From contig NZ_JACHND010000001.1 in assembly GCF_014205275.1 (NCBI RefSeq), positions 310,001-374,000 on the forward strand: a stretch of 64,000 nucleotides of DNA. The letters are read 5' to 3'. Positions 1 to 64,000 of the stretch are shown here, in pieces. Position 1 is the first letter of the stretch. Every line of letters begins with the position of its first letter. The notes beneath the pieces are model-generated. The model ran no database searches. It was given only the letters and a program-made list of their open reading frames with translations, and was not told where the DNA came from. This DNA is from Sphaerisporangium siamense (GTDB lineage Bacteria; Actinomycetota; Actinomycetes; Streptosporangiales; Streptosporangiaceae). A program made the position numbers and the translations under genes.

Positions 1-509
1 TCGGGCGTGAGGACGGCGTCGGAGAAGTACTTGGAGCCGGTCCAGCCCCCGAGGGAGATCAGCGCCTTCAGGCCCGGGTGGAGGGCCTTGAGCTTCTTGA
101 GCTGGTTGAGGTTGCCGTTGAGCGCCTGGCCCTCGGCGTCGGCGACGCCGTCCACGCTCTGCTCGGCGGGCACCGGGCGCTGCCAGTCGGCCCAGGGGTC
201 GGACGAGACGCACTTGAGCGAGGCGTCGACGTTGCCGAAGGCGTAGTTGATGTGGGTCAGCTTGGCGGCGGCGCCGCTCGTCTCGACGTCCTTGACGTGG
301 TAGTTACGGCCGTAGACACCCCACTGGATGAAGTACGCGACCCGCTTGTACCGGTCCTCGCGCCCACGGTCGTTGTCGTGATCGGTCGTCGTCTGGGCTT
401 TGGAGGGCGTGGTCACCGTCGGCGCGGCGAGGGCCTGGCCCGGCACGGCGACCGCGGCGAGCCCGGCGGCGAGCGCCGCGGTAAGGAGGTGTTGGAAAGG
501 TCGTCGCAC
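1..509 (-). CDS. GH18 chitinase, N-terminal part (runs off the left edge)
   Basis: Secreted glycoside hydrolase of family 18, expected to cut chitin or related beta-1,4-GlcNAc polymers outside the cell. The reverse strand reads a signal peptide (RR n-region, hydrophobic core, ending near GQALA). It then shows the GH18 entry strand (KRVAYFIQWGVYGRNY), HINYAFGNVD, and the second conserved strand ALISLGGWTGSKYFSD. The catalytic DxxDxDxE motif would lie beyond the window. I chose GTG at 509 because GGAG sits 6 nt upstream; a GTG at 521 is also open. A perfect palindrome lies 34-50 bp upstream and probably regulates it. Confidence 0.9.
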   Translation of the reverse strand, partial: MRRPFQHLLTAALAAGLAAVAVPGQALAAPTVTTPSKAQTTTDHDNDRGREDRYKRVAYFIQWGVYGRNYHVKDVETSGAAAKLTHINYAFGNVDASLKCVSSDPWADWQRPVPAEQSVDGVADAEGQALNGNLNQLKKLKALHPGLKALISLGGWTGSKYFSDAVLTP

Positions 510-542
510 GGCCGTCTCCACTCGCTGCTTGGGGGGTTATTC

Positions 543-559
543 ATAGGAAAGTTTCCTAT
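543..559. promoter_or_regulatory. Palindromic operator candidate upstream of the chitinase
   Basis: ATAGGAAAGTTTCCTAT is a perfect 8+1+8 inverted repeat in the chitinase leader. It is not the DasR-type site known for many Streptomyces chitinase genes. Its position next to the start suggests a repressor site, but which regulator binds is unknown. Confidence 0.5.
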
Positions 560-729
560 AAGTTTCACCGGATCGTAGAGCCCTCCGTGCGCGGCGTCAA
601 TGCCCGATCACGCCCCGGGGGCCGCCCGTTCCCGCGTCTCGCCGGCCGCGATCATGACGGCCGGACGATCTCGGACATATCGACACCGCCGTTTTGTCGT
701 CACCGGATGGCATCCTGGGAGGCGTGACG

Positions 730-3729
730 GTGCACATGGTCAGCCCCCTGTTCGTCGGGCGTGAGCGCGAGCTCGAAACGCTCGGGCGCGCGCTCGCGCG
801 TGCGCGTGAGGGTGCGGCGACCACGGTGTTCGTCGGCGGCGAGGCCGGGGTGGGCAAGACCCGGCTGATCCGCGAGTTCTCCCAGCGCGCGGGCGGCGCC
901 CGGGTGCTGGTCGGCGGTTGTCTGGAACTCGGCACGGACGGCCTGCCGTTCGCGCCGTTCACCGCCGTGCTGCGCCGGCTCGTCCGCGACCTCGGCCACG
1001 CCGGCGTCGCGGCCCTGGTGCCCGGCGGCAGAACCCGCGCGCTCGCCCGCCTGCTGCCCGAGTTCGGCGAGCCCGACGACGACGGGGGTGAGGCGCGGGC
1101 CCGGCTGTTCGAGCAGGTCCTCGGCCTCATGGAGCGCCTCGCCGAGATCGGGCCCACCATCCTGATAATCGAGGACGCCCACTGGGCCGACCGCTCCACG
1201 CGCGACCTTCTGTCGTTCCTCGTCCGCTACCAGCGCCCCACCACCCGCCTGGTCACCCTCGTCACCTACCGCTCCGACGAGCTGCACCGCACCCACCCGC
1301 TGCGCCCGCTGCTGGCCGAGCTGAGCCGCATCGACTGGGTCACGCGGCTGGACGTCCGCCGCCTCAGCAGGCGCGAGGTCGTCCTGCAGGCCGCGAGCAT
1401 CCTCGACAGAGAACCCACCACGCTCGACGTCGACCTCATCTACGCCCGCAGCGAGGGCAACCCCCTGTTCGTCGAAGCGCTGCTGGACGGCGGCGAGGCG
1501 GCCGCCATGCCCGACTCCCTGCGCGACCTTCTGCTCGTCGGCGTCGAACGCCTCCCCGAGGACACCCAGGAGCTGCTGCGCGTCGCCAGCGCCGGCGGCG
1601 ACCGGATCGAACACGCCCTGCTGTCCGCCGTGGCCGGACTCGACGACGCCGCGCTGTCCCAGGCCCTGCGGCCGGCCGTCTCCGGCAACGTGCTCGTCGT
1701 CGACGGCGAGGGGTACGCCTTCCGGCACGCGCTGATCCGCGAGGCCGTCCACGACGACCTGCTGCCCGGCGAGCGCGTGCGCCTGCACACCCGCTTCGCC
1801 GAGACCCTGGAGCGCGACCCCGGCATCCTGCCCGACCCGCGCGGCGCCATCGAGCTGGCCTACCACTGGTACGCCGCGCTCGACTCCCCCTCCGCGCTCC
1901 TCAGCGCCTGGCGCGCCGCCGCCGTCGCCCGCAAGTCCACCGCCTACGACGAGCAGCTCCGCATGCTGACCCGCGTGCTCGAACTGTGGGACCGGGTGCC
2001 CGACGCCGCCGAGAAGATCGGCGCCGACCACGTCGACGTCCTGCGCCAGACCATCACCGTCGCCCACCTCGCCGGCGAGTTCGAACGCGGCATCTCCCTC
2101 GCCAGGGCCGCGCTCACGGAGATCGACACCGAGACCGACCCCGTGCGCGCGGCCCGCCTGCTGCGCCAGCGCGGCCTGGTCCGCTACGACCTCGGCCGCG
2201 AGGGCTACCTCGACGATCTGCGCACCGCCGTCCGCCTCGTGCCCGCCTCCCCGCCGTCCCGGCTGCGCGCCCAGGTCCTGGAGAACCTCGCCCGCGTCAT
2301 CCACGACCCCAACGCCTGGGCCGAGAAGGAGTCCCTCGCCGAGGAGGCCATGGCGATGGCCCGCGAGATCGGCGACCCCGAGACCGAGGCCCACGCGCTC
2401 ACCTCGCTCACCTGGGCGCGGTGCCGCTACTCCGCCATGCACGACCAGGCCGGCGCGTTCAGCCTGGCCCGCGAGATCGCCACCCGCGGCAACCGCTACA
2501 ACGCGCTCATGCGGGTCGCGATCTCCGAGTCCGACGCCTACGAGGGCGCCGGGTGGCACGAGAAGGCGGCGCAGGTCGCCCGCCGGGGCATCGCGGACGC
2601 CGAGGCGTTCGGCCTCGCCCGCACCTCCGGCGCGTTCCTGGCGATCAACCTGGCCGAGCCGCTGATGTCGCTCGGCCGCTGGGACGAGGCCCTGGAGGTC
2701 ATCGACCGCGCGCTGGAGGTCGTGCCTCCCGCCCCCTACCGCGCGAGCCTGCAAGGCTTCGCCACCGACATCGCCCTCGCCCGCGGCGAAACCGGCCGCG
2801 CCGAGTCCCTCTTCCACGCCTCGACGCACGTCCTGACCCGCGGCTACTACCGCGACCAGTCCGTGCTGCCACACCTGCGCCGCGAGATCGAGATACGCCT
2901 CGCCCAGGGCCGCACCGACGACGCCCACGCCCTGGTCCTGCGAGCCGTGCGCGAACACGAATCGGAGTCCACCCCCCGCTACGTCTGGCCGGTCCTCATC
3001 ACGGCCACCGAAGCGGCCGGCCCCCTACTCCCCGAACTCCGCCTGATCGCCGCAAAACTCCCGGTAGAAGGCGACCTCCAAGAGGCCCAACGCCTAACCT
3101 TCGCCGCCCGCTACCTCCAAGCCTCCAACACCCCACCCTCCCCCGCCACCTACACCGGCGACGGCCCGCCCTCCGCCGATGGCCTTCCCTCCCCGGGTGA
3201 GCTTCTGTCAACCACCTGGCTGGAAGGCCGGGTCCCCCCGGCGGCCGTGTCGGCGCTGTGGGACAAGGCCGTGGCCGCGTGGGCGGCGCTGCGCCAGCCG
3301 TACGCCGAGGCCCGGGCGCTGTTCGGCGCCGCGCAGGCCGCCATCACCGCCGGAGATCGCGACCGGGCCGCCGAGCGACTGTCCCGGGCGGCCCGCCTGG
3401 CCGAAGAGCTCCGCGCGGCCCCGCTCTCGGCCGAGATCGACTCCCTCGCCCGCCGGGCCCGTCTCCCCCTCACCGACGAGCCCACCTCGTCACCCTCCTC
3501 CAGCCCGCCCGGCGACACCGGCCTGGGCCTCACGGCCCGCGAACGCGAGGTGCTCCGACTGGTCGCCACCGGCCGCAGCAACCGCGAGATCGCAGCCGAG
3601 TTGTTCATCTCCGCCAAGACCGTCAGCGTCCACGTCAGCAACATCCTCGCCAAACTGGGCGCAACCTCCCGCGGCGAAGCCGCCGCCACAGCCCACCGCC
3701 TCCACCTGTTCGACGACCAACCATCCTGA
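730..3729 (+). CDS. LuxR-family ATPase transcriptional regulator (LAL type)
   Basis: Large cytoplasmic regulator of 999 aa. The N-terminal AAA/NTPase module has Walker [11 protein letters not shown] (about residues 37-46) and Walker [13 protein letters not shown] long helical TPR-like middle follows, and the C-terminus has a LuxR/GerE helix-turn-helix ([20 protein letters not shown], then [16 protein letters not shown]). Length and order match LAL regulators of the MalT type, which switch on transcription after binding ATP and an inducer. GTG at 730 is chosen because GGGAGG lies 7 nt upstream; the frame is also open from a TTG at 694. It is divergent from the chitinase, so it may control it, but this is inference. 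Confidence 0.93.
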
Positions 3730-4580
3730 CCCCGAGGCCTGCGCGGTTGGCGGGCGGTTGATGGGCCGCCGGTCGCTGGCCTGCGCTGTCAGCGCCGTGG
3801 TGTGTTGAGTCACTCCATGACACGCGCATCCAACAGGCGAAATCACGGTGCTCAGCCACAACGGCACAGCAGGACGGGATCAACAGACCTAGACCACCAC
3901 AGCCACCTACTCATCACACCGCTCAACAGCACACGGTCAGCCTGTCGAGCCGCTCGGTGACGCGCGCGTTGGTGGGTGGGATCGCGGCGCTCAGCCACAA
4001 CGGCCCGGCACGGGTGGGATCAACACACCCAAGCCACCACAACCACCCCGTCATCGAATCGTTTGGGGTCTGCCTCGTCACACAAGGTGGGTCGTTGGGC
4101 GCCGAGCTGCTGTGGCTGTTCGATGGGCGGTCGGGCCGGCCGCGGATTTTTGGGTCGGGGACGGGGTTGGTTGGTCGTGACTGGGTGAACCGATCTGCAT
4201 ATAGGCAGTTCTGTGGTTTGACCTTTTCGCGGTCGATGGTCAGGAACAACCTCGTGCGATGGTACTGCCTGGGGTGAAGCTTTTCTCCATGTTGTTTCGC
4301 GGTCAGGGTGCCGGACTTCGAGGCGGAGGTGAGGCGGTTGTTCCGCGTTGTCGCCCCTGCGGTGATGGCCGGAGCCAGGAGTGGCTTGACCAGCCGTAAC
4401 AGCCTTGGGCGATGCCTAGAGATCCGGAATCGAAGGCGGAATGCCTTTTTCTTAATGGACATCCTGTTATTGCTGGTTGTGGAGCCCGCGTCCGGAATGC
4501 CGAGTGGTCGGGAAAACATCGTCCGGCCATCTGGTGAATGCGTCTGTTTCGTGGTCTGGGGACTCGGTTAATCTCCTCGC
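3730..4580. other. Long intergenic region with an imperfect 140-bp direct repeat
   Basis: No convincing gene. Short open frames here lack ribosome sites and codon bias. The first half holds two related copies of about 100 bp (3819-3917 and 3959-4055). The right part (4180-4570) is visibly lower in GC than its surroundings. Confidence 0.6.
3819..4055. repeat. Imperfect direct repeat, two copies about 140 bp apart
   Basis: Copy 1 spans 3819-3917 and copy 2 spans 3959-4055. Exact shared words include GCTCAGCCACAACGG (3850 and 3989) and GGGATCAACA (3876 and 4016), followed in both by a run of CCACCACA-type sequence. Origin unknown; it could be a decayed duplication of a 3' gene region. Confidence 0.6.
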
Positions 4581-5267
4581 ATGAGCGCTCAGGTGAACAG
4601 TGGAACGGGGCCGGGAGTCATTACGCCCGATGGGTCGCCCGTGGAGTTCTACCGGCGGATGCGGGCCGGGGGTGAACCCGGCGTGGTGGCGGCCGTCGTG
4701 CCCGCCGGTGGGGTGATCCTGGACCTCGGCGCGGGCACCGGCCGTCTGGCCCATGCCTTGCTGGAGGCGGGCTACAAGGTCGTCGCGGTGGACGAGTCGG
4801 CCGAGATGCTGGCGCACATCGAGGGCGCCGAGACGATCACGGCCCGTATCGAGGGCCTGCGGCTCGACCGGCTCTTCGACGCCGTCCTGCTGCCGTCCTA
4901 TCTCATCAACGTCCCCGACGACGTGGTGCGCCGCGAGTTCCTGGCCACGTGCCGCCGTCACGTCCGGGAGGACGGCGCGGTGCTGGTCCGGTGGGAGCCG
5001 CCCGAGCAGTACGCCCGGTGGCGGGTGGGCAAGGGCCGCGCGTGGGAGGACGGCGCGGTCATGATGACCGCCTTGGAACGGCCGGGTCCGGAGTTGTTCA
5101 GGGCCACGCTGCGGTATGAGACGGGCGATCTGGTGTGGACGCAGACGTTCACGCAGCGCCGCCTCACGGACGAGGAACTGGAGTTCCAGCTCGCCGAGGC
5201 CGGGCTGATGCTGTCCGGCTTCCTGACCGCCGACCGCGGGTGGATACACGCCGTCCCCCATCCCTGA
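4581..5267 (+). CDS. Class I SAM-dependent methyltransferase
   Basis: Predicted cytoplasmic methyltransferase of 228 aa with the Rossmann motif I ILDLGAGTGRLAHAL at about residues 46-60 and acidic motif II VVAVDESAEML. Substrate cannot be told from the sequence; the fold resembles small-molecule methyltransferases. No clear Shine-Dalgarno precedes the ATG, so the message may be leaderless or weakly translated. It stands alone between the LAL regulator and the phosphodiester glycosidase. Confidence 0.85.
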   Translation: MSAQVNSGTGPGVITPDGSPVEFYRRMRAGGEPGVVAAVVPAGGVILDLGAGTGRLAHALLEAGYKVVAVDESAEMLAHIEGAETITARIEGLRLDRLFDAVLLPSYLINVPDDVVRREFLATCRRHVREDGAVLVRWEPPEQYARWRVGKGRAWEDGAVMMTALERPGPELFRATLRYETGDLVWTQTFTQRRLTDEELEFQLAEAGLMLSGFLTADRGWIHAVPHP

Positions 5268-5374
5268 CGCCGTGCCGTCACCCCTGACCGCGGGCTTGAT
5301 GCACGCCGTCTCCTCCCCGTGACGCTGGATCTTGTCGTCTGAGGTTCACCGGACATGCGTGGAATTGTCCGGAT

Positions 5375-8300
5375 GTGACGGATTTACTGCGCACTGTCGA
5401 TATTGATCGCGGACCTTCGGAGGAATCCCTGTCCAGCATCCGTCCGGACCGGAGACGCGGGGCGGCGCTCGCGGCGCTGCTGCCCGCCCTGGTTCTCGGG
5501 CTCACCGTGCTTCCCGCGCACGCGGCCCCCGCCGACCCGGTGTCCGACCCGGTCGCGGCGACCGCGCTGGAGGCCCGCCGCGCCTCCTCCTATCCCCCCG
5601 TCACGACGCCCCTGCCCGGCACGGCCGAAACCGCCGGCCCGGCGGCACGGACCGCCGCGGCCCCGGGCGGCCCGATCGAGACCTACCGCACCGGCCGCCC
5701 CGTGGCCCCCGGCGTCCGCCTGGACTCGGTCGACACCCTGGACGCCAAGGGCTGGCAGCGGGCCGACGCCCTCACCGTGGACCTGACCAAGGGCGCCACC
5801 GTCGGCTACCTGGACGCCGGCCGGATCGCCAAGGGCGGCAGGATCTCCCAGATGGCCGAGGCCAAGGGCGCCGTGGCGGCCGTCAACGGGGACTTCTTCG
5901 ACATCAACAACTCCACCGCCCCGATCGGCCCGGCGATCTCCGGCGGCGGGCTGCTCAAGTCCGCCTCGGGCCGCACCACCGCCGTGGGCTTCGACGCCTC
6001 GGGCGCGGGCCGTGTGCTGGACATCCTCTTCGAGGGCACCGTGCGCCTGCCCGGCCAGGCCGGCCCCGCGCCGCTGGTCCGCCTCAACAGCCCGGACCTG
6101 CCCCGCGACGGCATCGGCGCCTACACCCCGCTCTGGGGCGCCCACCCGCGCACCCGCGCCGTCCAGGACGCGGGCCAGGTGACCGAGGTGCTGGTCTCCG
6201 GCGGCAAGGTCGTCAGCGTCGCCGCCAGACCCGGCGAGGGCGAGCTGCCCTCCGGCACCACCGCGCTGGTCGGCCGGGAGGCCGGGGCCGCGCTGCTCGC
6301 CCGGCTCGCCCCCGGCGACCCGATCGAGATCGCCTACCGTCCCAGGACCTCGGACGGCTCCACGCTCGCCACCGCGATCGGCGCCAACCACCTGCTCGTC
6401 AAGGACGGTGTGGCCCAGCCGATCGACGACACGACCGTCGCCGCGCGCATGGCCCTCGGCCTCACCGCGGACGGCATGAAGATGTTCCTGGTCACGGTGG
6501 ACGGCACCCGGACCATCCACAGCCGCGGCGCCACGCTGCGAGAGATGGCCGACCGTCTCGTGGCGCTCGGCGCGCGCTCCGGCGTGGAGATCGACGGCGG
6601 CGGCTCGGCCACCATGGTCACCCGCGAGCCCGGCGCCGACCGGCTGCGCGTCGACAACGAGCCCAACGACGGCGAGGAGCGCGTCGTCTCCAACGGCCTC
6701 GCCATCTACCGCCCGGAGGGCAGCGGCAAGGCCCAGGGCGTGTGGGTGAAGCCGGCCGTGGACCCGGCCGCCGCGCCCGGCACCGGCCCGGTCGCCGGGG
6801 GCCGTCCCGACCGCGTCTTCCTCGGCCTGACCCGCACGCTGACCGCCACCCCGTACGACGAGGTGTACGGCCCGGTACGCGACCGGACACCCGTCCGCTG
6901 GTCGGCCACGCACGGCACCGTCACGGGCGGCGTGTTCCGCGCGGCCCTGCCCGGCGCCGCGACCGTCTCGGCGTCCGCGGGCCGGGCCAAGGGGAACGTC
7001 AAGGTGGAGGTGCTCGGCCCGGCCGTCCGCCTGGACACCACCCAGCCGACGCTGAACGCCGACGCCTCCTCCACCGCGTCCTTCGGCGTCGTGGGGTACG
7101 ACCGGTACGGCGACTCGGCGCCGATCGAGCCCGCCGACGTGCGGCTGAAGTACGACGCCACGCTGCTGAAGGTCACCCCGGACAATGGCGGCGGTTTCAC
7201 GGTCGGCGCGGCCCGGGAGTCGGGCGCGGGGCTCATCACGGTCACGGTGGGCGGTCTCACCACGTCCGTCGCGGTCAGCGTGGGCGTGACGAAGACCGTT
7301 CTCTCCACGTTCGACGACGCGGCGCAGTGGACGGCGGGTTCGGCGCGCGGCACGGCCACCGTCACCCCCGTCGCCGAGGGGCGGGACGGTCCGGGCCTGA
7401 GGCTTTCCTACGACTTCACCCGCTCCACCGCGACCCGCACCGCGTACGCCATCCCGCCGCGGCCGCTCGGGGTGGCCACGCGCGCGCAGGCGTTCGGCGT
7501 CTCGGTTCTCGGGCACGGCCAGGGCGAGTGGACGGCGTTCACGGCCGTGGACGCGACCGGCAAGTCCTACTCCATCTACGGCCCGTACATCACGTGGGAG
7601 GGCTGGCGTGAGGTGGAGATCCCGGTGCCGGCGGCGCTGCCCCAGCCGGTCACGGTCAGCAGGTTCTACACGATCGAGCTGAAGGCCGACCGCCAGTACC
7701 AGGCCGAGGTGCTGCTGGACGATCTGTACGTGAAGGCCGCCCCGGCGATCGACCCGCCGCCCGCGCCCCGCGTCCAGGATCCCGTGATCGTCCCCTCGGT
7801 GGACGGCGAGCCGTGGCGCTTCGCGGTCATGTCGGACGCCCAGTTCGTGGGCCGCGCTCCGGACTCCCCGCTGGTCGCCGCCGCCCGCCGCACCCTGCGC
7901 GAGATCAGGGCCGCCCGGCCCGACTTCCTGATCATCGCCGGGGATCTGGTGGACGAGGCGTCCGAGGCCGACTTCCAGCTCGCCAAGCGTGTCCTGGACG
8001 AGGAGGTCGGTGACGCGCTGCCGTACGTCTACGTGCCGGGCAACCACGAGGTGATGGGCGCGGCCATCGACGACTTCAGGAAGTACTTCGGCGACACGAG
8101 CCGGACGTTCGACCACAAGGGCACGCGGTTCGTCACCCTCGACACCTCGCGCGGCACGATCAGGGGCGGCGGGTTCGACCAGCTCGAACGCCTGCGCGCG
8201 GCGCTGGACGGCGCCGCGTCCGACGACCGGGTCACCTCGGTCGTGCTGGTCGAGCACCACCCGCCGCGCGACCCGACCCCGGCCAAAGGCAGTCAGCTCG

Positions 8301-8902
8301 GCGACCGCAAGGAGGCCGCGCTGGTGGAGAACTGGCTGGCCGGCTTCCAGCACGACACCGGCAAGGGCGCGGCGTTCATCGGCGGGCACGTCGGCACGTT
8401 CGACGCCGCGCGCGTGGACGGCGTGCCGTACCTGGTCAACGGAAACGCGGGCAAGACCCCGGCGACCAGGCCCGCGGAGGGCGGCTTCACCGGCTGGACC
8501 CTCCTCGGCGTCGACCCGGTCTCGCGCGCGGAGCAGGCCGCGGCCCGGCTGCTGCCCTTCGCCGGCGGCCCGCGCTGGCTGGCCGCCGAGACCCGCCCGC
8601 ACGTCGACGCCCTGACCCTCGGCGTCCCGCCGACTGTGCCGGTTGGAACCCCGGTGAAGGTGACGGCGACGCTCACCCAGGACGGCCGCGCGGTCCCGGT
8701 CGCCTACCCGGTGAGCGCCCGGTGGACCGCGAGCCCGAACGTCCACGTCGGCGACCCGCGGCGGGCCCGCGGCCACCACGTCGCCGCGTTCGACCCCGCC
8801 ACCGGAACCCTCACGCCCCGCCGGCCTGGCGAGATCACCCTCGCGGTCCGGGTCAACGGCGTGACCCGGCAGGCCCGGATCACCGTCACCGGGCCCGCCT
8901 GA
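5375..8902 (+). CDS. Secreted phosphodiester glycosidase - metallophosphoesterase fusion
   Basis: A 1175-aa exported protein. After a signal peptide (AALLPALVLGLTVLPAHA) comes a NAGPA/phosphodiester glycosidase domain (AVNGDFFDINNSTAPIG, then GVEIDGGGSATMV and NEPNDGEERVVSNGLAIY). Ig-like and carbohydrate-binding-like segments follow. Next is a calcineurin-type phosphoesterase with the metal-ligand motifs MSDAQF, IAGDLVDE, PGNHEVMG, EHHPPRD and GGHVGT; an Ig-like tail ends the protein. It may strip phosphodiester-linked sugars from wall or teichoic polymers and then remove phosphate. The GTG at 5375 has a weak ribosome site. A CTG at 5429 lies 4 nt after GGAGGA and would give the signal peptide directly. 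Confidence 0.88.
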   Translation: MTDLLRTVDIDRGPSEESLSSIRPDRRRGAALAALLPALVLGLTVLPAHAAPADPVSDPVAATALEARRASSYPPVTTPLPGTAETAGPAARTAAAPGGPIETYRTGRPVAPGVRLDSVDTLDAKGWQRADALTVDLTKGATVGYLDAGRIAKGGRISQMAEAKGAVAAVNGDFFDINNSTAPIGPAISGGGLLKSASGRTTAVGFDASGAGRVLDILFEGTVRLPGQAGPAPLVRLNSPDLPRDGIGAYTPLWGAHPRTRAVQDAGQVTEVLVSGGKVVSVAARPGEGELPSGTTALVGREAGAALLARLAPGDPIEIAYRPRTSDGSTLATAIGANHLLVKDGVAQPIDDTTVAARMALGLTADGMKMFLVTVDGTRTIHSRGATLREMADRLVALGARSGVEIDGGGSATMVTREPGADRLRVDNEPNDGEERVVSNGLAIYRPEGSGKAQGVWVKPAVDPAAAPGTGPVAGGRPDRVFLGLTRTLTATPYDEVYGPVRDRTPVRWSATHGTVTGGVFRAALPGAATVSASAGRAKGNVKVEVLGPAVRLDTTQPTLNADASSTASFGVVGYDRYGDSAPIEPADVRLKYDATLLKVTPDNGGGFTVGAARESGAGLITVTVGGLTTSVAVSVGVTKTVLSTFDDAAQWTAGSARGTATVTPVAEGRDGPGLRLSYDFTRSTATRTAYAIPPRPLGVATRAQAFGVSVLGHGQGEWTAFTAVDATGKSYSIYGPYITWEGWREVEIPVPAALPQPVTVSRFYTIELKADRQYQAEVLLDDLYVKAAPAIDPPPAPRVQDPVIVPSVDGEPWRFAVMSDAQFVGRAPDSPLVAAARRTLREIRAARPDFLIIAGDLVDEASEADFQLAKRVLDEEVGDALPYVYVPGNHEVMGAAIDDFRKYFGDTSRTFDHKGTRFVTLDTSRGTIRGGGFDQLERLRAALDGAASDDRVTSVVLVEHHPPRDPTPAKGSQLGDRKEAALVENWLAGFQHDTGKGAAFIGGHVGTFDAARVDGVPYLVNGNAGKTPATRPAEGGFTGWTLLGVDPVSRAEQAAARLLPFAGGPRWLAAETRPHVDALTLGVPPTVPVGTPVKVTATLTQDGRAVPVAYPVSARWTASPNVHVGDPRRARGHHVAAFDPATGTLTPRRPGEITLAVRVNGVTRQARITVTGPA

Positions 8903-8913
8903 ACCTGGTTCCG

Positions 8914-8940
8914 CGCCGGGGGCGAAGGTCGCCCCCGGCG
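8914..8940. terminator. Bidirectional hairpin terminator
   Basis: Perfect 11-bp stem CGCCGGGGGCG (8914-8924) and CGCCCCCGGCG (8930-8940) with a 5-nt loop, placed exactly between the convergent phosphoesterase and ROK genes. Confidence 0.75.
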
Positions 8941-10200
8941 TCAGGCGAGCAGGTCGAGGGACTGGGAGAGCACGAGTCCCGCCGCGCCGAGCATGGTCAT
9001 GTCGTCCTCGACGTCGGCGAAGGTCACCCTGGGCTCGCCGCCGGGGTGGCTCGGAGTGCCTTCCAGCAAATAACGCTGGACCAGGGCGCGCAGCTCCTCG
9101 CCGCCCTCCACGACGTCCCCGTGCAGGATGAACAGGCCCGGCGCGAGGACCTGCTGCAGGTTGATGAGGCCGACCGAGAGGTTGCGCGCGTAGCGGTCCA
9201 GCAGCGCGCGGGCGCCCGGGTGGTCCTCGGCGGCGAGGCGCGCCAGCGGCCCGGCGGTGAGGGTGCGCGCGCCGGGCAGCCCGATCGCGCTCGCCTGGCT
9301 GCGCAGCCACCGGTGCGTCGCGATCGTCTCCCAGCATCCGCGGCGCCCGCAGCGGCACACCGCGCCGTTGAAGTCGACGATGGTGTGCCCGGCCTCGCCG
9401 CCCGCGCCGGCCGCGCCGCGGTGGACGGTCCCGTCGATGACGAAGCCGACGCCGATCGCCTCGGCGCAGTACACGGAGGCGAAGGACGAGATGCGCCGGC
9501 CCGAGCCGAACCAGCGGTCGCCGATGGCCTGGATGCGCGGGTGGAGGTCGATGTGGACGGGCAGGCCGAGACGCTCCGAGAGCTCGGGGCCGATCCGCAG
9601 GCCGGCGAGCCTCGGCGCGAGGTTCACCTCGACGACGCGTCCCTCGTCGGTGTTGACGACGCCGCCGACGGCGACGCCGACGCCGAGCACGGCCGTGCGG
9701 TCGTCGGGGAGCACCTGCTCCACGCAGGACGCCACCCGGTCGATGATGGCGGGGTGGTCCAGCTTGACGGCGGAGAAGCGCGCGGACGCCTGCTGGACGA
9801 TCGCCCCCGTCGGCCGCACCAGCGCGGTGTGCACGGTGCCCGGCCCGAGGAACACCGACGCGATCGGGCGGCCGTGCGGCGAGAACCACAGCGGGCGGGC
9901 GGGCTTGCCGCCCTGCACGCTGCTCGGCTGCGGCGGCCCTTCGATCAGGATGCCGTCGTTGAGCATGGGCTGGACGATCGTGCCGATCGTCGTCTTGGTC
10001 ACTTCCGAGATGCGCGCCAGCTCCGCGCGCGACACGGGACCGACGTCGTAGAGGATCTGCAGGAGCCGGCTGCGGTTGAGCCGTCCGGTGCCGGTCGGAG
10101 AGATGAGCCGCGGCGCCGAGGACGCCCGGGCCGGCGCCCGGTACGCGCCGCCGGACGCCGTCGCGTCGGAATCCCCCGCGAGATCTTCTGCGTGCTTCAT
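8941..10200 (-). CDS. ROK-family transcriptional regulator
   Basis: A 419-aa sugar-responsive repressor of the NagC/XylR type. A winged-helix head (LLQILYDVGPVSRAELARIS) precedes the ROK fold, with GEAGHTIVD and the zinc-binding CRCGRRGCWE. It lies next to and opposite the sugar ABC operon starting at 10981, so it most likely controls that operon. I place the start at ATG 10200. The frame stays open upstream to 10755 and there encodes a truncated IS21 transposase N-terminus, so a 604-aa fusion is possible but less likely. The ribosome site at 10200 is weak. Confidence 0.88.
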   Translation of the reverse strand: MKHAEDLAGDSDATASGGAYRAPARASSAPRLISPTGTGRLNRSRLLQILYDVGPVSRAELARISEVTKTTIGTIVQPMLNDGILIEGPPQPSSVQGGKPARPLWFSPHGRPIASVFLGPGTVHTALVRPTGAIVQQASARFSAVKLDHPAIIDRVASCVEQVLPDDRTAVLGVGVAVGGVVNTDEGRVVEVNLAPRLAGLRIGPELSERLGLPVHIDLHPRIQAIGDRWFGSGRRISSFASVYCAEAIGVGFVIDGTVHRGAAGAGGEAGHTIVDFNGAVCRCGRRGCWETIATHRWLRSQASAIGLPGARTLTAGPLARLAAEDHPGARALLDRYARNLSVGLINLQQVLAPGLFILHGDVVEGGEELRALVQRYLLEGTPSHPGGEPRVTFADVEDDMTMLGAAGLVLSQSLDLLA

Positions 10201-10269
10201 CGCTCGGGGTGGTGGGGGTTGGTCAACACGGATGCTCTCTGCTCTCGCGCCGTCGGCGGCCGTCAAGTT

Positions 10270-10286
10270 CGTCCACTTACTGGACG
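10270..10286. promoter_or_regulatory. Palindromic operator candidate of the ROK regulator
   Basis: CGTCCACTTACTGGACG forms a perfect 6-bp inverted repeat around 5 bp, 70 bp upstream of the ROK start codon. Position suggests autoregulation; the binding protein is not shown. Confidence 0.45.
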
Positions 10287-10437
10287 ATGTTCTACACGAC
10301 TCGTCCCCCGGCGTAAATAGCCTTCCGGGACGGGCGGCCCCGTCGCCGGAGCCGGGAGCCTGAGTCGCGGCGCCCTGCGGAGGTTCGCCGGCGATGCCCC
10401 GTCCGGCCTGGTCAGCAGGCACCTCACCCAGGGACGG

Positions 10438-10755
10438 CGCCCCCGCGAGGTAGGCCGGACGCAGCTCACGCACCCGCGTGCGCAGGACCGTGGCCGAGCG
10501 CGTCCAGCCGATCCGCGCCGCGATGACCGTGGCGGGCGCCGTCGGGTCGCGTGCCAGCTCCGCGCGGATCAGCGGTTCCGCCGCGTCGGCGACGGATCCC
10601 GCCGCCGTCCGCGTGTACCTGGGCGGCTCGGACGCCGCGAGCGCCCGGCGCACGGTGTTGCGGGAGACGCGCATGCGCGTGGCGATCGCGCGGACGGATA
10701 CGCCCTCGACTTGGTGTAATCGGCGGATCTCCGCCCAGTCCTCCACACTGATCAT
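10438..10755 (-). pseudogene. IS21-family IstA transposase, N-terminal fragment
   Basis: About 105 residues beginning MISVEDWAEIRRLHQVEGVS, with the helix-turn-helix RAIATRMRVSRNTVRRALAA and ATVIAARIGWTRSATVLRTR. These are characteristic of the IstA N-terminal DNA-binding region. The similarity stops near RELRPAYLAG and the DDE catalytic domain and IstB are absent. The ATG at 10755 and the frame are intact. The frame continues without a stop through the ROK leader into the ROK gene. Just upstream (10780-10830) two TGACCCA words in the same orientation look like remains of an IS21 terminus. Confidence 0.8.
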
Positions 10756-10763
10756 GCCCCTCT

Positions 10764-10794
10764 TGTGTCACATGTCGTGACAGGGGTGGGTCAG
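10764..10794. repeat. Inverted repeat near the IS21 remnant
   Basis: TGTCAC and GTGACA face each other around ATGTC, flanked by CCCCT and AGGGG words. It lies between the IstA start and the sugar operon. It may be part of the old IS terminus or an operator for the operon. Confidence 0.35.
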
Positions 10795-10980
10795 TTTGCG
10801 GATTTTGCCAATGGGTCACTTTTCACCCCTCGCTACCCTTGACACTCTTCACGTAAGTCATGAAGGTGTACATACCTAGTCCGCTGAGCCCATGGCAAAC
10901 GCGACCGCCCGGCGTCGCCGGCGCGTGAGCCGTCTGCGGTCGCTCGCGTCTCCCCACCTGTCCTGGACTTGGAGTGTCCT

Positions 10981-12363
10981 ATGAAGAGAACGGTCAAGAA
11001 GCCCGGCGTCCCCCTGCTGGCGGGGGTCGCCGCCTCACTTCTGCTTACTGCGTGCGGCGGCGGCGGCTCCACGGGTGAATCGAGCGCTCTCACCCAGGAG
11101 AAGTGCGACGCGCTCGTCTCCAAGGAGGCGGCCCCGACCGCGGCCGCCGCCCCGTCGTCCCCGGCGGAACCGGCGCCGTCCGCCACCTCCGGCGGTGGCT
11201 CCGGCACGCCCGCGGCCGGCGGGAAGAAGGAGATCACCTTCGTCGCGGGGTCCTACACCTCGACCACGGCCGCGTTCTGGAAGGACCTGATCGGCAAGTT
11301 CGAAGGGGCCAACCCCGGCTTCAAGGTGAAGCTCCAGATCGTGGACTGGAACAACATCGACCAGCAGGTCGCCACGCTGATCCAGACCAAGCAGTACCCG
11401 GACATCCTCAACCAGAACAAGTTCTCCGGCTGGGCGGCCAACGGCATCCTGCAGCCCGCCGCCGACCTGGTGTCCCCCGAGGTCCAGAACGACTTCATCC
11501 CCGCGTTCAAGAACGCCAGCGTGTACGAGGGCGTCCAGTACGGGCTGCCGTTCATCACCAGCACCCGGGCGCTGTTCTACAACAAGGACGCCTTCGCGAA
11601 GGCGAACATCACCGCGCCGCCCACCACGTGGCGCGAGCTCGTCGACGCCGCGAAGAAGCTCCAGGCCGCCGGTTACACCGGCTTCGGCCTGCCCCTCGGC
11701 TCCGAGGAGAGCCAGGCCGAGTGGTCCATCTGGCAGTGGGGCAACGGCGGCGACTGGGAGTCGGCACCCGGGAAGTTCACCATCAACAGCTCCAACAACG
11801 TCAACACGCTGAACTTCCTGAACTGCATGACGAACGTCTACAAGGTGACCCAGGCCAACGCCGGTCAGACCAACCGCACCGACGGCGTCTTCCGCCCGTT
11901 CGCCGACGGCAAGGTGGGCATGATGTCCGGAGCCAGCTTCGCTCCGGCGCTGTTCAAGCAGTGGAACTCCACCGTGAACTACGGCGTCGCGCCGCTGCCC
12001 GTCAACGGCGACGTCCCGCCGTTCACGCTCGGCGTGCAGGACTACCTGATGTCCTTCAAGAACCCCGGGAACACCGAGTCCGTCAGCAAGTTCCTCAACT
12101 TCGTGTACCAGCCCGACAACTACCAGCGGTTCCTCACCAGCCAGGGCTTCCTGCCCGCGACGCAGAGCGCCTCGACCGCGCTGGCCGACAACGCCGACTT
12201 CGCGCCGTTCCTGAAGCTCCTGCCCACCGCGCGGTTCTACCCGGCGACGGACCCCAAGTTCCCCCTGGTCCAGGGCGCCATCCAGAACCAGATCGGCACC
12301 GGCATCGCCCCCGGGGCCGACGCCAAGAAGATCCTCGACGCCATCAACGCCGCCGGGAAGTAA
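10981..12363 (+). CDS. Sugar ABC transporter substrate-binding lipoprotein
   Basis: Family 1 extracellular solute-binding protein, 460 aa, anchored outside the membrane. The lipobox LLLTAC places the lipidated cysteine at residue 25. A Ser/Pro/Ala-rich linker follows before the binding domain (ITFVAGSYTSTTAAFWKDLI onward, with ALFYNKDAFAKANI and the WRELVDAAKKL helix typical of the family). GGAG lies 6 nt before the ATG. A TTGACA (10839-10844) may be its -35 element. It heads the transporter operon and is separated from the permease by a strong hairpin. The sugar is not identifiable. Confidence 0.92.
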   Translation: MKRTVKKPGVPLLAGVAASLLLTACGGGGSTGESSALTQEKCDALVSKEAAPTAAAAPSSPAEPAPSATSGGGSGTPAAGGKKEITFVAGSYTSTTAAFWKDLIGKFEGANPGFKVKLQIVDWNNIDQQVATLIQTKQYPDILNQNKFSGWAANGILQPAADLVSPEVQNDFIPAFKNASVYEGVQYGLPFITSTRALFYNKDAFAKANITAPPTTWRELVDAAKKLQAAGYTGFGLPLGSEESQAEWSIWQWGNGGDWESAPGKFTINSSNNVNTLNFLNCMTNVYKVTQANAGQTNRTDGVFRPFADGKVGMMSGASFAPALFKQWNSTVNYGVAPLPVNGDVPPFTLGVQDYLMSFKNPGNTESVSKFLNFVYQPDNYQRFLTSQGFLPATQSASTALADNADFAPFLKLLPTARFYPATDPKFPLVQGAIQNQIGTGIAPGADAKKILDAINAAGK

Positions 12364-12373
12364 CCCATCCCAT

Positions 12374-12417
12374 CGCGGCCCCGCCCGCCCGCGCGTCACC
12401 GGGCGGGCGGGGCCGCG
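12374..12417 (+). terminator. Intra-operon hairpin (attenuator) between binding protein and permease
   Basis: Perfect 18-bp GC stem: CGCGGCCCCGCCCGCCCG (12374-12391), an 8-nt loop, and its complement (12400-12417). It lies 10 bp after the binding-protein stop. Such hairpins commonly stabilise or partly end the upstream message so that binding protein outnumbers permease. Confidence 0.75.
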
Positions 12418-12441
12418 AGTCACCCAGTCAGGAAAGTGGAA

Positions 12442-14346
12442 ATGCCCATGGCGGACGTGCTACCCCGGGCCACGCCCTCCCCGCAGGCGGAACAGGAACC
12501 GACGCGGGGCGCCGCGATCCGCGCGACGCTGAGGTCCATGCCGTGGACCGGGCCGGCGACCCTGCTCATCGCCGCCGTCATCGTGATCCCGATCGTCATC
12601 ATGGTGCGGTCGTCGTTCATGGTGACCGACTCCTCCGGCGTCACGCACGGCTTCGCGGGCCTCGGCAACTACCGGGAGCTGTTCGCCGAACCGGCGTTCG
12701 CGGAGGTCGCCCTCCACACACTGACCTGGGTGGTCGTCGTCGTCGGCGCCTCCCTGGCGATATCGCTCGGCCTGGCCCAGTTCCTGAACAAGAACTTCGC
12801 CGGACGCCGGTTCGTCCGCTGGTCGCTGATCGTCCCGTGGGCGGCGGCGCTCGTGATGACCTCGACGGTCTGGCGCGTCATCCTCGAATACGGCAACGGG
12901 ATCCTCAACCGGGTGCTCATGGACCTGGGCCTGATCGCGCAGCCCATCGGGTGGTACCAGGACCCCGCGTACGCGTTCACCTCCGTCATCGTCGTCGGCA
13001 TCATCGTGACGGTCCCGTTCACGACGTACGTGATCCTCGCGGGGCTGCAGACCATTCCCGGGGAGGTCTACGAGGCGGCCAAGACCGACGGCGCGGGCGC
13101 GTGGCGCACGTACTGGGGCATCACGTTCCCGCTGCTGCGCCCGTCCCTGGTGATCGCCACGATCCTCGTGGTCGTCTACGTCTTCAACTCGTTCCCGGTC
13201 ATCTGGGTCATCACCGGCGGCAACAGCGGCAACGGCACGGACACCACGATCACCTGGGCGTACAAGATCGCCTTCCGGCAGCAGCTCGACACCGGCGAGG
13301 CGGCGGCGTTGTCGGTGCTGAACGTCGTCTTCCTCTGCGTCGTCATCTTCTTCTACTTCTCCGCCATCGCCGCCAAGGACGGCCGGCGCCGCCCGCTCAC
13401 CGCGGCCGTGGCGCGCCTGCTCGCCCCGGTGGGCGAGCAGTGGACGGCGTTCACCGCGCGTCGCGGGGACCCGCGGGCCCGCCGGCGCAGGGAAGGGCAG
13501 ACGCGCGGCGCCGGGGTGTGGCGCGCGGTCCGCCCGGTCGGCATGCCGGTCATCGGGCTGCTGATCTCCCTGTTCTTCCTCGCCCCCTACGTCGTGATGT
13601 TCCTGTCGACGTTCAAGACGTCCACGGAGCTGTTCGCCTCGCCCGCCACCTACCTTCCGGAAACCTGGATGTGGAGCAACTGGGCGGACATCTGGACGCA
13701 GCTCGACCTGGCCGCGTTCATCAAGAACAGCCTGATCATCTCGGTCGCGTCGACGGCACTCGTGCTGCTGGTCTCGGTGCCGGCCGCCTACTACAGCGCG
13801 CGCAACCGGTTCGCCGGACGGGCGCTGTTCATGAGGCTGGTCCTGGTGACGCAGGTGATCGCGCCGGTGTCGGTGGTCGTCGGCCTCTACCAGGAGTTCG
13901 TCTGGGTGGGGGCGGTGAACCAGTACTGGTCCATCATCCTCACCAACGCCGCCTTCAACCTGGCGTTCTCGATCTGGGTGCTCAGCGGCCAGTTCGAGTC
14001 CGTGCCGATCGACATCGAGGAGGCCGCGAAGCTGGACGGTCTCGGGCAGCTGCGCACCATGGTCCGCATCGCCCTGCCGCTGGTCCGCCCCGGCCTGGTG
14101 ACCGCGCTCATCTTCTCGTTCATCCAGGTGTGGAACGAGTTCCCGGTCGCGCTGACCCTGTTCAACAACCCCACCGAGGGGCTCCAGACGCTGCCGGTCG
14201 GCATCCAGCAGTTCGTCGGCCTGGCGCAGACGAACTACCAGTACCTTTTCGCGGCTTCGCTCATCGCGATCGTCCCGGTGGTCCTGCTGTTCATCGTCAT
14301 CGAGAAGCACCTGGTCGCCGGGCTGACGGCGGGGGCGGTCAAGTGA
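12442..14346 (+). CDS. Fused two-domain sugar ABC permease
   Basis: A 634-aa membrane protein that joins both permease halves of a carbohydrate ABC importer in one chain. The first half (to about residue 310) has the EAA loop EVYEAAKTDGAGAWRTYWG near residue 207. An Arg-rich cytoplasmic linker spans about 313-366. The second half carries DIEEAAKLDGLGQLRTMVR near residue 523. Usually MalF- and MalG-type subunits are separate genes of about 300 aa each. AGGAAAG precedes the ATG at 12442 by 5 nt; GTG 12436 and ATG 12448 are alternatives. No ATPase gene is nearby, so a shared MsiK-type ATPase is likely. Confidence 0.9.
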   Translation: MPMADVLPRATPSPQAEQEPTRGAAIRATLRSMPWTGPATLLIAAVIVIPIVIMVRSSFMVTDSSGVTHGFAGLGNYRELFAEPAFAEVALHTLTWVVVVVGASLAISLGLAQFLNKNFAGRRFVRWSLIVPWAAALVMTSTVWRVILEYGNGILNRVLMDLGLIAQPIGWYQDPAYAFTSVIVVGIIVTVPFTTYVILAGLQTIPGEVYEAAKTDGAGAWRTYWGITFPLLRPSLVIATILVVVYVFNSFPVIWVITGGNSGNGTDTTITWAYKIAFRQQLDTGEAAALSVLNVVFLCVVIFFYFSAIAAKDGRRRPLTAAVARLLAPVGEQWTAFTARRGDPRARRRREGQTRGAGVWRAVRPVGMPVIGLLISLFFLAPYVVMFLSTFKTSTELFASPATYLPETWMWSNWADIWTQLDLAAFIKNSLIISVASTALVLLVSVPAAYYSARNRFAGRALFMRLVLVTQVIAPVSVVVGLYQEFVWVGAVNQYWSIILTNAAFNLAFSIWVLSGQFESVPIDIEEAAKLDGLGQLRTMVRIALPLVRPGLVTALIFSFIQVWNEFPVALTLFNNPTEGLQTLPVGIQQFVGLAQTNYQYLFAASLIAIVPVVLLFIVIEKHLVAGLTAGAVK

Positions 14347-15167
14347 GCGCGGCGGGCCGCTTCGAGGACCTCGGAGCGGGACTCGTCGGCATGCGCACGC
14401 CGCGGTCCTCGATCGCGCTCGACCCGGGTGACGGCGGACGGCTGGTCTCCCTCCGCGTGGACGGCCACGAGCTCCTCGGTTCGACGGCGCCGGTGCCCGG
14501 CCGCCCCTCGGACATCTTCCACGGCTCCTTCGTCATGGCGCCGTTCGTGGGACGCACCGCGCACGGGCGGTTCACCTTCGACGGCGTGGACCGGTCGGTC
14601 CCGGTGAACTTCGGCGCGCACGCCATCCACGGCTTCGTCTTCGACCGTCCGTGGCGGGTGGAGGACGACCTGCTCGTCATCGACCTCGACGAGCGGTGGC
14701 CGTTCGGCGGACGGGTGAGCCAGCGCTTCGACCTCGGCCCGGACCACCTCACCGTCGAGGTGACGGTCGCCAACGACAGGCGCGCCATGCCCGCGATCGC
14801 CGGCTTCCACCCGTGGTTCCGGCGGCGGCTGGCCGACGGTACCGAGGCGGACTTCGACTTCCGCCCCGGCACCCGGTACGTGTGCGACGACTCCGGCATC
14901 CCGGTGGGCACCGCTCCCGGCGGAGGCGACCGGCCGTGGGACGACTCGTTCACCGGCGTCGAACGCCCGCCCGCGATCCGCTGGGGCGACCGGCTGGAAC
15001 TGCGCGTCGAGACGACCGGTACCCATTGGATCGTCTGCGAGACGATGCCCGACGCGTTCTGCGTCGAACCTCTCTCCGGCCCGGTGAACGGACTGGCCAC
15101 CGGGCGGTGCACACGTGTCGAGCCGGGAAATCCGCTGCGTCTGTCGATGACGCTGCGCTGGAAATGA
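14343..15167 (+). CDS. Aldose 1-epimerase family protein
   Basis: A 274-aa mutarotase-like enzyme expected to interconvert alpha and beta anomers of an imported sugar. Family landmarks are HAIHGF (His near residue 96), HPWF (His near 155) and the glutamate in FCVEPLSGPVNG (near 240), matching the two His and the Glu of galactose mutarotase. Its GTG overlaps the permease stop as GTGA, which indicates translational coupling. It thus belongs to the uptake operon and probably prepares the sugar for the following dehydrogenases. Confidence 0.88.
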   Translation: MSAAGRFEDLGAGLVGMRTPRSSIALDPGDGGRLVSLRVDGHELLGSTAPVPGRPSDIFHGSFVMAPFVGRTAHGRFTFDGVDRSVPVNFGAHAIHGFVFDRPWRVEDDLLVIDLDERWPFGGRVSQRFDLGPDHLTVEVTVANDRRAMPAIAGFHPWFRRRLADGTEADFDFRPGTRYVCDDSGIPVGTAPGGGDRPWDDSFTGVERPPAIRWGDRLELRVETTGTHWIVCETMPDAFCVEPLSGPVNGLATGRCTRVEPGNPLRLSMTLRWK

Positions 15168-15186
15168 CGAGCGATTGGAAGGGCCC

Positions 15187-15954
15187 ATGAACGCTCTGGA
15201 GAAGTTCTCACTGGAGGGGAAGACCGCGCTGGTCACCGGGGGCAACCGCGGCCTCGGCCGCGGGATCGCTCAGGCCCTCGGCGAAGCGGGCGCGGCGGTC
15301 GCGGTGACCGCCAGGACGGAGGAGGCCGCCAAGACCGCAGCCGCCGAACTGGGCGAGCTCGGCATCCGCGCGTACGGCCTGCGCCTGGAGGTCTCGGACA
15401 TGGACGACGTCGAACGGGCCGTGGCGACGATCGCCGCGGAGTTCGGCGAGATCGACGTCCTGGTGAACAACGCGGGCGTCAGCATCGGCGGCGCCGCCTT
15501 CGACGCCCCCGACAGCACCTGGCGCGAGGTGATGTCGACCAACGTGGACGGCGTCTGGTACTGCAGCCGCGCGGTCGGCCGCCGGATGCGTGAGCGCTCC
15601 GGCGGGACGATCGTCAACATCGGCTCCATCTCCGCCGAGATCGTCAACCAGCCGCGCTGGCAGGTCTCCTACCTGACGTCCAAGGCCGCCGTCCACCAGA
15701 TGACCAGGGCCCTCGCCGCCGAGTGGGCTCCCTACGGGATCCGGGTCAACGCCGTCGCCCCCGGCTACTTCCTGACCGAGGCCTCGCCGGTGGACCAGCC
15801 CGAGTACAAGCCGTACTGCGTGGACCCCGCGGCGATGAAGCGGTACGGCGAGCCGGACGAGCTGGGCCCGACGGTCATCTACCTCGCGAGCGACGCGTCG
15901 AGCTTCATGACCGGTTCGATCGTCAAGATCGACGGCGGCTATACCCTCTTCTGA
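15187..15954 (+). CDS. SDR-family oxidoreductase 1
   Basis: A 255-aa classical short-chain dehydrogenase. It shows the cofactor motif TGGNRGLGRG, the NNAG motif (near residue 93), the catalytic Ser region IGSIS, the YLTSK active-site Tyr/Lys and the PG motif VAPGYFLTE. GGAAGGG precedes the ATG. It follows the epimerase by 19 bp, consistent with oxidation of the imported sugar to a lactone or keto-sugar. Exact substrate unknown. Confidence 0.9.
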   Translation: MNALEKFSLEGKTALVTGGNRGLGRGIAQALGEAGAAVAVTARTEEAAKTAAAELGELGIRAYGLRLEVSDMDDVERAVATIAAEFGEIDVLVNNAGVSIGGAAFDAPDSTWREVMSTNVDGVWYCSRAVGRRMRERSGGTIVNIGSISAEIVNQPRWQVSYLTSKAAVHQMTRALAAEWAPYGIRVNAVAPGYFLTEASPVDQPEYKPYCVDPAAMKRYGEPDELGPTVIYLASDASSFMTGSIVKIDGGYTLF

Positions 15955-15966
15955 TCAGACCGCTAC

Positions 15967-16006
15967 CCTCTCGTCCTTGTAGATCCCGTTCGACACGGAC
16001 GAGAGG
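15967..16006. terminator. Hairpin between the two SDR genes
   Basis: Inverted repeat CCTCTCGTCC (15967-15976) and GGACGAGAGG (15997-16006) with a 20-nt loop, 12 bp after the first SDR stop. It could be a weak terminator or attenuator. Confidence 0.45.
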
Positions 16007-16070
16007 ATCGTCGGCTTCGCGCTCGTCGGCCCCGGGCTTCCGGCCGGATTCAGGGAACAGGAAGGGAGAC

Positions 16071-16895
16071 ATGTCCGCGCTGCGACGATTCGACGGCCAC
16101 ATCGTTGTCGTCACCGGAGGGGGACGCGGCATAGGGCGTGCGACGTCGCTCCGCTTCGGCGCGGAGGGCGCGCACGTCGTCGTGGCGGACGAGGCGGTCA
16201 CGTTCGCCGACGAGGTGTCCGCCGAGATCCTGGAGCGCGGCGGATCCAGCGAGTCCTGGGGTGTCGACGTGGCCGACCCCTCGTCCGTCGGGCGGTTCTT
16301 CTCCGAGGTGGGCGAGAGATGGCAGCGGCTGGACGTCCTCGTCAACTGCCCGGGACACGCCACCGACACGCCCTTCGAACGCGTCACCGAGAGCGAGTTC
16401 GTGGAGGACCTCTCGGTCACGTTGAAAGCGCCGTTCCTGTGCATCCAGGCGGCGATCCCCTACCTGCTGCGCTCGGGGAAGAACCCGAACGTCGTCAGCA
16501 TCGGGTCGGTGAACGGCTTACGGGCGTTCGGGAACGAGACGTACGGGGCCGCCAAGGCCGGGCTGATCAACCTCACCGAGAACCTCGCCATCCGCTACGG
16601 CCCGCGCGGCCTGCGCGTCAACGTCGTGGCGCCCGGCACCATCGCCACCCGCCTCTGGGACGCCCGCGTCGCCGAGGAACCGGCGATCCTGGACCGGGTC
16701 ACGACCCTGTACCCGCTGCGGCGGCTCGGCACCCCGGAGGACATCGCCGCCGCCTGCCTGTTCCTCGCCTCGTCCGACGCGAGCTGGATAACCGGCCACA
16801 CGCTCACCGTGGACGGCGGCATCACCGCCGGCCACGGCGCCTTCATCGACACGGTGTTCGGCGACGCCGGGCCCTTCGCGCCCGGGGATCGGTGA
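16071..16895 (+). CDS. SDR-family oxidoreductase 2
   Basis: A 274-aa short-chain dehydrogenase with TGGGRGIGRA, an atypical NCPG in place of NNAG, Ser in VSIGSVNG, the YGAAK catalytic pair, and VAPGTIATR. The C-terminus has the usual DASWITGHTLTVDGG. GGAAGGGAG precedes the ATG. It lies downstream of the sugar operon after a hairpin, so it may be a later oxidative step in the same pathway. Confidence 0.9.
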   Translation: MSALRRFDGHIVVVTGGGRGIGRATSLRFGAEGAHVVVADEAVTFADEVSAEILERGGSSESWGVDVADPSSVGRFFSEVGERWQRLDVLVNCPGHATDTPFERVTESEFVEDLSVTLKAPFLCIQAAIPYLLRSGKNPNVVSIGSVNGLRAFGNETYGAAKAGLINLTENLAIRYGPRGLRVNVVAPGTIATRLWDARVAEEPAILDRVTTLYPLRRLGTPEDIAAACLFLASSDASWITGHTLTVDGGITAGHGAFIDTVFGDAGPFAPGDR

Positions 16896-16938
16896 GGCCG
16901 TCCCCGCGCGTCCGCCGGGAACCGGGGAAAATGTCCTG

Positions 16939-17679
16939 GTGCTGAACTACGACGCCGAAGCGTCCACGTACGACCGCACGCGCGGCGGAGACGCCCGGGC
17001 GGCGAGCGCCGCCGCCGCGATCACGAGACTGCTTCCGTCGCGGGCCACGCTGGTCGCCGACCTGGCGTGCGGCACCGGCATCGTCACCGCCCGCGTCGCC
17101 GCGCCCCGGGTGGTCGGCATCGACCTCTCGCACGGCATGGCCCGCCTCGCCGCGGCCCGCCTGCCGGGCCGTATCGCCCTCGGCGACGTCACGGCCGTGC
17201 CGCTCGCGGACGGCTCGGTGGACGCCGTCGTCATGATCTGGCTGCTGCACCTTCTGGACCACACGGCCTCGGCCCGCGCCCTGTCCGAGGCGGCGCGCGT
17301 GCTGCGGCCCGGCGGCACGTTGCTCACCACGGTCGACAAGGACGCCGCCTACTACGTGACGCCGTCCGACGTGGCGGACCTGATCGCCCCGGTGCGCGCC
17401 CGCCACGTCCCGCCGCCGTCCGACGCCCACGACCGCGTCACCGATCTGGCCACGGCCCTGGGCCTGTCGCCCGCCGGCCGGACCACCTTCCCCGGCGACG
17501 GCCAGGGCCACTCCCCGCGCGGGTGGGCGGAGCTCATCCTCACCCGGCGACTCCCCTGGACAAAGCGGGCCGACCCCGGCACGCTCACCGCCCTGACCAC
17601 CGGCCTCCACACCCTGCCCGACCAGGACCGGCCGCGCCCGGACCCGGTGTACCCGCTGGTGAGCTTCACCAAGGGCTAG
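16939..17679 (+). CDS. Class I SAM-dependent methyltransferase
   Basis: A 246-aa methyltransferase of the UbiE/Methyltransf_11 kind: motif I VADLACGTGIVTARV, motif II VVGIDLSHGMARLA, and the post-motif LRPGGTLLTTVDKD. GTG start at 16939. Its stop codon overlaps the stop of the convergent TMEM175-like gene within CTAG. The substrate is not apparent. Confidence 0.87.
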   Translation: MLNYDAEASTYDRTRGGDARAASAAAAITRLLPSRATLVADLACGTGIVTARVAAPRVVGIDLSHGMARLAAARLPGRIALGDVTAVPLADGSVDAVVMIWLLHLLDHTASARALSEAARVLRPGGTLLTTVDKDAAYYVTPSDVADLIAPVRARHVPPPSDAHDRVTDLATALGLSPAGRTTFPGDGQGHSPRGWAELILTRRLPWTKRADPGTLTALTTGLHTLPDQDRPRPDPVYPLVSFTKG

Positions 17680-18335
17680 CCGACAGGCAGGAGGCGACGG
17701 GCCGCGCGGAGGCTCGCCGCCGCGACGAGCGGCGTCAGCATCCACAGGAACGCCACCCCCTCCATCAGCCAGCCCAGCCCCGCGGTGAGCGCCCAGAACG
17801 CGGCGATCCCGGCGAGCATGACCGACACGGCCCGCAGCCGCCGGGTGTCCGTACCGGGGCGCAGCACACCCGCGCGTACCGCGGCGGCCACCAAAAGGCT
17901 CTGGCAGAGCAGCAGCACGGCCTCCGACCCGGCGAACAGCGTCACAGAGAGGGGGTTCGCCGTCGATTCCCCGATCAGGGTGGTCGGGTAGGGCAGCAGC
18001 ACCACGAAGATCAGCAAGGGGATATGCAGGAAGGACATCCACCGGGTCATGCGCGTGATCTGGTCGAGCAGCCGGTGGTGCTGACGCCAGGTCGCCCAGA
18101 GCATCAGGAACGCGATCACGAAGGCCAGGAACGCGCCCGAGTTCTCGCCCAGGAAGTGCCACAGCTCACGGGCCGCGGCCATCCGGTCGCCTCCCTCGCC
18201 GCCCCCGCCCTCGGGCCTGGGGATCTCGATGACCAGCAACGTCATCGCGATGGCGAACACCGCGTCGGCGAACATCCCGAACCGCTCGTGGCTCATCCCT
18301 GGAGCGACACGGTCCCCCTCATCCGTCCGCGACAC
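17676..18335 (-). CDS. TMEM175-family membrane protein (DUF1211)
   Basis: A 219-aa multi-pass membrane protein. The N-terminal signature RFGMFADAVFAIAMTLLVIE matches the conserved first helix (R...FsDaVfAI..TLL) of bacterial TMEM175-like potassium channels. About six hydrophobic segments follow. Start at GTG 18335 is preferred because GGGAG lies 4 nt upstream; an in-frame ATG begins MSHERF. A channel role comes from the family and is not shown for this copy. Confidence 0.82.
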   Translation of the reverse strand: MSRTDEGDRVAPGMSHERFGMFADAVFAIAMTLLVIEIPRPEGGGGEGGDRMAAARELWHFLGENSGAFLAFVIAFLMLWATWRQHHRLLDQITRMTRWMSFLHIPLLIFVVLLPYPTTLIGESTANPLSVTLFAGSEAVLLLCQSLLVAAAVRAGVLRPGTDTRRLRAVSVMLAGIAAFWALTAGLGWLMEGVAFLWMLTPLVAAASLRAARRLLPVG

Positions 18336-19007
18336 GTGTCTCCCATACGCCAACCGCCACGCCACGTACTACCGCAAACACCGCAATCCTCGCACAGTCT
18401 CCGCCCGCGCGAGGGGCGACCTCCGGAACCCGGAGGGACGACGCCATGGCGTCCACAGCTCGCCCCCCGGCCCCCACACGCTGATCCATGACAGAGAACC
18501 GCGGCACCGCGAAAATCGCATGTCGTGTCGAGAAATCCGGTCACACGATGAGCCGCCCAGGTGACGTCGGGTCACGGAAACAGCTCACAGGGCCACCGAA
18601 ACCCTCCGCACGGCGAAAGGGGACGGGACTTTTACGATGCGCACTCCCATTTGTTGTTTCCGTGACACGTATAATTTCCGGCCTTTAGGGCCACCTAAAA
18701 CCACTGATTCGGGTCGCCCGCACAGAGACAATACCAGGTCACAGGCCACCAGCCCGGACAAATCCTCCTCGGCGCGGCACCTGAATCAGGTTGACATAAT
18801 CCATCGCCCCCCGCGTATGGTTCACAATATGAGAATGATTTGTAACGCGATCAGAACAGGTTGTGACACGTCATTTCCTGCTACCTGGAAGGGGATCGGC
18901 CGAATCATCACTCATTGATTCTTCCCGGTCACTCGCCGGCACACCGACCGTCCGCTTCTGGGCGACCACTCGGCGAACGCACAGCCGGAGGTCAGAGAGA
19001 AGGTTCG
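18336..19007. other. Regulatory intergenic region, no gene
   Basis: No supported coding region. It contains a consensus TATAAT (18670-18675) without a good -35, a small TTTAGG/CCTAAA hairpin (18684-18699), and a better promoter near 18791. GC drops locally, as expected for a promoter region of the AraC gene. Confidence 0.5.
18791..18821 (+). promoter_or_regulatory. Sigma-70-like promoter candidate for the AraC gene
   Basis: TTGACA (18791-18796), 19-bp spacer, TATGGT (18816-18821), about 190 bp upstream of the AraC start. The spacer is longer than ideal. Confidence 0.4.
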
Positions 19008-20021
19008 TTGCTCGAAACGGTGATGTGTAGTGATGAATTGCCCGCCGCCGACCGGTTCGCCTGGTGGCACGAGCTATCTGCCAAGTCGGTGATGTCCGTT
19101 CAGATGCGCAGCGACTACGCAGCGGAGTTTCTCGGCTCCCTTCGTGTGATCAACCTCGGCGCGGTGCACCTGGTACGAATGTCTCACCATCCGGTACAAG
19201 CCGTACGCACCCCGCGGCTCATCCGCCGCTCCGACCCTGAGACGCTCGTTTTGATGCTCACCCAGCGCGGCACCACCGCGATGGAACAATACGGCCGTCA
19301 GGCCGTCGCCCCGGCGCCGAATCTGCTGATCTGCGATTCTTCCCAGCCTTTTCGATCCGTGAGCAATAACGCGCAGAGCGTGGAGGGAACGACCGTTCAG
19401 ATCCCCAAGACGTTACTGCCGTTTCCGGAACGCGACCTCGCCCGACTCCTCGCCACCCGCCTGCCCGGTCACAACGGCATCGGCGCGCTGCTGAGGAGCC
19501 ACCTCACCACACTGACCCGGCACACGGCCGACTACACCGCCGCCGACGTCTCCCGCCTGTCGGCCCTGACCGTGGACCTGGTGGCGGCCATGTGCGCCCA
19601 CCACCTCGAAGCGAATGCCGCGTTGTCGCCGGAAACCCATCGTCAGGTACTGCTGACGCGTATCCGCGCTTTCATCCGGCAGCACCTGGGCGACCCGGAC
19701 CTGTGTGCCGATACCGTGGCCGCCGCCCATCAGATCTCCGTGCGCCATTTGTACCGGCTGTTTCGGGACCAAGACCTGACCGTGGCCGCTTGGATCCGTC
19801 ACCATCGACTGGAGCGTTGCCGCCGCGATCTCGCGGACCCGGCCTTACGAGGTCGGCCGATCCACGCGATCGCGGCTCGGTGGGGTTTCACCAGCCTCCC
19901 TCACTTCAGTCGCCTTTTCCGCGCCACCTACGGCACATCCCCGGCCGATTACCGGCATCATGCCTGCCGAGAGACGTGGCACAAGTCGTCAACGACTGGG
20001 CAGAGATCGTCAACGACCTGA
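19008..20021 (+). CDS. AraC-family transcriptional regulator
   Basis: A 337-aa regulator. The N-terminal half is the AraC-binding-like domain seen in actinomycete regulators (SDELPAADRFAWWHEL entry). The C-terminal 100 residues hold two HTH motifs (DTVAAAHQISVRHLYRLFRD and IHAIAARWGFTSLPHFSRLF). TTG at 19008 follows GAGAAGG by 4 nt; ATG 19023 is an alternative. The protease and lipoprotein genes follow closely on the same strand, so it probably controls them. Confidence 0.9.
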   Translation: MLETVMCSDELPAADRFAWWHELSAKSVMSVQMRSDYAAEFLGSLRVINLGAVHLVRMSHHPVQAVRTPRLIRRSDPETLVLMLTQRGTTAMEQYGRQAVAPAPNLLICDSSQPFRSVSNNAQSVEGTTVQIPKTLLPFPERDLARLLATRLPGHNGIGALLRSHLTTLTRHTADYTAADVSRLSALTVDLVAAMCAHHLEANAALSPETHRQVLLTRIRAFIRQHLGDPDLCADTVAAAHQISVRHLYRLFRDQDLTVAAWIRHHRLERCRRDLADPALRGRPIHAIAARWGFTSLPHFSRLFRATYGTSPADYRHHACRETWHKSSTTGQRSSTT

Positions 20022-20083
20022 TGAACATGTTTCGCCATATTGATCAGCACGATTTCCAGTCGAGATCGACAGAAGGAGCAAGT

Positions 20084-20737
20084 GTGACAGTTAGATTCAG
20101 GCGAAGAGGGTTACACGCCGTTCGCGGGACACTCGCCGTGCTCGTCGCCCTCGCCGTGGGGCTGGTCCTGGCGCCGCCGTCCTCGGCAGGAATCACCCAC
20201 TTCGACCAGTCAGCGCAGGACGGCGGCAATGTCTCCTACTGCTACACCAGCAGCGTGCCCGCATATCTGAAGGACAACATCAGCGGTGGGATGGACTACA
20301 TGGACACCCGCCTGTCGGGCATTCCGGCGGTCACCTACCACTCCTCGTGCGACGTCGCCGTGAGCGACGGCACGCCCCGCACCGACATCGCCTGGTTCGA
20401 AGGCTGGCGCGACGGTGTGTACGGCGAGACGTTCTGCAAGTACGCCTGGCCGAACGACGGTTCCTCCAACGAGGGCGAATGCGACCAGGACCACATATGG
20501 CTCGTCGCCGAGGCCGTCCGCCGGGACGCCCCCAACGACGAACACGGCTACTCGTCGCTCGTCTGCCATGAGGGCGGACACGCATTGGGATTCATTGGCG
20601 ACTATGACGCGGACCACCCGCCGGGCGGTATCGACCAGCAGGATTGCATGGGCGGTCGCAGCATGTTCGAACCGAGTCCTGCCGACACCGTCTATAGCAA
20701 CCACCACGTCAGCGACTTCAACGCCTACTACAACTAG
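20084..20737 (+). CDS. Secreted snapalysin-like zinc metalloprotease
   Basis: A 217-aa exported protein: RRR n-region, hydrophobic core LAVLVALAVGLVLAPPSSAG, then a small catalytic domain with zinc motif CHEGGHALGFIGD at about residues 161-173 and a methionine turn DCMGGRSM. This resembles peptidase family M7 (HExxHxxGxxD) of Streptomyces. The third ligand aspartate is one position later than usual. Four to six cysteines suggest disulphides. AAGGAG lies 5 nt before the GTG. It is 62 bp after the AraC gene and 9 bp before a lipoprotein gene. Confidence 0.75.
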   Translation: MTVRFRRRGLHAVRGTLAVLVALAVGLVLAPPSSAGITHFDQSAQDGGNVSYCYTSSVPAYLKDNISGGMDYMDTRLSGIPAVTYHSSCDVAVSDGTPRTDIAWFEGWRDGVYGETFCKYAWPNDGSSNEGECDQDHIWLVAEAVRRDAPNDEHGYSSLVCHEGGHALGFIGDYDADHPPGGIDQQDCMGGRSMFEPSPADTVYSNHHVSDFNAYYN

Positions 20738-20746
20738 GAGAGCGAC

Positions 20747-21463
20747 GTGCGAACACGACACCTGAGACGGGCCGGAGCGGGCCTGGCTGTCGCCGTTGCC
20801 CTCTTGGCGGCAGGAGCGTGCGGCAGCGGCAACGCCGACATGGCGGCGACATCCGACGCGACAAAGCAGGCGGCAATGCCCCTCGACCTGTCGCCGCTGC
20901 GCAGCCACAGCTACAACTTCGCCCCGAAGAGGACCCCTGAAGAGTTGGCTCGGCAGTCCTATGTCAAGGTCACCGCGGTAGGAACCGTCGAAGGCTGGCA
21001 GGAAGGCCCCACCTTCATCACCGAGCCGAGCAACACTCCCTACATGCGGGTCTATATGGTGGTCCGGCTTGACAAGACGTTCAAGAAGCTTGAGGCCGAC
21101 CATGCCCTGCGAGGAGGGCGGGTGTACGTCGACCTCGATCGGGGGCCGATCAACACCCTCGACGGCAGAACCCCGCTGACATCAATGGCCGACTTCGAGC
21201 GGGCGGTGCCCAAGGGGACGAAGGTCGCGCTTTTCCTCACCAACACTCCGAAGATCTCCGACCGCGTCCAGGACGCGCAGCGGACCGCTCCTGTGCGGCC
21301 ACTGGCTCCCCACCCACAAGGCATGATCATCGAAAAGCCCAGCGGCCTCAGCGGCGCGCCACTTCTCGGCGGCCTCGTCGACCTCGGCCGATACCCGCAA
21401 CAGTGGAAGGACATCCGTAGTTTCGACGAGCTGGCCAACCGGATGGCGGCCATCACTCAGTAA
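20747..21463 (+). CDS. Putative lipoprotein of unknown function
   Basis: A 238-aa protein with a lipoprotein signal: RR n-region, lipobox LAAGAC with Cys at residue 25. The mature part has no motif I recognise; it contains PYMRVYMVVRLDKTFKK and a TKVALFLTNTP strand that suggest a beta-rich fold. GGAGAG precedes the GTG. It starts 9 bp after the protease stop, so the two are probably co-translated. It could be a partner, chaperone or inhibitor of the protease; this is inference. Confidence 0.8.
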   Translation: MRTRHLRRAGAGLAVAVALLAAGACGSGNADMAATSDATKQAAMPLDLSPLRSHSYNFAPKRTPEELARQSYVKVTAVGTVEGWQEGPTFITEPSNTPYMRVYMVVRLDKTFKKLEADHALRGGRVYVDLDRGPINTLDGRTPLTSMADFERAVPKGTKVALFLTNTPKISDRVQDAQRTAPVRPLAPHPQGMIIEKPSGLSGAPLLGGLVDLGRYPQQWKDIRSFDELANRMAAITQ

Positions 21464-21856
21464 CGAAACGCGGCGGAAAGCGCAGGACCGCTCACCCGCC
21501 AGGATCGACAGGACCTGGCGCAGAACTGCTCTCCCGCCAGGATTCACACGATCTCCGGTGGGAGAGCAGTCACGTGGCCCGTCCCACCGCGCATCTCACC
21601 CCCGCCCGCCTCGCCCCGCCAAGCCGGCCGAGGCGGTGAGCGTCCACCTTCGCCGGGCGGGGTTCGCCGATCAGGTCGAGGTCACCAATGGTTTCTACGC
21701 GCCGCGGGGGCATCGAATAGCGATCCTCAACGGGTACGTATATGCCTGTTTTCGACACTTTGCAAGATCTTGTCAGCCTTTCTGTCTGGTGTTACCACTG
21801 TCGCATCAGATGGGACGCGGCCAATGGCAGCAACGTCCCCATTCCAGGAGGCAAGA
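21464..21856. other. Intergenic region between lipoprotein and fungalysin genes
   Basis: No supported gene. It carries the word CCCGCCAGGAT twice (21495 and 21533) and a hairpin at 21525-21570. The 200 bp before the fungalysin start have no clear promoter motif. Confidence 0.5.
21525..21570 (+). terminator. Hairpin after the protease-lipoprotein unit
   Basis: ACTGCTCTCCC (21525-21535) pairs perfectly with GGGAGAGCAGT (21560-21570); the stem extends with one mismatch and the loop is about 24 nt. No U-tract, so the efficiency is uncertain. Confidence 0.5.
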
Positions 21857-24754
21857 GTGTCGTCGTCTCACCCCCCAATACGTACCGTCATCGTCACGAT
21901 CGCCGCGGCCGCCCTCGCCCTTTCCTCAGCCGGGATCGCCCAAGGCGATCAGCACCACGAACCGCGGAAATCCGCGACCGTCCAGGGCGACGGGCACGGT
22001 AAACCGGATAAGGACAACAGGAAAGGCCGGGTCGCACCGCCGATTTCGGCCAGAAATTTCGCCGACGCGACCGTCCGATGGAACGACCTCGGCACTCCCG
22101 CCCTCGTCACCGCGGACAAGCCGCTCGCCGAAGGGCTCGCCGCCGACCCCGTCCAGGCGGCCCGCGCCTACCTGAAGGCCAACACCGGCCTGTTCGGTCT
22201 CGGAGCCGACGCCGTGGACGCGCTGGAGACGGTCGCGGCCAACCCGATCGGCGCGGGGTACGCGGTGCTGCTGCGGCAGAGGTTCGGCGGCCTGCCCGCC
22301 GGCCGCGACGGCCTGGTCTCGGTGGGCGTGCGCGAGGGCAAGGTGCTGTACGCCTCCTCGACGCTGTCCCGCGACACGGGCGCGGCGCCCGCCGCGGCCA
22401 TCACGGCGCAGCGGGCCCTGGAGATCGCCGCCCGCGACGGCGAGATCGACCTCGCCACGGCCTCGGTCAAGCGGGCGGACGAGGTGGCGGTCCCCGCGCC
22501 CGACGGCGTGCACCGGGCCTTCCAGGTCACACTGATCGCCGCCGGCCAGGAGGCCGAGCCCTCCGCCTACACCACCTACGTGGACGCCGTCAGCGGCGAG
22601 GTCCTGGTCCGGGAGAACCTCGTCGACCAGTTCGACCCGGAGAACCCGTCGTGGTCGGTGTTCCCGGCCACTCCCCCCGCGGACTACTCCTCCGCCGACA
22701 CGCGGCAGACCTGGTGCGCCGCCCCCGGGCCGGGGTGCGACCTCGTCGTCGGCGGTGACGCGGCCACCGGCACGGCGTGGGACGTCGACCACGCCACCGG
22801 CACGCCGACGAACACCAGCATCGGCAACGCGGCGCGCACCTACGAGAACCGCGCCAGCGGCGACGCCACGTCCGTCGGCACGCGCCCCAACGTGACCACC
22901 CCGAGCCGGAACTACCGCTTCCCCTGGCAGAACCAGTGGTTCACCGCCAAGTGCGACCCGGCCACGCTCGACCAGCGCGGCGAGGCCGACCTCGAAGCGG
23001 CGATCTCCAACCTGCACGTGATGCACAACCGCATGCACGACTGGGCGTACCGGCTCGGCTTCACCGAGACGGCCTGGAACATGCAGGCCGGCAACGGCGA
23101 CCGCGGCGGCCTCGGCGGCGACCCCGAGCAGGGCAACGCGCAGGCGGGCGCCCGGGTCGCGTCGGTCCGCAACAACGCCAACCAGATCACGCCGGTGGAC
23201 GGCGTCGCGCCGATCACCAACATGTACCTGTGGCAGCCGCAGGCCGGCGGTTTCTACGCGCCCTGCGTCGACGGCGACTTCGACATGTCGGTCATCGGGC
23301 ACGAGTACACGCACGCCATCTCCAACCGCATGGTGGCCGGGCCGAACGCCGGGCTCAGCGGGGCGCAGGCCGGCGCCATGGGCGAGAGCATCTCCGACCT
23401 GTTCGCCATGGAATACCTCTTCGAGAACGGGTTCCGCCCGCGGGGCGACACACCGTACGTGACCGGCGGCTACGTCACCGGCGACGCGGAGCGGGGCATC
23501 CGCAACTACGACATGTCGAAGTCGCCGCTGAATTACAGCGACATCGCCTACGACCTGGTCGGCCAGCAGGTGCACGCCGACGGCGAGATCTGGTCGGCGA
23601 CCCAGTTCCACGTCCGGGACGCCTTCATCGGCAGGTACGGCAAGGGCACCCGGGAGCTCCAGCGCGCCTGCGCCGCCGGACGCAAGCCGGTCGACAGGTG
23701 CCCGGGCAACCGCCGGTGGGTTCAGTTGCACTTCGACGCCTTCCTGCTCACGACGGCCGGCAACCTCAGCATGGTTGACATGCGCGACGCGATGCTCGCC
23801 GCGGACCGGATCCGGTTCGGCGGTGCGAACCAGGACATCCTGTGGCAGGAGTTCGCCGAGCACGGTCTTGGCGAGGGAGCGGCCAGCAACGGGCCCGCCG
23901 ACCCCGACCCCAAGCCCGGCTTCGCCTCCCCGCAGGGCGGCAACGCCACGGTGACCCTGCGCCCCGCGGGCGAAGCCGCCGACGCGGGCGCGCCGATCCG
24001 CCTTTACGTGGGTGACTACGAGGCCCGCGCGGTCCCGGTCGCGGACACCGACCCCGCCACCGAACTCGGCGCGACCTTCAAGATCGTGCCCGGCACGTAT
24101 TCCTTCATCGCGGTGGCCCCCGGGTTCGGGCACAAGCGGCTCACGTTCACGCTGAAGAAGAACCAGGTCAGGGACCTCCCCGTCCAGATGTTCCGCAACC
24201 ACGCCTCGGGTGCGGCGGGCGCGGCGGCGACCGGCGACGGAGCCGACCAGGCCAAGCTGATCGACGAGACGGAGGCGACGAACTGGGGCGTGCGGGCTCC
24301 GGTCGCCGGCCGTTCCGTCATCGTGGACCTGGCGGGAGACAAGGCCGTCAAGATCCGCAGGGTTCAGGTCAGCGCCATGATCGGGCCCGGGGCCGTCGCG
24401 CAGAACCGGTTCACCGCACTACGCGCCTTCGAGGTCCTGGCGTGTGACGCGACCGCCGGCGCCGACTGCGCCGATCCGGCGAACTTCGCCAAGGTCTACA
24501 CAAGCGCCGACAACGCCTTCGACGCCGACCTCCCGCGTCCGCGCGGCGCCGACCTGATCATCAAGTCCTTCGACATCCCGAAGACCACCGCCACCCACCT
24601 GATCCTGCGCACGGTGTCCAGCCAGTGCACCGGCAACCCGCTCTACGCCGGCGAACAGGACAACGACCCCAGGTCCAGGACCGACTGCGCCACCGCCAGC
24701 GCCGCCGGCTCCTACGAAGTCCGCACCGCCGAGTTCCAGGCCTTCTCCCACTGA
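21857..24754 (+). CDS. Secreted M36 fungalysin-type metallopeptidase
   Basis: A 965-aa extracellular zinc protease. A signal peptide (VIVTIAAAALALSSAGIAQG) and an FTP-like propeptide are followed by the M36 catalytic domain, with HEYTH near residue 481 and the downstream glutamate region MGESISDLFAMEYL near 511. After that come an extension with beta-sandwich character (VTLRPAGEAADAGAPIRLYV) and a discoidin-like tail (LIDETEATNWG onward). CAGGAGG precedes GTG 21857; the frame is open from 21770. A strong hairpin follows the stop. Confidence 0.92.
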   Translation: MSSSHPPIRTVIVTIAAAALALSSAGIAQGDQHHEPRKSATVQGDGHGKPDKDNRKGRVAPPISARNFADATVRWNDLGTPALVTADKPLAEGLAADPVQAARAYLKANTGLFGLGADAVDALETVAANPIGAGYAVLLRQRFGGLPAGRDGLVSVGVREGKVLYASSTLSRDTGAAPAAAITAQRALEIAARDGEIDLATASVKRADEVAVPAPDGVHRAFQVTLIAAGQEAEPSAYTTYVDAVSGEVLVRENLVDQFDPENPSWSVFPATPPADYSSADTRQTWCAAPGPGCDLVVGGDAATGTAWDVDHATGTPTNTSIGNAARTYENRASGDATSVGTRPNVTTPSRNYRFPWQNQWFTAKCDPATLDQRGEADLEAAISNLHVMHNRMHDWAYRLGFTETAWNMQAGNGDRGGLGGDPEQGNAQAGARVASVRNNANQITPVDGVAPITNMYLWQPQAGGFYAPCVDGDFDMSVIGHEYTHAISNRMVAGPNAGLSGAQAGAMGESISDLFAMEYLFENGFRPRGDTPYVTGGYVTGDAERGIRNYDMSKSPLNYSDIAYDLVGQQVHADGEIWSATQFHVRDAFIGRYGKGTRELQRACAAGRKPVDRCPGNRRWVQLHFDAFLLTTAGNLSMVDMRDAMLAADRIRFGGANQDILWQEFAEHGLGEGAASNGPADPDPKPGFASPQGGNATVTLRPAGEAADAGAPIRLYVGDYEARAVPVADTDPATELGATFKIVPGTYSFIAVAPGFGHKRLTFTLKKNQVRDLPVQMFRNHASGAAGAAATGDGADQAKLIDETEATNWGVRAPVAGRSVIVDLAGDKAVKIRRVQVSAMIGPGAVAQNRFTALRAFEVLACDATAGADCADPANFAKVYTSADNAFDADLPRPRGADLIIKSFDIPKTTATHLILRTVSSQCTGNPLYAGEQDNDPRSRTDCATASAAGSYEVRTAEFQAFSH

Positions 24755-24766
24755 CCCACGCGACAC

Positions 24767-24802
24767 CGCCGGGGCGGCCCGACCCACCGGGCCGCCCCGG
24801 CG
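24767..24802 (+). terminator. Rho-independent-type hairpin after the fungalysin gene
   Basis: Perfect 15-bp stem CGCCGGGGCGGCCCG (24767-24781) and complement (24788-24802) with a 6-nt loop, 12 bp after the stop codon. Confidence 0.8.
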
Positions 24803-24961
24803 ACGTGCCTCGTCCCCTGACCGCCTGGGCCGGCGGGACCGTACGCCACAGGGATGCACTCACGACGGTCGCCCACACACCCATACCTGCTCGCCGTGAC
24901 GCAGCCACAGTTCCATGAGTCCATCCGTCGGTAGGTCCCGTCCATAGGTGACAATCACCCC

Positions 24962-25411
24962 ATGACCACCCCGCTGCCCGGCTCGATCCAACTCCCCGAC
25001 GGCACCTGGATCCGTGGCCGCGGCCTCCGCAACCCCACTCCGCCGGGGCCGGTGCCCGACTTCGCGCTCTACCTCGGCACCTCCCGCCTCCGGCGCCGCC
25101 ACTCCCACGCCCTCACCTGGCCGCACGAATGGGTGGACTGGCCCGACTTCCTCCTCCCCCGCGACGCGAAGTCCGCCGCCGAATCCCTGAAGGCCCTCCA
25201 CGCCCGCGCCGAATCCGGCCGACGAGTCGAAGTGGCCTGCGGCGGCGGCGTGGGCAGAACCGGCACCGCCATCGCCTGCCTGACCACGCTGACGGGCCTG
25301 TCCCCCGCCGAAGCCGTCACCTGGACCCGCGCGCACTACAACCGCCGCGCCATCGAAACCCCCTGGCAACGCCGCTGGGTGACGTGGTTCGCGACGCACT
25401 CCGCATCGTGA
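24962..25411 (+). CDS. Small protein-tyrosine-phosphatase-like protein
   Basis: A 149-aa protein with a phosphatase loop VACGGGVGRTGTA (Cys near residue 93). This fits the CxxxxxR(S/T) pattern of the Cys-phosphatase superfamily, though with an unusually Gly-rich loop and no His before the Cys. The WPHEWVDWPDFLLP segment could supply the general-acid Asp. It stands alone; partner kinase unknown. Confidence 0.78.
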   Translation: MTTPLPGSIQLPDGTWIRGRGLRNPTPPGPVPDFALYLGTSRLRRRHSHALTWPHEWVDWPDFLLPRDAKSAAESLKALHARAESGRRVEVACGGGVGRTGTAIACLTTLTGLSPAEAVTWTRAHYNRRAIETPWQRRWVTWFATHSAS

Positions 25412-25449
25412 CCGGCGGGCCGGAAGCGCTCCCGCCGGCTCACCACCCC

Positions 25450-25558
25450 TTTTCGGGTGGCCGCTGACCACCGGTTTTCGGGTGGCCGCTGACCACCGGG
25501 ACCGTCCGGCGCGCGGGAGCCCCGCCGCTCACCGCCCCCTTTCGAGTGGCCGCTGACC
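25450..25558. repeat. Short tandem repeat downstream of the phosphatase gene
   Basis: A 25-bp unit beginning TTTTCGGGTGGCCGCTGACC occurs twice head to tail (25450-25474, 25475-25499). A third degenerate copy (CTTTCGAGTGGCCGCTGACC) lies at 25539-25558. Function unknown. Confidence 0.75.
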
Positions 25559-25604
25559 CCTATGTCGTACACGGCGACCACTATTGCCGGTTCATGGCCG
25601 TCGC

Positions 25605-25650
25605 CCCGATCGATCGATCGTTAGATTGACCTGACGATCGATCGATCGGG
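25605..25650. promoter_or_regulatory. Large inverted-repeat operator upstream of the MFS gene
   Basis: CCCGATCGATCGATCGT (25605-25621) and ACGATCGATCGATCGGG (25634-25650) are perfect 17-bp arms around a 12-bp centre, ending 34 bp before the MFS start. The word GACGATCGATCGG recurs at 27053, just before the TetR gene. This points to a shared TetR-type operator. Confidence 0.65.
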
Positions 25651-25683
25651 ACGTTCACTCCGACTTTCCGATGGGGGAGGCCC

Positions 25684-27003
25684 ATGTCCGTCACGTCAGC
25701 CGGCCCGTCCACCACCAGCCCGCCTCGCACGAGCCCGCCCAAGGCGTCGCTCGGACGCGTGACGGCCGCCGGGTTCGCCGGCACCGTCATCGAGCAGTAC
25801 GACTTCCTGCTCTATGGCTTCATGTCCGCCCTCGTCTTCGGCGTGCTCTTCTTCCCGAGCGCCGACCCCACGGCCGGCACCCTGGTCTCCTTCGCCGCCT
25901 TCGCCATCGGCTTCGTGGCCCGGCCGATCGGCGCGATCGTCGCCGGCCACTACGGCGATCGGATCGGCCGCAAGAAGGTGCTGGTCACGACGCTGCTCGT
26001 GGCGGGAGTCGCCACCACCCTCATGGGGTTCCTGCCCGCGTACGCCGACATCGGGGTGTGGGCGCCGATCCTGCTGGTGGCGCTGCGCCTCGTCCAGGGC
26101 TTCTCGTACGGCGGCGAGATCACCGGCGCGGTGCTGATCACCACGGAGTCCGCGCCGCGGCACCGGCGCGGCTACTACGGGGGCTTCATCTCCGCCGCGG
26201 GGTTCGCGGGGCTGCTCCTCGCCACTGCGGCGATCCTCACCGTCAGCGGGATGGACCGGGCCGCGTTCCTGTCCTGGGGTTGGCGGATCCCGTTCCTGCT
26301 GTCGATCGTGCTCGTGGTGGTCGGGCTCGTCATCAGGGTGGGCGTTCCCGAGACGCCCGCCTTCGCCGCGGCCCACACGCGGCACAGGGCGCCGCTCCTG
26401 GAGGTCTTCCGCCGTCACACCCGGCAGGTGCTGCTCGGCGTCGGCACCGGGTTCGGCTTCTACGTCACCTTCTACGTGCTCCTGGTCTTCTCGGCGTCGT
26501 ACCTCACCGTGCAGCTCAAGCTCCCGGCCCGGGTGCCGCTGGTGGCGGTGGCGATCGGCTCGGTGGTCGCGCTGGCCGTCAGCCCGCTCTGCGGCCGGCT
26601 CTGCGACCGTTTCGGCCGCCGGCCGATGCTCGTCACCGGGTCCGGCTTCATGGCGGCCTTCAGCTTCGGCTTCTTCCGCATGCTGGACAGCGGCGACGCC
26701 TCGCTGATCTACCTGGCGTACGCGCTGGCGTTCGGCGGCGTGATGATCATGTTCTCGCCCCTGCTGACCTTCATCGCCGAGCAGTTCCCGACCGGCGTGC
26801 GCTACAGCGGCTCGTCCATGGCGGGCCAGCTCGGCGCCGTCCTCGGCGGCGGCCTGGCCCCGCTGGTGGCGACCGCCCTGCTCACCGCCTCGGGCGGCAG
26901 GTCCGTCAGCGTGGCCGCGTACGTGTGCGTCGCGATGCTGGTCACGCTCGTGTCGGCGCTCGCGCTGCGGGAGACCAACCAGGCGGACATCACCGGAGAC
27001 TAG
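25684..27003 (+). CDS. MFS transporter, metabolite:H+ symporter type
   Basis: A 439-aa membrane protein with twelve predicted helices. The N-terminal FAGTVIEQYDFLLYGFM and the loop GHYGDRIGRKKVL are typical of the MHS subfamily (shikimate, proline/betaine, alpha-ketoglutarate carriers), and a second loop reads LCDRFGRRPM. It probably imports a small organic acid or amino-acid-like compound by proton symport. It is preceded by the GATCGATC operator and followed by the TetR gene, suggesting inducible expression. Confidence 0.9.
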   Translation: MSVTSAGPSTTSPPRTSPPKASLGRVTAAGFAGTVIEQYDFLLYGFMSALVFGVLFFPSADPTAGTLVSFAAFAIGFVARPIGAIVAGHYGDRIGRKKVLVTTLLVAGVATTLMGFLPAYADIGVWAPILLVALRLVQGFSYGGEITGAVLITTESAPRHRRGYYGGFISAAGFAGLLLATAAILTVSGMDRAAFLSWGWRIPFLLSIVLVVVGLVIRVGVPETPAFAAAHTRHRAPLLEVFRRHTRQVLLGVGTGFGFYVTFYVLLVFSASYLTVQLKLPARVPLVAVAIGSVVALAVSPLCGRLCDRFGRRPMLVTGSGFMAAFSFGFFRMLDSGDASLIYLAYALAFGGVMIMFSPLLTFIAEQFPTGVRYSGSSMAGQLGAVLGGGLAPLVATALLTASGGRSVSVAAYVCVAMLVTLVSALALRETNQADITGD

Positions 27004-27006
27004 GTT

Positions 27007-27033
27007 CCTAGGGGTGTTCGGGGCACCCCTAGG
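27007..27033 (+). terminator. Hairpin between MFS and TetR genes
   Basis: CCTAGGGGTG (27007-27016) and CACCCCTAGG (27024-27033) with a 7-nt loop, 3 bp after the MFS stop. Confidence 0.6.
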
Positions 27034-27052
27034 GCACAATAGGGGGAGGCTG

Positions 27053-27065
27053 GACGATCGATCGG
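27053..27065. promoter_or_regulatory. Half-site of the GATCGATC operator before the TetR start
   Basis: GACGATCGATCGG repeats part of the right arm of the 25605-25650 operator, 9 bp before the GTG of the TetR gene. It would fit autorepression. Confidence 0.45.
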
Positions 27066-27073
27066 CAGGAAAC

Positions 27074-27706
27074 GTGGCCATACCCCTGGAACAGCGGCGG
27101 ATCGCGGCCGACGAAGTACGGCTACCGGCCGGCGTCCCGCTGGAGGGCACCAAGGGCCGCATCTTGCAGGAGGCGCTGCGCCTGTTCGCCGAGCGCGGCT
27201 TCCACGGCACCTCGATCAGAGACCTGGCCGACGCGTGCGGCATCCGCTCGGCCACGCTGTACGCGCACTACCCGACCAAGGAACACGTCCTGGCGGAGCT
27301 GATCCGCATCGGCCACGAGGACCACCGCGACCGGCTGCTGCGGGCGGAGGGCGCCGACCCCGTCTCCCGGCTGCGCGCCGTGGTCCGGGCCCACGTCCTG
27401 GCACACGCCGAGCATCCCCTGCTCGCCGTGGTCGCCACCAACGAACTGCACGCCCTCTCCCCCGAGATGGCCGCCCCGGCCCTGCTCATCCGCGCCGACG
27501 CCCGCCAGCTGATGTACGACATCCTGGACGAGGGCCTCGCCCAAGGGCTCTTCGAGATGCCCGACACCTTCCTCGTCCTGAACGCCATCAGCGGCATGGG
27601 CATCCGCGTCGCCAACTGGTACGGCACAGGCGTCCCGTACACCCCGCAGGAGATCGCCGACGCCTACGCCGACCTGGCCCTCCGCGTCGTCGGCGCGGCA
27701 CGCTGA
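27074..27706 (+). CDS. TetR-family transcriptional regulator
   Basis: A 210-aa repressor-type protein. The N-terminal HTH reads ILQEALRLFAERGFHGTSIR, DLADACGIRSATLYAHYPTK. The C-terminal half is a ligand-binding helical domain. AGGAAA precedes GTG 27074; the frame is open from 27014. It lies 70 bp after the MFS gene and shares its operator word, so it probably controls MFS uptake and itself. A mutated copy of its middle is found 1.2 kb downstream. Confidence 0.9.
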   Translation: MAIPLEQRRIAADEVRLPAGVPLEGTKGRILQEALRLFAERGFHGTSIRDLADACGIRSATLYAHYPTKEHVLAELIRIGHEDHRDRLLRAEGADPVSRLRAVVRAHVLAHAEHPLLAVVATNELHALSPEMAAPALLIRADARQLMYDILDEGLAQGLFEMPDTFLVLNAISGMGIRVANWYGTGVPYTPQEIADAYADLALRVVGAAR

Positions 27707-27792
27707 GCCCTCCTGCGGACCCTGGCGCATGGGGCTTCGCCGCCGCATGCCCGCCGCCGTGGTCATCTGTCGGCCCGGTGGGGCACATATTA

Positions 27793-27821
27793 CTATTTCC
27801 CTACATGTGATAGGGAAATAG
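27793..27821. promoter_or_regulatory. AT-rich palindrome
   Basis: CTATTTCCCTA (27793-27803) and TAGGGAAATAG (27811-27821) are perfect arms around CATGTGA. It is just upstream of the MFS remnant. It may be an operator of the lost gene or the scar of an element end. Confidence 0.45.
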
Positions 27822-27833
27822 GGAGGGCGCCAG

Positions 27834-28108
27834 GTGGCGGGGGGCATCCTGCAGATGTCCCAGCGGGTCGCGGCGGCGGTCTGCGTCTCGGCGGTGTCAG
27901 CGTGTACCAGTCCGGTTCCGCCGCGGGCGCGTCCGGATACCGCCCGGCCTACTGGCACGCGGCCCTCGCCTGCGCGGGCGTCGCCGCCTTGGCGCTGCTC
28001 ACCTCGCTGCTCGGGACACACGGCCGCACATCCCGCCCGCCGGCCGTCACCCAAGCCGGGACGCCTGCGCCGGGAAGCCGACTGTCCCCGCTAGACGGGA
28101 ATAGATAG
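27834..28108 (+). pseudogene. Remnant of a DHA2-type MFS transporter C-terminus
   Basis: Two frames together read the end of an EmrB/QacA-like exporter. GGILQMSQRVAAAVCVSAVS is in the frame of 27834. Then, after a frameshift near 27897, VYQSGSAAGASGYRPAYWHA and ALACAGVAALALLTSLLG are in the frame of 27902, ending at a stop at 28106-28108. The rest of the gene is missing. Confidence 0.7.
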
Positions 28109-28675
28109 AGATTTTCCATCCTTCCTACTAATAATGTCGCTAATACCCATGGCGGCAGGAGACAGGGAGAGCCGACTGATGAGCGACCGACGCAGCCTGC
28201 TGATCGCCGTCGACCTGGAGGGGGACGGCGCCCACCCGGCCGCAGGCGATCATCCGCGCCCGAGACGCCGACCTCGGCCGCTGAATCCCTGCGGGTGAGG
28301 GGCACGGACGCAGGAGGGCCGGAGGTGCTTGAGAGTGCCGGGGGCCGAGAGCCTCGCAGATGCCTGACCTGCGGCGGGGCGCATGCCCGCTGCCACCGGC
28401 CGGACCGGCTTTCAGGCTCGCGGCGCGCCATAAGCGGGCCAAGCGAGGCGGCTTCAGCCGTGGCTATGGCTCGATGAGGTGACGTCAGCCGACTGAGCAG
28501 TGCCGATCTTCGTCGGTGAGGTTCGATTCATCCTCTGCGGTAGCGTGCCATCGTGGAAAGCGTAATGAGGCTCACACCTTCATCATGGCCATGGCTGCTG
28601 CATGAAACAGACATTCGAGCAATCCGGCGGAGATAGCCCTGCGAGTACGCTCTTCGGCATCGTGCGCCAGGTTCC
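28109..28675. other. Decayed region without an intact gene
   Basis: No intact coding region. An ATG at about 28179 with good upstream purines starts MSDRRSLLIAVDLEGDGAHP, which looks like the first residues of an LLM-type flavin oxidoreductase, but similarity ends within 25 residues. The stretch appears to be a graveyard of gene pieces. Confidence 0.45.
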
Positions 28676-28792
28676 GTCGCCACCAACGAGCTGCACACGC
28701 TCTCCCCCGAGATAGGCCCCGCCCTGTTGATCCGCGCCAACGCCCGCCATCTGATGTACGACATCCTCGATGAGGGCCCCGCCCGGGGCCTC
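28676..28792 (+). pseudogene. Fragment of a second TetR-family gene
   Basis: It reads VATNELHTLSPEIGPALLIR then ANARHLMYDILDEGPARGL, nearly the same as residues of the TetR protein at 27431-27550, with one codon deleted and scattered substitutions. No HTH or start remains. It is either a partial duplication of the neighbour or the remains of a paralogue. Confidence 0.75.
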
Positions 28793-29002
28793 AGCGACCA
28801 GTTGGGCCAACTCGCCCCGAAGATAATCACACACCGCGATCAGAGACCACCGGAATGCGTCAGAGCTGAATGCTTACCAGAAGGGGTCAAACTTTCATCC
28901 GCCGCTACGAGGACAGGGATTCAGGCGTCGCCGAGAAGACGCCGCTGCCTCACCAGGCGTCTGGGGCTACAGGCCAAGTCATGCTGGGCTGGGGAGGTCG
29001 GG

Positions 29003-29011
29003 CATCAGGAT
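29003..29011. repeat. Target-site duplication of the IS256-type element, left copy
   Basis: CATCAGGAT here and again at 32213-32221, directly flanking the inverted repeats. IS256-family elements usually duplicate 8-9 bp. Confidence 0.85.
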
Positions 29012-29068
29012 GGTCACGTCCAGCGAAGTGGTGTATGAGTCAGCCTTCGCGTGATCCGTTTCTGCAGG

Positions 29069-29316
29069 TTAAGCGGTGAGTGTCTCGGGGAGCTGGTGCG
29101 GGGGCGGTGTGTCGCCGTGGATGAGGTGCAGGCGTGCTTTGGCCAGGACCTCCACGCCCATGTAGCGGCGGGCTTCGCTCCATTCGTCGGTCTGTTCCGA
29201 CAGCACCGCGCCGATCAGGCGGATGATGGCGGGCCGGTCGGGGAAGATCCCGACGACATCGGTGCGGCGGCGGATCTCCTTGTTCAGCCGTTCTTGCGGG
29301 TTGTTGGACCAGATCT
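29069..29316 (-). pseudogene. IS256-family transposase, C-terminal fragment
   Basis: It reads [40 protein letters not shown] and ends [20 protein letters not shown] before a TAA at 29069-29071. This is the conserved C-terminus of Mutator/IS256 transposases, containing the catalytic-region glutamate in the NPQERLNKE block. It was separated from its N-terminal part by the nested element. Confidence 0.88.
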
Positions 29317-31095
29317 GACACCGTTGGCGAATCCGTGGTCACGCGCAGGCAACTGCCTGGAGTTGCTCAAGGTGATGGCTGCGGGTGGTGGCGAGTGGTG
29401 TGCCGGTAAGCCAGGCGTCGATGCGGACGAGGTTGATCGCAACTGCGGTCAGGACGTGCTGCAGGTGGGTCTTGGCCAGGCCGAGATAGCGGGATCGGCG
29501 CAGGTGAAAACCTCGAACGGCTTGAGATATCGTGCCTTCGATCCCCGAACGCAGCGCGTACTGCTTCTTCCAGGATTCGGTGCGTTGTGCGGCCCTTGCA
29601 TGGTGCAGGGCTTGGTGGACGTCGCGGGCGTGAAGGGTGAGTTGACGGGGTTCGCGTTTAGCGCGGGTGCATTTTGAGCGGGCCGGGCAGGGTGTGCAGT
29701 CGGCTTTGGAGAAGTCGATGTGGATGGACTCCTCACCGGCTTTGGTCCGCCAGGGTGCCCAATTGATCGAGGACTTGCCCTGCGGGCAGGTGACCGTCTG
29801 GGTATCCCAGTCGATGGTGAACCCGGAGGTGTCGAAGCCCTCGCCCGCCTTGGCCTGCCAGCTGCAGTCCTGCCGGGCCGGGCCGAACAGGTCCACCCCG
29901 TAGAGGTTGCGGCTGATGACCAGCAACTCGCCGCCGGTATATCCCGAGTCGATCAGATGAACCTGCGGCAGCAGGTCGCGCCTGGCCAGGCCGGCATGGA
30001 TGGCAGGAATCATGTCGTTGTCGGCGACCTGTCCAGCAGTCGTGGTGACGTTCACGATCACGTGCGGGGCGTCCGGTTCACAGGTCTCGGTCAGGTGGGT
30101 CTTGTAGCCGACCCAGCCACTACCACGTTTGACCGCGTAGCGAGCGTCTGGGTCATAAGGTGAGGCCAGGCGCTCCCCAGAAGGGAGCAGATCTTTGGAA
30201 TCGCGCCAGCGTAGGTTCCCGTGCTCATCAGTTAGATACTGCTGGTCCCAGATCCGGACAAGTGTCGTGATCGCTGGAACCTCTTGCAGCCAAGACGGTG
30301 CGTCCTGAGAGGTGATATGCGCCAGCAGACCAGCGCCATCGGCACCGATGCTCTGTGCGTAGGCGAGCCTTTCGGTGTCGTCTTTGGGCAACTGGTACTC
30401 CTCCACCCGATGCCCGTATCGATCGGCCCAGTGCTGTTCGATAAGCGGGGCCAGCCAATCGGGAGCAGCCACGGCCAAGGCGCTCAGTGCCGCTCGCATC
30501 GTCTCGCCCACCAGTTCCAGCCGGTTGACCGTGCGGATCGCCGCAAGCACGTGCGTGGAGTCGGTCCGCTGGCGGCCACCTGCATTGATCAGGCCAGCCT
30601 TCCGCAGCCGCTGCAGCATCAGATCCAGTAGCCGGTCGGCGCCGGCCTCCACCAGCCGAGACCGAAACTCGCTCAATACCGAGAAGTCAAAGCCCGGGTC
30701 GGCCAGGTCCAGGCCCAGGGCGTATTTCCAGTCGATCCGGCCCCTCACCGCATCCGCAGCCTGCCGGTCCGACAGTCCTTCCGCGAACTGCAACACGCTG
30801 ACCAGCGCTAACCGCCCTGGCGATAACCCGGGCCGGCCACGACGCGAGAACATACCAGTGAACTGGTCGTCCTCGAACAATGGCCCCAGCCCATCTCGCA
30901 ACCGGACAGACAGACTGCCCTTGGGAAAGGCCGCCCTGCAGACTCGAACGGTCTCTTCAGGGATCTTGTGAACCTGAACCGGACGCAGGGACACTACCGA
31001 CTCCCTCGACCACCTGTCCCCGACCGACAAGGCCACCATGATCTCAATGTGATCACCCTCCGCGCATGCGATCGCACGGATTCGCCAACGGTGTC
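29317..31095 (-). mobile_element. IS1182-family insertion sequence, complete, nested in the IS256-type element
   Basis: A 1779-bp element with perfect 21-bp terminal inverted repeats (29317-29337 starting GACACCGTTGGCG; 31075-31095). AGATCT flanks it on both sides (29311-29316, 31096-31101) and is the duplicated, palindromic target. Because that word is self-complementary, the duplication could also be read as 4-bp GATC with one more base in each repeat. Removing the element and one copy restores the IS256 transposase frame. Confidence 0.92.
29339..30994 (-). CDS. IS1182-family transposase
   Basis: A 551-aa DDE transposase, apparently intact. The N-terminus has AFPKGSLSVRLRDGLG and the block GRPGLSPGRLALVSVLQFAE. 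The catalytic blocks follow: RTDSTHVLAAIR (first Asp), HLIDSGYTGGE (second Asp) and RSGIEGTISQAVR (Glu). A cysteine cluster ADCTPCPARSKCTR lies between the last two. Start GTG 30994 has GGGAG 6 nt upstream; the frame is open to ATG 31039. It is probably the only intact transposase in this window. Confidence 0.92.
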   Translation of the reverse strand: MSLRPVQVHKIPEETVRVCRAAFPKGSLSVRLRDGLGPLFEDDQFTGMFSRRGRPGLSPGRLALVSVLQFAEGLSDRQAADAVRGRIDWKYALGLDLADPGFDFSVLSEFRSRLVEAGADRLLDLMLQRLRKAGLINAGGRQRTDSTHVLAAIRTVNRLELVGETMRAALSALAVAAPDWLAPLIEQHWADRYGHRVEEYQLPKDDTERLAYAQSIGADGAGLLAHITSQDAPSWLQEVPAITTLVRIWDQQYLTDEHGNLRWRDSKDLLPSGERLASPYDPDARYAVKRGSGWVGYKTHLTETCEPDAPHVIVNVTTTAGQVADNDMIPAIHAGLARRDLLPQVHLIDSGYTGGELLVISRNLYGVDLFGPARQDCSWQAKAGEGFDTSGFTIDWDTQTVTCPQGKSSINWAPWRTKAGEESIHIDFSKADCTPCPARSKCTRAKREPRQLTLHARDVHQALHHARAAQRTESWKKQYALRSGIEGTISQAVRGFHLRRSRYLGLAKTHLQHVLTAVAINLVRIDAWLTGTPLATTRSHHLEQLQAVACA

Positions 31096-32095
31096 AGATC
31101 TGCTTCCAGATGTCTTTGGGGAAGGCGGCGAAGGCCAGCAGGTCCTCGCGGGAGACCTCCAGATGGTCGGCGGCGGCCGGATACTTGGCGGCCAGGGCGT
31201 CGATGACCCACTGGTGCTGGGCGAGCACGGCCTGGGCGGTGTCCTGGTCGAAGATGGTGCGCACCAAGGTGGCGACCCAGGGCTGGGCGGATTTGGGGAC
31301 ACAGGTCAAAAGGTTGCGCAGGTAGTGGATGCGGCAACGCTGCCAGGACGCGCCTGGCAGGCAGGCGCCGATGGCGTCCACCAGCCCGGCGTGGGCGTCG
31401 GAGATGACCAGATGGACCCCCGACAGGCCGCGGGCGACCAGGCCGCGCAGGAAGGACAGCCACCCGGCGCCGTCCTCACGGCTGCTCACCTCCAGCCCCA
31501 GGATCTCCCGCTGGCCGCCTGCGTTCACCGCCGTGGCGACCAGAACATGAACGTTGATGATCCGCCCGCCCTCGCGGACCTTCTGGGTCAGGGCGTCCAG
31601 CCACACGAAGGTGTAAGGGCCGGCGTCCAGCGTGCGGGTACGAAACGCCTCGACCTGGGCATCCAGAGTCTTGGCCATCTGGCTGACCTGGCTTTTGGAG
31701 ATACCCGCGATGCCCAGCTGCTCCACCAGCTCGTCCACCCGGCGGGTGGACACTCCCAGCAGGTAGGAGGTGGCCACGACACTGATCAGTGCCTGCTCGG
31801 CCCGGCGGCGGCGCTCCAGCAGCCAGTCGGGGAAGTAGGACCCTTGCCGCAGCTTCGGGATCGCCAGTGCCACGGTGCCTGCCCGAGTGTCCCAGTCACG
31901 GGTGCGATATCCGTTGCGGGAGTTGGTGCGCTCGCTGCTGCGCTCGCCGTAGCCGGCTCCGCACCGGCTGTCGGCCTCGGCCGACATCAACGCCTCGGCC
32001 ATGGTCTTCACCATGGATCGCAACAGATCCGGATCCTGGGTCTCGATCTGCTTCGCCAGCCAGGTTGCGGGGTCCACACTGTCGTTCACGGCCAT
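31094..32095 (-). pseudogene. IS256-family transposase, N-terminal fragment
   Basis: 333 residues from ATG 32095 with the Mutator landmarks SRNGYRTRDWDTRAGTVALA (zinc/DNA-binding entry), TRRVDELVEQLGIAGISKSQ, the catalytic YTFVWLDALTQKVREGGRI and LVISDAHAGLVDAI, and the CxxH-type GASWQRCRIHYLRN. It ends ...FPKDIWKQI at a TGA (31094-31096) made by the end of the inserted IS1182-type element. The missing C-terminus is at 29069-29316. Confidence 0.9.
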
Positions 32096-32212
32096 CGCTC
32101 GGTTCTCCTTCGATCTTGGAACATCGAAAGGATCACGCGATGGCCGTCCTCATTTCACGACGCCACGCCCACGACCAGCGGAAACTCGTGCACCACCTCC
32201 GTGGACGCAACC

Positions 32213-32221
32213 CATCAGGAT
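32213..32221. repeat. Target-site duplication of the IS256-type element, right copy
   Basis: CATCAGGAT, identical to 29003-29011. Confidence 0.85.
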
Positions 32222-32247
32222 AGAGTGCGACCGCGTCATGAGGAGTA

Positions 32248-32267
32248 CAGGACGGCCCATAGTCCTG
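32248..32267. promoter_or_regulatory. Inverted repeat before the restriction endonuclease gene
   Basis: CAGGAC and GTCCTG around GGCCCATA, 50 bp upstream of the endonuclease start. The GAC...GTC halves recall C-protein boxes of restriction-modification loci, but no controller protein gene is present. Confidence 0.3.
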
Positions 32268-32316
32268 CGCTAGTGTGGCATCGTGATCAACGGCTCTCAC
32301 CCTCGCGAGGCCCTGC

Positions 32317-33084
32317 ATGAACGCCCCCTTCGCATCTGATCTGCTTGGCTGGAAAGCCACTAAGAACAACAGGCTGGTCCCTAACACCGCAGATACCGAC
32401 AATCGCGCCTCGCTCGCTATTGCCGCGACAGCGCTCGACAACCTCGGTATCCCTAGAGATGCCGCCTCTGGAGTCGCTGACCCCGCAAGCGGGCGCCCAT
32501 TGGAGCGAGCAGTAGCCGCAAGCTTACGCTGTGCAATGCCACTAATTGACAACGATCGAGAATGGCAAATCTACGATATCCCGGTCTCCATTAGTGACTT
32601 CATCCAGTACAGCCATCTCAAGAAGGTTGATGCCCTCGTCCGGACCAATACCGAATTACGGATCACGCTCGGCCGAGACTATCTGATCAAACCCGATGTC
32701 GCAGTAGGACTGCCGGGCCGTAACCTAAACGGCCTCCCTTTTCTCCATGCTGCAATCTCATGCAAGTGGACGATTAGGTCAGACCGGGTCCAGAACATCC
32801 GGCATGAGAATAACCAGATGATTAGGCATCGCAGAGAACGCCTCCCACATCTTGTGACGGTAACAGCGGAACCACTACCAAGTCGTCTAGCATCAATTGC
32901 TCGCGGGACCGGGGAGGTGGATGCGGTATATCACATCGCCTATGATGCACTGGACCAAGCGTTGCGCATTCTGGTCACAAGAGACGAGATCCAGACCAGT
33001 CAGCTTGATTACTGGGAGGAATGCATTGGGCAGGGGCGCGTGCGGCCGTTCAGCGACCTTGCCCCGACCCTCGCCCACTGGTAG
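32317..33084 (+). CDS. NgoMIV-family type II restriction endonuclease
   Basis: A 255-aa cytoplasmic nuclease. It contains KPDVAVG (Asp127) and AAISCKWTIRSDRVQNIRHE (Ser148, Lys150, Glu164). In NgoMIV the catalytic residues are Asp140, Ser185, Lys187 and Glu201, and the Lys-to-Glu spacing of 14 is the same here. The downstream TAEPLPSRLASIARGTGEVD block also fits the family. NgoMIV cuts GCCGGC, so that site is the working prediction. GAGG precedes the ATG. It starts 95 bp from the IS256-type element and uses lower-GC codons than the host genes. The probable cognate methylase is at 38760. Confidence 0.88.
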   Translation: MNAPFASDLLGWKATKNNRLVPNTADTDNRASLAIAATALDNLGIPRDAASGVADPASGRPLERAVAASLRCAMPLIDNDREWQIYDIPVSISDFIQYSHLKKVDALVRTNTELRITLGRDYLIKPDVAVGLPGRNLNGLPFLHAAISCKWTIRSDRVQNIRHENNQMIRHRRERLPHLVTVTAEPLPSRLASIARGTGEVDAVYHIAYDALDQALRILVTRDEIQTSQLDYWEECIGQGRVRPFSDLAPTLAHW

Positions 33085-33085
33085 A

Positions 33086-33772
33086 TCAACCTAGTAGCCG
33101 CCTGCGGACATCACCTCGCATCTCGGCAGGCAGCCGCCGGTAGGCCGTCCAAGCCCGGTCGAGGGGGGTTGCCCCACGCCTCCCACGCTCCATCCAGCGG
33201 ATGAGCCGAGCCCGTTCCGTGTCGTCGAGGTCACGAATGTCGGAGAGTAGACGCCCCACGTCGCTCGTCTCACCGTCCGTTCCAGCGCGACAACGCTTAC
33301 ACTCAGTGACCAATTGCACTTCCACACGTTCCCCTTGCAGGAGAACATCGCGGCGTGAGATGGAGAGAACCGCGCTGTCGTTGAGTGCGTCAGGGTAACT
33401 CTCGCCGCCGGCGATGCCACAAACGACGCACTGATAGTCATCTGCGGCGAAGACTGCCTGCCGTTGCTTGGCTGTGATCGTGGTAGCCGCTACACTCCGT
33501 CGGATGCCGGGTTGCCATACTGGCAGACCCGTTTTCACGAAGCGCTGCTCTTCGGGCTTGAGGGCCCCGTCGTCGCTGTTGGTGTGGATCACCCAACCGA
33601 AGTCGCGCAGATCGCGCAACCTGCGATCAGCCTGCGCGATGCCGGGAAACGCATCCCGATGCTGCTCCTTAGTGAAGATGTTACCTTCACCAACCTCGCT
33701 TACCAGCCACAGCGCGGTCTTGATCATCGTCCCAGCCTTCAGAGCAGGGTCGTTCCACTTCGGTACGGTCAC
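33086..33772 (-). CDS. HNH-like nuclease-associated protein
   Basis: A 228-aa protein convergent with the restriction gene (1 bp apart). The N-terminal 100 residues (AGTMIKTALWLVSEVGEGNI, FTKEQHRDAFPGIAQADRRL) look like a winged-helix reader. The C-terminal part has paired CxxC knuckles (YQCVVCGIAGG and VTECKRCRAG), spaced as in HNH nucleases, but the usual HH/N residues between them are not evident. GTG 33772 has GGGGAG 6 nt upstream; ATG 33808 is the alternative. It may be a second nuclease or a sequence-reading subunit. Confidence 0.7.
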   Translation of the reverse strand: MTVPKWNDPALKAGTMIKTALWLVSEVGEGNIFTKEQHRDAFPGIAQADRRLRDLRDFGWVIHTNSDDGALKPEEQRFVKTGLPVWQPGIRRSVAATTITAKQRQAVFAADDYQCVVCGIAGGESYPDALNDSAVLSISRRDVLLQGERVEVQLVTECKRCRAGTDGETSDVGRLLSDIRDLDDTERARLIRWMERGRRGATPLDRAWTAYRRLPAEMRGDVRRRLLG

Positions 33773-33881
33773 TGTCGGCTCCCCAGTTGATCTATGGTGG
33801 CATGTCATTATGCGCCTGATTTGTCAGCGAGAGATGCCATGCTGCTTCTAGCGTGAGCACGGAGCGAGGGAGCATTCACAC

Positions 33882-35285
33882 ATGGTGACAAAGTATGACA
33901 TTCCACCACAAGGTCACGAGATCCAGTCCATGGTGGAGGATCGTCTCGCTGAAGCCGTACAGACCAACGGCGAGAAGATCACCATCGAGTGGCGTGGCCA
34001 GCAGAAGCATCTCTACGTAATTTCGGTACCAGTCGACCTGCTGTACTACAACCCTGACACTCATCGCATCCGCGCGCAGCGGACTCTCGACCCGATCCGG
34101 GATCGCGCTCTGGACGACAACCCGTGGGGAAAGATCGGCCAGGACTACCTGGGTACCTTGCTTAAATGCCAGCCATCAGACCCGGACAAGGTCGATCCAG
34201 ACTTCGAAACGCTCCGCGATGATCTCGAAAGCTTTGGCCAGAAGGATCCTGGCATCATCACCCAGTACGGGATCTTGGTCAATGGCAACACGCGTTGCGC
34301 CGCCCTACGCGAACTCGGCGAGAGGTACATTCGCGTAGGCGTTCTGCCTGAGTCCGCAACCTGGGATGACATCAATACTGTCGAGTTGTCTCTCCAGCTC
34401 CGTAAGGACGACTACTCATACATCAACCGGCTGATCGCGATCGATGAACAAACTAAGGCAGGTCGTCGTACGGACGACATTGCGAGGGAGTTCCGTATCA
34501 AAGCCTCAACACTCGAACGTGACCGGTGGGTATACAGCGTGATCCGGGAGGCCATCGAGCGCAGCCGCACCCCGGACGGCGCGGCACTACGACTCGTGGA
34601 CTTCGAGAGGCATCAGGAGACGTTCCGGGAACTCCACCGCGTGTACGCGGAGAAGGCAGCCACTGACCGAGATGCCGCTGAGGCAATCAAGGAGTCGCGT
34701 CTCGCGATGATCCTTCTCGGTTATGCCAAGACTGACGTACGACTTGCCCAGGCTGACTTCCACGAGAAATATCTTGAACCGAAGCTTCCCTCCGCGATCA
34801 AACCTGCCCGACAAGCGTCTGCGCCGGTCGAAATCCCCGGCTTGGGCGGACTCTCCGTACCTGACGCCGCCCCGGCGGCAAAGGCAACGAGGGCCCTTAC
34901 AGACAAGCTACTCCAGGCTAGAGCGACCGCCCAAGCTGGCACAAAGATTGATACCGCCCAGGTCGCTGCGGCAACGGACATCATGAAGGCGGCCAAGGAT
35001 TCGTTTGACCGCGCCCTCGATCCCGCCGGCCGGGACTCTCGACTGCGGCAGCGTAAGCTAGCAGCTCCAGAACGGCTGTCGGATGCCTGTGATGACATCG
35101 AGTTGTGTGCCGGAGAGCTTGCCCAGGCGCGCGCCACCCGCGTGCTTGACGAAGAGGCCTTCGACGATGCAGTCATCCGACTGAAGCAGGCCCTGGACAA
35201 GCTCGCTAAGCAGGTAGCGCGCACCTTCACCGAACCGGGTGACGGAGTCGCGTGGCTTCTCGAAGCGGTGAAAGACCGCTCATGA
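33882..35285 (+). CDS. ParB/sulfiredoxin-like domain protein
   Basis: A 467-aa protein, first of three overlapping genes. The N-terminal half carries a ParB-like fold: VPVDLLYYNPDTHRIR, then FGQKDPGIITQYGILVNGNT followed by RCAALRELG near residues 130-148. The equivalent ParB block (G...VNGNRRl.A..e.G) is recognisable. A KAGRRTDDIAREFRIKASTL segment may be an HTH. The C-terminal half is Ala/Lys-rich and probably coiled coil. It is not a chromosome-partition ParB: no parA and no parS-type context. ParB-like proteins with helicases occur in DNA-modification defence loci (DndB, DpdB), which guides the interpretation. Confidence 0.78.
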   Translation: MVTKYDIPPQGHEIQSMVEDRLAEAVQTNGEKITIEWRGQQKHLYVISVPVDLLYYNPDTHRIRAQRTLDPIRDRALDDNPWGKIGQDYLGTLLKCQPSDPDKVDPDFETLRDDLESFGQKDPGIITQYGILVNGNTRCAALRELGERYIRVGVLPESATWDDINTVELSLQLRKDDYSYINRLIAIDEQTKAGRRTDDIAREFRIKASTLERDRWVYSVIREAIERSRTPDGAALRLVDFERHQETFRELHRVYAEKAATDRDAAEAIKESRLAMILLGYAKTDVRLAQADFHEKYLEPKLPSAIKPARQASAPVEIPGLGGLSVPDAAPAAKATRALTDKLLQARATAQAGTKIDTAQVAAATDIMKAAKDSFDRALDPAGRDSRLRQRKLAAPERLSDACDDIELCAGELAQARATRVLDEEAFDDAVIRLKQALDKLAKQVARTFTEPGDGVAWLLEAVKDRS

Positions 35286-37102
35286 GCGAGTCTGTACCGA
35301 GCCTAGAAATTGTCTTCGGGGACAACGCATCCATGGCGCTGCTCCGGGTGCCTGATGGTTACGACGATGAGCTGCGCCGCCTGGTGACTCGGTTCCGAAG
35401 CGGCCGTCAGCGCAATCGCAGCTCGGCAGATGTCGCCCTTGACGACCTCCTGGTAAATCTTGCGGAACTGGCGACCTGGCCTTACCCCGAATCAGTCACT
35501 TGGGAGCCGACACTAGCCGTCCTCGCGCGGGATACCACGATGGACGCCCGCACTGTGAGTGAACGACTCAGTGGCGGAGAGGAGAATCCGGTTACGCCCC
35601 ATTCAGTTCCCGATCGCCTTGGGTCTGGATGGATTGGACCTCTAACTACCTTTCAAAAACGAGATATTGCCAAACTACTATCGCTGCGCCATGGCGCCAA
35701 TTTTTCTGTGCCTGGAGCAGGAAAAACTCGAGTAGGTCTGGCTATCTTCCAAGCGCTACGACACGAGGGACACGTACAGCGCCTCCTAATCGTCGGGCCG
35801 AAATCCTGCTACGAGTCATGGCAGTCAGAAAATCCCGAGTGCCTGGCTGAGCCACTGCGCATGTCAATTCTCGACAAGATCATCGATCCCGCTGCCGATG
35901 CATTGATTATTAACTACGAGAGGCTACAGAACGCTCTCGCCCCACTAGTTCGCTGGCTAACTGCCCAGCCGTCACTTCTCATCCTCGATGAGGCACACCG
36001 TATGAAACTGGGCGCCGAAGGCACGTACGGCGCGGCCTGCCTCGCACTTGGCCCGCGCGCCCATCGACGCCTCATCCTGACTGGGACACCTGCCCCCAAC
36101 GGAGCAAAGGACCTGGAGAATCTGCTCGGCTTCGTATGGCCGGGGCATGGTCGACGGACCGTCGTGCAGGCGGTCGCGGGCGGCGATCTGAGCAAGGCGA
36201 GCAGGGTCCTCCGTCCCCTGTTCGCCCGCACCACAAAGGACGAGCTTGGCCTGCCCGCGGTCACTATCACTAGACGAGATATCCCTCTACCACCCCTCCA
36301 TCGCGAGATCTACGACGCATTGATCGGTCTGTACTCCGCCCGTGCCGCTACCTCACAGAACGATTTCCACGCTCTAGGCAAGGTTCTCGTATACCTGCTG
36401 ATGGCCGCGATCAGCCCCGCATTGCTGTCGGTCGGGACTACGCGATATGAACCACTCGCCTATCAGGTCTCGCCCCTGGTGGTGCCTGAAGGCTCGCCAC
36501 TGCTGGATCTCATGCGGGACCTGCCCAGCTATGAATTATCTCCAAAGTATCGAGAGACACTCGCCATCGTCGCGGACAATGCCGCAGTCGGCCGAAAGAC
36601 CCTAGTATGGTCAACCTTCATCCGCAGCATCACCACATTGGGGCAGATCCTCAAGGACTTCTCTCCAGCGATTGTTCACGGCGGAACTGAGGACCGCGAG
36701 GCACAGATCGATCGATTTCGACACGATCCGGACTGCATGGTCCTATTGTCTAATCCAGCGACTCTCGGCGAAGGTATCAATCTGCATCACGACTCCCATG
36801 ATGCAGTGTACGTCGACCGGGACTTTGCGGCCGGCCGCTTCCTGCAGAGTCTCGACCGCATTCATCGACTCGGTCTGCCTTCTGGCACCGTGACAAGAAT
36901 CACTGTCCTGACCTCTCAAAACACGATCGATGACGTTGTCGCTCAGCGACTGGAGGACAAACTCCACTTCATGGGCCAAATCCTCGATGACCCGGCTATC
37001 CAACAACTTGCCGACCTTGACGAAGAACCAGAGATCGGAGGCGGACTGGATCCGCGCGATCTCCAAGCCTTACTAGGGCATCTGCGTGCCGGTTCCCCCT
37101 GA
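35282..37102 (+). CDS. SNF2-type DEAH-box helicase
   Basis: A 606-aa superfamily 2 ATPase. The motifs appear in order: Walker A in FSVPGAGKTRVGLA (about 140-150), motif II LILDEAHRMK (about 235), motif III LILTGTPAPN (about 266), motif V LLSNPATLGEGINLHH, and motif VI QSLDRIHRLG (about 521). The N-terminal 110 residues are unlike known helicases. It likely moves along or remodels DNA for nucleases encoded nearby. The ATG overlaps the ParB stop as ATGA, so the two are translationally coupled. Confidence 0.88.
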   Translation: MSESVPSLEIVFGDNASMALLRVPDGYDDELRRLVTRFRSGRQRNRSSADVALDDLLVNLAELATWPYPESVTWEPTLAVLARDTTMDARTVSERLSGGEENPVTPHSVPDRLGSGWIGPLTTFQKRDIAKLLSLRHGANFSVPGAGKTRVGLAIFQALRHEGHVQRLLIVGPKSCYESWQSENPECLAEPLRMSILDKIIDPAADALIINYERLQNALAPLVRWLTAQPSLLILDEAHRMKLGAEGTYGAACLALGPRAHRRLILTGTPAPNGAKDLENLLGFVWPGHGRRTVVQAVAGGDLSKASRVLRPLFARTTKDELGLPAVTITRRDIPLPPLHREIYDALIGLYSARAATSQNDFHALGKVLVYLLMAAISPALLSVGTTRYEPLAYQVSPLVVPEGSPLLDLMRDLPSYELSPKYRETLAIVADNAAVGRKTLVWSTFIRSITTLGQILKDFSPAIVHGGTEDREAQIDRFRHDPDCMVLLSNPATLGEGINLHHDSHDAVYVDRDFAAGRFLQSLDRIHRLGLPSGTVTRITVLTSQNTIDDVVAQRLEDKLHFMGQILDDPAIQQLADLDEEPEIGGGLDPRDLQALLGHLRAGSP

Positions 37103-37946
37103 CCCAGTACTGAAAGCTGCCGTCCGCTGGCTGGAACACCTACCCACCTCGGAGGTTACCCGCACCCGTGCCCTCTTTATCTCATACAACGCATTCGGCG
37201 ATCTCACCCCAACGCAGTACTCAGCCGCATACGATTGGCTGCAGAAAGTCGGGATAATCGACACCTCTGGGCGAGTTATCTCACCCTCGCCGCAGCGGTC
37301 GGAGTTGTTCGAGGCAGCCATAAGTGGCACTCTTTGGCTGGCCGACGCTGACGTGCTCGTATCCTCAACGACAGAGTTGCCTGAAGATGCGATGCGCGCT
37401 GCAAATACTCTCGGGCTAAGTCCCCGCCAGGCCTTGGCCTTGGTCCGTCACAGCTGGGGAAAGGTGGACACTGCCGAGCGTCACCGCATCGGCAGTGCAG
37501 GGGAACATGCGCTGATGAAGCTTCTCTCTGATGCTACCAGCGCCACCGTCCGACATATGGCTGCCGAGTCGGACGGATATGGGTATGACATATCCGTAGA
37601 AACACCTTCCCGATCCATTCACCTCGAAGTAAAGACGACCATTCGTCGCGGACGACTAAGGATCTATCTATCACGCAACGAGTTCGAAACCTCGACCCAG
37701 GATCCCACATGGGTCCTCACGGTTCTCCGGCTTAGCCACGATCTGCAACCTCTAGCTGTAGCAACCGTTGATCGCGACTGGCTTCTCGCAGCTGTCCCTG
37801 CGGATCAGACGCTAGGCGGGCGTTGGGAGTCAGCACGACTGGATGTGCCACCGGAGGCAACCAGCTCCGGCATGCATCCGATGGTCACATCACTACTGAC
37901 TTCCCCCGTCCCTATTCTAGTCGGAGAACCCCCATGGCCAGGATAA
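37086..37946 (+). CDS. DUF3883-like PD-(D/E)xK nuclease-domain protein
   Basis: A 286-aa protein that overlaps the helicase gene by 17 bp. The C-terminal half has GSAGEHALMKLLSD (about 135-148), the acidic GYDISVE (about 167-173), IHLEVKTT (E-x-K near 181) and LRIYLSRNEFETS, which together form a DUF3883-type nuclease or nuclease-like fold. The first 120 residues are a likely helical adaptor (LTPTQYSAAYDWLQKVGII). The GTG at 37086 is the only good start. It is probably the effector or targeting subunit of the ParB-SNF2 operon. Confidence 0.75.
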   Translation: MPVPPDPVLKAAVRWLEHLPTSEVTRTRALFISYNAFGDLTPTQYSAAYDWLQKVGIIDTSGRVISPSPQRSELFEAAISGTLWLADADVLVSSTTELPEDAMRAANTLGLSPRQALALVRHSWGKVDTAERHRIGSAGEHALMKLLSDATSATVRHMAAESDGYGYDISVETPSRSIHLEVKTTIRRGRLRIYLSRNEFETSTQDPTWVLTVLRLSHDLQPLAVATVDRDWLLAAVPADQTLGGRWESARLDVPPEATSSGMHPMVTSLLTSPVPILVGEPPWPG

Positions 37947-38185
37947 TCATCACAAATCCCTATGAAAGGAAGAACCACCATTTCCCGCCCGGGCGGGACG
38001 CGGCCCCCCAATCCACCTCCACGCAGCCCCGCGCCGGATAATCGGCACTCGAGAAAACGCGGGCGCTCGGAGCAGTACGCCATACGGAGCGTCTCTGCCA
38101 TATCGTCTCATTAGAGGTGGGCTTGGCTGGCCGACCCCAGGAGACTCACTAGTTGCTGCGGCCTTCGAAGGTCACAGTGAAAGCG

Positions 38186-38683
38186 TCAGCCACTTGCGCT
38201 AATATCGCTCACATGTTCGGACTGGGAGGTCAACACTGCGACCACCGCCTCGACGGCGGAGGTCAGGGGTTCGTGCTCCCAGAGACGAACTATCCGCCAC
38301 CCCGCACCTTCCAGAGCAGCGTTAACGGTCCTGTCCCGTTCCACGTTCCGGCGCAGCTTCGGCGCCCAGTACCACTCGTTGGTCGTCGGCTGCCGCCCAT
38401 GAAGTGGACAGACGTGCCAGAAGCAGCCATCGACGAACACCGCAACCTTGCGTGCCGTGAAGACGATGTCTGGCCGGACCTTCACTCCCTGAAGATCAAG
38501 CCGGAAGTCCTTCCGATAGCGGTAGCCCAATCGATGCAACGCACTGCGCAGCACAACCTCCGGCTTGGTGTCCGCCCGGCGGTTGGCCTGCATGTTCCGC
38601 GATCTACCCTCGTTGAGCGGTGCAGGGTAGAGCCCTCGCTCGTGGGCCTGTTCTCTGGCTTGCACTCTCTTACCGTTAGACAC
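38186..38683 (-). CDS. vsr: Very short patch repair endonuclease (Vsr)
   Basis: A 165-aa nuclease that nicks next to T:G mismatches left by deamination of 5-methylcytosine. It shows the Vsr hallmarks: ADTKPEVVLRSALHRLGYRY, the catalytic Asp in VRPDIVF, VAVFVDGCFWHVCPLHG (zinc ligands), and WRIVRLWEHE. Start GTG 38683 has GGAAAG close upstream; GTG 38701 and ATG 38800 are possible. It is divergent from the cytosine methylase 76 bp away, the usual pairing. Confidence 0.92.
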   Translation of the reverse strand: MSNGKRVQAREQAHERGLYPAPLNEGRSRNMQANRRADTKPEVVLRSALHRLGYRYRKDFRLDLQGVKVRPDIVFTARKVAVFVDGCFWHVCPLHGRQPTTNEWYWAPKLRRNVERDRTVNAALEGAGWRIVRLWEHEPLTSAVEAVVAVLTSQSEHVSDISASG

Positions 38684-38759
38684 ATTCTTTCCAGTGGGCA
38701 CGGGCTCCCGATCTCGTCCGCGACGATACAGCTCCGATCGCCCGCATTGCACCCAGACT

Positions 38760-40046
38760 ATGAAGAAGGCCCTCGTGACTGAGCAACCACTCCGTGTCAT
38801 CGAGATCTGTGCCGGCGCCGGCGGCCAGGCTCTAGGCCTGGAGCAGGCCGGCTTTGAGCACGAGCTCGCCGTCGAACTAGATCAGAATGCCGTGAACACC
38901 CTGCGACACAATCGCCCTCAGTGGAAGGTCGTTCAGGGTGATGTTGCGGACCTCTCGGTATGGGATCCTGCAGACTACGCACCTGGGCCCGGCCGCTTCC
39001 CGATCGATCTCCTGGCAGGTGGTGTGCCTTGCCCGCCGTTCACCATCGCCGGGAAGCAACTAGGTGCCACCGACGAGCGTGACCTCTTCGCCTGGGCTGT
39101 AGAGCAGGCCAGGACCATGAAGCCCCGTGCGCTCTTGCTGGAGAACGTCCGCGGTCTGAGCATGCCCCGCTTTGCCGGTTACCGACAGCACGTACTTGAT
39201 CGACTGCAGGAGCTTGGCTACGCCGCCGAGTGGCGACTGCTGCAAGCGTCGCACTTCGGCGTTGCCCAACTCAGACCGCGGTTCGTTCTCGTAGCGATGG
39301 AGCCAGCGGATTTCGCCTACTTTCACTGGCCAGAGCCCGCTGGTGAGGCGCCCACGGTCGGCGAGACCTTGCTCCCTCTCATGTCAATCAATGGCTGGAG
39401 AGGTGCCGAGGAATGGGCAGAGAAGGCTAACGATATTGCACCTACAATTGTAGGCGGATCGAAGAAGCATGGCGGTGCGGACCTAGGCCCTACAAGGGCC
39501 AAGCGTGCCTGGGCCGACCTGGGGGTGGATGCCCTAGGCATTGCCAATCATGCCCCGAATCCTGACGACGAGTTCCTAGTCGGACCTAAACTGACCTGTG
39601 AGATGGTCGCCCGCCTCCAAGGTTGGGATGACAATGAATTCAAGTGGATCTTTACCGGCAAAAAGACCTCAAATTACCGACAGATCGGTAATGCTTTTCC
39701 ACCCCCAGTAGCCAAGGCGATTGGTATCGCAATCAGAGCTGCTCTCAACCGGACGACTGATCGCCGGGAGCACGATCTCGATACAGCACACGATCCGATT
39801 TATCGAGCTCTGCGCGACAACGGTGACTTCATGACTGCCGCCCAGATCATCCGTGCTACCAAACTGGCATTGGAGCCCCACGAACTAGAGCGCCGCATCG
39901 CCCTTCTCAGCCGCGACTTTTACATCAACATATGTAACGGAAAGGCAGCGACTGCCTACAAGCTCGGTCAGTTCAAGGCCTTCCTCGGCCAGGAGGACCA
40001 TGTGCGTCATGAGCAATTTAATCAGCACCGCACCAAGATCAGCTAG
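38760..40046 (+). CDS. DNA (cytosine-5) methyltransferase
   Basis: A 428-aa C5-methylase. It has motif I EICAGAGGQALGLEQAGF, motif IV GGVPCPPFTIAGKQLG (catalytic Cys near residue 91; PCPPF instead of PCQPF), motif VI LLENVRG (near 126), motif VIII QLRPRFVLVAM, and C-terminal motifs IX-X (NYRQIGNAFPPPVAKAI). About 95 extra residues at the end (DPIYRALRDNGDFMTAAQII) look like a small winged helix. It is the likely partner of the NgoMIV-like nuclease, protecting its site. ATG 38760 is chosen; GTG 38775 after GAAGG is an alternative. Confidence 0.92.
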   Translation: MKKALVTEQPLRVIEICAGAGGQALGLEQAGFEHELAVELDQNAVNTLRHNRPQWKVVQGDVADLSVWDPADYAPGPGRFPIDLLAGGVPCPPFTIAGKQLGATDERDLFAWAVEQARTMKPRALLLENVRGLSMPRFAGYRQHVLDRLQELGYAAEWRLLQASHFGVAQLRPRFVLVAMEPADFAYFHWPEPAGEAPTVGETLLPLMSINGWRGAEEWAEKANDIAPTIVGGSKKHGGADLGPTRAKRAWADLGVDALGIANHAPNPDDEFLVGPKLTCEMVARLQGWDDNEFKWIFTGKKTSNYRQIGNAFPPPVAKAIGIAIRAALNRTTDRREHDLDTAHDPIYRALRDNGDFMTAAQIIRATKLALEPHELERRIALLSRDFYINICNGKAATAYKLGQFKAFLGQEDHVRHEQFNQHRTKIS

Positions 40047-40266
40047 GCCCGTTGAGATTTCGGCGCAACAAGTAAGGGTAAGCGTTCAGGTACCAGCGGC
40101 TTCGATTTCCTGGCGCCTCGCAGAGACCGTCTGGAGATAAATTTACGACGTACATGCCCCAGACCGAGCATCGCCGATTTCGCTTTGTTCATCCAGTCTG
40201 TCGTTTCCGGTCGCGATGCCGTCCGACCAGTGACCACCTGGTGCACGACCGCAGTAATACAGGCTG

Positions 40267-40488
40267 TCATAACTGCCCAAGCAGTATGCCTTGATGGAAA
40301 ACGTCCCACTCGGAGGCTGTGAAGCACAGGACACCGCCGTCCGGGTTCTTGGAGTCGCGTACCGCCTTGGCGCCCCCAGATAGATTGGCCACCTCGACGC
40401 AGTCGTTCTCTGCGGCACTGGCCGCAGGCTTGCGCCAGCCGAGACTTGCGAGGTCACAGGTGTAGTGATCCATCTCGCGGTCGTTCAC
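40267..40488 (-). CDS. DUF397-domain small protein
   Basis: A 73-aa protein with the DUF397 signature: SLGWRKPAASAAENDCVEVA, AVRDSKNPDGGVLCF and the closing W of ASEWDVF. DUF397 genes nearly always follow an XRE regulator, as here. Its GTG overlaps the regulator stop as GTGA. In studied actinomycetes such pairs act like antagonist and regulator in development; the role here is inferred. Confidence 0.87.
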   Translation of the reverse strand: MNDREMDHYTCDLASLGWRKPAASAAENDCVEVANLSGGAKAVRDSKNPDGGVLCFTASEWDVFHQGILLGQL

Positions 40489-41354
40489 CGCATGTTGCCT
40501 TCCTCTAAGCATGCGATCAGTGCTGTGGAGTCATCCACCGGCAATGCGGCGGCGACAATCCGGTCGAAAGCGTCAGCAAAGGTATTTACCTCAACGACGC
40601 CTTCAACATACGTGGCGCCGATGAGGTTTTCCAGGAGGACCACCTCGGGCATGGCGTTCGGGAAGCCGACGAGGCTGAAGCCGCCTGCGCAGCCTGGGTG
40701 TGGGGTGGCATGCAGGGGCATGATCTGGATCGTCACATTGGGGAGTTCGGCGTACTCGCGGAGTCGGCGGAGCTGGTCTCGCATGGTGTCGGGTCTGACG
40801 GCGAAGCGTTGGTGGAGGACGGCTTCGGGGATGATCGCCCAGACCTTCAAGGCGCCGGTGGGGCGGGTAAGGACAGCCTGGCGTGCCAGGCGTATTTCTG
40901 CGAGGGCTGCGATCTCTTCAGGAGTGCGGGTCATTGTGATGCCGGCGATGGTCTCGCGGGCGTAGGCAGCCGTCTGGAGCAGGCCCGGGACGAGTAGCGG
41001 GGCGAAAACTCGGATGCTGTCGGCGTCGGACTCCAGGGAGATGTAGTCCGCGTAGGCGGGAGCGACCAAGCCGCTGTAGGTCTGCCACCAGCCCTTTTTG
41101 CTCGCGTCCCTGGCGAGGTTCTCCAGCGCCTCGAAGATCTCACGATCGCGCACGCCATACGTCTTGAGTAGCGCGGCGACCTCGGCCGGGCGGATGTGGG
41201 CGTTCGCGTTCTCTATGCGGGACAGCTTGGGGGCCTTCCACCCCACCGCATCCGCCGCGGCGTCCAGGCTGAGCCCGGCGGCGTTGCGGAAGCTGCGCAG
41301 AGACTCACCCAGCCGCCGTCGGCGGACGGTCGGAACAGGACGCGCGTTCGGCAT
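40485..41354 (-). CDS. XRE-family regulator with DUF5753 domain
   Basis: A 289-aa regulator. The N-terminal HTH reads LGESLRSFRNAAGLSLDAAA, DAVGWKAPKLSRIENANAHI. The C-terminal DUF5753 part includes YISLESDADSIRVFAPLLVP, GLLQTAAYARETI and PNVTIQIMPL. It lies upstream of the DUF397 gene and divergent from an anti-sigma-like ATPase. This three-gene set is a frequent actinomycete signalling arrangement. Confidence 0.92.
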   Translation of the reverse strand: MPNARPVPTVRRRRLGESLRSFRNAAGLSLDAAADAVGWKAPKLSRIENANAHIRPAEVAALLKTYGVRDREIFEALENLARDASKKGWWQTYSGLVAPAYADYISLESDADSIRVFAPLLVPGLLQTAAYARETIAGITMTRTPEEIAALAEIRLARQAVLTRPTGALKVWAIIPEAVLHQRFAVRPDTMRDQLRRLREYAELPNVTIQIMPLHATPHPGCAGGFSLVGFPNAMPEVVLLENLIGATYVEGVVEVNTFADAFDRIVAAALPVDDSTALIACLEEGNMR

Positions 41355-41559
41355 AGGCGCAGTGTTCCATCACGGTCGGCGAGGGATCAGTAGATCACCA
41401 AAGTCGCTGTTCGAATTTCGGTGACAAGGTTGCAGGCAACGGTCACAAGGTCCATGCTTCCAGCACGGCATTCGTCACCGTCCGTGTCGCTCTCGGTGCG
41501 TACTGCGACATTTCGACTGCTGCATAGATACAACAACCGTCAGCGGAAGGAGGGGCACC

Positions 41560-42027
41560 ATGGGCAAGGATCGAGTGGAGGCCGGGCTGGGGTTCTACCT
41601 GGCGGTCCGGGAGGACGGGTTTGTTGTGCACATGAATGTGTGTGAGGAGAACCTTCGGGCGGTTCGGGAGGTTACGCAGGTGGTGTTGGGGGCCGCCGGC
41701 GTCGAGATGGAGGTGGTTGAGTCGGCGCGGTTGGTGGCGTCTGAGCTAGTTGGGAATGCGGTGCGGGCGTGTGGGCACTGGGCGCCGGTTGTGGTGGAGG
41801 TTGAGGCGGACAGCCGCGGGGTGTGGGTGAGGGTTCATGACCCGTGTCCCGATCGGCTGCCGGTACGGACGGGTGTCGCGCCCGGTGACGCTCAGGCCGA
41901 GTCGGGGCGAGGGCTGTGGCTGCTAGATGCGCTGGCGCCGGGGTGGGACGTCGCGTTGACGCCCATCGGGAAACAGGTTCGGTGCCTGCTGCCGAATCCG
42001 ACGAGTGCGGCAGTTCGTATTGCTTAG
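41560..42027 (+). CDS. ATP-binding anti-sigma-factor-like protein (HATPase fold)
   Basis: A 155-aa GHKL ATPase of the RsbW type. It has an N-box ASELVGNAVRAC, a G1-like VRVHDPCPDRLP and a G2-like ESGRGLWLLDALA. Such proteins bind anti-anti-sigma factors or act as Ser/Thr kinases. A strong GGAGGGG lies just before the ATG. It is divergent from the XRE regulator, which may control it. Confidence 0.88.
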   Translation: MGKDRVEAGLGFYLAVREDGFVVHMNVCEENLRAVREVTQVVLGAAGVEMEVVESARLVASELVGNAVRACGHWAPVVVEVEADSRGVWVRVHDPCPDRLPVRTGVAPGDAQAESGRGLWLLDALAPGWDVALTPIGKQVRCLLPNPTSAAVRIA

Positions 42028-42535
42028 CGTAGGGATTGATCGAACCTGTGCACGCTCGCTCACATCTGCCCGTACATCGGAAATGACCGCGTGGCCGGCC
42101 ACCCAGCGTCCAATCGCGCCGCCAGGCGACCTGGCCTGAGCGCGCATGATGGCCACAAGACGCCTGAACGCGTATGACACCCATGACCGGGCTGACCACG
42201 TGGCGTCGTCGCCGAGATGGGCTGTGGGGCTGGTGCCGCTGCTACTCCACGGGCCACGTGCGAAGCGATTGAATGATGAATCCGGACGCGTGGCTCCGGC
42301 GTGGTGGCACGTGGACGGCAGGCTGAAGATCGTGTCCTCATGGCCTTACACGCAGAGAGAGCACCTGGCGCTCCAGGTGAAACCGTTCCGAAGTCTAGTC
42401 CGCGAGCGCGTCGCAAAACGTCCCTTTCGGGTGCGACATATATCAGCGCTCGTCATGATTTATTGATATATATCCACAACCGTGTGACGCTGAGAGTGAC
42501 CCTGAGCCTGTTTATGTGCCTGGAAGGTGCGGCCA
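42028..42535. other. Intergenic region without a supported gene
   Basis: A 106-codon open frame (42146-42466) has no ribosome site and no family resemblance that I can see. An AT-rich patch near 42458-42475 (TTATTGATATATAT) may be the promoter of the following three-gene unit. Confidence 0.45.
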
Positions 42536-42805
42536 GTGGACACACCGTGGGAAGCGGAGACTGGGGCCGAGTTTCTGCGTAGACTCGGGAAATCCATGCG
42601 TGAGCTGGGAGGCACCGCGAATACGGACGGCTGCCCCGACATATGGGAGATGGAGAACGGGGACATCGTTGTGGTGGGAAGAGATGTCACGACGAGTTAT
42701 GCGAGCCGACTCCCTGACGATGTCACCGTTCGCGCCGACGAGCGCGTTGTGATGATTCCCCGGTTCCTTCTCCAGGCGGCGAAACCGGACATTCCAGATG
42801 ATTGA
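42536..42805 (+). CDS. Small protein of unknown function
   Basis: An 89-aa acidic protein (ETGAEFLRRLGKSMRELGG, then DIWEMENGDIVVVGRDVT). I do not recognise the family. GTG 42536 lies 8 nt after GGAAGG; GTG 42527 is too close to it. It overlaps the DUF6879 gene by 8 bp, and short genes of this kind commonly precede DUF6879, so it is probably part of the same unit. Confidence 0.7.
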   Translation: MDTPWEAETGAEFLRRLGKSMRELGGTANTDGCPDIWEMENGDIVVVGRDVTTSYASRLPDDVTVRADERVVMIPRFLLQAAKPDIPDD

Positions 42806-43418
42806 GCAGCTCAGCGACATCCCCGCACAGTATCTAGCGCTAGACGACTACAAAAAGGACTTCCAGCTTCATTTTTGGAAGATTGACGCATCTTGGAAGT
42901 TGGAGCGACAACTTACCTTCAAGGAGCCAACTACCCCGAGCTGGCTGGCCATGGCCGAAGGGGACTGGGACGAGTCGCTGAGGCTGGCCAGTGAGATGCG
43001 CCCCGGTCGAAGGGCACACCAGGGCGAGCTTGACCGCTGCGGGATCGTCCAACGGCGCATCCGGTTCGTATCCGAACCACCGACTCCTTACCTCCAGTGG
43101 GAACTGCACCTGCTCATGATGTGGGCCGAGTTGGGCGAGGAGATTCGGATACTGCCTGTGGAGGCCGCCGCACCTCGCGAGACGCGGACCCCTCTGCCCG
43201 AGGTCGTAGTGCTCGGACACCACTCCGCATCCCCGGTGATGTACGACATCCAGTACACGGACGGCGTTCTGTCGGGAGCGCGTAAGTTCACCGACGCCGA
43301 CCTCATCGACGTGTGCCGTCGTGAGATCATCGAATACTGGCAGACCGGCGAGGACCTCCTTCGATACTTCCCCAGGAAGATCGCGGACCTTCCGCGTCCG
43401 GCTCCTCAAGGGGTATGA
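42798..43418 (+). CDS. DUF6879-family protein
   Basis: A 206-aa cytoplasmic protein with the family pattern: FQLHFWKIDASWKLERQLTF near the start, WELHLLMMWAELGEEIRILP in the middle, and MYDIQYTDGVLSGARKFTDA at the end. Function is unknown; members travel with XRE/DUF397/DUF6082 genes in actinomycetes. Its stop overlaps the next start as ATGA. Confidence 0.8.
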   Translation: MIEQLSDIPAQYLALDDYKKDFQLHFWKIDASWKLERQLTFKEPTTPSWLAMAEGDWDESLRLASEMRPGRRAHQGELDRCGIVQRRIRFVSEPPTPYLQWELHLLMMWAELGEEIRILPVEAAAPRETRTPLPEVVVLGHHSASPVMYDIQYTDGVLSGARKFTDADLIDVCRREIIEYWQTGEDLLRYFPRKIADLPRPAPQGV

Positions 43419-44167
43419 AAGGCGGTATGACCGCCCAGCCCTCCCAGCGTCCCGCGAAGCTCAAAGCACAGACAAGCTTACCTTCGGCACGCCATCTCAC
43501 CACTTTCCTGATCGTCGTGCTCCTGCTGCTGGCAGTGGGGCTTGTCGTGCTGTCGCCACTGGCGGTCGACCTGCTGGATGATGGCGGTGGCTGGTCACGG
43601 AGGAGCGAGATAGGACAGACCTATGGGGCGGCCGCCGCGCTGATCTCTGTCTTCGCACTGGCAGCGATCACGGTTTCCTTGGTACTACAGGCGAGAGAGG
43701 CCAAGCTCGCCAGGGAACAGGCCTCGCGGACGACGCACAATGAGCTGATCACGATGGCCTTGGATGAGCCGCTCTATCGTGAGTGCTGGGGAGTGTTCAG
43801 CGCCGAGAAGGATGAGAAGTCCCTCAGGCAGCAGCTCTACACGAACCTCATCGTCTCCTACTGGCAGACCAGGTTCGAGCTTGGCACGTTCTCCGAGACC
43901 CACCTTCGTCATGGCGCGACGGCTATTTTCTCTGCCAACCCGGGGCGGGTCTTCTGGAGGGACGCGCGGGAAGCCCGGATCAGGACCTCGCAAACACGTA
44001 AAGCGAGGCGGTTCCACGCGATCATTGATGAGGAGTACAGCAGATCGATCGCGGCGAAGCCTGTGCTGGACCCGTCGGCGCGGGACATGGCGCCACGTGC
44101 TCATGACAGGTCGCCGCGAGTGGCGACCGTTCTACGTCGGATCGCCGATCGTCTGGACAAGCAGTGA
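43415..44167 (+). CDS. DUF6082-like membrane protein
   Basis: A 250-aa protein with two transmembrane helices near the N-terminus (TFLIVVLLLLAVGLVVLSPL and AALISVFALAAITVSLVLQA) and a cytoplasmic helical domain (NELITMALDEPLYRECWGVF onward). This matches the common DUF6082 architecture. It is coupled to the DUF6879 gene. The last 36 bp overlap the end of the convergent FAD-binding protein gene. Confidence 0.77.
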   Translation: MKGGMTAQPSQRPAKLKAQTSLPSARHLTTFLIVVLLLLAVGLVVLSPLAVDLLDDGGGWSRRSEIGQTYGAAAALISVFALAAITVSLVLQAREAKLAREQASRTTHNELITMALDEPLYRECWGVFSAEKDEKSLRQQLYTNLIVSYWQTRFELGTFSETHLRHGATAIFSANPGRVFWRDAREARIRTSQTRKARRFHAIIDEEYSRSIAAKPVLDPSARDMAPRAHDRSPRVATVLRRIADRLDKQ

Positions 44168-46123
44168 CCGGGGGGACCCTGTTGGGATGGTGGGGTGAGT
44201 CAGTTCGGTGAGGATTTGGCGGGCTAAGGCGTCGGCGGTGCGGAAGGGGAGGGCGTTGGTGCTTGGGCGGGCGAAGCCGGTGATGGTGAAGCCGCGGCCT
44301 ACCCAGTGGCCTAGGGCGAAGCGGCGGGGGTGTGGCTTGCCGGAGGCGTTCACCAGGCGGTTGTTCTCGACGCGGAGGCGGCCGAGGGGGTAGGGGGTGC
44401 CGTCCTGGGCGGTCAGGATCTCTTCGGTGATGGCGCCGCTGTCGTACAGGGTGCGTAGGAGAGGGTCCTGCGCGCGGGTGATGCTCGCGGTGGGGAGGCG
44501 GGACTCGATGAGGGTCCGGGCTTCGACGTGACCGGGTATCTGGGTGCCGTGGGCGCGGAAGAGGCCGGACTCCCGGTCGGCGGTTACGGTGATGCCGCCG
44601 CCGAGGAAGTGGACGATTCCGGCGCGGGAGAGGGCTTCCAGTTCAAGGAGCCGCTGGGGCGGAGGGCCGGAGGCGTAGTAGCTGAAGACGATTTGGAACC
44701 ACTCCATGAGTTCTTCGGCGTGGGATCTGGCTGAGAGCAGGCCCCGGTTGATGACGTCGAGGATCAGGCCCAGCATCACCAGCATGCCCTTGAAGAGCGC
44801 GAGGTCGGCGCTGTGGGCGGGGTCGGCGTGGCGTGCGACGTTGGTGATGATGTACGAGCGGAGCCACTGCTGGAGATCCTCGGGGGCGTCGAAGCGCAAG
44901 CCCTCCAGCGGCGACAGCAGGGTCGCCAGGTCGAGCCGGTCCTCGGGGTTCGGCACGGCCTCCGCCACGAGCGCAGCCTCCGCCACGACCACGGCCTCCG
45001 TCACAGGCGCGGACTCCGTCATGAGGGGGCTGCCGTCGTTGTTCTGGAGCGGGCCTTCGGGCGGCTTGGTGAAATGCTCGTCGGCGTTCCAGGCGGTCTT
45101 GTCGTATCGGTGGAGGAAGTCCTGCCAGGGCAGTGTGACGCGGTCGGGGTGGGTGGTGAAGAGTTCGTGGTAGTAGAAGTGGCCTAGTTCCTTGGCGATC
45201 AGGGGCCACAGGTGGCGGTAGAGGTCGAGTGGGCCGTGCCGGTCGTGTAGCGCGGTGAGGGTTTCGGGCACGAAGTACCGGGGGGCGGGGAGCGGCGACC
45301 CGAGGTCGGTGTAGGTGATTTTGGATTGGTTGGGGACGCCTCGGCGGGAGCCTACGTACATGATCGGTTCGGCGCCGGAGGGGTGGTAGACGTAGCCGCC
45401 GCCGGGGCGGGGCTCGAAGTGGCCGCCGCGGCCCTGGGCCAGCAACACCATGGTGTCGATGAAGCCCAGGCCCATGCCGCGCAGGATCATCGGCTCGCCG
45501 GCGGGGATCACGTCCAGGTCGACGTCGGCGACGTAGTTCGGCGGGATGTAGACCAGGCCGTGCGCGGCGGCGAAGTCGGCCAGTTCCCGGTGGATGCCGC
45601 CCGGGGCGGCGTCGAGGTAGCCCTGGACCAGGAGGACGGCGTCCGCGTCGAGGGGCTCGCTTCCGTCGTCCAGCCGGACCCGTTGACGGCCGTCGGCCTC
45701 GGTGAGCGACTCGGCCGTGGCCTGGTGGACGTGGACGGTGACCTCTGGCGGCGCCGACGTCACGATGTGCGCGAAGCACCACGAGAGGTAGGCGTTCTGG
45801 ATCACCCGGGGGGTGAAGGTGGCAGGGGTGACGTCGTGGCCGTGCTCGGCCGCCCACTCGTAGATGGCGGGGCCGGGGCGGATCGGCCCGTCGATCCGCA
45901 CGCTCGCGTCGGTGAACAGGCTCACGTCCACGGCCTGGGAGTTCATCCACATCAGCTCTGACTGCGCGCGCCGCCAGGTCCGCCCGCCGCCCGGGGGGTG
46001 CGGGTCCACCACGTGGATCTCCAGCGGACGGCCGGGGGGCGCGTTGGCGATGAGGCGCTCGACCATGACGGTGCCCCCCGGCCCGGCTCCCACGACCACG
46101 ATCGTCAGAGGTTCGCTGCCCAC
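44132..46123 (-). CDS. FAD/NAD(P)-binding protein
   Basis: A 663-aa predicted flavoprotein with an N-terminal dinucleotide-binding motif IVVVGAGPGGTVMVERLI, then GGGRTWRRAQSELMWMNSQA and a second nucleotide-binding stretch around ILRGMGLGFIDTMVLLAQG. An Ala/Val/Glu-rich spacer (about residues 365-390) breaks the fold. It is of the FAD_NAD_binding_9 kind; the substrate is unknown, and siderophore or amine N-hydroxylation is only a guess. The GTG at 46123 has no clear ribosome site. Its 3' end runs into the neighbouring DUF6082 gene. Confidence 0.82.
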   Translation of the reverse strand: MGSEPLTIVVVGAGPGGTVMVERLIANAPPGRPLEIHVVDPHPPGGGRTWRRAQSELMWMNSQAVDVSLFTDASVRIDGPIRPGPAIYEWAAEHGHDVTPATFTPRVIQNAYLSWCFAHIVTSAPPEVTVHVHQATAESLTEADGRQRVRLDDGSEPLDADAVLLVQGYLDAAPGGIHRELADFAAAHGLVYIPPNYVADVDLDVIPAGEPMILRGMGLGFIDTMVLLAQGRGGHFEPRPGGGYVYHPSGAEPIMYVGSRRGVPNQSKITYTDLGSPLPAPRYFVPETLTALHDRHGPLDLYRHLWPLIAKELGHFYYHELFTTHPDRVTLPWQDFLHRYDKTAWNADEHFTKPPEGPLQNNDGSPLMTESAPVTEAVVVAEAALVAEAVPNPEDRLDLATLLSPLEGLRFDAPEDLQQWLRSYIITNVARHADPAHSADLALFKGMLVMLGLILDVINRGLLSARSHAEELMEWFQIVFSYYASGPPPQRLLELEALSRAGIVHFLGGGITVTADRESGLFRAHGTQIPGHVEARTLIESRLPTASITRAQDPLLRTLYDSGAITEEILTAQDGTPYPLGRLRVENNRLVNASGKPHPRRFALGHWVGRGFTITGFARPSTNALPFRTADALARQILTELTHPTIPTGSPRSLLVQTIGDPT

Positions 46124-46256
46124 AGCTAGGAGATTTGCACCAGTTCATGACATAGTCAATATTCCCTACCAGGAGACCCTTAAATAGGGTGGCGTTCCTG
46201 ACGCCCCCGGCCGGCGCGCGTCCGCGGCCGAAGGGCACCCAGCGAGGAGGAACACC

Positions 46257-47210
46257 GTGTCTCTGTACGCAGACCCCGTGGACCACGGCACCTATGGGCA
46301 GTACGGCCCCGGCAACGGGTTCGAGCGGGGCGAGCGCCCCCTCTACCCGTTCCAGGGACGCGTCACCGCCGACGGCTCCAGCGGGTTCAAGGCCGAGCCG
46401 GGCCGCTACCACCTGTACTCCGGCTGGTTCTGCCCCTGGGCCCAGCGCGCCGTGATCGTCCGCACGCTCAAGGGCCTGGACGACGTCGTCTCGCTGTCGT
46501 ACATCGACGAAGGGCGCGACGCGCGCGGCTGGGCGTTCCGGGAGCGGCGGGGCGCCGATCCGGTCAACGGATTCCGCTTCCTGCGCGAGGCCTACGAGGC
46601 GACCGAACCCGGCTACCCCGGCCACATCTCGGTGCCGGTGCTCTGGGACCGGACGACCGGGAAGATCGTCAGCAACGACTTCCCCGACATCACCCTCGAC
46701 CTGAACGCGGCGTTCGGCGCGTGGGCCAACGACCTGGACCTCTACCCGGAGGCGCTGCGCCCGGAGATCGACGCGCTCAACGCCCAGGTGTACGACACCG
46801 TCAACACGGCATCCTCCCGCGTGGCCGGGGCCACCACCCCGCAGGAGTACGAAGAGCGCAGGCAGGCGCTGATCGCCACCTTCGAGCGACTGGACGAGAG
46901 GCTGGCCGACCGGCGCTTCCTTCTCGGCGACCAGATCACCGAGGCCGACGTCCGGCTGTGGACGACGCTCGTCCGGTTCGACGTCAACGACAACCCGTCG
47001 GCGAGGATCAGCGAGCGACGGCTGGTGGACTTCCCGAACCTCTGGGCCTACGCCCGCGACCTCTACCAGCGCCCAGCCTTCCGCGACACCACCGACTTCA
47101 CCTCGTTCACGTACGCCGGCGACGCACGTACGCGGGAGCCATGGCAGATCGCGGTGGACCCGTACCAGGCCGACTGGGACGCGCCGCACGGCCGCGAAAA
47201 GCTCGCGTGA
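46257..47210 (+). CDS. Glutathione S-transferase family, glutathionyl-hydroquinone reductase type
   Basis: A 317-aa Xi-class GST-like enzyme. The thioredoxin-fold active-site motif SGWFCPWAQRAVIVRTL (catalytic Cys) and ISVPVLWDRTTGKIVSNDFP are typical. The helical C-terminal domain includes FLLGDQITEADVRLWTTLVR. The class reduces glutathionyl-hydroquinones. Actinomycetes mostly make mycothiol, so the natural thiol may differ. GAGGAGG precedes the GTG. It is divergent from the flavoprotein. Confidence 0.92.
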   Translation: MSLYADPVDHGTYGQYGPGNGFERGERPLYPFQGRVTADGSSGFKAEPGRYHLYSGWFCPWAQRAVIVRTLKGLDDVVSLSYIDEGRDARGWAFRERRGADPVNGFRFLREAYEATEPGYPGHISVPVLWDRTTGKIVSNDFPDITLDLNAAFGAWANDLDLYPEALRPEIDALNAQVYDTVNTASSRVAGATTPQEYEERRQALIATFERLDERLADRRFLLGDQITEADVRLWTTLVRFDVNDNPSARISERRLVDFPNLWAYARDLYQRPAFRDTTDFTSFTYAGDARTREPWQIAVDPYQADWDAPHGREKLA

Positions 47211-47235
47211 CCGTCCGTCGGAAGGCCCGCGGAGG

Positions 47236-47913
47236 TCAGGGACGGTCGTGGTCGCCGGGGCGGACCAGGCCGCTTTCATAGGCGAAGACGACCGCCTGGA
47301 CGCGGGTGGTGAGGTTGAGCTTCATCAGGACGCGGGACAGGTGGGTCTTCACCGTCGCCTCGCCGAGGTAGAGGCGGGCGGCGATCTGGGTGTTGGTCAG
47401 GCCCTGGGCCAGGAGCTTCAGGACGTCGGTCTCGCGGGCGGTGAGGGAGTCCAGCTCGGCCGCCCGGACCGGCGTGCGGGCGGGGTCGGGCCGGGCGGCG
47501 AAGGCGGCGATCACGCGGAGGGTCACCGCCGGGTGCAGCAGGCCCCCGCCGGCCGCGACGGTCCGTACGGCCTCGATGAGGTGCTCGGGCGGGGAGATCT
47601 TCAGCATGAACCCGCTGACCCCGGCGCGCAGGGCGGCGGCGACGTGCTCGTCCTCGTCGAACGTGGTGAGCACGATGACCTTGGTGTCGGGGTGGTCGCG
47701 GACGAGCCGCCGCGACGCCTCCAGGCCGTCCATGTTGGGCATGCGGACGTCGATCAGCACGACGTCGGGCCGGGTGCGGGCCACCAGGGCGAGGGCCTCG
47801 GCGCCGTCGGACGCCTCGCCGACGACCTCGATGTCCGGCTCGCCGCTGAGCACCATCCGCAGGCCCACGCGCACCATCGCCTCGTCGTCGGCGAGTGCCA
47901 CGGAGATGGTCAT
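47236..47913 (-). CDS. NarL/LuxR-family response regulator
   Basis: A 225-aa regulator. The receiver domain has the acidic pair ADDEAMVRVGL, phospho-acceptor Asp in VVLIDVRMPNMDG, Thr in VIVLTTFDEDE, and Lys in FMLKISP. The C-terminal HTH reads LTARETDVLKLLAQGLTNTQ with ATVKTHLSRVLMKL. ATG 47913 follows AGGAAAAG. It is 10 bp downstream of its sensor kinase. Confidence 0.94.
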   Translation of the reverse strand: MTISVALADDEAMVRVGLRMVLSGEPDIEVVGEASDGAEALALVARTRPDVVLIDVRMPNMDGLEASRRLVRDHPDTKVIVLTTFDEDEHVAAALRAGVSGFMLKISPPEHLIEAVRTVAAGGGLLHPAVTLRVIAAFAARPDPARTPVRAAELDSLTARETDVLKLLAQGLTNTQIAARLYLGEATVKTHLSRVLMKLNLTTRVQAVVFAYESGLVRPGDHDRP

Positions 47914-47923
47914 GTCGCTTTTC

Positions 47924-49129
47924 CTACCAGACGCGGGGAATCGGGAATCGGGCGCGGACCGCGAAACCGCCGTCCGGTTCGGGGGCGGCGTGCAGGGTGC
48001 CACGCACCATCGCGAGCCGTTCACGCATGCCGACCAGCCCGTGGCCGCCGCGCCGAGGGGCCGTTCCGGCCGGTCCGCCCTCATGCCGAACCTCGCCGCC
48101 GCGCCGAACACCTGCCGGTTCGGGGACCGGCCGCCCCGGGTCGTTGCGGACCTCCAGGGTGAGCGCCTGGGCGGTGTAGTCGATGGTGACCACGGTCGCC
48201 ACCTGGCCGGCGTGCCGCAGCACGTTCGTCAGGGCCTCCTGGAGCACCCGGTACGCCGTGAGGTCCAGGACCGGCGGCAGGCGCGGCGGTTCGGCCGGGG
48301 CGTTCAGCGTCACGTCCAGACCGGCGGCGCGGACGTCCGAGATCAGCTCGCCGACCCGGGCCAGCGACGGCGCGGGCGTCGGCCGTTCGCCGTCCACGCG
48401 CTCGCGCAGGATGCCGACCAGCCCGCGCATCTCCTCCACCGTCTGCCGTCCGAGCTGCTCCAGCCCGGCCACGACCTCCAGCTCGACCGGGCGGTCGGCG
48501 AGCATCCGGCGCAGGCCCCCGAGCTGCAGGGTTATCACGCTGACCGAGTGGGCGACGGCGTCGTGCACCTCCCGGGCGATGCGCGTACGCTCCTGGGCCA
48601 CCGCGGCCTGGGCGTTGGTCTCGCGTTCGGCGTCGAGCGCGGCGGCCAGCTCGGCGAGCTTGACCGCGCGTTCGCCGCTGCGCCGCGCGAGCAGCCCCAT
48701 GAACCAGCCCGGCAGCAGCACGGCGGGCACGAAGAACAGCTCCCACACGGTGCCGCCCGCCGCGATCGACATGCACGCGAAGGACACGCCCGCGACGCAC
48801 AGCGCGACGGCCGAACGCCGCGGCGGCTCGCGCCAGCCGGTCCACGCGACCACCCCGATCAGCCCGATCATCGCCGCGCCGCCCACTCCCGGCGCGTCGA
48901 ACGCGACCACGGCGACGGGCAGGAAGGCGGCCGCGATCGCCGTGCCCGCCAGCGGGTGCCAGGCCGCGACCACGACCCCGAGGCCGAGCGCGACCCCGGA
49001 GATCCAGGTCGCCGTGGCGCTCGCGCCGAAGGAGTCGTCGAGGCGCGTCTCCAGGATGGCGAGGAATCCGATCAGCGGCCCGAACACCAGCGGAATGAGG
49101 CGGACGTCCCTCAGCCGGGTCATCGTCAT
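47924..49129 (-). CDS. Two-component sensor histidine kinase (HisKA_3)
   Basis: A 401-aa membrane kinase. About five N-terminal transmembrane segments precede a coiled region (VKLAELAAALDAERETNAQA). The phospho-acceptor block RTRIAREVHDAVAHSVSVIT follows, then the ATPase domain with YRVLQEALTNVLRHA and GHGLVGMRERLAMVRG. There is a Gly/Arg-rich insertion before the last block. The neighbouring membrane protein and ABC genes are plausible targets. Confidence 0.94.
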   Translation of the reverse strand: MTMTRLRDVRLIPLVFGPLIGFLAILETRLDDSFGASATATWISGVALGLGVVVAAWHPLAGTAIAAAFLPVAVVAFDAPGVGGAAMIGLIGVVAWTGWREPPRRSAVALCVAGVSFACMSIAAGGTVWELFFVPAVLLPGWFMGLLARRSGERAVKLAELAAALDAERETNAQAAVAQERTRIAREVHDAVAHSVSVITLQLGGLRRMLADRPVELEVVAGLEQLGRQTVEEMRGLVGILRERVDGERPTPAPSLARVGELISDVRAAGLDVTLNAPAEPPRLPPVLDLTAYRVLQEALTNVLRHAGQVATVVTIDYTAQALTLEVRNDPGRPVPEPAGVRRGGEVRHEGGPAGTAPRRGGHGLVGMRERLAMVRGTLHAAPEPDGGFAVRARFPIPRVW

Positions 49130-49399
49130 GGCAACCGATCGTAATCACGCGCGGCTCTGGGCGACTCCGCCGGATGACGGACCCGCGCAGCTCGCGGCGT
49201 CCGCCGAACAGGGGACCCGGGGGGCGGCCGTTCCGCCGGAGCGAGGAGCGACCACGGTGCGCGATGGCTGATCCGGCGCGGCGGGTCCCGGCGGGAGAGT
49301 TCTCCCCGTAAGCGACGACCCGCCGCGGCCCTACGGAGCGGTCACCAGGGTCGCGACCTCACCTGGGTCCACGAACGGCCCGCAGTACGGAGACACGCC

Positions 49400-50098
49400 A
49401 TGACCTCTCTCACCCACAGCACCACGACCACCACGGGGCCGCGCGCCGACCAGGCGAACCTGACCGGCGGGTTCCTGCGCCGCGCCGCCGGCGGCGCCCT
49501 GATCGCCGGCCCCCTGCTGATCCTCGGCGGGATGATGACCTGTCCCCCGCAGGCATCCGACTCGGCGGTGGACTACATCACGTCGCTGGCCCGCGACAGT
49601 TTCCTGACGGAGCTGTCCGCCATGCTGCTCCACTACGGGCTGATCGCCTGCGCCCTCGGCGCGCTGGCGGTGCCAGGGCTGGTGCGCGGTCGCAAGGGCC
49701 GGTGGCCGACGCTGTTCGGCGCGCTCGCCACCGCGCTCGGCCTGCTGAACGTGTCAGGGGCCGTGCGCGACGACTGGTGGCGGATGGTCACCGGGCGGCA
49801 GCTCCCGATCGACGTCGCGGCGCGGATCTCCGACACCGTGGACGCCTCGGCGTTCATGCCCCTGTGGAGCGGCACCGAGATCCTCGCCTTCCTGGGCCTG
49901 CTCTCGCTGAGCGTCGGCCTCGCCCGTGCGGGCGTCGCCGGCTGGTGGCCGGCCGCGGTCTTCCTCGGCGCGTTCGCCTCGATGATGTTCATCCCGGTCA
50001 GCATGACGTACGTGGTGGGCGGCGCGTTCGCCCTGATGTACGTGCCGCTCGTGGTCGCCGGACTCCGCACCTTCCAGCGCGAGCACGCCACCGTGTGA
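49400..50098 (+). CDS. Multi-pass membrane protein of unknown function
   Basis: A 232-aa protein with a Thr-rich N-terminus and about six transmembrane helices (GALIAGPLLILGGMMTC; LLHYGLIACALGALAVPGL; EILAFLGLLSLSVGLA; SMTYVVGGAFALMYVPLVVA). I do not recognise the family. It is divergent from the two-component system, separated by 270 bp, and may be its target. A strong bidirectional terminator follows. Confidence 0.78.
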   Translation: MTSLTHSTTTTTGPRADQANLTGGFLRRAAGGALIAGPLLILGGMMTCPPQASDSAVDYITSLARDSFLTELSAMLLHYGLIACALGALAVPGLVRGRKGRWPTLFGALATALGLLNVSGAVRDDWWRMVTGRQLPIDVAARISDTVDASAFMPLWSGTEILAFLGLLSLSVGLARAGVAGWWPAAVFLGAFASMMFIPVSMTYVVGGAFALMYVPLVVAGLRTFQREHATV

Positions 50099-50186
50099 CC
50101 CGCCCGGGCGTGCCCGCGTCCCTCTCCTCCGCTATTGGGGATGGCCCGAAAGACCGGCTTGGGCCGGTCCTGTGGGTGAACGTCCG

Positions 50187-50225
50187 GCGCCCCCATCCCG
50201 GTCGCGATGACCGGGATGGGGGCGC
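50187..50225. terminator. Bidirectional hairpin terminator
   Basis: Perfect 17-bp stem GCGCCCCCATCCCGGTC (50187-50203) and its complement (50209-50225), loop GCGAT, between the membrane protein gene and the convergent ABC permease gene. Confidence 0.8.
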
Positions 50226-50310
50226 GTCTCGGGTGCGAGACCCTCGGTCCGCCGCCGCGCTGACGGCCCCCGCCGTCGATACATCAGCGCCGGCGCGGCC
50301 GGATGGATGG

Positions 50311-51051
50311 TCAGGAGAACCTGCGGCCCTCGTCGCGGCGGTAGGCCCAGGTGGACAGGGCGCCGAAGACGGCGATCCACGCGGCCAGCATCACGAGGGA
50401 CAGGACGTTGGGCGAGAACGTCGTGCTGGCGGTCCAGACGAGTTCGACCGCGCCGCGGGTCGGCAGGTAGGGGGCGATGGCCTTGATGAAGTCGGGGGCG
50501 ACCTCCGGCGGGCCGGTGAGCAGGCCGCCGCCGACGGCCATCGGGAAGAAGACGACCTGGGCCACGACCACGGCGGCCTTGGACGGCAGCGCGTATCCGA
50601 TGAACAGGCCCATCAGCGTGAACGGGAGGGATCCGACGAGCAGGGCGACCAGGCCGAGCAGCAACTGCGCGGGGGTCACCGTCGCCGCGGTGAGCAGGGC
50701 GGCGATGACCAGGACGGGGATGATCGCGATCAGCATGATGCCCATGACGGTGAGGATGCGCCCGGCGAAGCGGGGCAGCGGCCCGGCGGGCAGCGTGCGC
50801 AGGTAGGGGTCCCAGGGCTGGGCCCGGTCCTCGGCGACGCCGATGCCGTAGGTGAACAGGCAGGCCGACATGATCGCGAAGATGAGCATCGACCCGGTGG
50901 CGTAGGTCGCGGCGACCGCGTCCTGCCCGGTGAACGGCACGACGAAGAACAGCATGGCGGCGGAGGGGAAGAACGCGCTGCCGATGACGGCGATGGGGAC
51001 GCGGATCGTCTCCAGGAACAGGTAGCGGGCGTGGACGAGGACGAGGGACAT
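50311..51051 (-). CDS. ABC-2 type transporter permease
   Basis: A 246-aa permease with six transmembrane helices, last gene of a four-gene operon. The overall pattern is ABC-2: a cytoplasmic N-terminus, a conserved loop YGIGVAEDRAQPWDPYLRTL, and LPFTLMGLFIGYALPSKAAV. AGGAG precedes the ATG. It forms an exporter with the ATPase just upstream; drug or bacteriocin export is typical for the class, but the substrate is not known. Confidence 0.9.
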   Translation of the reverse strand: MSLVLVHARYLFLETIRVPIAVIGSAFFPSAAMLFFVVPFTGQDAVAATYATGSMLIFAIMSACLFTYGIGVAEDRAQPWDPYLRTLPAGPLPRFAGRILTVMGIMLIAIIPVLVIAALLTAATVTPAQLLLGLVALLVGSLPFTLMGLFIGYALPSKAAVVVAQVVFFPMAVGGGLLTGPPEVAPDFIKAIAPYLPTRGAVELVWTASTTFSPNVLSLVMLAAWIAVFGALSTWAYRRDEGRRFS

Positions 51052-51076
51052 CGCGAGCTCCTGGGGTGGCCGGGCG

Positions 51077-51970
51077 TCAGGCCGCGCGCCGCGGCTGGGC
51101 GGTGATGGTGAGGAACGCCTCTTCGAGCGAGGTGGGCCGGACCTCCAGGCCGGAGAAGGGCACCTTGGCCAGGACCATCTCGCGCACGAGGGCGTCGGCG
51201 TCGTTGGTGAGCAGGTGGGCGCGGGCGCCGTGGTGCTCGACGCCGAGGACGCCGGGAAGTCCGGCCACGTCGGAGGGGGCGGGGACGGTCACCGCGACGC
51301 GGTGCACGGCGACCAGGCCGCGGACGGCCTCCATGGTGTCGTCGGCCAGCACCCGCCCCTCGCCGATCACGACGACGCGCTGGGCCAGCGCCTCGATCTC
51401 TTCCAGGTAGTGGCTGGTGATGACGACGGTTCCGCCCGCGTCGTGGAAGCGGCGGACGCCGTCCCACAGGTCGCGGCGGGCCTCGACGTCCAGGCCGGTG
51501 GTGGGCTCGTCGAGGAACACGAGCCGGGGCCGGCCGACGAACGCCAGCGCCACCGCGAGGCGCCGCTTCTGGCCGCCCGACAGGCCGCCGATCTGGCGGC
51601 GGGCCAGGTCGGCGAGGCCAAAGCGCTCCAGGAGCGCCTGCCGGGTGAGCGCGTCGGGATAGTGGGCGGCGACGAAGTCGACGCACTCGCCGACCCGCAG
51701 CGTCGGCGGCAGGCCGGTCTCCTGCGGGGTGACGCCGATGCCGCGGCGCCGGGCCGGGTCGCGGGGCGAGCCGCCGAACAGCTCGACGGCGCCGGAGGTC
51801 GGCCGCCGCAGGCCGGCGAACAGGTTGACGAGCGTGGACTTGCCCGCGCCGTTCGGGCCGAGCAGTCCGACGAGCTCTCCGGCGCGGATGTCCAGGCTGA
51901 CCCGGTCCAGCGCGGTGACCGTGCCATAACGGCGGGTGACCTCCACGGTGCGGGCAAGGATCTCGGTCAT
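51077..51970 (-). CDS. ABC transporter ATP-binding protein (ABC-2 exporter)
   Basis: A 297-aa ATPase with Walker A LLGPNGAGKSTL, signature LSGGQKRRLAVAL, Walker B LVFLDEPTTGLD and the switch His in VVITSHYLEE. The C-terminal 90 residues form the extension usual in DrrA/CcmA-type exporters. AGAGGAA precedes the ATG. It is 25 bp upstream of its permease. Confidence 0.94.
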   Translation of the reverse strand: MTEILARTVEVTRRYGTVTALDRVSLDIRAGELVGLLGPNGAGKSTLVNLFAGLRRPTSGAVELFGGSPRDPARRRGIGVTPQETGLPPTLRVGECVDFVAAHYPDALTRQALLERFGLADLARRQIGGLSGGQKRRLAVALAFVGRPRLVFLDEPTTGLDVEARRDLWDGVRRFHDAGGTVVITSHYLEEIEALAQRVVVIGEGRVLADDTMEAVRGLVAVHRVAVTVPAPSDVAGLPGVLGVEHHGARAHLLTNDADALVREMVLAKVPFSGLEVRPTSLEEAFLTITAQPRRAA

Positions 51971-52018
51971 GGGGGGGATTCCTCTCTGCGACGCCCAGGG
52001 CGTCTTCGATGTCGCGCC

Positions 52019-52315
52019 CTACGACAGGTCGAGCAGCTCGCGGATCGCGGCCGTGTAGTCCTCCAGGGCGCGGCGTCCCTGCCGGGTGAGGGAGATGTAC
52101 GTCGTCGGCGTACGCCCCTTGTGGGTCTTGACGATCTCGACGTAGCCGGCCTCCTCAAGCTTGCTGAGGTGTACCGACAGGTTTCCGGCCGTCATCTGGA
52201 GCAGGTCCTTCAGGCCGGGGAAGGTGATCTGGTCACCGTGGGCGAGGGTGTTGAGCGCGACGACCACCCGCAGCCTGGCCTGGGCGTGGATGACCGGGTC
52301 GAGCTCGCGGCTCAC
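52019..52315 (-). CDS. Winged-helix transcriptional regulator
   Basis: A 98-aa MarR/ArsR-like DNA-binding protein. It shows LRVVVALNTLAHGDQITFPG, the recognition helix region LLQMTAGNLSVHLSKLEEAG, and the wing YVEIVKTHKGRTPTTYISLT. The GTG overlaps the upstream gene stop as GTGA, so it is co-translated. It probably regulates this operon; short GTTT/AAAC repeats lie before the first gene. Confidence 0.88.
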   Translation of the reverse strand: MSRELDPVIHAQARLRVVVALNTLAHGDQITFPGLKDLLQMTAGNLSVHLSKLEEAGYVEIVKTHKGRTPTTYISLTRQGRRALEDYTAAIRELLDLS

Positions 52316-52932
52316 GCGGCCCGCCGCAGTCGCCGGGCCACGCCGACGACGAGGAATCCTCCGCCCCCGCCGACGCACATGAGCAGGGCGTGCACCGTCG
52401 GACCCGCGACCGCGCCCACCAGGTTGAACACCGCGAGGCCCGTGCCGAGGAAGAACATCGTCCAGTCCCGCCAGATCGCGCCCCCGGCGACGTAGAGCGC
52501 GGCGACGAGCGCCATGGACGTCACCGCCCAGAGCAGGCCGGTCTCTTCCGGGGGCAGGAGCGGGCTGAGGCGTACGTCGATCGCGATGACGGAGGCGTAG
52601 CCGAACGCCCAGGCCAGGCCGTACATCATGCCGCGCTGGGAGGACTGGCCGCGCACCCGGCCCACCATCTTGGACTGTCCGTACGCGCTGGCGGCCATGG
52701 CGAGCATCATGCCGGCGAACAGCACCGTGATCGCCGTGTTCGAGGAGATCGCCCCGTACGCGTAGTGGGCGAACAGGGCGCCGAACCCCGTCAGCCAGGC
52801 CAGGCCCCAGGGCGCGTGCAGCAGCAGCGGATCGCCGCCGAGCCGCCTGACCGTCGAGCGCTGCTGCTCCTCGATGATCCGGAGTGTCTCTTCCGGGGTC
52901 AGGGGGCCGTCGTCGTCCTCTAGCCGGTTCAT
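52312..52932 (-). CDS. Membrane protein of the ABC-2 operon
   Basis: A 206-aa protein with a cytoplasmic acidic N-terminus (DDDGPLTPEETLRIIEEQQR) and six transmembrane helices. Genes of this kind commonly precede a small winged-helix regulator and an ABC exporter in actinomycetes; the biochemical role is unknown. AAGGA precedes the ATG. It is the first gene of the operon and divergent from the FtsX-type ABC operon. Confidence 0.8.
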   Translation of the reverse strand: MNRLEDDDGPLTPEETLRIIEEQQRSTVRRLGGDPLLLHAPWGLAWLTGFGALFAHYAYGAISSNTAITVLFAGMMLAMAASAYGQSKMVGRVRGQSSQRGMMYGLAWAFGYASVIAIDVRLSPLLPPEETGLLWAVTSMALVAALYVAGGAIWRDWTMFFLGTGLAVFNLVGAVAGPTVHALLMCVGGGGGFLVVGVARRLRRAA

Positions 52933-52942
52933 GCTCGTTCCT

Positions 52943-52985
52943 TCAAATCAGTTTGATTGGTAAACCTCTGGTTTGAACTGTAAAC
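52943..52985. promoter_or_regulatory. Cluster of short inverted repeats in a divergent promoter region
   Basis: TCAAATCAGTTTGA (52943-52956) and AAACCTCTGGTTT (52962-52974) are small palindromes, and a third GTTT...AAAC pair follows (52971-52985). The sequence is AT-rich for this genome and lies between divergent ABC operons. The small winged-helix regulator is the likely binder. Confidence 0.45.
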
Positions 52986-53062
52986 CACACTGCGCCGCCA
53001 ACTCAAGTCCCTGTCAGCGTTCGGTGCTGAGGCTGTCAGCCCCGGCGAGCACCGTGGACGGC

Positions 53063-53875
53063 ATGAAGCGAACGACGCCGCGCGGCGGGGCGGCACAGGT
53101 GGACATGCGGGTGCCGGGCGGAACCGGCGAGGCGGTCCGGCTCGACGACGTGCGGAAGGTGTACGGCCGGGGCGACGGCTCCGTCGTCGCGCTGGACGGG
53201 CTGACGATCGGCTTCCGCGCGGGGACCTTCACCGCCGTCATGGGCCCGTCGGGATCGGGGAAGAGCACGTTCCTGCAGTGCGCGGCCGGCCTGGACCGCC
53301 CGACGTCGGGCTCGGTGCGCTTCGAGGGGGACGAGATCACCGGTCTCGGCGAGGTCGCGCTGACCAGGCTTCGCCGCGAGCGGATCGGCTTCGTCTTCCA
53401 GGCGTTCAACCTGCTGCCCGCGCTGACCGTCCGGCAGAACGTGACGCTGCCGCTGCGGCTGGCCGGGCGCGAGGCCGACCCCGCGCACGTGGCCGAGGTG
53501 ATCCGGCGCGTGGGCCTGGCCGACCGCGCCGGCCACCGCCCGCACGAGCTGTCCGGCGGCCAGCAGCAGCGGGTCGCGATCGCCCGCGCCCTCGTCACCC
53601 GCCCCGCCGTGGTCTTCGGCGACGAGCCGACCGGCGCGCTCGACACCCGTACGGCGCTGGAGGTGCTGGCGCTGCTGCGCGAGTCGGTCGCGGAGACCGG
53701 CCAGACGGTCGTGATGGTCACCCACGACCCGGTCGCCGCCTCGCACGCCGACCAGGTCGTGTTCCTGGCCGACGGACGCTTCGCCGGCACGCTCGACCGG
53801 CCGTCCGCCGGGCAGGTCGCCGACCGCATGACGCACCTCGGCGCGTGGGAGACCGGGATCGGCGGTGTCCGCTGA
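53063..53875 (+). CDS. ABC transporter ATP-binding protein (MacB/LolD type)
   Basis: A 270-aa ATPase with Walker A VMGPSGSGKSTF, Q-loop FVFQAFNLLPALT, signature LSGGQQQRVAIARAL, Walker B VVFGDEPTGALD and the switch His in VVMVTHDPVAA. This is the type that works with FtsX-like permeases. The ribosome site is weak at ATG 53063. Its stop overlaps the permease start as TGATG. Confidence 0.93.
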   Translation: MKRTTPRGGAAQVDMRVPGGTGEAVRLDDVRKVYGRGDGSVVALDGLTIGFRAGTFTAVMGPSGSGKSTFLQCAAGLDRPTSGSVRFEGDEITGLGEVALTRLRRERIGFVFQAFNLLPALTVRQNVTLPLRLAGREADPAHVAEVIRRVGLADRAGHRPHELSGGQQQRVAIARALVTRPAVVFGDEPTGALDTRTALEVLALLRESVAETGQTVVMVTHDPVAASHADQVVFLADGRFAGTLDRPSAGQVADRMTHLGAWETGIGGVR

Positions 53876-56109
53876 TGTGGGCTCTGGCTCTGAGCACGCT
53901 GCGCCACCGCGCGAGCGCGTTCGCGGCGGCGTTCGTCGCGATGCTGCTCGGCGCGGCGATCGTCTCCGCCTGCGGCGGGCTGATGGAGACCGGCATACGC
54001 CTGGCGGTCCCGCCGCAGCGACTGGCGGGCGCGGCCGTCGTGGTGACCGGCGACCAGTCGTACGCGCTTCCGAAGGCCGACCCCAAGGACGAGGAGGAGG
54101 ACGTCCAGTACGGGCTGCTGCCCGAGCGGGTGCCGCTGGACCCCCGCCTGGCCGGCGGTCTGGCCCGGTTGCCGGGCGTGGCGGCGGCCGTCCCCCACAC
54201 GTCGAGCACCGGAGCCGTCCAGGCCGTGGCCGTCACGGCCAAGGACGGGACGGACGCGCGGGAACTGGCCGGGCAGGTCGAGCGCGCCGTGGGCGGGTCG
54301 GCGGTGGTGCTGACCGGGGACGAACGCGGGCTGGCCGAGTTCCCGCAGGCCCTGCCCGCCCGCGAGAACCTCGTCGTGCTCGCGGCCGTGTTCGGGGCGA
54401 TGGCGATCATCGTGTCGATGTTCGTCGTCGCCGCGACGCTCGCGCTGTCGGTGCGGCAGCGGCAGCGCGAGATGGCCCTGATGCGCGCCATCGGCGCCAC
54501 CCCCGGCCAGGTGCGCCGCATGGTGGTCGCCGAGACCATGGCGCTGTCGATCGCCGCGACCCTCCCGGGCGGCCTCCTCGGGCCCGTGCTCGGCGGGTGG
54601 CTGTTCGACCGGCTGGTGGACAACGCCGTGGTCCCCGGCGTCGTCGCGTACGGCCAGGGGTGGCTGCCCGCGGCCGTGGGCGTCGCGGTCTCGCTGCTGT
54701 CGGCCCTGGTGGCGGCGCTGGTCACCGCGAGGCGCGCCGCGGCGGCCCGTCCGGCGGAGGCGCTGGCCGAGGCCGCGGCACCGCCCGTACGAACAGGGGC
54801 CGTACGGCGGGCCGCGGCCGCGGTGTGCTTCGCCGGTGGCGTCGCGCTGGCGCTGGTGACCGTGCTGTTCATGCACGGCCCGCTGGTGAGCAGCACGGCG
54901 GGGCCGGCGGTGCTGCTCTGGGCGATCGGCCTGGCGCTGGCCGCCCCCGCGCTGGTGAAGGGGGTGACGTCCGTGCTGGCCCGGCCGGTGCTCGCGCTGA
55001 GCGGGCCGGCGGGCCACCTGGCCGTGCTCAACACGCGGGCGGGGACGGCCCGGCTGGCGGCGGCGGTCGTGCCCGTCCTGCTCGCCACCGGCATGGCCAC
55101 CGCGAACCTGTACATGCAGACGACCCAGACCGCCGCGGCCACCAGCGCGTACGCCGGCAGCCTGCGCGCCGACCTGGTCGTCACGCCCGCCGCGCCCGGC
55201 GTCCTGGACCGGGTGCGGGCGGTCGAGGGCGTCGCCGCGGCCTCGGAGTACGTGACCAGCACCGGCTACGTCGACGCCCCGCACGACTTCTGGCAGCGCG
55301 AGGAGGGCTGGCCGCTGCGCGGCGTCACCGCCGAGGGCGCCGAGGGAACGCTGGCGACGACCGTGACCGCAGGCGATCTGCGGCGGCTCAAGGGAGACAC
55401 GGTCGCGCTGACGGCCGAGCACGCCCGCAACATCGGAGGCGGCGTCGGCGTGGGCGACACGGTCACGATGCGGCTCGGCGACCGCGCCCAGGTGAGGCTG
55501 CGCGTGGTCGCGCTGCTGAAGGTCGAGACGGGGAACGAGATGGCGCTGCTGCCCGCCTCGGCCCTAGCCCCGCACACCACGGCCGGGGCGCCGTCCGAGA
55601 TCCTGGTCCGCACGGCCCACGGCGCCGACGCCACGGCGGGGGCGCTGCGCGGCCTCGGGCTTGAGGTGCGGGGCCGCGACGCGCTGACCGCCGCCTTCGG
55701 CGCCGCGCGGAACACCCAGGCGTGGGTGAACTACCTGCTCGTCGGCGTCATCGTCGCCTACACCGCGATCGCGGTGGTCAACACGCAGGTCATGGCGACC
55801 GCGCGGCGGCGGCGCGAGTTCGGGCTGCAACGGCTGACCGGCTCCACCCGGGGCCAGGTCATGCGCATGACCGGCGTCGAGGCGCTGATGGTGGCGATCA
55901 CCGGGGTCCTGCTCGGCACGGTGGCGTCGGCGATCAGCCTGGTGCCGTTCGCCATCGCGGTGGACGGCTCCCCTCTGCCCTCCGGGCCGTGGTGGATCTA
56001 CGCGGGCGTCGTGGGGGCGTGCGCGCTGATCACGGTCGGCGCGACCTGGTTGCCCACCTGGCTGGTGACGCGCTCCCGGCCCGCGGAAGCGGCCGCCGCC
56101 CTGACCTGA
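53875..56109 (+). CDS. FtsX-like ABC transporter permease
   Basis: A 744-aa permease with two FtsX modules. There is an N-terminal transmembrane helix, an extracytoplasmic domain, three helices (the first around FGAMAIIVSMFVVAATLALS, followed by RQRQREMALMRAIGATPGQV), a middle segment, and a second set at the C-terminus (TARRRREFGLQRLTGSTRGQ). It uses the upstream ATPase to drive mechanotransmission or lipoprotein/drug export. Translationally coupled by TGATG. Confidence 0.92.
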   Translation: MWALALSTLRHRASAFAAAFVAMLLGAAIVSACGGLMETGIRLAVPPQRLAGAAVVVTGDQSYALPKADPKDEEEDVQYGLLPERVPLDPRLAGGLARLPGVAAAVPHTSSTGAVQAVAVTAKDGTDARELAGQVERAVGGSAVVLTGDERGLAEFPQALPARENLVVLAAVFGAMAIIVSMFVVAATLALSVRQRQREMALMRAIGATPGQVRRMVVAETMALSIAATLPGGLLGPVLGGWLFDRLVDNAVVPGVVAYGQGWLPAAVGVAVSLLSALVAALVTARRAAAARPAEALAEAAAPPVRTGAVRRAAAAVCFAGGVALALVTVLFMHGPLVSSTAGPAVLLWAIGLALAAPALVKGVTSVLARPVLALSGPAGHLAVLNTRAGTARLAAAVVPVLLATGMATANLYMQTTQTAAATSAYAGSLRADLVVTPAAPGVLDRVRAVEGVAAASEYVTSTGYVDAPHDFWQREEGWPLRGVTAEGAEGTLATTVTAGDLRRLKGDTVALTAEHARNIGGGVGVGDTVTMRLGDRAQVRLRVVALLKVETGNEMALLPASALAPHTTAGAPSEILVRTAHGADATAGALRGLGLEVRGRDALTAAFGAARNTQAWVNYLLVGVIVAYTAIAVVNTQVMATARRRREFGLQRLTGSTRGQVMRMTGVEALMVAITGVLLGTVASAISLVPFAIAVDGSPLPSGPWWIYAGVVGACALITVGATWLPTWLVTRSRPAEAAAALT

Positions 56110-56234
56110 CGACCTGCCCGGCATCGTCCGTGACGGCCGCCGCCTGACCCGGCGGTCGCCCGGATGCCCCTGGATGCGCGCCCAGGCGCGTATCTTGTGG
56201 CGGTCTCAATAGGGATGACCCGATACTCGGGATC

Positions 56235-59200
56235 ATGCAGTTCGGCATCCTGGGTCCCACGGAAGTCCTCCGCGACGGACGCCATGTCCCCGTCGGCGGG
56301 CCCATGGTGCGCGCCCTGCTCGCCTTCCTGCTGCTGGACGCCGGGCGGGTGGTCGGCGTGGCCCGGCTGATCGACGGCCTGTACGGGGAGAGCGCGCCGT
56401 CGGCGAACGCGTTGCAGTCCCAGGTGTCCCGGCTGCGCCGCATCCTCGGCGACGGGCTCGTCGAGTCCCACCCGCTCGGGTACCGCCTCGCCGTCGCGCC
56501 CGGCGACGTGGACGTCCACCGGTTCACGGAGCTGGCCCGGCAGGGGCACGAGGCGCTCGCCGCCGGGGACGCCGGCGCCGCCGCCGCCGTGCTGCGCGAG
56601 GCCCTGGGGCTGTGGCGGGGCGCCGCGCTCGCCGACATCGGCGGGGCGCCGTTCGCGTACGGGCAGGTCACGCGGCTCACCGAGCTGCGGGTCACCGCCA
56701 CGGAGGACCGCGTCGAGGCCGACCTCGCGCTCGGCGCGCACCACACGCTGGTCGCCGAGCTGCGCGACCTGGTGGCGGCGCACCCGCTGCGGGAGCGGCT
56801 GTGGGGCCAGCTCATGCGCGCCCTGTACGCGTGCGGGCGGCAGGCCGAGGCCCTGGCCGCGTTCGCCGACGCCCGCCGGACGTTGGCCGACGAGCTCGGC
56901 GCGGACCCGTCCCCGGAGCTGGCCGCCCTCCACGTCCGCCTCCTGCGCGGCGAGGAGACCGCCGCCGGAGAGATGAGTGACGTGCCGTCCGCGGTCGCGC
57001 CGGGGCCGCGGACGGCGCTGCCCGCCGCGCTGACCGGCTTCGTCGGACGGGAGGAGGAGCTGGCGCGCGTCCGCGAGCTGATCGGCCGGGAGCGGCTGGT
57101 CACGCTGAGCGGGCCGGGCGGCACCGGCAAGACCCGCCTGGCCGTCGAGGCCGCGCGGCGGGTGGCGGCGGCGGGCGGGGAGGTCGGCTTCGTCGAGCTG
57201 GCCCCGCTCGGCGACGGCGCCGAGGTGCCGCAGGCCGTGCTGTCCGCGCTCGGGCTGCGCGAGGGCGGGCTGCGTCCGCCGTCGCCCGCGGACGCCCGGA
57301 CGTGCACGGCCACCGAGCGCCTGGTCACCGCGCTGGCCGGACGGGAGACCCTGCTCGTGCTCGACAACTGTGAGCACGTCCTGGACGAGGTCGCCGCCCT
57401 GGCCGGCCACCTGCTGGCCCGCTGCCCCGGCCTGCGCGTCCTCGCCACCAGCCGGGAGGCACTGGGCGTGCTCGGCGAGACCATCCACCCCGTCCCCCAG
57501 CTCGGGCTGCCGCCCGTCGACGCCACGGCCGAGGAGGCGGGCGCGTACCCGGCCGTGCGACTGTTCGCCGAGCGCGCCCGCGCCGTGCGCCCCGGCTTCC
57601 GGCTGGACGAGGCCGGCGCGGGCGAGGTCGCGCGCATCTGCCGGGTGCTGGACGGGCTGCCGCTGGCCATCGAGCTGGCCGCCGCGCGCCTGCGGTCGCT
57701 GACCGTGGAGGAGGTCGCGGCGCGGCTGGACGACCGGTTCGGCCTGCTCACCCGGGGCAACCGCGCCGCCCAGCCCCGGCACCGCACGCTGCGCGCGGTC
57801 GTCGAGTGGAGCTGGGACCTGCTGAACGAGGACGAGCGGGCGCTGGCCCGGCGGCTGACCGTGTTCTCCGGCGGCGCGACCGTGGCGGCGGCCGGCCGCG
57901 TCTGCGGGCCCGGCACCGTGGACCCGCTCGCCTCGCTCGCGGACAAGTCGCTGGTCGAGCTGGTCCACGGGCGGTACCGGATGCTGGAGACGATCCGGGC
58001 GTTCTGCGCCGAACGGCTGGCGGAGGCGGGCGAGGAGGAGGCCCTGCGGCGCGCCCACCTGGCGTACTACCTGGACCTGGCCGAGACGGCGGAGCCGTTC
58101 CTGCGGGACCGCGCGCAGCTCACCTGGCTGGAACGGCTCGACGCCGAGCGGGGCGACCTGCACGCGGCGGTCCGCTGGGCGGCGGAGGCGGGCGAGCACG
58201 CGGCGGCGGTCCGGCTGGTCGCCGCGCTGTCGCCGTACTGGCTGCTGCGCGGCAGGCGCAGCGAGGGCGGCAAGGCGGCGGGCGATGCGCTGGCCGCGAT
58301 CGGCGCGGCGGCGCCGCACGGGCTGGAGGAGGAGTACGTCCTGTGCGTGCTCGACGCCGCCGCGACCGGGGCGGCGGACAAGGCGGCGCTGGAGACGGCC
58401 GAGGCGCTGATGGCGGGCCGCCGGGTCGTCCGGCCGTTCCTCACGCTGCTGTGGGGCAGCTTCTCCGGCATGTCCACCGGCCAGGCCGACCCGCGTGACG
58501 CCGCGGACCCGTGGACGCGGGCGCTCACCCATCTCGGCCTGGGGTACCGGTCGTGGTGGGCCGAGGGCGACCTGGCGGAGGCCGAGCACGCGTTCTCGCT
58601 GGCCCTGGCCGGGTTCCGCGGCGTGGGAGAACGCTGGGGCATGGCCACCGCGCTCGGCGCGCTGGCCGTGCTCGCGGACCTGCGCGGCGACGCCGGGCGG
58701 TCGGCGGCGCTCACCGACCAGGCCCTGGAGCTGACGGGCGTGCTCGGCGCCACCGAGGACATGGCCGACCTGCTGCACCGCCGCGCCGACGCGTGCCTGC
58801 GCCGCGGCGACCTCGACGCCGCCCGGGGCGACTACGAGCGCGGGATCGAGCTCGGCCGCCGCGCGGGCATGCCCGGCGCGCTCGCCCGGGGCCACCACGG
58901 CCTGGCCGAGATCGCCCGCCGGCGCGGGAACGTCGCCGAGGCGCGGCGGCTCTGCCACGAGGCGCTGGCCGAGTGCCCGGCCGGGTGGATCACCACCGAG
59001 CAGACCCGGGCCCGCGTCTCGGTCACCTTGGCACGGCTGGCCGTGGCCGAGGGCGAGACCGCGCAGGCCAAGAGGTGGCTGCGGCGGGCGCTGTCGGGCG
59101 GCGCGGCCACCCAGGACCTCGGCGTCGCGGCCCTCGCCGTGTGGACGCTCGCCGAGGTCGCGCTGGCCGGCCACGAGGACGAGAAGGCCGCCCGCCTGCT

Positions 59201-59354
59201 CGGCGCGCACGCGGCCCTGCGCGGCGAGCCTCCGGACCCGGCGCTTCCCGCGCGGTGCCGGTCCCGGCTGGGCGACGTCCCGTACGAGCAGGCGTACGAG
59301 AGCGGCCGTCGCATGTCCCCAGAAGAAGCCCTCACCACCTTCTCCCCCACCTGA
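56235..59354 (+). CDS. AfsR/SARP-family transcriptional regulator with NB-ARC and TPR
   Basis: A 1039-aa regulator. The OmpR-like winged helix (FGILGPTEVLRDGRHVPVGG; ANALQSQVSRLRRILGDG) and BTAD domain (to about residue 245) are followed by an NB-ARC ATPase. That ATPase has P-loop SGPGGTGKTRLA (near 295), LLVLDNCEHVLDEVA and RVLATSREALGVLGE. C-terminal TPR-like helices complete the protein. The ATG lies 8 nt after GATACT, so the message may be leaderless. No biosynthetic cluster is visible beside it, so its target genes are unknown. Confidence 0.93.
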   Translation: MQFGILGPTEVLRDGRHVPVGGPMVRALLAFLLLDAGRVVGVARLIDGLYGESAPSANALQSQVSRLRRILGDGLVESHPLGYRLAVAPGDVDVHRFTELARQGHEALAAGDAGAAAAVLREALGLWRGAALADIGGAPFAYGQVTRLTELRVTATEDRVEADLALGAHHTLVAELRDLVAAHPLRERLWGQLMRALYACGRQAEALAAFADARRTLADELGADPSPELAALHVRLLRGEETAAGEMSDVPSAVAPGPRTALPAALTGFVGREEELARVRELIGRERLVTLSGPGGTGKTRLAVEAARRVAAAGGEVGFVELAPLGDGAEVPQAVLSALGLREGGLRPPSPADARTCTATERLVTALAGRETLLVLDNCEHVLDEVAALAGHLLARCPGLRVLATSREALGVLGETIHPVPQLGLPPVDATAEEAGAYPAVRLFAERARAVRPGFRLDEAGAGEVARICRVLDGLPLAIELAAARLRSLTVEEVAARLDDRFGLLTRGNRAAQPRHRTLRAVVEWSWDLLNEDERALARRLTVFSGGATVAAAGRVCGPGTVDPLASLADKSLVELVHGRYRMLETIRAFCAERLAEAGEEEALRRAHLAYYLDLAETAEPFLRDRAQLTWLERLDAERGDLHAAVRWAAEAGEHAAAVRLVAALSPYWLLRGRRSEGGKAAGDALAAIGAAAPHGLEEEYVLCVLDAAATGAADKAALETAEALMAGRRVVRPFLTLLWGSFSGMSTGQADPRDAADPWTRALTHLGLGYRSWWAEGDLAEAEHAFSLALAGFRGVGERWGMATALGALAVLADLRGDAGRSAALTDQALELTGVLGATEDMADLLHRRADACLRRGDLDAARGDYERGIELGRRAGMPGALARGHHGLAEIARRRGNVAEARRLCHEALAECPAGWITTEQTRARVSVTLARLAVAEGETAQAKRWLRRALSGGAATQDLGVAALAVWTLAEVALAGHEDEKAARLLGAHAALRGEPPDPALPARCRSRLGDVPYEQAYESGRRMSPEEALTTFSPT

Positions 59355-59491
59355 CAAGCACCTTCCTCCCAGCCCGACCATCCCCTTCTCCCCGGCCTGA
59401 CCGCCGCCTTCTCCCGGACGCACTGCGCCGATCGCATCCGGCCGGGCTTCCCGGCTGGTGCGGCCGGGCCGGAGGCGGGTACGAAACCGCA

Positions 59492-60544
59492 ATGCAGGCC
59501 GACAAACTGGACACCTATCGGAGCAAGCGCCACGCCGCCCGCACGCCCGAACCCGTGCCGGGCCCGGGCCCGCTTCCCGAAGGCCACGACGACACGTTCG
59601 TGATCCAGGAGCACCACGCCCGTCGCCTGCACTGGGACTTCCGCCTGGAGCGCGGCGGCGTGCTGGTCTCGTGGGCGGTCCCGAAGGGGTTGCCGCTCGA
59701 CCCGAAGACCAACCACCTCGCCGTCCCCACCGAGGACCACCCGCTGGAGTACGCGACGTTCGAGGGAGAGATCGCCCCGGGCGAGTACGGCGCGGGGCTG
59801 GTGCTCATCTGGGACCGGGGCGTCTACGAGACCGAGAAGTGGACCGACCGCGAGGTCAAGGTCGTGCTGCACGGCTCGCGGGTCTCCGGCCGCTACGTGC
59901 TGTTCCCGACCGGCGGCAGGAACTGGATGATCCACCGGATGGACCCCCCGCCACCCGAGGCCCCCACCTTCCTGCCGGGCCTGCGCCCGATGCTCCCCGA
60001 GGCCCGCAAGCGGCTCCCCCGCGACCAGGCGGCCTACGGCTTCGAGTTCGACCTCGGCGGCGACCGCGCCCTCGTCGCCGTCCGCGACGGCGAGACCCGC
60101 CTCCTCGGCCGCGCGGCGCCTTTCCGGGAGACCGGCCCCGACGGCACGGCCCACCCGCGCGGGGCCGGCACGCCCGCTCCGGAGGACGGCCCCGACCTGG
60201 GCGGCCTGCCCAAGGCGCTGCTCGACCTGCCCGCCGTCCTGGACGGCCAGATCGTCACGGTGGCCGGCGCGCGGGTCTACATGATCACCGACATCCTGCA
60301 CCTGGACGGCGGCGACCTCCTGGACCGCCCCTACCGGGACCGCCGCCGCACCCTCGACCACCTCAAGCTGAACGGCGGGCACTGGCAGACCACACCGTGG
60401 TTCCCCGGCGACGGCAGGGCCGTCATGAAGGTGGCGCACCGGCGCGGCCTGCCCGCCGTCCTCGCCAAACGCCTGGACAGTCCCTACCTCCCCGGCGCCC
60501 GATCCCCCTTCTGGGTCCGCGTCCCCGTCCCTCCGGCCGCCTGA
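59492..60544 (+). CDS. LigD-like 3'-phosphoesterase with a degenerate ligase domain
   Basis: A 350-aa protein. The N-terminal third is a LigD phosphoesterase domain (FVIQEHHARRLHWDFRLERG, VSWAVPKGLPLDP, GEYGAG, NWMIHRMDPPP), which trims 3' ends during Ku-dependent end joining. The rest aligns with the LigD ATP-dependent ligase domain (DILHLDGGDLLDRPYRDRRR; LAKRLDSPYLPGARSPFWV). However, the nucleophile motif is YGFEFDLGGDRAL instead of YEVKWDGVRAL, so the lysine is missing, and AVLDGEIV reads AVLDGQIV. The ligase half is probably inactive or structural. Confidence 0.9.
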   Translation: MQADKLDTYRSKRHAARTPEPVPGPGPLPEGHDDTFVIQEHHARRLHWDFRLERGGVLVSWAVPKGLPLDPKTNHLAVPTEDHPLEYATFEGEIAPGEYGAGLVLIWDRGVYETEKWTDREVKVVLHGSRVSGRYVLFPTGGRNWMIHRMDPPPPEAPTFLPGLRPMLPEARKRLPRDQAAYGFEFDLGGDRALVAVRDGETRLLGRAAPFRETGPDGTAHPRGAGTPAPEDGPDLGGLPKALLDLPAVLDGQIVTVAGARVYMITDILHLDGGDLLDRPYRDRRRTLDHLKLNGGHWQTTPWFPGDGRAVMKVAHRRGLPAVLAKRLDSPYLPGARSPFWVRVPVPPAA

Positions 60545-60549
60545 CCGCG

Positions 60550-60726
60550 CTAGCGGGCGCCGAGGTCGGGGTGCTGCCGCCGGACGGGCATGGACGCCGG
60601 CCGGAGCGGGACGGTCCTCGGCCGCGCCTCGCTCCGGTCGCGAAGAAGCCGCTCGGCCTCCTCGTGCAGGGCCGCGACGAGAAGCAGCTCGAAGCCGAGC
60701 TCGTGATCAAGCGCAGGGTCGTCCAT
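60550..60726 (-). CDS. Small acidic protein, hypothetical
   Basis: A 58-aa open frame (MDDPALDHELGFELLLVAAL, then HEEAERLLRDRSEARPRTV) with a good GGAGG 7 nt before the ATG. No recognised family. It is convergent with the LigD-like gene, 5 bp between stops. The ribosome site and helical composition support it, but its small size keeps confidence moderate. Confidence 0.5.
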   Translation of the reverse strand: MDDPALDHELGFELLLVAALHEEAERLLRDRSEARPRTVPLRPASMPVRRQHPDLGAR

Positions 60727-60839
60727 GGTGGTGCCTCCACCTACTAGACGCACCAAACCCCCCAAAGGGTGCACGACCGGGCCATCTATGTATGAGTCCG
60801 AACACCACCACAGGGGGCCGAGCGATCACAGCGCGCCGA

Positions 60840-61721
60840 TCATCCCAAGAAGAGGTCCTCCACGGTCACCGCGGTCAACGCCCGCTGAAGCCACTCATCG
60901 AGTTGAGCGACGTCCGTGCAGGACTCGATGCGGCTCCGCGCCTCCTGCGTGACGACGATCGACCGACCGGAAAGAATCATGACGATCGCGTCTGCTTTGC
61001 CAGCCGCTATACCCTCATCTATACCCTCTTGCTTACCTTCGGCGAAGTATTTCCGGGCGAAATCGCTCTGGTACTCGTAGGTGCCTGCGGCCATCAGGAC
61101 CTCCCATTGCTTCGAAGCCGCCTCAGGAAGCTTCATCATGACGAAATCAGCGTACAACTTGGCCTGCCCTTCCTCGAGGGTGGACAGGGCTGTCAGCAAC
61201 GCCTCCAGGACGCGCTGCCCACCGACGTCACCGCCGTGCGCCAGCGCCGACAGGACGGCCAGTTCAGGCACTCTGATCGCCTCCGTCGGATCGGTCACCA
61301 CGGGGACCACCTCGGGGCTGACGACCATGGGAGCGAGCCGCCACCCGGGGTGCCCCATCTCGATAGGCTCCGCGCACCATCGCGCCGTCCGGGCGTCGGT
61401 GCAGACGACGAGCAGGATCGCGGGACAGCGAGCCCGTGCGCGGACCGCGGCCAGGTAGACCGGCCAGCTCCACCGCTTACCGTGATCGACGGCCCGCTGC
61501 ACCTCTACCACAACGGTCAGCACCGGCTTCCCGTTGGAGAACGTCACCACCGCGTCCGCCTGGTACTCCACCGGCGGGCACTGGGTCAGATCTCCCGACT
61601 CGATCCTGGCTTCGTGGTACTCCGGAACTTTCATCCCAAAAGGTCCGGCAAGCAATTTAGCCGCCAATTCAGGGCGATTCTTGAAGAGCAGGATCAACGT
61701 TTCATGTTCTTGTGAAGGCAC
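60840..61721 (-). CDS. Rpn-like PD-(D/E)xK nuclease-fold protein
   Basis: A 293-aa protein that often occurs in many copies in Streptosporangiales genomes. The N-terminal half has a nuclease-like core: VEYQADAVVTFSNGKPVLTV, then VVVEVQ (Asp ... E-x-Q), and RWSWPVYLAAVRARARCPAI. The C-terminal half is helical, with AEGKQEGIDEGIAAGKADAI typical of Rpn/transposase-associated proteins. GTG 61721 gives the usual start MPSQEHE; TTG 61745 is also open. Recombination-linked function is inferred from the family. Confidence 0.82.
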   Translation of the reverse strand: MPSQEHETLILLFKNRPELAAKLLAGPFGMKVPEYHEARIESGDLTQCPPVEYQADAVVTFSNGKPVLTVVVEVQRAVDHGKRWSWPVYLAAVRARARCPAILLVVCTDARTARWCAEPIEMGHPGWRLAPMVVSPEVVPVVTDPTEAIRVPELAVLSALAHGGDVGGQRVLEALLTALSTLEEGQAKLYADFVMMKLPEAASKQWEVLMAAGTYEYQSDFARKYFAEGKQEGIDEGIAAGKADAIVMILSGRSIVVTQEARSRIESCTDVAQLDEWLQRALTAVTVEDLFLG

Positions 61722-62133
61722 GGCGCCGAAGGTACCGGAGAACAAAGGCTTGGCAAAACTTCGTAAACTTCCATCTCAAGACAGGAGAATCAGTCGGGAT
61801 TCCCGCAAATCCTGGCAATTGCTTTGTATTCAAAAGGTAGATGGGGCTGCGCTCAGACGCAGAAGGCGATCCGCCCGGAGCGCCGTGGACGGTCGATGTG
61901 GTGATCAAGGCGGCGGCATGGTCGTGGCCCACTGGGCGAAGCTCGGGCGGGGGCCAGACCGACTCCCGATCAGCGCGGATGTGTGACGAACAACACGCCG
62001 ATCCGCCCTTGAGTTCACATGCCGTTTATAAACGGGCAACAGGCCAGAAATCGCCAGTTGGCAGTCTCGGCGTTGCGGGGGACGCGGATCGCCCCTGGTA
62101 CCTGCTCATATACGCCATGCCGAGGGGATCGAA
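61722..62133. other. Upstream region of glutamine synthetase, no gene
   Basis: No supported coding region. The stretch is lower in GC than the genes around it. The clear signal is a perfect 14-bp palindrome at 62021-62034, within 115 bp of the glnII start. I could not find a convincing GlnR box. Confidence 0.45.
62021..62034. promoter_or_regulatory. Perfect palindrome before glnII
   Basis: CCGTTTATAAACGG is self-complementary and AT-rich at its centre. It may be an operator or part of the promoter. Confidence 0.4.
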
Positions 62134-63147
62134 GTGACCTACAGGGCCGAGTACATCTGGATCGACGGCACCGAGCCGACCGCTCGCCTCCGGTCGAAGA
62201 CGAAGGTCCTCGCCGACGGCGCCGAGCTGCCGGACTGGGGCTTCGACGGGTCCAGCACGAACCAGGCGCCGGGCAAGGCGTCCGACTGCGTGCTCCGGCC
62301 GGTCTTCACCTGTCCGGACCCGATCCGCGGCGGCGACGACGTCCTCGTGCTGTGCGAGGTGCTGCTCCCGGACATGACCCCGCACAAGACCAACACCCGG
62401 GCGCAGCTCACCTCCGTCGCCGAGCGCCACGCCGACCAGGAGTCCTGGTTCGGCATCGAGCAGGAGTACACGTTCTTCAAGGACGGCCGCCCGCTCGGTT
62501 TCCCGGTCGGCGGCTTCCCCGCCCCGCAGGGCTTCTACTACTGCGGCGTCGGCGCGGACGAGGTCTACGGCCGCGACATCGTCGAGGCGCACCTCGACGC
62601 CTGCCTGACGGCCGGTCTGGCCATCTCCGGCATCAACGCCGAGGTCATGCCCGGACAGTGGGAGTTCCAGGTCGGCCCCGGCGGCCCGGTGGAGGTGGCC
62701 GACCAGCTCTGGATCGCCCGCTGGCTGCTGTACCGCATCGCCGAGGACTACGACGTGTCGGCCACGCTCGACCCCAAGCCGGTGAAGGGCGACTGGAACG
62801 GCGCGGGCGCGCACACCAACTTCTCCACGCGCGCGATGCGCTCCGGCTACGAGCCGATCATCACGGCCTGTGAGGCGCTCGGCGAGAAGGCCGACGAGCA
62901 CATCGCGGGCTACGGCGCCGGCATCGAGCGCCGCCTGACGGGCATGCACGAGACCGCCCCCTGGAGCGAGTACCACTACGGCGTGTCGGACCGCGGCGCG
63001 TCGGTCCGCATCCCCTGGCAGGTGGAGGCCGAGAAGAAGGGCTACATCGAGGACCGCCGCCCGAACGCCAACTGCGACCCGTACGTGGTCACCCGGCTGA
63101 TCGTGGGCACGTGCTGCGAGGCTCTGGAGAAGGCCGGCCAGGTCTGA
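62134..63147 (+). CDS. glnII: Glutamine synthetase, GlnII (eukaryotic-like) type
   Basis: A 337-aa ATP-dependent enzyme that makes glutamine from glutamate and ammonia. GlnII features: short length, AEYIWIDGTEPTARLRSKTK, the DGSSTNQAPG loop, the metal-site segment WFGIEQEYTF, the NAEVMPGQWEFQVGP block, and NGAGAHTNFST. The C-terminus ends with RRPNANCDPYVVTRLIV. It lacks the adenylylation-loop tyrosine region of GlnA type I. GAGGGG precedes the GTG. It stands alone and ends at a hairpin. Confidence 0.96.
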   Translation: MTYRAEYIWIDGTEPTARLRSKTKVLADGAELPDWGFDGSSTNQAPGKASDCVLRPVFTCPDPIRGGDDVLVLCEVLLPDMTPHKTNTRAQLTSVAERHADQESWFGIEQEYTFFKDGRPLGFPVGGFPAPQGFYYCGVGADEVYGRDIVEAHLDACLTAGLAISGINAEVMPGQWEFQVGPGGPVEVADQLWIARWLLYRIAEDYDVSATLDPKPVKGDWNGAGAHTNFSTRAMRSGYEPIITACEALGEKADEHIAGYGAGIERRLTGMHETAPWSEYHYGVSDRGASVRIPWQVEAEKKGYIEDRRPNANCDPYVVTRLIVGTCCEALEKAGQV

Positions 63148-63158
63148 CCAGCGACGCC

Positions 63159-63189
63159 GCGCCCGCCCCGCCGTGTTCGGGGCGGGCGC
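63159..63189. terminator. Bidirectional hairpin terminator
   Basis: GCGCCCGCCCCG (63159-63170) and CGGGGCGGGCGC (63178-63189) with a 7-nt loop, between convergent glnII and clpP. Confidence 0.8.
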
Positions 63190-63198
63190 CCTCGCGTC

Positions 63199-63882
63199 TC
63201 AGCGCACCGGGACCGGCTCTTTGACCGACATCCGCTTGCGCGGCAGGAAGACGTCGTCCACCAGGCCGTACGCCTTGGCCTCGTCGGCCGTGAGGATCTT
63301 GTCGCGTTCGATGTCGCGGCGCACGGCGTCGGCGGGCCGGCCGCTGTGCCGGGCGATGAGATCCTCCAGCAGCACGCGCAGCCTCAGGATCTCGCGGGCC
63401 TGGATCTCCATGTCGCTGGACTGCCCGAAGGTGCCCCCGATGGCGGGCTGGTGGAGCAGGACGCGGGACTGCGGCAGCGCGAACCGCTTGCCGGGCGCGC
63501 CCGCCGCCAGCAGCACGGCCGCGGCCGACGCCGCCTGGCCGATGCACACGGTCTGGACCTCGGGCCTGACGAACTGCATCGTGTCGTAGATCGCCGTCAT
63601 GGCCGTGAACGAGCCGCCGGGCGAGTTGATGTAGATGCTGATGTCGCGGTCGGGGTCGATGGACTCCAGGGTCAGCAACTGGGCCATGACGTCGTTGGCC
63701 GAAGTGTCGTCGATCTGCACGCCGAGGAAGATGATGCGGTCCTCGAAGAGCTTGTTGTAGGGGCTGCTCTCCTTGACGCCGTACGTGGTGCGCTCGGTGA
63801 AGGACGGCAGGACGTACCTGGCGTGCACGGGCGCCACACCGGACGGAAGGCCCGGCCGTCCCCGGGAGATCGGGTCGTTCAT
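63199..63882 (-). CDS. clpP: ATP-dependent Clp protease proteolytic subunit
   Basis: A 227-aa serine protease subunit with the catalytic Ser in [14 protein letters not shown], His in RVLLHQPA, and Asp in the [21 protein letters not shown] region. The N-terminus [20 protein letters not shown] is the usual axial region. It forms the ClpP barrel with ClpX or ClpC. It is the second of two tandem clpP genes; the upstream copy ends at 63908. Confidence 0.95.
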
Positions 63883-63907
63883 GCTGGCTCCGTTCGGGGG
63901 GTGACGG

Positions 63908-64000
63908 TCATTCCGGGCCGGGCGAGGAGACGGGGCCCTCGGAAGGGACGTCCCTGGCGTTCGGCACCACCTGGTCGATCAGGCCGTACGTCTTGGCCTC
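63908..64000 (-). CDS. clpP: ClpP subunit, C-terminal end (runs off the right edge)
   Basis: The last 30 residues, [20 protein letters not shown] then [10 protein letters not shown] and TGA, match the ClpP C-terminus (AxAKxYGLID). The body of the gene lies beyond the window. It starts upstream of and on the same strand as the full clpP, 25 bp apart, giving a tandem pair. Confidence 0.85.

Follow-up and report, generated by a model that had tools for sequence, protein, structure and literature searches.

What does a LigD-type protein do when its 3'-phosphoesterase (PE) half keeps the active site and its ligase half has lost the nucleophile? The gene that raises this question lies in the stretch of DNA analysed here (the window, 64,000 nucleotides). 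It begins with an ATG at 59492 and ends with a TGA at 60542-60544. The gene and its PE half comprise the following features, in window positions.

59492..60544, + strand: whole gene, PE and pseudo-ligase protein (350 amino acids plus stop; the start matches the N termini of homologues)
59594..59941, + strand: PE (LigD_N) domain, residues 35-150 (Pfam PF13298, 136 bits; predicted fold matches 3P43)
59612..59644, + strand: PE catalytic stretch H41, H47, D49, and R51 (H, H, D, and R in 66/66 pseudo-ligase and 70/70 intact aligned homologues, or rows)
59732..59752, + strand: PE stretch E81, D82, H83, and Y87 (66/66 pseudo-ligase and 70/70 intact rows)

The PE half scored 136.1 against PF13298 (LigD_N; cutoff, 31.1) and 163.1 against the PE family TIGR02777, above the cutoff of 144. 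Its residues H41, H47, D49, R51, E81, D82, H83, and Y87 correspond to Pseudomonas aeruginosa H42, H48, D50, R52, E82, D83, H84, and Y88. All eight positions are invariant in the alignment, across the 66 pseudo-ligase and the 70 intact rows. The catalytic roles of H42, H48, D50, R52, H84, and Y88 are those given in the available text of a review (PMC8656161). The same text has residues 14, 15, 21, and 82 as needed for the 3'-phosphatase step. The protein has R13, E20, and E81 at three of these positions and His14 at the position of residue 15, where Asp stands in 56/66 pseudo-ligase and 54/70 intact rows. The review lists Arg15 among the PE residues (PMC8656161, available text); the P. aeruginosa chain has Asp at 15. 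The predicted PE fold matches 3P43 with a Z score of 19.6 over residues 33-152, at 54% identity. A reading made from the sequence alone (the sequence-only reading) had called the 3'-end trimming domain intact, and every PE His and Asp on which that claim depends is present.

The domain order is that of the PE-LIG and POL-PE-LIG forms of LigD (PRK09632, TIGR02777, and TIGR02779), with a PE domain that has its active site followed by a ligase nucleotidyltransferase (NTase) fold. Unlike these, the protein has no catalytic Lys, motif IV Glu, motif V Lys, OB domain, or POL. It also resembles the archaeal single-domain PE structures 3P43, 3P4H, and 5DMP (47 to 54% identity in fold matches), but adds a ligase-derived half. 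The features of that half are as follows.

59960..60532, + strand: pseudo-nucleotidyltransferase (dead ligase) domain, residues 157-347 (VIA fold match to 6NHZ; PF01068 below cutoff)
60044..60061, + strand: motif I remnant EFDLGG (E185, equivalent to E479, and G190 kept; D187 for the nucleophile K481 and G189 for D483)
60239..60256, + strand: motif III remnant LDGQIV (Q253 for E530)
60446..60469, + strand: motif IV remnant GLPAVLAK (P321 for E613; K326, equivalent to K618, kept)
60512..60526, + strand: motif V remnant WVRVP (R343 and P345 for K635 and K637; the protein ends 5 residues on, with no OB domain)

The ligase half falls below the cutoffs of both ligase families, with 24.6 bits against PF01068 (cutoff, 26.2) and 43 against TIGR02779 (cutoff, 228). 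A Pfam search of the protein gave no match to the OB domain (PF04679) and none to a POL domain. FEFDLGG spans residues 184 to 190 and places D187 where active ligases carry the nucleophilic Lys, which is present in 69/69 intact rows. The fold match of residues 157-347 to 6NHZ 451-639 gives the same register as the alignment, so D187 does occupy the K481 position. The claim that FEFDLGG replaces the EVKWDG nucleophile motif is borne out by both. The companion claim, Gln for Glu in motif III, is right for this protein (VLDGQIV, Q253) but not in general, as 38 of the 48 rows in its clade have Glu.

The losses are wider than the two first described. Motif IV is without its Glu and motif V without either lysine, and the OB domain is judged absent because the protein stops 5 residues past motif V. 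Intact homologues usually have an OB domain of about 120 to 130 residues, and at least 108 residues follow motif V in 66 of the 70 intact rows. The remaining intact rows have tails of 86, 11, and 0 residues (the last two at contig ends), with one further row. About 28 residues are missing between motifs III and IIIa in 47/48 clade rows, which have a median of 9 left versus 37 in intact rows. The alignment places Arg at the R501 and R629 positions of the protein (R207 and R337); the R501 equivalent is kept in just 4/66 pseudo-ligase rows. At the level of sequence, the second half has lost its ligase chemistry and is a pseudo-ligase, as proposed.

Another lysine could take over adenylation and keep the ligase half active. 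The only widely shared candidate is K326, conserved in 65/66 pseudo-ligase rows, but it is the ordinary K618 equivalent and is present in 69/69 intact rows. No substitute lysine is conserved in any other column of the dead half. All the other lysine columns hold Lys in fewer than 15 of 66 pseudo-ligase rows and in at most 10 of 48 clade rows. E613, K635, K637, and the OB domain are also gone. We regard residual activity of this kind as scarcely credible.

The dead half is predicted to keep the ligase NTase fold. The AlphaFold2 model, built with 70 sequences, had a pLDDT of 91.2 and a pTM of 0.83. Its residues 157-347 were matched to residues 451-639 of mycobacterial LigD 6NHZ (VIA Z, 20.5; rmsd, 2.2; 167 aligned residues). 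A version from Pseudonocardia (the first 335 residues of L156), which stands apart in the tree, was also predicted to have the NTase fold (pLDDT, 93.0; Z, 22.2). The alignments used for folding include intact ligases too, which favors the NTase fold; alignment A2 holds 69 of 80 loci. Likely fold-core residues are kept in the dead half of the protein (G190, D251, G252, D267, R284, R285, Y332, and W341).

Residue by residue, the 66 pseudo-ligase rows keep one set of ligase positions and lose another. E479 is kept in 64, R486 in 66, K618 in 65, and G484 in 66. K481 is kept in 0, E613 in 1, K635 in 1, K637 in 0, and R501 in 4. E530 (48), R629 (26), and D483 (12) are intermediate. Each of these residues is present in 69/69 intact rows, except K637 (61). 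According to the available text of PMC8656161, E479, K618, and R486 contact adenine and ribose, and most of the lost residues handle phosphates or metal. The pattern could fit a noncatalytic adenylate sensor. Its pocket would hold adenosine, whether of AMP, of ATP, or of DNA ends left 5'-adenylated by abortive ligation, and would send the PE half to ends whose 3' block stopped the ligase. The contrast between kept and lost residues is weaker than it looks because R501 and E530, often lost, likewise contact ribose in the adenylated enzyme (PMC8656161, available text). The protein itself has the R501 equivalent but Gln for E530. Motif V and the OB domain are gone as well, and the kept adenosine-pocket residues may serve nucleoside binding or only the fold. 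A sensor is an unlikely reading.

The same losses recur in relatives, as a survey of homologues, suggested with the first reading, made clear. Members of the protein's own clade were found in at least 35 of the 198 genomes searched with it, its own included. The clade contains 48 distinct Streptosporangiales rows, 35 from the searched genomes and 13 from a named scan. Named members come from Actinomadura, Nonomuraea, Streptosporangium, and a Sphaerisporangium bin whose sequence is identical to that of a genome of the same genus. Actinomadura, Nonomuraea, and the Sphaerisporangium bin belong to the order Streptosporangiales, and the clade spans two NCBI families. Other pseudo-ligases were found in Micromonospora, Phytohabitans, Amycolatopsis, Pseudonocardia, Cellulomonas, and Crossiella, in two metagenome bins (L123 and L146), and in two further genomes (L055 and L061). 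Intact PE-LIG proteins with a KWDG-type motif were found in other Actinomycetota, in Chloroflexota, and in five genomes of the protein's own family.

The survey extracted 150 rows. Eight duplicates were dropped, along with six rows that are fragments or hold PE alone (L057, L063, and L076 to L079). L065 and L151 were excluded from the tree, and L151 also from the residue counts. Stops flagged within some matches are terminal stops, and the frames reach the match end. Rows entered the survey as the best matches to the protein, so the ratio of 66 pseudo-ligase to 70 intact rows is not a prevalence.

In a tree of 134 rows with the motif columns removed, the 48 rows form one pseudo-ligase clade (SH-aLRT, 98). 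Parsimony on this tree puts the 66 pseudo-ligase rows at an estimated nine changes, and at least four are forced by the best-supported branches. A single ancient origin of all pseudo-ligases was rejected (AU p = 0.0004); forcing one clade costs 164 log units. These proteins, judged by their sequences, are a conserved pseudo-ligase branch of LigD that has been reached repeatedly. The sensor can also be put in a broader form. The proteins would then be a recurrent, selected class of DNA pseudo-ligases (at least four, probably about nine, origins) with the fold and most of the adenosine pocket kept. The pocket would read 5'-AMP-DNA from abortive ligation at 3'-blocked breaks, or cellular AMP or ATP, and would recruit or activate the fused trimmer. 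We consider this form improbable as well.

Some rows suggest the order of loss. Three rows without the motif I Lys keep an OB-length tail, L134 and L158 from Amycolatopsis, where two of three pseudo-ligases have an OB domain, and L152 from Crossiella. Pfam matches the OB domain in L134 and L158. Among the 70 rows with an intact motif, only L065 and L151 are without such a tail, and both are cut by contig ends. This suggests that the lysine was lost first. L134, L158, and L152 are possible intermediates. L152 has kept E613, K635, and the OB domain; its Lys may have been lost recently, or the sequence may be in error. L063 (G158), a contig-end fragment, is also without the motif I Lys. Two Pseudonocardia loci (L140:473-2452 and L156:5992-7917) are PE, pseudo-ligase, and POL fusions with a dead middle.

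Within the clade, the first branch is L023 (G120). It is the least reduced member: 37 residues remain between motifs III and IIIa, the R501 equivalent is present, and the same genome contains a PE-only open frame. G057 has a full pseudo-ligase gene and a second, broken copy (L076, contig G057:C193) whose PE part is 75% identical to that of the protein studied here. In L034 (G002), from the same genus, the PE-pseudo-ligase groups with other genera, and the fetched flank is without the neighbors shared in the genus. A transfer or replacement is possible there.

The clade may have arisen by complementary degeneration, in which a PE-LIG was duplicated, PE stayed in one copy, and LIG stayed in the copy next to ku. 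A topology that unites the clade with 11 ku-adjacent LIGs could not be rejected (p, 0.79) and had a likelihood higher by 13, but the two groups were not joined in a careful 70-row tree.

The dead half is under purifying selection, slightly relaxed. Its pooled dN/dS (w) was 0.294, and 12/12 close pairs were significant (p < 0.05). Intact NTase halves gave a pooled w of 0.226 (8 pairs), and PE halves gave 0.189 in the pseudo-ligase and intact sets alike. Pairs were picked by hand from the tree. Fourteen pseudo-ligase pairs were run; the pooled figure omits two of them, each of which overlapped another pair by a member. Their recurrence in relatives, together with purifying selection on the half, makes the losses more than chance. 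The protein has lost a catalytic motif and is kept by selection, the two marks of a pseudoenzyme. Pseudoenzymes are known in many enzyme families.

Decay of the half as a pseudogene on its way out would explain the loss of the catalytic residues, of the OB domain, and of the residues between motifs III and IIIa. It is contradicted by dN/dS well under 1, with purifying selection in every pair. The length from the aligned N terminus is also held at 310 to 344 amino acids in 45/48 clade rows, and open frames persist across a clade that spans two families. We consider decay very unlikely.

A more serious alternative, though still less likely than not, is that the half is a structural passenger. 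It would be kept only for the folding or stability of PE and have no partner of its own. Two observations speak for such a passenger: likely fold-core residues were retained while catalytic ones were lost, and the dead half is less constrained than PE (w, 0.29 versus 0.19). Other PE domains do without one. Some lie in open frames whose length leaves no room for a ligase half (196, 210, and 245 amino acids in G031, G120, and G040), and others have been solved as single domains (3P43 and 3P4H). A PE domain therefore need not have a ligase half; these examples come from other lineages and are thus not decisive. That relatives keep the dead half under selection suggests that it took on another job, for example holding the trimmer at breaks.

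The rest of the genome bears on what that job could be. The protein is not a canonical three-domain LigD, with POL, PE, and LIG in one chain; POL matches lie elsewhere in the genome. It is the sole LigD_N match there. The genome contains one Ku gene (C1:2744395), divergent to a POL of 302 amino acids, and three POL matches in all, two of them away from ku. It also contains an intact stand-alone LIG of 373 amino acids (L173) with EMKWDG, LDGEIV, WTKVK, and both ligase domains. There are two further PF01068 matches, which we take to be LigC- and LigB-like ligases. In this genome, Ku, one POL, LIG, and PE are thus each carried on a protein of their own. This resembles the split NHEJ of Streptomyces, where Ku, PolDom, and LigDom are on separate, scattered genes (PMC5124664, available text). 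PE sets the two apart. No NucDom (PE) gene was found in S. ambofaciens, and there were zero to one across the Streptomyces surveyed; no Streptomyces pseudo-ligase is mentioned in the available text of that paper (PMC5124664).

A single LigD_N match was found in 33 of the 35 clade genomes, and two matches each in G057 and G120. Ku is present in 34 (the exception, G077, is a 960-contig draft) and POL in all 35. Ku and POL were found in 170/198 and 171/198 genomes of the whole sample. Since both are common, their co-occurrence with the clade is weak evidence, consistent rather than telling. The gene is dispensable, because G009, from the same genus, has Ku and POL with no PE match. In 17 ku regions, a LIG is beside ku in 11, is split between frames in one (G078), and is missing in five, including the protein's own genome. 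At least one PF01068 match that is strong by E value was present in 30/30 genomes searched (best, 4.5e-40 or lower).

The reading we prefer, at a probability of about 0.55, is that the protein provides end healing in a split NHEJ system and that its pseudo-ligase half was kept as a docking module. The PE half would trim 3' ends, removing 3'-phosphates and 3'-ribonucleotides, as its intact active site implies. The second half is, by its sequence, an ATP-ligase NTase domain that is without the adenylation and sealing residues and without the OB domain but is predicted to keep its fold. Selection has kept it, most likely as a dock for PE at break complexes, on Ku, on DNA, or on a partner LIG or POL. 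Sealing would be left to a separate ligase, for example the stand-alone LIG elsewhere in the same genome. The first reading had proposed a tether to DNA ends or Ku without sealing. Such tethering is plausible, given the binding of Mycobacterium tuberculosis Ku to the LIG domain and the predicted retention of the NTase fold.

The M. tuberculosis interaction is the best support for docking. Ku binds the LIG domain of LigD directly, with a KD of 81 nM, and POL more tightly (PMC9638933, available text). The LIG construct used for binding contained the OB domain, and in the authors' judgment the contact of Ku with LIG likely has no link to ligation itself (PMC9638933). The contact seen there may need the OB domain, which is absent here. 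DNA binding by the dead half may be weak because that domain was lost. The net charge of the dead half is -1.3 in the clade mean, +5 in the protein itself, and +1.0 in intact homologues. With no OB domain and no positive charge across the clade, docking on DNA alone is disfavored.

The literature searched, mostly open-access papers, included work on TRIM E3 pseudoligases and on pseudoenzymes, but we found no DNA pseudo-ligase described there. The best analogue is the noncanonical prokaryotic PolX, a repair protein in which a dead synthetic half is joined to a half with active, Mn-dependent 3'-5' exonuclease; the genomes that encode it are enriched for NHEJ genes (PMC9226535, available text). 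PolX is of another family, with a PHP domain, and the likeness is one of analogy and not homology.

A conserved pseudo-DNA-ligase that evolved repeatedly and is joined to an end-healing domain that appears active would amount to a separation-of-function LigD made by nature. It would let one ask which roles LIG has in NHEJ beyond sealing, such as Ku docking, end positioning, and handover. Surveys of NHEJ by domain presence could also mistake dead ligase halves for ligases.

The surroundings of the gene speak against the preferred reading. It is not adjacent to ku, in contrast to several intact PE-LIG genes, and none of its neighbors is common beyond the genus, except at 31 to 44% identity. Glutamine synthetase and Clp protease neighbors (Pfam) are common within the genus only. 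Recurrent neighbors of other loci were listed for four loci. Downstream in the window, an open reading frame of 301 amino acids (60840-61745, - strand) had no Pfam match at an E value of 0.001. Upstream, at 56235-59354 on the + strand, is a regulator with BTAD, AAA, and TPR matches that ends 137 bases before the PE-pseudo-ligase gene. This regulator is 93% identical in G007 and 31 to 35% identical in three other loci.
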